Made by a program: the position numbers and the translations under genes
Shown: piece by piece, positions 1 through 15,020 of the stretch
How the letters are laid out: every line of letters starts with the position of its first letter
Position numbering within the stretch: position 1 is the first letter of the stretch
Source: Strigomonas culicis
Taxonomy: Eukaryota; Euglenozoa; Kinetoplastea; Trypanosomatida; Trypanosomatidae
Direction of reading: 5' to 3'
DNA length: 15,020 bases
Assembly (NCBI GenBank): GCA_000482145.1
Contig: AUXH01000477.1
Location: 1-15,020, forward strand
Notes under the pieces: generated by a model
Told to the model about the DNA's origin: nothing
What the model saw: the letters and a program-made list of their open reading frames with translations, nothing else
The model's database searches: none

Positions 1-481
1 TGCGCGGCGGGCTCGCCGCGCGCAGCGGTCGCCGCGCCGACCGTCTGCTGTCGCGGCTCGTGTCATGCCGGCCAGCTGCCTTGTGGCGCGGGGAGGGTGT
101 GCCCGGGCTACCGCGCGCCGCGGTGCGGCGGGTGGGCACCTGCGGCGTCGCCGGCGGCCGCGGCCGGGGCCGCGCGCCCCCGAGTCCGCTCTGGGGACGC
201 TGCGGTGGTGAGGGTCGCGTGGCCGCCGGACAGGCGCTGAGGGGCCGCCGCGCGAGCGGCCGCCCCGTAGGCTTGGCGGGGCCGGCAGCCAGCGGCACCA
301 CGCGTGGTCGGTGCGGCTGGTAGTACCGGTTCGGGGACAGCCCTCGCCCCTCGTCCGTGCCCTCGCGCGTGTTCATGCGGACGCCGCGCCCGTAGCCATC
401 GACAGGGCCGTGGCGCGCACCCCAGCCGATCTCGTCGACGGCGCCATCCCACGCACCAATGATCGGGTGGGAGCTCGACAT
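1..481 (-). CDS. Partial gene, N-terminal 160 codons of an uncharacterised basic protein (runs off left edge)
   Basis: The frame starting at the ATG at 479-481 stays open to the left edge, giving 160 residues with no stop. The protein begins MSSSHPIIGAWDGAVDEIGW, then becomes rich in Gly, Arg and Pro, then in Pro, Arg, Ala and Ser, so most of it is probably disordered and strongly basic. I recognise no domain. Three things support it as real: it lies on the same strand as the other genes, its GC content rises sharply exactly at the ATG as in the neighbouring genes, and its ATG is the first one after the predicted trans-splice acceptor near 661. The tryptophan- and glycine-bearing first 35 residues look more constrained than the rest. 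The C-terminal part lies outside the window, so no function can be given. Confidence 0.7.
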   Translation of the reverse strand, partial: MSSSHPIIGAWDGAVDEIGWGARHGPVDGYGRGVRMNTREGTDEGRGLSPNRYYQPHRPRVVPLAAGPAKPTGRPLARRPLSACPAATRPSPPQRPQSGLGGARPRPRPPATPQVPTRRTAARGSPGTPSPRHKAAGRHDTSRDSRRSARRPLRAASPPR

Positions 482-1086
482 CGCACTAGTGTAAATTATC
501 GACGCAATCGCCTGTTGCACAGCTATTCTTTCCCTTTTGAATATTGCCGTAACGGGCACAAACGTGTGTATAAATATGTATATGTGCCTCGGTTTCCTCT
601 TTCTTTCTTTTTGGTGTGAGAGCCTCTATTCTATATATATTTATATTGTTTTCTCTACAGCTATTTGTTTTTTGTGTTGTTTATGATGTTTTAAGGGGGG
701 AGAGGAACAAGGAAGTGAAAGAGTTGCATCGTTATTCCTCAACGTTCGCAGAGAGTGCATCATGAAAGACGTGTATGACGATTGAAGTGTAAAAATAATC
801 CTATACACGGCTGTTACTTGCTCTTGCCCTCAATACGCGAGTTTGTGTGTATGTGTTTTATACATGACCGCAATGTTCAACCGCTTCTGCAGCAGACCTC
901 CAGTGAGGGGTCGAGCTCAACGCAGGCACACCACAGCTGCAAGGAGCTCCTGCTCCGCACGTGCCTCAACGACGACGGGCTCAATCGCCAGTCATCACGC
1001 TGACCCATCCCAAGGCCGAGTGGAGCGCGTCCTGCTCCGCCGTCTCACGCACACACACCTCCTTCACCACCCTTTCCCATATCAGT
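482..1086 (-). other. Intergenic spacer between the tandem AMP-deaminase-like gene and the left-edge gene
   Basis: This spacer should hold the 3' untranslated region of the 1761-residue gene (right part) and the 5' untranslated region of the partial gene (left part). The part from 482 to about 760 is AT-rich. The part from about 880 to 1086 is more GC-rich than other spacers here, but I see no convincing gene on either strand: short open frames there have no recognisable content, and the minus frame continuing past the stop at 1087 meets another stop near 1045. Confidence 0.6.
661..723 (-). promoter_or_regulatory. Predicted polypyrimidine tract and spliced-leader acceptor for the left-edge gene
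   Basis: On the minus strand 723-693 is an almost unbroken pyrimidine run, and the first AG after it is at 662-661. No ATG occurs on the minus strand between 661 and the start codon at 481, so the predicted 5' untranslated region is about 180 bases. The signal is inferred from the usual arrangement in trypanosomatids. The exact AG could differ by a few tens of bases. Confidence 0.5.
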
Positions 1087-4000
1087 CTAGCTGCCATTCT
1101 GCCGGTCCGCGGCGGCGGGCGCCGAACTGGCATCGGACGGCGCGCGAAAGTGCGTCATCATGGTGGCCATCCCCGCCGACTCCGAAAGCCGCGGCGTGGC
1201 GGAGGAACGGGAGACGTCGTCCTCCGGCTCCTCCGGAAAGACATAGTCGGAGCGGGGAGGCTGCGTCCACAGCGCGTCGATGACGTTGCCCGCCGCGGAC
1301 CCCGCCTCGGTACTCGCGCCGACACTGCCGCTGTCTTTCCCCTCAACGGCGGAGACGGGTGCGAGGCTCTGCGCGGAGGGAACGGCCGAGTGCGCGCTCA
1401 GCTCGGCTGACCGCGCGGCGTGCGCGTCGCCGGTCAGCGCCGACGCGCCGCTGGTGTCCGATCGGTGGCCGCTCTTCTCCAGCGTGCTCTGCGACGGCGC
1501 GCTGGTGACCGACGGGAGGCTCGCCGCGCTGCCGTCGGACGGCGCCTTGCCGCGGAGGCCGCCGAGAATGGCCAAGCCCTCCGTCTTGAGCCGGCTGCGC
1601 AGGCTCTGCACCTCCGCCGCGATGCTGCTGTTCTGCCCGGAGACCTCCTGCGTGATGACCCGCATCCGTGACAGCTCCTTGTCAAGCGTCTCGATCTCCT
1701 TGTGCAGCATCGTCACGCGCAGCCGCTCGACGGACTCCCGGTCCTCCTCCTCGTCCTCCTCACCCGCCGCCGGCACCAGCGTCGGGCCCGTGCCGTGGAT
1801 GAGCTGCGCGACGACGGTGCTGCCGCGCAGGCGGCCGGCGGCCAGCTCCGCGGAGACGACCTTCTGCCGCACCGCCTCCCCGTAGAGGACGAGCTCCTCC
1901 TCCAGCAGCCGCATCACGCGCGGCACCGGCTGCGCGGTGCCGCCCATCTGCTCGTCGAGGAAGTTCAGCTCCGTGTGGTACACCTCGTAGCGGTAGGCGA
2001 CGCGGATGTCGGACACGCGGCTGCGCTGTACCTCATTGCCGAGCGTCGAGCGCAGCTCGTACAGCGGCCCGAGCGCCCGCTGCTTCCACGCCGGCGGGAA
2101 GCCGCACTGCAGCACACTATTCCGCGCGATCTCGGAGAGGTCGTTGAACTCGAAGCGCCACAGCTTCGCGGCGAGGGAGTACTCCTCCACGAGCGGCTCG
2201 CGCGTGAAGTGGAAGTAGAGGGGCTGGCTCGTGGCGAGGCTTACGTTGAGCCCGCGGTGGAAGAAGAGCGGGAACGGGTTCTCCAGGTAGGCGCAGGCGC
2301 CCGCCGTGTTGCTCAGCGGCGACATGGCGACGCCCAGCTGCGTGATGTAGTAGATGTACTCCATCACCGGGTGCTTCGCGAGCGTCACGCCGTGGCTGAT
2401 GCCGTTCGCGAGCAGGAAGGCGCCGATGAGGTGGTCCACACCGCCCTTCTCGCCGCTCTGCGGCCGGAAGGTGAAGGTGCCCAGCCCGCGCGACGCGCGG
2501 AACTCGTTGAGCGTCGCGATGTTCGCCCACAGGTAGTACAGATAGAGATTGTAAGGCGGGTTGAGGTCGCTGTCCCAGTCGTGCGGGTACGTCTCGGAAA
2601 GCGGCAGGTCAATCTTGCTCTCGTCGTCGCAGCAGTCGAAGCCGGAGACGTGGGTGAGGAAGTAATGCAGTTTTGTGTCGTTGGCCGGGTGCAGGCTGAT
2701 CTCCCACAGGGGTTGGAAGAGGTTGTGCAGGTACTCGCCAAAGTTGCGCACCTCGCGTTGCTGCCGCAGCCGGCGGTACTGCCGCGAGAAGCAGACCATC
2801 CACCGGCACTGCGTGTTGGCCATGCCGTAGCGGTCGAACCAGTGGCCCAGCTCGTGCCAGTCGTCCGCGCTGCCGCCCTGCATGATCAGGCGGTACTCCG
2901 CAAAGCTGTACACGTCCTCCTTGTAGATGTCCAGTGTGCGCTTCGTCAGCTCCGCAAAGTAGCGGCCCTGCAGGAAGTTGAAGGGCGAGAGAAAGATGGT
3001 GTGTAGGTCGTTGTGCGTGTGGAGCTGATGGTGCAGCTCGTCCACCGTCACCTGCGTCACGTCGATGTGGTAGCGGCCCAGTAGCTGCCGCAGCGTCACC
3101 GGCTGGCCATCCTCCTCAAAGACGACATCGTCGCCGTGGTTCAGCGCCTTGTCGACGAAGAACTCCAGCAGGGTGCGCGCGTTGTGGCCTGAGTCAGTCT
3201 GGATGTTCGTGTCCACCTTGTGTGCGGTGAAGAAGTCGCGGTTGTTCCACTCCTTCTCTTCCTTCACGCCGCCTTCCTTCGCGATGTTCATGGAGATGTG
3301 CAGCAAGAACTTCTGCTCCAAGAGGTTCAGCCGGTGCATCGCGAGGCGGCGCAGCGACGGCATGCTCACGACGCGGCGCACGTGCTCCACGTCGCGGATG
3401 AAGTCGCGCACAGACGGGATGAAGGACGGCCACGACGGCGTCTTGCCGACGCGTGACAGCAGGAAGACCCCGTAGTAGTTGTTGTACTCCCACAGCGACT
3501 CGTTGAACGTCTTGTCCGTGAAGACGTCCTCGACGTTGACGTCCTCGACGCGGAAGATGGAGTACTTCTTGCGCAGAAAGATGGTGTAGCGCAGCGCCGA
3601 CACCGCCTCCGTCGCAGGCCGCAGCTCGTGTGTCTGCCCGGTCGCGGTGTACACGTCGATGCGCGGGTACACGACGCTCTGGTCTGTGTAGTTCATGCGC
3701 CGCGCCTGTCGGAACTGCTGGACGACATCGGACACCTGGATGCTGCCGGAGAAGGGCATCGCGTTGACGACGGTGGGCGTCTGCCCTTTTTTGGCGACCT
3801 TGGCGAGCACAAGGTTCATGAGCGTCTGCTCGTGCACGAGGCACTCGTGGCGGTACTGCAGGCGGTAGTCGCACACGCACGAGCGCTGCATGTCGTTGCC
3901 CGCGCTGCCGAGCGTCTGGAAGCCCTCCCCCAGCCACAGCTCCTTTATCTTGTGCGAGAAGCTGCTGTTCAGGACGCTGTTCCGCGCGAGCTCGCAGAGG

Positions 4001-6372
4001 TCGACCGGCGAGAGGCTGCGCACCTTCAGCAGTGTCGCGTACTCCTCCAGCAGCGGCTGGTCCAGCCGGTGGTGGAAGTGCAGGGGGTCGCTCGTCGCGA
4101 GCGAGACGAGCATGCCCTGCTTGAAGTACGTCACGATGGGGTGCTCAAAGTACGGTGTGCGCATCACGTTGTCCCGCAGCGGCGACATGACCACCCCGAC
4201 GCGGCTGTACACGTAGAGGTACTGCATGATCCAACTCTTGTGGAGGGAGCTGACGTGGTGCACCACGTCCCCGAGGAGGTAGCCGGTGACCAGCTGGTCG
4301 AACGCCGGCGGCGGCTCGCGCACCGCGACGCTGAAGCGCAGCGCGTGCAGGCCCAGCCACTGCCGCAGCGCGTTGAGCACCGCCACGTTGCACCACGCAA
4401 AGTAGGCGAAGTAGAAGTCGCTGCAGTTCTTCTTGTAGTGCACCTTGTCCGGCGACACCATCTCGCTCGACAGGTTCTCCATGCGTATTACCGGCTGGCA
4501 GTCCACGTGGATGACGCCCGTGGTGTTGAGCAGCAGCGCGACGGTCCCCCAGTACGGGTCCTTCGGGTACAGCGTCGCCATGAAGAGCGGATAGAAGATG
4601 TACCGCAGCTGCTCCCCGATCGTCTTGCAGCGCAGGGGCAGCACGTTCGGCCCCATCAGCGGCGGCCGGCGCTTCAGCGAGAGGATCCACATGTTCCGCT
4701 GCATCTTGTGGAAGCCCTGCCGCCGCGTCCACGCCGCGAGCCGCGGCACCTCCTCCGGGTGGTGACCGTAGAGATCCAGCATCATCTCCGTCGCCACGCT
4801 CGGGCCGCGGCCGAACTCGTTGCGCTCGAGCACGCTGCGCACCAGCGTCCCGCAGAGGTCGCCGCGGCACGGGCCGTCGGTGGAGAGCACCGCCTGCAGG
4901 AAGCGGGCGCCGAACTGCCCCGACGGGTTGCACGTCGCGTCCAGCATGTCGTACCGGATGAACTTGTTGCGGTACAGCGTGGGGTGCATCCCCAGGCCCT
5001 CCATCGTCACCTCCGTCGGCTGCATCACACCGCCTTGCTGCAGGTACCCCTCCATCGTGACAAACTGCCCCGGTTGGCTGGGGTCGGCGAAGAGCGGCGT
5101 GTTGGGCTCCTTCGTCACCGTCTTGGTGATGAGGTCCATGAAGAGCGGCGCCGGCACACAGGTCTTCATGTTCAGCATGTTGTCGACGCGCGTGTTCTTC
5201 GCATACACGCCGCCGCCCTTGATGTAGGCGTCAAAATGGCTCTCCAGCTCGTTGTTGAGAAGCGAGTAGAGCTCGAACTTCTCGAGGAGGGCGGTCAGCC
5301 GCATGCGGGCGGTGGACAGGCACGGGCCGTTCTCGATGGCGCCGTAGACGGCCTGCATGTCGTGCACGTACTGCTTCCACGGCACGAGCTCCGTCATCAT
5401 GCCGGCGAACCGGTACACGCCGTCCTTGTACGTCAGCGTGGGGGCTGCCACCGGCGCCTGCGGTGACCTGGGGGACTCGGGCGTGTCCGCCACCGAGGGC
5501 GAGGCGGCGCCAGACGCGGGCTGCTCGTCCGTGCCCATGGAGGCGGCGGTCGCGGACGGCAGGTCGCCGGACCTGTCCTTCGGGGAAGGGACGCGCGGCG
5601 GCGGCGACGACGTGAGCCCGTACTCGTCGCTCTCCGTGAGCTGCTTCAGCTCCTGGTCGTTGCGGGCGGTGTAGGGCAGCAGCGCGATGTGGTCGCGGAA
5701 AAACTGGTTGAGCTGCTCCGAGGAGGGGCCCTCCTTCTGCCCCTTATCGCGCGCCTTGTAGCTCTGCCGCATCGCAATCACGCTGGCGAGAAGCTCGGCG
5801 CACTTGCCGTAGTCCGCATCGCCCTCGTCGCCGTCGATCATGATGCGGTGGTAGGTGCGCTGCGGCCCGGCCGGCGCGTGCGCCTTGTGGGAGAGCCGGG
5901 CCTTGGTCGGCACCATCGGCTCGCTCTCGCCCGCGGGGTGGTTCACGCTGCCGCTGCTCGCATTTAAGTGCGCCGCGAAGTGGTTGCGGTAGTCCGCGCG
6001 GTCGTAGCCGTCGCCGCCGCCGCCGGGGAGCTGTGCGGTGGGCCCCGCCGCCGCCGTGCTCCGTGCATTGCCGTCGCGGGTAGAAGAGACGCGCCGTCGG
6101 TCCTCCGCGATGGAGGCGGAGTGCCGCGCGAGCATCTTGGCGACGACCTGCGACGTGCCGACCATCGTCGACCCCGCGCTCAGCGACGCGGTGGCGCTGC
6201 GCGCGCCCTGGACACTGCCGCGTTGCAGCTCCAGCGGGTTGGTGCTCACGCTGTCGTGGGTCGTCCGCAGGGCCCCGGGGAGGCTGAAGTCAGGCGCCTG
6301 CGAACCCTGGGGCACGGTGGCTTGCGATGCAAGGCGGGAGGAGGTGGAGTCGCTTAGTCGTTCACTCATCAT
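1087..6372 (-). CDS. Tandem AMP-deaminase-like protein, both domains predicted catalytically dead
   Basis: This 1761-residue protein has two AMP deaminase domains in series. Residues 1-310 are largely disordered, but around 171-206 they carry the family's N-terminal element (QRTYHRIMIDGDE, then a helix with MRQSY). Domain 1 spans about 314-830 and domain 2 about 925-1440. Both keep the helical lead-in (RL..LE.KF), MSPL, PL(L/V)EEY and ARNSVL; domain 2 also keeps GFD..DDESK and NPPYNLYLYYLWANIA. AMP deaminases bind a catalytic metal through HxH, the His of RPHCGEAG and the first Asp of STDDP. Here these positions read M399/N401, V684 and S761 in domain 1, and N1056/Q1058, Q1305 and S1382 in domain 2. 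Domain 2 retains Glu1308 and His1327; domain 1 retains only His706 and Asp762. An acidic stretch at 1538-1544 leads into a coiled coil to about 1602, then a disordered Ser/Ala-rich tail. Canonical enzymes have one domain. A structural or regulatory role is inference. Confidence 0.85.
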   Translation of the reverse strand: MMSERLSDSTSSRLASQATVPQGSQAPDFSLPGALRTTHDSVSTNPLELQRGSVQGARSATASLSAGSTMVGTSQVVAKMLARHSASIAEDRRRVSSTRDGNARSTAAAGPTAQLPGGGGDGYDRADYRNHFAAHLNASSGSVNHPAGESEPMVPTKARLSHKAHAPAGPQRTYHRIMIDGDEGDADYGKCAELLASVIAMRQSYKARDKGQKEGPSSEQLNQFFRDHIALLPYTARNDQELKQLTESDEYGLTSSPPPRVPSPKDRSGDLPSATAASMGTDEQPASGAASPSVADTPESPRSPQAPVAAPTLTYKDGVYRFAGMMTELVPWKQYVHDMQAVYGAIENGPCLSTARMRLTALLEKFELYSLLNNELESHFDAYIKGGGVYAKNTRVDNMLNMKTCVPAPLFMDLITKTVTKEPNTPLFADPSQPGQFVTMEGYLQQGGVMQPTEVTMEGLGMHPTLYRNKFIRYDMLDATCNPSGQFGARFLQAVLSTDGPCRGDLCGTLVRSVLERNEFGRGPSVATEMMLDLYGHHPEEVPRLAAWTRRQGFHKMQRNMWILSLKRRPPLMGPNVLPLRCKTIGEQLRYIFYPLFMATLYPKDPYWGTVALLLNTTGVIHVDCQPVIRMENLSSEMVSPDKVHYKKNCSDFYFAYFAWCNVAVLNALRQWLGLHALRFSVAVREPPPAFDQLVTGYLLGDVVHHVSSLHKSWIMQYLYVYSRVGVVMSPLRDNVMRTPYFEHPIVTYFKQGMLVSLATSDPLHFHHRLDQPLLEEYATLLKVRSLSPVDLCELARNSVLNSSFSHKIKELWLGEGFQTLGSAGNDMQRSCVCDYRLQYRHECLVHEQTLMNLVLAKVAKKGQTPTVVNAMPFSGSIQVSDVVQQFRQARRMNYTDQSVVYPRIDVYTATGQTHELRPATEAVSALRYTIFLRKKYSIFRVEDVNVEDVFTDKTFNESLWEYNNYYGVFLLSRVGKTPSWPSFIPSVRDFIRDVEHVRRVVSMPSLRRLAMHRLNLLEQKFLLHISMNIAKEGGVKEEKEWNNRDFFTAHKVDTNIQTDSGHNARTLLEFFVDKALNHGDDVVFEEDGQPVTLRQLLGRYHIDVTQVTVDELHHQLHTHNDLHTIFLSPFNFLQGRYFAELTKRTLDIYKEDVYSFAEYRLIMQGGSADDWHELGHWFDRYGMANTQCRWMVCFSRQYRRLRQQREVRNFGEYLHNLFQPLWEISLHPANDTKLHYFLTHVSGFDCCDDESKIDLPLSETYPHDWDSDLNPPYNLYLYYLWANIATLNEFRASRGLGTFTFRPQSGEKGGVDHLIGAFLLANGISHGVTLAKHPVMEYIYYITQLGVAMSPLSNTAGACAYLENPFPLFFHRGLNVSLATSQPLYFHFTREPLVEEYSLAAKLWRFEFNDLSEIARNSVLQCGFPPAWKQRALGPLYELRSTLGNEVQRSRVSDIRVAYRYEVYHTELNFLDEQMGGTAQPVPRVMRLLEEELVLYGEAVRQKVVSAELAAGRLRGSTVVAQLIHGTGPTLVPAAGEEDEEEDRESVERLRVTMLHKEIETLDKELSRMRVITQEVSGQNSSIAAEVQSLRSRLKTEGLAILGGLRGKAPSDGSAASLPSVTSAPSQSTLEKSGHRSDTSGASALTGDAHAARSAELSAHSAVPSAQSLAPVSAVEGKDSGSVGASTEAGSAAGNVIDALWTQPPRSDYVFPEEPEDDVSRSSATPRLSESAGMATMMTHFRAPSDASSAPAAADRQNGS

Positions 6373-6484
6373 TGTGGGTGTCCGCTTACTCTAAAAAAAA
6401 TGTAAAGTGATTTCTGTTCTGTTGCTGTTGGTCACTTTCAAACTATCTATAGATGTATTGTGGAATCACAATGTGGTTTCTTTG

Positions 6485-6515
6485 CTTTTGAGAATGAACA
6501 AAAGAGAAAACGAGT

Positions 6516-6547
<32 letters not shown>
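6485..6547 (-). promoter_or_regulatory. Predicted polypyrimidine tract and spliced-leader acceptor for the tandem AMP-deaminase-like gene
   Basis: The minus strand reads as a pure CT repeat over 6547-6519, continues mostly pyrimidine to about 6495, and reaches its first AG at 6486-6485. No ATG lies between this AG and the start at 6372, giving a 5' untranslated region of about 112 bases. This supports the ATG pair at 6372/6369 as the start. Confidence 0.6.
6519..6547. repeat. AG/CT dinucleotide microsatellite, 14 units
   Basis: An uninterrupted AG run on the plus strand (CT on the transcribed sense strand). It forms the core of a predicted polypyrimidine splicing signal and is likely to vary in length between strains. 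Confidence 0.95.
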
Positions 6548-6550
<3 letters not shown>

Positions 6551-6841
6551 GAAAGAAGGGGAGCCTTTGCATTCCTACTGTACAAGCAGCATCTTCTGGT
6601 ACCCATGTACACATTCTTGTATTTATGAAGTACGGAAGAGAAAAAAAATGACGTTAGGAACAGCAGTCCGCTAAAAACAAAAGAGAAAACCGAAAGTGCA
6701 CGCCTTGCGATACGAAGGCCCAAAGAACACCAAGAACAACAACGACAACAAAAAAAAAAAGTTGGGAAGAAAAGCCACCTTATACACATATCCCAATGCA
6801 TCAATGGCCACCCCAACAGTCGATAAAAGACGGAGGAGGTA

Positions 6842-8074
6842 CTACGCGCACTTCTTTTCCTTCTCCCGCAGCACGCGCGCGTACTTCACCTCATCCACCA
6901 TGAAGCGCGCCCCGAGGAACACGCACACGATCACCGGCAGCAGCACCGTCGTGTGCGAGACGATGCTGTGGTCCCACGGCACGTACAGCTGGGGCGTCAT
7001 GAGCGGGTGCAGCTGCAGGTCGTCCGCCGCCTTGGCGGCGTGCACGTACGGCGGTAGCAGCCGCCCCTGCACCCCGCGCCGGCGCGCCTCGTCCGCCGCG
7101 CGGACGGTGAGGTCGTACAGGCGGTCGTACGTGCCCTGCACGGAGCCTGGGATGTGGATGTTCGGGTGCTCCTCCAGCGCCCTCTGCGTGATGGCGACCG
7201 AGCGGACCGCGTACCCGCAGGCGTCCCTGTGGCGCCGCGCCTGCCACGCGGTGAGCGTGTCCAGGTGGAAGTTCGGCACCTCCAGCGCGGCCGCGAGGAC
7301 GGAGAGCACCGCCCGGCGCACCTCCGCGCCGAGCGCGGCCCGGTTCGCCGCCGTCAGCGACGTCGTGACGACGCAGAAGGCGTTCCGGCCTTGCACGGTC
7401 GCGCACCACACGTGCGGCGCGGCCTCGTTGCGGTTGCTGTCGTCCGCGAAGAACGAATCCGCGAAGAAGGCGCGCGGGAGGTGGAAGATGCTCAGCGCGA
7501 GGAGGTCCAGCTCCGTGTGCGGGTCGGGGGAGAGCGCGTGCTGCAGCGTGGGGAGGCCCAGCTGCTGCTGCACGACGAGCGGGCCCAGGGCCGCGATGGC
7601 CTCCTTCCCCGTGCGGAAAGGCTTCTCGGGCGCCGCCACATCCTCCGCCGTCTCCTCCGATGCCGTTGCCGCCGGTGGAAGCAGCTGCTCCGCCGGCCGC
7701 AGCGTCGGGTCCAGCAGCACGTGGTGGAGCAGCATGCGCTGCTGCGGCTGCAGCAGCACATCGTGTTGAGAGGCGACCAGGCGCTCGTCGACGGCCACAA
7801 GGGCCCCCTGCACCGCATCCAGCAACCCCTCCTCCCCCAGCCACACCGCCATGCCGTAGTAGGACGGTGGGAGGTGCAGCGGCGGCCGGCTGGCCGCGCC
7901 GCAGTCCAGCGCGGCCAGCACCGTGCTCAGGTGCAGCTCCGAGTCTTCGTACGTGAAGGTCTTGTAGTGCACGCCGCAGGAGATGAGGAGGCCGAGCACC
8001 ACCAGGAGGAAAAAGAAGCGGATCGTGTTGCGGCTTGGGAGGGTATGTGTGTCACTCACGTCCTCGTCTGCCAT
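6842..8074 (-). CDS. PIG-S/TTA1-like subunit of the GPI transamidase complex
   Basis: A 410-residue protein with a membrane segment at residues about 18-35, a large central domain, a second membrane segment at about 373-391 and a short charged tail ending REKEKKCA. PIG-S/Gpi17, and the trypanosomatid subunit TTA1, have this arrangement: both ends anchored in the ER membrane, with the bulk of the protein in the lumen. They belong to the complex that attaches GPI anchors to proteins. Local resemblance supports this: YKTFTYEDSEL just after the first segment recalls the WK.TT..YRA.LP region of PIG-S, and LMTPQLYVPWDHS just before the last segment recalls its LYFP.(D/E)H element, followed by a hydrophobic stretch and a Lys/Arg-rich end. 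The start is the ATG at 8074, the first after the predicted acceptor. The frame continues upstream, but only through spacer sequence. No disruption is visible. It could instead be an unrelated double-anchored luminal protein. Confidence 0.65.
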   Translation of the reverse strand: MADEDVSDTHTLPSRNTIRFFFLLVVLGLLISCGVHYKTFTYEDSELHLSTVLAALDCGAASRPPLHLPPSYYGMAVWLGEEGLLDAVQGALVAVDERLVASQHDVLLQPQQRMLLHHVLLDPTLRPAEQLLPPAATASEETAEDVAAPEKPFRTGKEAIAALGPLVVQQQLGLPTLQHALSPDPHTELDLLALSIFHLPRAFFADSFFADDSNRNEAAPHVWCATVQGRNAFCVVTTSLTAANRAALGAEVRRAVLSVLAAALEVPNFHLDTLTAWQARRHRDACGYAVRSVAITQRALEEHPNIHIPGSVQGTYDRLYDLTVRAADEARRRGVQGRLLPPYVHAAKAADDLQLHPLMTPQLYVPWDHSIVSHTTVLLPVIVCVFLGARFMVDEVKYARVLREKEKKCA

Positions 8075-8141
8075 GGCGTCGTGTAAGGGCAGGTGCAAAA
8101 GAAACAACAAGAAAGAACAAGAAATGAAAAATTTGTATAAT

Positions 8142-8197
8142 CTCAAAAAAAAACTGTAAAAGAGGAGAAGGACGAAGATGAGGGGAAGAAGAGAAGG
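8142..8197 (-). promoter_or_regulatory. Predicted polypyrimidine tract and spliced-leader acceptor for the PIG-S/TTA1-like gene
   Basis: The minus strand over about 8197-8159 is a long pyrimidine stretch, followed by AG at 8155-8154 and a second AG at 8143-8142. No ATG lies between these and the start codon at 8074, so the leader would be about 70-80 bases. An in-frame ATG at 8242 lies upstream of the tract and should be absent from the mature mRNA. Confidence 0.6.
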
Positions 8198-8375
8198 AAT
8201 GCTACAGAAAGGGGAAGCATTCGTAAACGATACAGAGACCATTCGATCACAAAAGAAAGGGGGGGGAAGAGAGAGAAAGCCACGTAGACACTTCGTTATG
8301 AAAAGCAACTATCAAAAGCGTTGAAGCAACGCATGTTGATGATGACAACGCAAAACCGATCCATGCGCATTGGCA

Positions 8376-8392
8376 GGGGTGGGGGGGGGGGG
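8376..8392. repeat. Homopolymeric G run (G4-T-G12)
   Basis: The plus strand has GGGG, one T, then twelve G; the transcribed sense strand therefore has a C12 run. It lies in the spacer, 51 bases beyond the stop of the CTFxP-motif gene, so in its predicted 3' untranslated region. Length is uncertain because such runs are prone to sequencing error. Confidence 0.85.
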
Positions 8393-8443
8393 CACAAGTA
8401 GGGAAATATGAAGAAGCAACGCGTTCCAACGTGGCACCACCAT

Positions 8444-10894
8444 CTACAGCTCCCGTGTCGCGCCATAAAGGTATATATTCCCCGCAGCCGTGACCCGCGC
8501 CGCTGCTTGCCTACCCGCTTCCTCTGGCGGCTGTCGGGTCGGATCCAGCGGCGGCGGCGACGCGCCGCTCCGCTGGCTGGTGTGCAGCGCGCAGAGGGTC
8601 GCCGTGCGCGGCGAGAGCGGGCCGCCCGAGTGGCTCCGTGCGCGCGGGGGGCGGCGCGCCGGTGAGCCGCGGTCGGACGAGAGACAGAGCGACGTGTCCA
8701 CCTCCCCAGCGCCGCCGGCGAGCTGGCTCAGGGAGAGCACGCGCGGGCGGTAGGCGCCGGCGCTGTCCGGCGTCTCCGGGCTCCTGCTGGCGCGCACCCG
8801 CGCTCCGTCCTCGTGGCGCTGCCGCACGGGGCTCCGGCGGACGTGGTAGTCTAGCGTTTTCCGCTCCACCGTGCACACCGACCGCGGCGAGAGCTGGGGT
8901 CGGAAAGTGCACTGCTGCGCCTCCTCCTCGAGCAGCGCGGCGCGGTGACCGCGGCGGCGCGCCTGCTCCCGCTGGTCGCGCGCCTCCTGCCGCGCGAAGA
9001 AGCGGTCCGCGCGCCAGCTCGCGCCGCCCGCCGGCGGCAGCGCCTCGTCGTCGTGCAGCGACAGGTCCACGGCACCGTCCGCGCCGGGGGACCCGCGCGG
9101 CGGGCCGCCGTGGGGCCCCGCCGCGTCCACGCCGCGCGCGGCGAGGATGGCGCGGCTTTGGGCGTTGATGCGCGGGCGGAAGGTGCAGCCCTGCAGCGCC
9201 GCCGCCGCCGCGTGCGCCTCCGCCTGGCGCTGCCGCGCCACAGGGCCAACCCGCTCCCGCTGCGCGTAGAGCACCTCGAACACGTTGTCCAGGTCGATGG
9301 TGGAGGCCGCCGACGATGTGGGGGCCGAGGGGGGGCACGGCATGAGGCACTCGTCGTCGTGCGACCTGGTGCAGCCGTCGGCCTGCCGCTTCGCCGCGGC
9401 GCCCTTCCCTCCCCCCTGCGCGGGCACAGACCCGCTGAGGGGCGAGAGGTCCAGGCTCAGCAAGCGCGCGCCGTCCGGCGCCGCGCCGTCCGCCCGCGGC
9501 GAGGGGACGGCCGCCGCCTCCGACGCGTCCCGCGGCGCGCGCGGCGACGGTGCCTCCCGCTGCCGCAGCTGCTGCGTGCCGTGGAGGTGCGGGCGGAACA
9601 GGTCCCGCCGCTCCGCCTCCTCCCGCGTCTCGCGCCGGTGCTGCGCCGCCGCCACACGTTGCTGTGACTCCTCGTAGAGACGGAGAAAGACCGGGTTGAG
9701 CAGCGGCCCGTAGGTATCGCGCTGAGGCGCGCCGCGGGGGCTCGCGCCGGCGGCGCGGGGCGCGCTCTGCGTGCGACGCAGCCTCTCCTTCTTCGCCTCC
9801 GACGGGGGCGGCTGCCGGTCCTGCGCCGCCCGCTTCCGCTCCATGTAGGCCGCGAAGCGCTCCTTCCAGCCCTTGACGGGGCCCTTGTGCGCGGGCTCCG
9901 CCGCCGGGGCGGAGGTGCTCCGCCGCGTGGCCTTCCGCGCCGGCTCCGCCTGCCGCAGCCGCGCGGCGTCGGCGGCCTGCGAGCGGCGCCGCGCGGCGTC
10001 CGCCTGCCGCGCCCCCTGCACCTCCAGGAACTCGTTGAAGCTGCGGTACGCCGGCCGCAGCTTCTGCGAGCGCGGCGACAGCGCCGGCGCGAAGGTGCAG
10101 CGCTCCCGCTCGGCGGCCTGCGCCGCCGCCTGCTGCAGGCCGCGCTCGCGCGCGCTGGCGGCCGCCCGACGGTCCGCCTCCGCGTAGAGCCGATCGCACG
10201 CCTTCTCCTCCTGCTGCTGCTGCTGTTGCGGCTGCTTGGGGCGGGGTGCGTGCCTGTCGGCGGCCCTACGCTGGTCCTTCGCGTCCCTCTCGCGGCGGTC
10301 GTCCGCCGGCCGATCCGTGGCGCGGGTGGAGGCTGCGGCCGCAGGAGAGGGCGGCGCGTTGATCTGCGGCCGGAAGGTGCAGCGGGCGCTGTGCGCGCGC
10401 TGCAGCCCCGCCTCGTGCGCCTTCGCCCGCGTCTCCTGGCGGCGCGTGCGCGCGGCTGCCTCGTTGTAGAGCGCCTTCTGGCGCGGTGTGGGGCCCTGCG
10501 CGCGCGCGCTGAGCGCCGGCGCCGGGCCGCTGGGTGGGGGTGCGGCCGCCGCCGGCGCGCGGCGCGGCCGGTGGGCGGACAGCGGCGACTGCTCGACCCG
10601 CTGCCACTGCGGCGCGGCCGCGCCCACGCCGTCCGGCGCCGGCGGCGGAGCCGCAGCGGCGGTGTGCAGCTCGTACTTGCCGGTCGGGCGCGCGCGGCGG
10701 CCGGTGGTGGCGGCGGCCCCGTCCCGCGCCTCCGTCTCCAATTGGATCACCTTCAACAGTATGGGGTGCGGCGACGAGGAGGACGCGGAGGACGTCGAGG
10801 CAGACCGCCCCGCCATCGCCGCCGGACGCTCCTCCTCCAGTGCTGCTACCGCGGCCAGAGGGGCAAAAATGCTCTTGATATCTAACGACAGCAT
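8444..10894 (-). CDS. Uncharacterised disordered protein with five CTFxP-type motifs, possibly cytoskeletal
   Basis: An 816-residue protein very rich in Ala, Arg, Pro, Ser and Gln, predicted mostly disordered with basic helical stretches. A short motif recurs: CTFRPQIN at 172, CTFAPALSPRS at 266, LFRPHLHG near 432, CTFRPRIN at 570 and CTFRPQLSPRS at 662. The third copy lacks the Cys. Each motif follows a charged Arg/Glu/Gln-rich segment, and the spacings fall roughly into 92-94 and 138-166 residues. Similar Cys-Thr-Phe-x-Pro motifs occur, from general knowledge, in many uncharacterised trypanosomatid proteins, some of them cytoskeletal or flagellar, so a cytoskeletal role is a guess. There is a six-Gln run at 223-228. 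The start is the ATG at 10894, the first after the predicted acceptor; the frame extends 20 codons further upstream but offers only a TTG there. I see no known enzyme domain, signal peptide or membrane segment. Confidence 0.85.
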   Translation of the reverse strand: MLSLDIKSIFAPLAAVAALEEERPAAMAGRSASTSSASSSSPHPILLKVIQLETEARDGAAATTGRRARPTGKYELHTAAAAPPPAPDGVGAAAPQWQRVEQSPLSAHRPRRAPAAAAPPPSGPAPALSARAQGPTPRQKALYNEAAARTRRQETRAKAHEAGLQRAHSARCTFRPQINAPPSPAAAASTRATDRPADDRRERDAKDQRRAADRHAPRPKQPQQQQQQEEKACDRLYAEADRRAAASARERGLQQAAAQAAERERCTFAPALSPRSQKLRPAYRSFNEFLEVQGARQADAARRRSQAADAARLRQAEPARKATRRSTSAPAAEPAHKGPVKGWKERFAAYMERKRAAQDRQPPPSEAKKERLRRTQSAPRAAGASPRGAPQRDTYGPLLNPVFLRLYEESQQRVAAAQHRRETREEAERRDLFRPHLHGTQQLRQREAPSPRAPRDASEAAAVPSPRADGAAPDGARLLSLDLSPLSGSVPAQGGGKGAAAKRQADGCTRSHDDECLMPCPPSAPTSSAASTIDLDNVFEVLYAQRERVGPVARQRQAEAHAAAAALQGCTFRPRINAQSRAILAARGVDAAGPHGGPPRGSPGADGAVDLSLHDDEALPPAGGASWRADRFFARQEARDQREQARRRGHRAALLEEEAQQCTFRPQLSPRSVCTVERKTLDYHVRRSPVRQRHEDGARVRASRSPETPDSAGAYRPRVLSLSQLAGGAGEVDTSLCLSSDRGSPARRPPRARSHSGGPLSPRTATLCALHTSQRSGASPPPLDPTRQPPEEAGRQAAARVTAAGNIYLYGATREL

Positions 10895-11534
10895 AGGGTG
10901 TGTTGTTTTGGTTACGGTTTTGTAGGGAAGACGTGAACAAAAAAAGGAACGCAATTAGGTGTATATGGTACCTTCTCTCCTTTCCTCAATGATTATTTGG
11001 TATCGCCACAATACTCTTGTTTGGCTAGGATAGCCGTGAAATCTATCTATGCAGGCAGAAAAAGAAAGCAAACGTGAATAAAAAACGCTTTGCTTTCACA
11101 AATAAATAATAATAATAAAACAAAAACAATTTAAGCGCGGTGATTAGAATTAAAGTTAATGAAAAGGGGAAAAGACGATGAAAAGGAATCCCTGTAGTAA
11201 AAACAAAAAAGGGAGAATATGAGATGTAAAAGGAAAGAAAAGAGAGATACAATGCGAAGAGCACACTGCATATATAAAACAATGAAATCATCGTTATCAA
11301 GTTCAGATTCACGAGAAGTATAAGAACATAAACAATGGCACTGCATATATATTCGACGTTTCTGTGGCATATGTGTCGATATGCACACGCGGCACACAAG
11401 AAAAAGTTATAGTTACAATTTGGTTTATTAAATCATTAAGCGTTCCATTAAAACAACAAGCATATCATGATACTGTATATGTATATATCGCAGCCATCCG
11501 ACAGACAGACCTATAGATGTACGTATGCCATGCG
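10895..11534 (-). other. Intergenic spacer between the WDR89-like gene and the CTFxP-motif gene
   Basis: AT-rich spacer with A-rich purine tracts on the plus strand and no supported gene. The short minus-strand frames at 11043-11399 are Phe/Leu/Tyr-rich low-complexity readings of T-rich DNA. The right part should be the 3' untranslated region of the WDR89-like gene. Confidence 0.6.
11043..11090 (-). promoter_or_regulatory. Predicted polypyrimidine tract and spliced-leader acceptor for the CTFxP-motif gene
   Basis: The minus strand from about 11088 to 11050 is T-rich with only scattered purines, then gives two AGs at 11048-11047 and 11044-11043. No ATG lies between 11043 and 10894, which supports the 10894 start and a leader of about 150 bases. 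The tract is less pure than at the other genes, so this site is less certain. Confidence 0.4.
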
Positions 11535-12848
11535 TTAGAAGCGCAGCCGCTTGCTCTGCTGCCCGCCATCTCGCGACGTCATCTCCGGGCCGTCGGACGT
11601 GGTCACGGGGCCGGCCGCGTGGACGCCGTCGCCGCCGACCTGCCAGAAGGCGACGACGCCGTCCTCGCTCGCGGTGACCAGCTTGTCCGCGGCGATGCCC
11701 ATCACGACGCGCGTCATCTCACGGTGCACGTTGACGGACGGCAGCACCGCGGTCTCCTTCGTGCCGTAGTGCAGCACCTCCAGCACCCCCGCGTTGCCGT
11801 CATCGTCGCGGACGCCGCGCATGAGGTACGGCGCGGCTGCGGCGCCGGGCAGCTGGAACCAGTCGACCATGTAGGACGAGAAGTCGGGCCGCTCGATCTT
11901 GTCCTCGAGCTGCGTCGTGACGTCCGCCGTGGGGAACCAGTAGGCGTTCTCGCAGCTGCCGACGATGCCGACGCCCTGGCAGTCCTCGAAGTAGTGCATG
12001 CGGTTGGCGACCTCGCCGCAGCGGGTGGCCGCGAGCAGCATATCATCCTCCGCCTCGCGCAGGTCCACGAAGTTCACCATGAGGTCCTCGCCCGCGCTGC
12101 AGAGCTGGTGGCCGCCGACGAACTGCAGCGCCGTGATCTCGTCCGTGTGGAGGCGGTCGACCGAGTAGGCGAACTTGCCGGCGGCGGGCGGCGCGGCGTG
12201 CCGGGGCCCGGTGGGGAAGGTCGGCAGCTGCCGCAGGTCCAGGACGTGGATGTCCGTCCCCCACGAGGTCGCGAGGAGATTGCCGTCGTGCGGGGCGAGG
12301 GCGATGCAGCAGCACCGCGCGTGGTAGCGGTTGAAGTCCAGCGCGTTGCCGTAGACGCCCTTGAGGCCCTTGTTGCTCTCCTCCTTGCGGCTCCCGCCGT
12401 CCCCGCCAGAGCCCTCCGGCGCGTCGTGCGGCAGCGCGGGATGCTCCAGCAGGCGCTGCTGCTGCTGGTGGTTGTGCTGCTGCACGAGCGAAGGCATGGA
12501 GACGGACTGCGCCATGCGCCCCTGGCGGGTGTCGTACAGCACAATGACGCCGTCCTCCTGTGCGGAGACGAGTACGTGCGGCTGCGTGGGGCTCGCCGCG
12601 ACGGCCGTGATCTTCTGTGTGTGGTAGCGCAGCTCCTGCAGCAGGGGGAAGCCCGGCGCGTCCACGTTGTACAGCCGGATCGTGTGGTCGTGGCAGGCGA
12701 GGGAAAGGACGTGGTGGGCGGCGCCGTAGCCGCCCGCGGTCGGCGCGGCGGAGGCGAGGTTGAGGCAGCAATCCATCGCGCAGACACCCTCGTCCTGCTG
12801 CTGCGCCTCGGTCACCGGCGGGAGGTGGAGCGTGTGTAGCAGCCGCAT
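11535..12848 (-). CDS. WD40-repeat protein resembling WDR89
   Basis: A 437-residue beta-propeller protein. Recognisable WD-type blades are at about 42-62 (ACHDHTIRLYNVD), 76-108 (ITAVAAS..LVSAQEDGVIVLYDTR), 178-206 (LLATSWGTDIHVLDLR), 234-265 (HTDEITALQF..CSAGEDLMVNFVDLR) and 376-404 (LVTASEDGVVAFWQV); the weaker segment at 280-370 (NAYWFPTADVTT, then LEVLHYGTK) probably supplies further blades. This last arrangement and the order of repeats resemble WDR89. A low-complexity insert with NHQQQQ and a Gly/Ser/Lys/Glu stretch at about 120-165 interrupts the propeller. The protein ends in a basic KRLRF. WD40 propellers are scaffolds for protein complexes; no partner can be read from the sequence. 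The start is placed at the ATG at 12848, the first after the acceptor at 12908-12907. An upstream in-frame ATG at 13061 would add 71 residues translated from the polypyrimidine tract. Confidence 0.8.
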   Translation of the reverse strand: MRLLHTLHLPPVTEAQQQDEGVCAMDCCLNLASAAPTAGGYGAAHHVLSLACHDHTIRLYNVDAPGFPLLQELRYHTQKITAVAASPTQPHVLVSAQEDGVIVLYDTRQGRMAQSVSMPSLVQQHNHQQQQRLLEHPALPHDAPEGSGGDGGSRKEESNKGLKGVYGNALDFNRYHARCCCIALAPHDGNLLATSWGTDIHVLDLRQLPTFPTGPRHAAPPAAGKFAYSVDRLHTDEITALQFVGGHQLCSAGEDLMVNFVDLREAEDDMLLAATRCGEVANRMHYFEDCQGVGIVGSCENAYWFPTADVTTQLEDKIERPDFSSYMVDWFQLPGAAAAPYLMRGVRDDDGNAGVLEVLHYGTKETAVLPSVNVHREMTRVVMGIAADKLVTASEDGVVAFWQVGGDGVHAAGPVTTSDGPEMTSRDGGQQSKRLRF

Positions 12849-12906
12849 GAGGCAGGGCGCGGCGGGGGGTGCTCTCCGTATGGACCTTTGTGTGCAGAAA
12901 ACAGAG

Positions 12907-12980
12907 CTGCCAAGTGAGTAAGATAGACAGGGGTGGAAGAGATGGATGAAAGGGGAAGAAGGTGGGGGATGAGAGCGTAG
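12907..12980 (-). promoter_or_regulatory. Predicted polypyrimidine tract and spliced-leader acceptor for the WDR89-like gene
   Basis: The minus strand over about 12976-12913 is strongly pyrimidine-rich, followed by a GGCAG acceptor ending at 12907. No ATG occurs between it and the start at 12848, giving a leader of about 58 bases. It rules against the upstream ATGs at 13061 and just below it. Confidence 0.6.
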
Positions 12981-13307
12981 CGTGTTGATATGTCGGATGC
13001 CGCGGGTGGTAACAGAGACAGGGTCCGTGGACATGCAGTCCATCTTCATCACTGGGTTCATTACAGCGTGTGCGCGCTTTTTCTTTTCGGTTTTGCGTTA
13101 AGCCTATCGTAAGTAAAACAAAGCAAAAGTGTGTGTATGTGTTTTTTTTTTAAAGTCAGCGTAACAAATAATAATGATGAGACAAACGTATACGCATTAC
13201 AGTAACAAACATTTATATATAATATGTGTGCAAAGTAAAAGAGTGATAAGAGTGTCACCTTCATTAACCTACGTATAGTACAACAACAAGCGAGAGGGGG
13301 GAAGCCC

Positions 13308-13333
13308 ACTACTACTAATATTACTACTACTAG
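13308..13333. repeat. Short imperfect ACT trinucleotide repeat
   Basis: About eight units of ACT-type triplets with one AAT interruption on the plus strand, in the spacer downstream of the twin CX9C gene. No function is apparent. Confidence 0.8.
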
Positions 13334-13577
13334 AGATATAGTTGGTTTTGGTCATTTTTGTTTTTGCTACTATGATCTCTTTTTCTCCCTCGATCCGACA
13401 TCGTTCATAAACGCCTGCTCAGCTCCGATATGCGAGATTACCACAAGCAGTGACGCCTGTGCACTCGAAACGAAGATGTCTCTTGCTACATGCATATCTT
13501 CGTTGGATGTCCAAAAGAAGAGGGGAGGTGCTACATTTCTTCTTAGCATTACTATTTCTTTTTGAAATGAGTCTTCT

Positions 13578-13940
13578 TCAGATATCGTACTTGCGTAGGC
13601 AGCGCTGGAAGTCGGCGACCTTCGGCTGGCAGTACGCGAAGTCGTTCTTCTTCTTGTCTAGGCACACGTGCACCTCCACATTGAGTAGCTCGCAGGGGTG
13701 GATCTCGCGCGGGAAGGACTCCCACGCCTCGGGCACGTTCGCGCCAAAGAAGGGCGTCAGCCACGAGCGGTGGTAATACTTGTGGGCGTCCGCCTGCGCC
13801 TTGCTGTGGCCTAGGTTGCCAATGTGCATGCGCGCACGGCGGTACTTGTCGTCCTCCACAGTGGGCTGCTTCTGTGTCGCGCCGGCCGCGTCCTCTGTGT
13901 GGACGGATGTCTGTGCCGCCTTGGTTTCATCGTCAGACAT
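13578..13940 (-). CDS. Twin CX9C (CHCH-type) protein, probably mitochondrial intermembrane space
   Basis: A 120-residue protein containing exactly four cysteines, at 83, 93, 104 and 114. They form CX9C, a ten-residue linker and a second CX9C, the hallmark of CHCH proteins, where two helices are held together by two disulfides. These proteins are typically imported into the mitochondrial intermembrane space without a cleaved presequence, and the N-terminus here is acidic and disordered (MSDDETKAAQ) rather than a targeting helix. Residues 55-80 (YYHRSWLTPFFG, then PEAWESFP) are rich in aromatics and probably contact a membrane or partner. Families sharing the motif include cytochrome oxidase assembly factors (Cmc1, Cmc2, Cox19, Cox23), Cox6B and accessory subunits of complex I; I cannot choose among them. 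The start is the first ATG after the acceptor near 14052. The gene is complete and ends with TGA-independent tail RKYDI before its stop. Confidence 0.8.
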   Translation of the reverse strand: MSDDETKAAQTSVHTEDAAGATQKQPTVEDDKYRRARMHIGNLGHSKAQADAHKYYHRSWLTPFFGANVPEAWESFPREIHPCELLNVEVHVCLDKKKNDFAYCQPKVADFQRCLRKYDI

Positions 13941-14051
13941 ATTTTAATACAAAAATGATTGAATGGTGTGTATTATTTTTAAAAAATCTTTCGTCCTTTA
14001 TAAGAGAGTGTGTAAAGGAAGGAAGAGTACGAAGTGGGCACACGAGCTAAT

Positions 14052-14095
14052 CTGTAAGAAATGAAAAGAGAGAGAGAGAGAGAGAGGAGAGAGAA
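14052..14095 (-). promoter_or_regulatory. Predicted polypyrimidine tract and spliced-leader acceptor for the twin CX9C gene
   Basis: The minus strand reads as a CT repeat over 14086-14067, then TTTTCATTTCTTACAG with the AG at 14053-14052, a near-ideal acceptor. No ATG lies between it and the start at 13940, so the leader is about 111 bases. Confidence 0.65.
14067..14086. repeat. AG/CT dinucleotide microsatellite, 10 units
   Basis: Pure AG run on the plus strand, continuing into purine-rich sequence. It forms the core of the predicted polypyrimidine splicing signal of the twin CX9C gene. Confidence 0.95.
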
Positions 14096-14637
14096 AGTGG
14101 ACACGAAAATGTATGTGGTATGTAAGAAACCGATCCATATGTATTTTTGGCAAATCCTAGATACCTTCAATGGGTTTGTATGTCTAGTCATATCGAAGAG
14201 ATTTGATGTATTCTTGCCTTATTCTGCTGTTGATGTTGTTACACGTATTGTTCTCAAACATATTATTATCTTTTTGCTGATTGTAGGAAGTGAAATGGGA
14301 ATAGGAAGAAGAAAGAAAGAAAAATAATACATATAGAAATGCTAGTAAGTTAACAAGCGGTATACGAATGGGTAACTCGCGGTGATCTTTCTTTTCCTGT
14401 TTTGCATCTCCGCTCCTCTAGTATTTTGGCTTAAGCAAACGAGAGAAGGGAGAGCAGGACAACAATAACGTGCGTATTCTGACTTCTCGGTATCGCAACC
14501 CGTTCTAGAGGGTGTAGCAAAAAAAAAAAAAAGAAGACCAGAATCGCATTTCAGAGTAGGGTGGCGCGCAGCCAAAACACGAGAAGGAAGAAGACTATAA
14601 AAAAAAAAAATGCTTAACAGTGAAAGAATGCACAAAG

Positions 14638-14692
14638 ATATACATAAATATACATAAGTACACACACACATATATACATATATATATATGTT
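14638..14692. repeat. TA/CA-rich microsatellite cluster
   Basis: Compound simple repeat on the plus strand: ATACATAA-type units, then CACACACA, then TATATACATATATATATATG. It is in the gene-free region and has no evident function. Confidence 0.85.
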
Positions 14693-15020
14693 AATGTATT
14701 GGCGTTCATTTCCATTGATTTACTTATTTTTTTCTGTAAATTTAGGGGAACACACACACAATAATACAAATAGAAAAAAGAAAAGAAAAAAAGAAAAGAG
14801 AGAGAGAAAAACTGGAAACGTCATACTTGTAGTCAATATTTTATACTGACATTTAAACCAATTAAATCGTAAGAGGAGTACAAAAAAAAAAAAAACAGAA
14901 ATAAAAAAAACAAGAAATCAAAGAGAAAAAGGGGAAAAAAAGATTGTTTGCGATTTGACGCAAATTGAATTGTCCACCTTCCATTATCTAACACTTCCCT
15001 CTCCTTTCTCTCTCTCTCTC

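Follow-up and report, generated by a model that had tools for sequence, protein, structure and literature searches.

A tandem AMP deaminase-like protein of Strigomonas culicis without zinc ligands in either domain, a predicted pseudoenzyme conserved in trypanosomatids

The window, a stretch of 15,020 nucleotides of the Strigomonas culicis genome (contig AUXH01000477.1), codes on its minus strand for a protein of 1761 amino acids with two AMP deaminase (AMPD)-like domains in one chain. The open frame extends from an ATG at 6372 to 1087 and has no internal stop, in agreement with the original prediction, and 94 % of its third codon positions are G or C. The protein was affiliated to a group of orthologues named clade A in the following. 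Features are listed with their positions in the window; active site positions follow the numbering of the Arabidopsis AMPD chain.

1087..6372, minus strand: tandem AMP deaminase-like gene (clade A), 1761 aa; open frame, PF19326 matched twice, relatives, GC3 of 0.94
3826..5376, minus strand: AMPD-like domain 1, residues 333-849; HMM domain matches, PF19326 score of 258.4 bits when the genome was searched
1966..3408, minus strand: AMPD-like domain 2, residues 989-1469; HMM domain matches
5170..5178, minus strand: first metal motif of domain 1, M399-x-N401 instead of His-x-His; alignment
4312..4326, minus strand: A683 and P687 of domain 1 in the columns of His659 and Glu662; alignment
4087..4092, minus strand: S761-D762 of domain 1 at the place of Asp736-Asp737; alignment
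3199..3207, minus strand: first metal motif of domain 2, N1056-x-Q1058 instead of His-x-His; alignment
3001..3033, minus strand: residues 1114-1124 of domain 2, site of the deleted substrate loop RFDKFNxKYNP; alignment
2449..2460, minus strand: Q1305 of domain 2 at the ligand His659 and E1308 as the retained catalytic Glu; alignment
2392..2394, minus strand: H1327 of domain 2, the retained catalytic His681; alignment
2224..2229, minus strand: S1382-Q1383 of domain 2 instead of Asp736-Asp737; alignment
1597..1701, minus strand: heptad-like, perhaps coiled-coil stretch, residues 1558-1592, C-terminal to domain 2; custom heptad score with z of 4.7, reached by 0 of 60 shuffles
6373..6841, minus strand: long pyrimidine (CT) tract upstream of the gene; sequence

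The pyrimidine tract is located as expected ahead of a trans-splice acceptor and may have a role in trans-splicing. Other minus-strand frames of the window code for 466 aa (6842-8242), without a Pfam match and with an N-terminal part that appeared hydrophobic by eye and is perhaps membrane-anchored, for 816 aa (8444-10894), also without a Pfam match and with several copies of a CTFRPxxxxxS-like motif recognized by eye, and for 508 aa (11535-13061) with a WD40 repeat match.

Both domains belong to the AMPD family, as had been proposed. The Pfam family PF19326 (AMP_deaminase) was matched in two stretches of the protein with a total of 733.8 bits, a score above the equivalog cut-off of TIGR01429 (726.3). 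Databases name these tandem proteins AMP deaminase, and the passing of this cut-off shows how such proteins can obtain the name. The reference frame for the family was EC 3.5.4.6 with PF19326, TIGR01429 and the structures 2A3L and 8HU6; human AMPD2 and Arabidopsis AMPD were the solved relatives identified by sequence search. Structure prediction yielded a model with a pLDDT of 89.0 and a pTM of 0.86. The modelled domain 2 superposed on Arabidopsis AMPD at 2.0 Å and AMPD was the best structural match; in the match list, domain 1 was aligned to adenine and adenosine deaminases, and the AMPD chains were aligned to domain 2. As the fold comparison came without a residue-level table, the assignment of the metal site rests on sequence alignment. 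By prediction the AMPD fold is preserved in both domains; most of the conserved framework of the family is present in domain 2. The N-terminal region of the protein is long and poorly conserved.

Site residues were read from an HMM alignment of all domains, anchored on the Arabidopsis chain. In 2A3L we take His391, His393, His659 and Asp736 to be the zinc ligands, Glu662 and His681 to be catalytic, and Asp737 to be the second aspartate. At the positions 391, 393, 659, 662, 681, 736 and 737 domain 1 presented M399, N401, A683, P687, H706, S761 and D762, and domain 2 N1056, Q1058, Q1305, E1308, H1327, S1382 and Q1383. None of the four zinc ligands was kept in domain 1 and none in domain 2. The catalytic pair Glu662 and His681 was retained in domain 2 only, domain 1 having P687 and H706 at these places. 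The earlier claim that all eight ligand positions are changed was confirmed, and seven of its eight residue numbers agreed with ours; the residue given there as V684 is A683 in our alignment, one residue off, and neither of the two is a ligand.

Substrate binding was affected as well. The loop RFDKFNxKYNP is absent from domain 2 in the aligned rows of the window protein, L. donovani and T. equiperdum, and domain 1 of the window protein reads MLDATC at the position of the KFxxKY loop. According to the excerpted text of PMC3042610, the ribose and phosphate of coformycin 5'-phosphate are held by the loop residues K, F, K and Y in a homology model on 2A3L; as the numbering in that work differs, these residues were assigned by motif. 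Ninety-seven columns were near-invariant in 96 intact AMPD domains, and 76 of these were kept by the window domain 2 and 81 by the clade-A majority. The columns lost in clade-A domain 2 are concentrated at the ligands and in the loop 459-469 with K481, S515, Y517 and Q546. Overall, the window protein shares with AMP deaminase the predicted fold, the extent of the domains and, in domain 2, the majority of the conserved framework residues, but has two domains per chain, no zinc ligands in either of them and no substrate loop in domain 2. We consider it very likely that the protein has no AMPD activity. Because the KFxxKY loop is deleted and K481 and Y517 of domain 2 are replaced, the canonical pose of AMP and canonical AMP sensing are unlikely. 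Nucleotide binding, regulation and scaffolding of an active AMPD had been proposed as roles. The first, as far as it concerns the canonical site, was weakened by the missing loop and a nucleotide sensor of this kind was demoted from first choice, while the regulation or scaffolding of an active AMPD stayed in consideration.

A profile search of the genome (17.7 Mb, 670 contigs) revealed four tandem AMPD-like genes, affiliated to the clades A (the window gene), B (C420), C (C116) and D (C147). By site residues, both domains of the window gene are dead. That it is the only dead paralogue was ruled out, as clade B is dead in both domains, too. The gene of C420 is located at G000:C420 ~12300-17012 (locus L010). 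Its domain 2 presented T,R,S,E,Y,D,S at the seven positions, with Thr at 391, and the near-fixed signature of clade B is N,R,S,E,Y,D,S. In the following, 40 clade-A and 28 clade-B proteins were counted, which are cluster representatives, many of them metagenomic, and do not present a species count; P0204 and P0205 of clade A and 15 further proteins nearest to clade B stand outside these counts. Clade B kept Asp736 in 26 of 28 proteins and had Tyr for His681 in 27 of 28, the reverse of the pattern in the window protein. Clade C (C116, P0071) shares with the window protein the two-domain layout, the dead domain 1 and, in 22 of 29 tails, a heptad-like character, but all seven site residues of domain 2 were present in 29 of 29 proteins. 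C116, dead in domain 1 and intact in domain 2 (HHHEHDD) as judged by residues, was identical to the Strigomonas culicis protein P0071 in 1450 of 1450 residues. The residue pattern makes clade C the likely active enzyme.

Clade D has the two-domain layout and the degenerate domain 1 in common with the window protein, but the ligands of domain 2 are kept. In the place of Asp737, Gly was present in 21 of 26 proteins and Cys in 5 of 26, C147 having HHHEHDG, and with this replacement the substrate preference may differ. C147 (locus L009) was treated as one merged domain and counted in domain 2 of clade D only; it was read from the start of the locus with 2076 aa, and as the open frame has 2173 aa, the N-terminus may be longer. 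Among the clade D proteins, a part of P0123-P0155, is P0141, whose names include LmjF.13.0980. The tails of clade D often end with SKL, SRL or SQL, and the T. cruzi row P0127 ends with SRL. A glycosomal AMPD with SRL has been reported in T. cruzi (excerpt of PMC7082770). The peroxisomal-type tails fit this report. Clade D is apparently glycosomal, and a different compartment may be common to the clades A, B and C.

The replacements in domain 2 of clade A were nearly uniform: Asn391 was present in 38 of 40 proteins, Gln659 in 39 and Asn736 in 37, together with Glu662 in all 40 and His681 in 37. Position 393 was occupied by His in 22 and by Gln in 12 proteins, the window protein having Gln, and Ser at 736 was restricted to the window protein and one other. 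Twelve of the 40 proteins, including that of the window, had lost all eight ligands; in domain 2 alone, none was kept in 18 proteins, one in 19 and two in three. The ligand positions of domain 1 varied more among the orthologues than those of domain 2. Conservation of at least 90 % in both clade A and 41 intact domains was observed for 161 columns, and 13 of these were fixed for different residues, including 391, 659 and 736, which are all three ligand columns among the 161, as well as 734 and 710. The enrichment of ligand columns had a hypergeometric value of 4e-4 in a test that was chosen after seeing the data. Identities in domain 2 between the window, Leishmania and Trypanosoma rows were 72-73 % in clade A versus 82-88 % in clade C, thus domain 2 is less conserved in clade A. 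As replacements of like kind were repeatedly present among the orthologues, the change of the ligands is more than chance, and the fixed replacements together with the high identity indicate that clade A is a selected pseudoenzyme, changed under constraint rather than by decay. The suggested search for orthologues with like substitutions was hereby successful in other trypanosomatids, and the proposed selection on the frame is supported by orthologue identity and recurring site replacements. On a side branch near the base of clade A, P0037 has retained His393 and His659 and may represent an intermediate, but its sister P0035 has Gln659, so that a later change back is also possible.

A decaying gene or an assembly error could mimic a loss of ligands, and the variation of the domain 1 ligand positions between orthologues would fit. 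However, the frame has 1761 intact codons with 94 % GC3, identity to its relatives among the matches listed reaches 63 % over the 1161 residues 330-1490, and similar replacements were present in independent genomes. This explanation has next to no probability and was rejected on the orthologue evidence. Another chemistry or another metal site would be conceivable on the basis of His393, Glu662 and His681 of domain 2, conserved in 22, 40 and 37 of 40 proteins. The window protein, however, has Gln at 393, no ligand left and no substrate loop, and we consider such a catalyst very improbable.

Protein searches covered the best 120 of 231, the best 120 of 147 and the best 120 of 133 matches. Among the matches listed, clades A and C occurred together in at least 12 named organisms: T. 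grayi, T. melophagium, T. cruzi, T. vivax, T. conorhini, T. congolense, L. donovani, Porcisia hertigi, Phytomonas EM1, Phytomonas Hart1, the organism of the window, and T. equiperdum (A) with T. brucei equiperdum (C). By these sequence matches clade A is present across trypanosomatids. For Angomonas, Novymonas and Bodo saltans, clade C and no named clade-A protein was among the matches listed. No clade-B protein was named for the T. brucei group among these matches, so that clade A may not need clade B.

A FastTree phylogeny of 370 domains (five of 375 were omitted due to too few aligned columns) supported the domain 2 clades A (0.997), B (0.946), C (0.835) and D (1.0), with A and B as sisters at 0.894 and P0059 outside. 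P0059 is intact and carries the label of the PhM_4 transcriptome, which is presumably from a prokinetoplastid. In a smaller phylogeny (IQ-TREE, 74 domains), for which the seven site columns were removed, SH-aLRT values were 100 for A, 99 for B and 94 for a group of A, B and the intact P0059, the order within this trio being left open; the C group was not a single clade if the PhM_4 rows were counted in, and the D group had a support of 58. The trees differ, and catalysis in A and B may have been lost once or twice. With a FastTree support of 0.982, domain 1 of the window protein was placed in a clade of 157 domain-1 sequences, among them Diplonema papillatum P0057 (SRNEHDD). Of the four ligands, none was kept in 99 of these, one in 54, two in 4 and never more than two; 65 of the 157 proteins had a fully intact domain 2. 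Being common to all 157 sequences, the loss in domain 1 predates the window gene. The step of the window gene itself, common to clade A, is the loss of the site in domain 2.

Tails were analysed with a simple custom heptad score and 60 shuffles per tail. All shuffles were beaten by 28 of 32 tails of clade A (33 proteins, one tail being too short), 23 of 23 of clade B, 22 of 29 of clade C and 0 of 26 of clade D. In tail-tail comparisons hhalign gave probabilities of 70.6 for A-B, 22.4 for B-C and 2.7 for A-C; this profile comparison did not support a tail domain common to A and C. The window tail is unlike the peroxisomal-type tails of clade D. The heptad-like tail, its difference from the clade D type and the long, poorly conserved N-terminal region would suit a structural or moonlighting protein, e.g. 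of a cytoskeletal or other assembly, that uses the AMPD fold as a mere scaffold and leaves AMPD activity unaffected. In this case the ligand positions should drift, yet three of four in domain 2 are nearly fixed for one residue each, and we regard a structural function as quite unlikely.

The fixed site may also be seen as a stand-alone ligand sensor, in which the zinc site of domain 2 would have become a metal-free polar pocket of Asn, Gln, Glu, His and Asn for a purine or another metabolite, with the signal relayed by the remainder of the protein. At several positions of the pocket a new residue has become fixed instead of drifting, and Glu662 is invariant in all 40. In purine-starved Leishmania donovani AMPDA-32 (LinJ.32.2690) was increased at 48 h, and AMPDA-04 (LinJ.04.0270) was among the proteins that did not rise (excerpt of PMC3937319). 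In L. donovani, the proteins of the clades A, B and C are encoded on contigs of 1.556, 0.477 and 2.086 Mb, respectively. Set against chromosome sizes, these lengths and the affiliation of LmjF.13.0980 to clade D suggest by elimination that AMPDA-32 belongs to clade A and AMPDA-04 to clade B. If so, the rise of AMPDA-32 reported in the excerpt of PMC3937319 would fit a purine-responsive role, but the assignment is one by elimination, and the deleted KFxxKY loop with the replaced K481 and Y517 makes the usual binding of AMP, as described in the excerpt of PMC3042610, unlikely. A sensor acting alone is in our opinion unlikely.

A partnership with the active paralogue remains as the preferred explanation. 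Clade A would most likely bind the intact paralogue, because its predicted fold is kept, metal ligands and loop are lost, a new site is fixed and the paralogue C116, with HHHEHDD in domain 2 by residues only, is encoded in the same genome. In this model clade A, unable to deaminate AMP after the loss of zinc ligands and substrate loop, with Glu662 and His681 remaining in domain 2, would form a hetero-oligomer with the active cytosolic clade C via AMPD-type subunit contacts and the coiled-coil-like tail. It would then set the activity, stability or place of clade C, comparable to the prozymes of trypanosomatids. The occurrence of A together with C in the named organisms and the heptad-like tails in A, B and C are in favour of this model. 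For the full model of a double pseudoenzyme as non-catalytic partner of an active paralogue we see an even chance.

Precedents support the idea. A prozyme reportedly exists also for the trypanosomatid PRMT. Dead paralogues activate two enzymes of the trypanosomatid polyamine pathway, as stated in the excerpt of PMC3663545. The prozymes (AdoMetDC prozyme, DHSp, PRMT prozyme) are like clade A conserved dead paralogues, and the respective genomes also encode an active paralogue; for the prozymes, activation of the partner has been measured, whereas clade A is known here from sequence and predicted fold. Several observations weaken the partner model. The tails of A and C have no detectable homology, and two dead clades, A and B, would have to be explained by one partner. 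Clade C may need no activator, because its domain 2 is fully intact, and in Angomonas, Novymonas and Bodo saltans it was listed without a named clade A among the matches. Furthermore, the inactive purine-salvage paralogue APRT2 of T. brucei was judged unlikely to be a prozyme in the excerpted part of PMC8836349.

The AMPD fold and family and dead paralogues in trypanosomatids are already known. Our search of the open-access literature, covering titles and the beginnings of abstracts, found no description of AMPD pseudoenzymes; most subscription journals were outside this scope. A conserved dead paralogue predicts a prozyme-like subunit in the purine metabolism of these parasites, beside those of polyamine synthesis and arginine methylation. 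If the assignment of AMPDA-32 and AMPDA-04 to the clades A and B holds, both AMP deaminases profiled in the excerpt of PMC3937319 would be pseudoenzymes. That work maps two Leishmania genes, probably of these clades, as AMP deaminases; if they are dead, the AMP deamination in purine salvage maps may sit on the wrong genes. A more far-reaching proposal is that AMP-to-IMP conversion in trypanosomatids is performed by a hetero-oligomeric AMPD, in which only one of the six domains of A, B and C, the clades without a glycosomal tail, would be catalytic. The window protein would be an essential regulatory subunit, reading with its fixed metal-free pocket a metabolite other than AMP and switching the active subunit. 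This proposal is doubtful; if true, a further, independently evolved prozyme system would exist in purine instead of polyamine metabolism.

Degenerate AMPD domains were also observed elsewhere. P0096, P0100, P0107, P0108, P0112 and similar proteins are tandem AMPDs outside the domain-1 clade, with an intact domain 1 and a partly dead domain 2, in which Glu662 is often replaced by Ala, Ser or Val and Asp737 by Asn or Ala. P0096 and P0108 are named Planoprotostelium, and the order of dead and intact domain is opposite to that in the group of the window protein; in the FastTree phylogeny, the degenerate domains from both groups were placed together. P0202 and P0203, from the sources EG_transcript and GGOE transcript, presumably Euglena, presented Y,H,H,-,N,H,F in domain 2, apparently a further, independent loss of AMPD catalytic residues.
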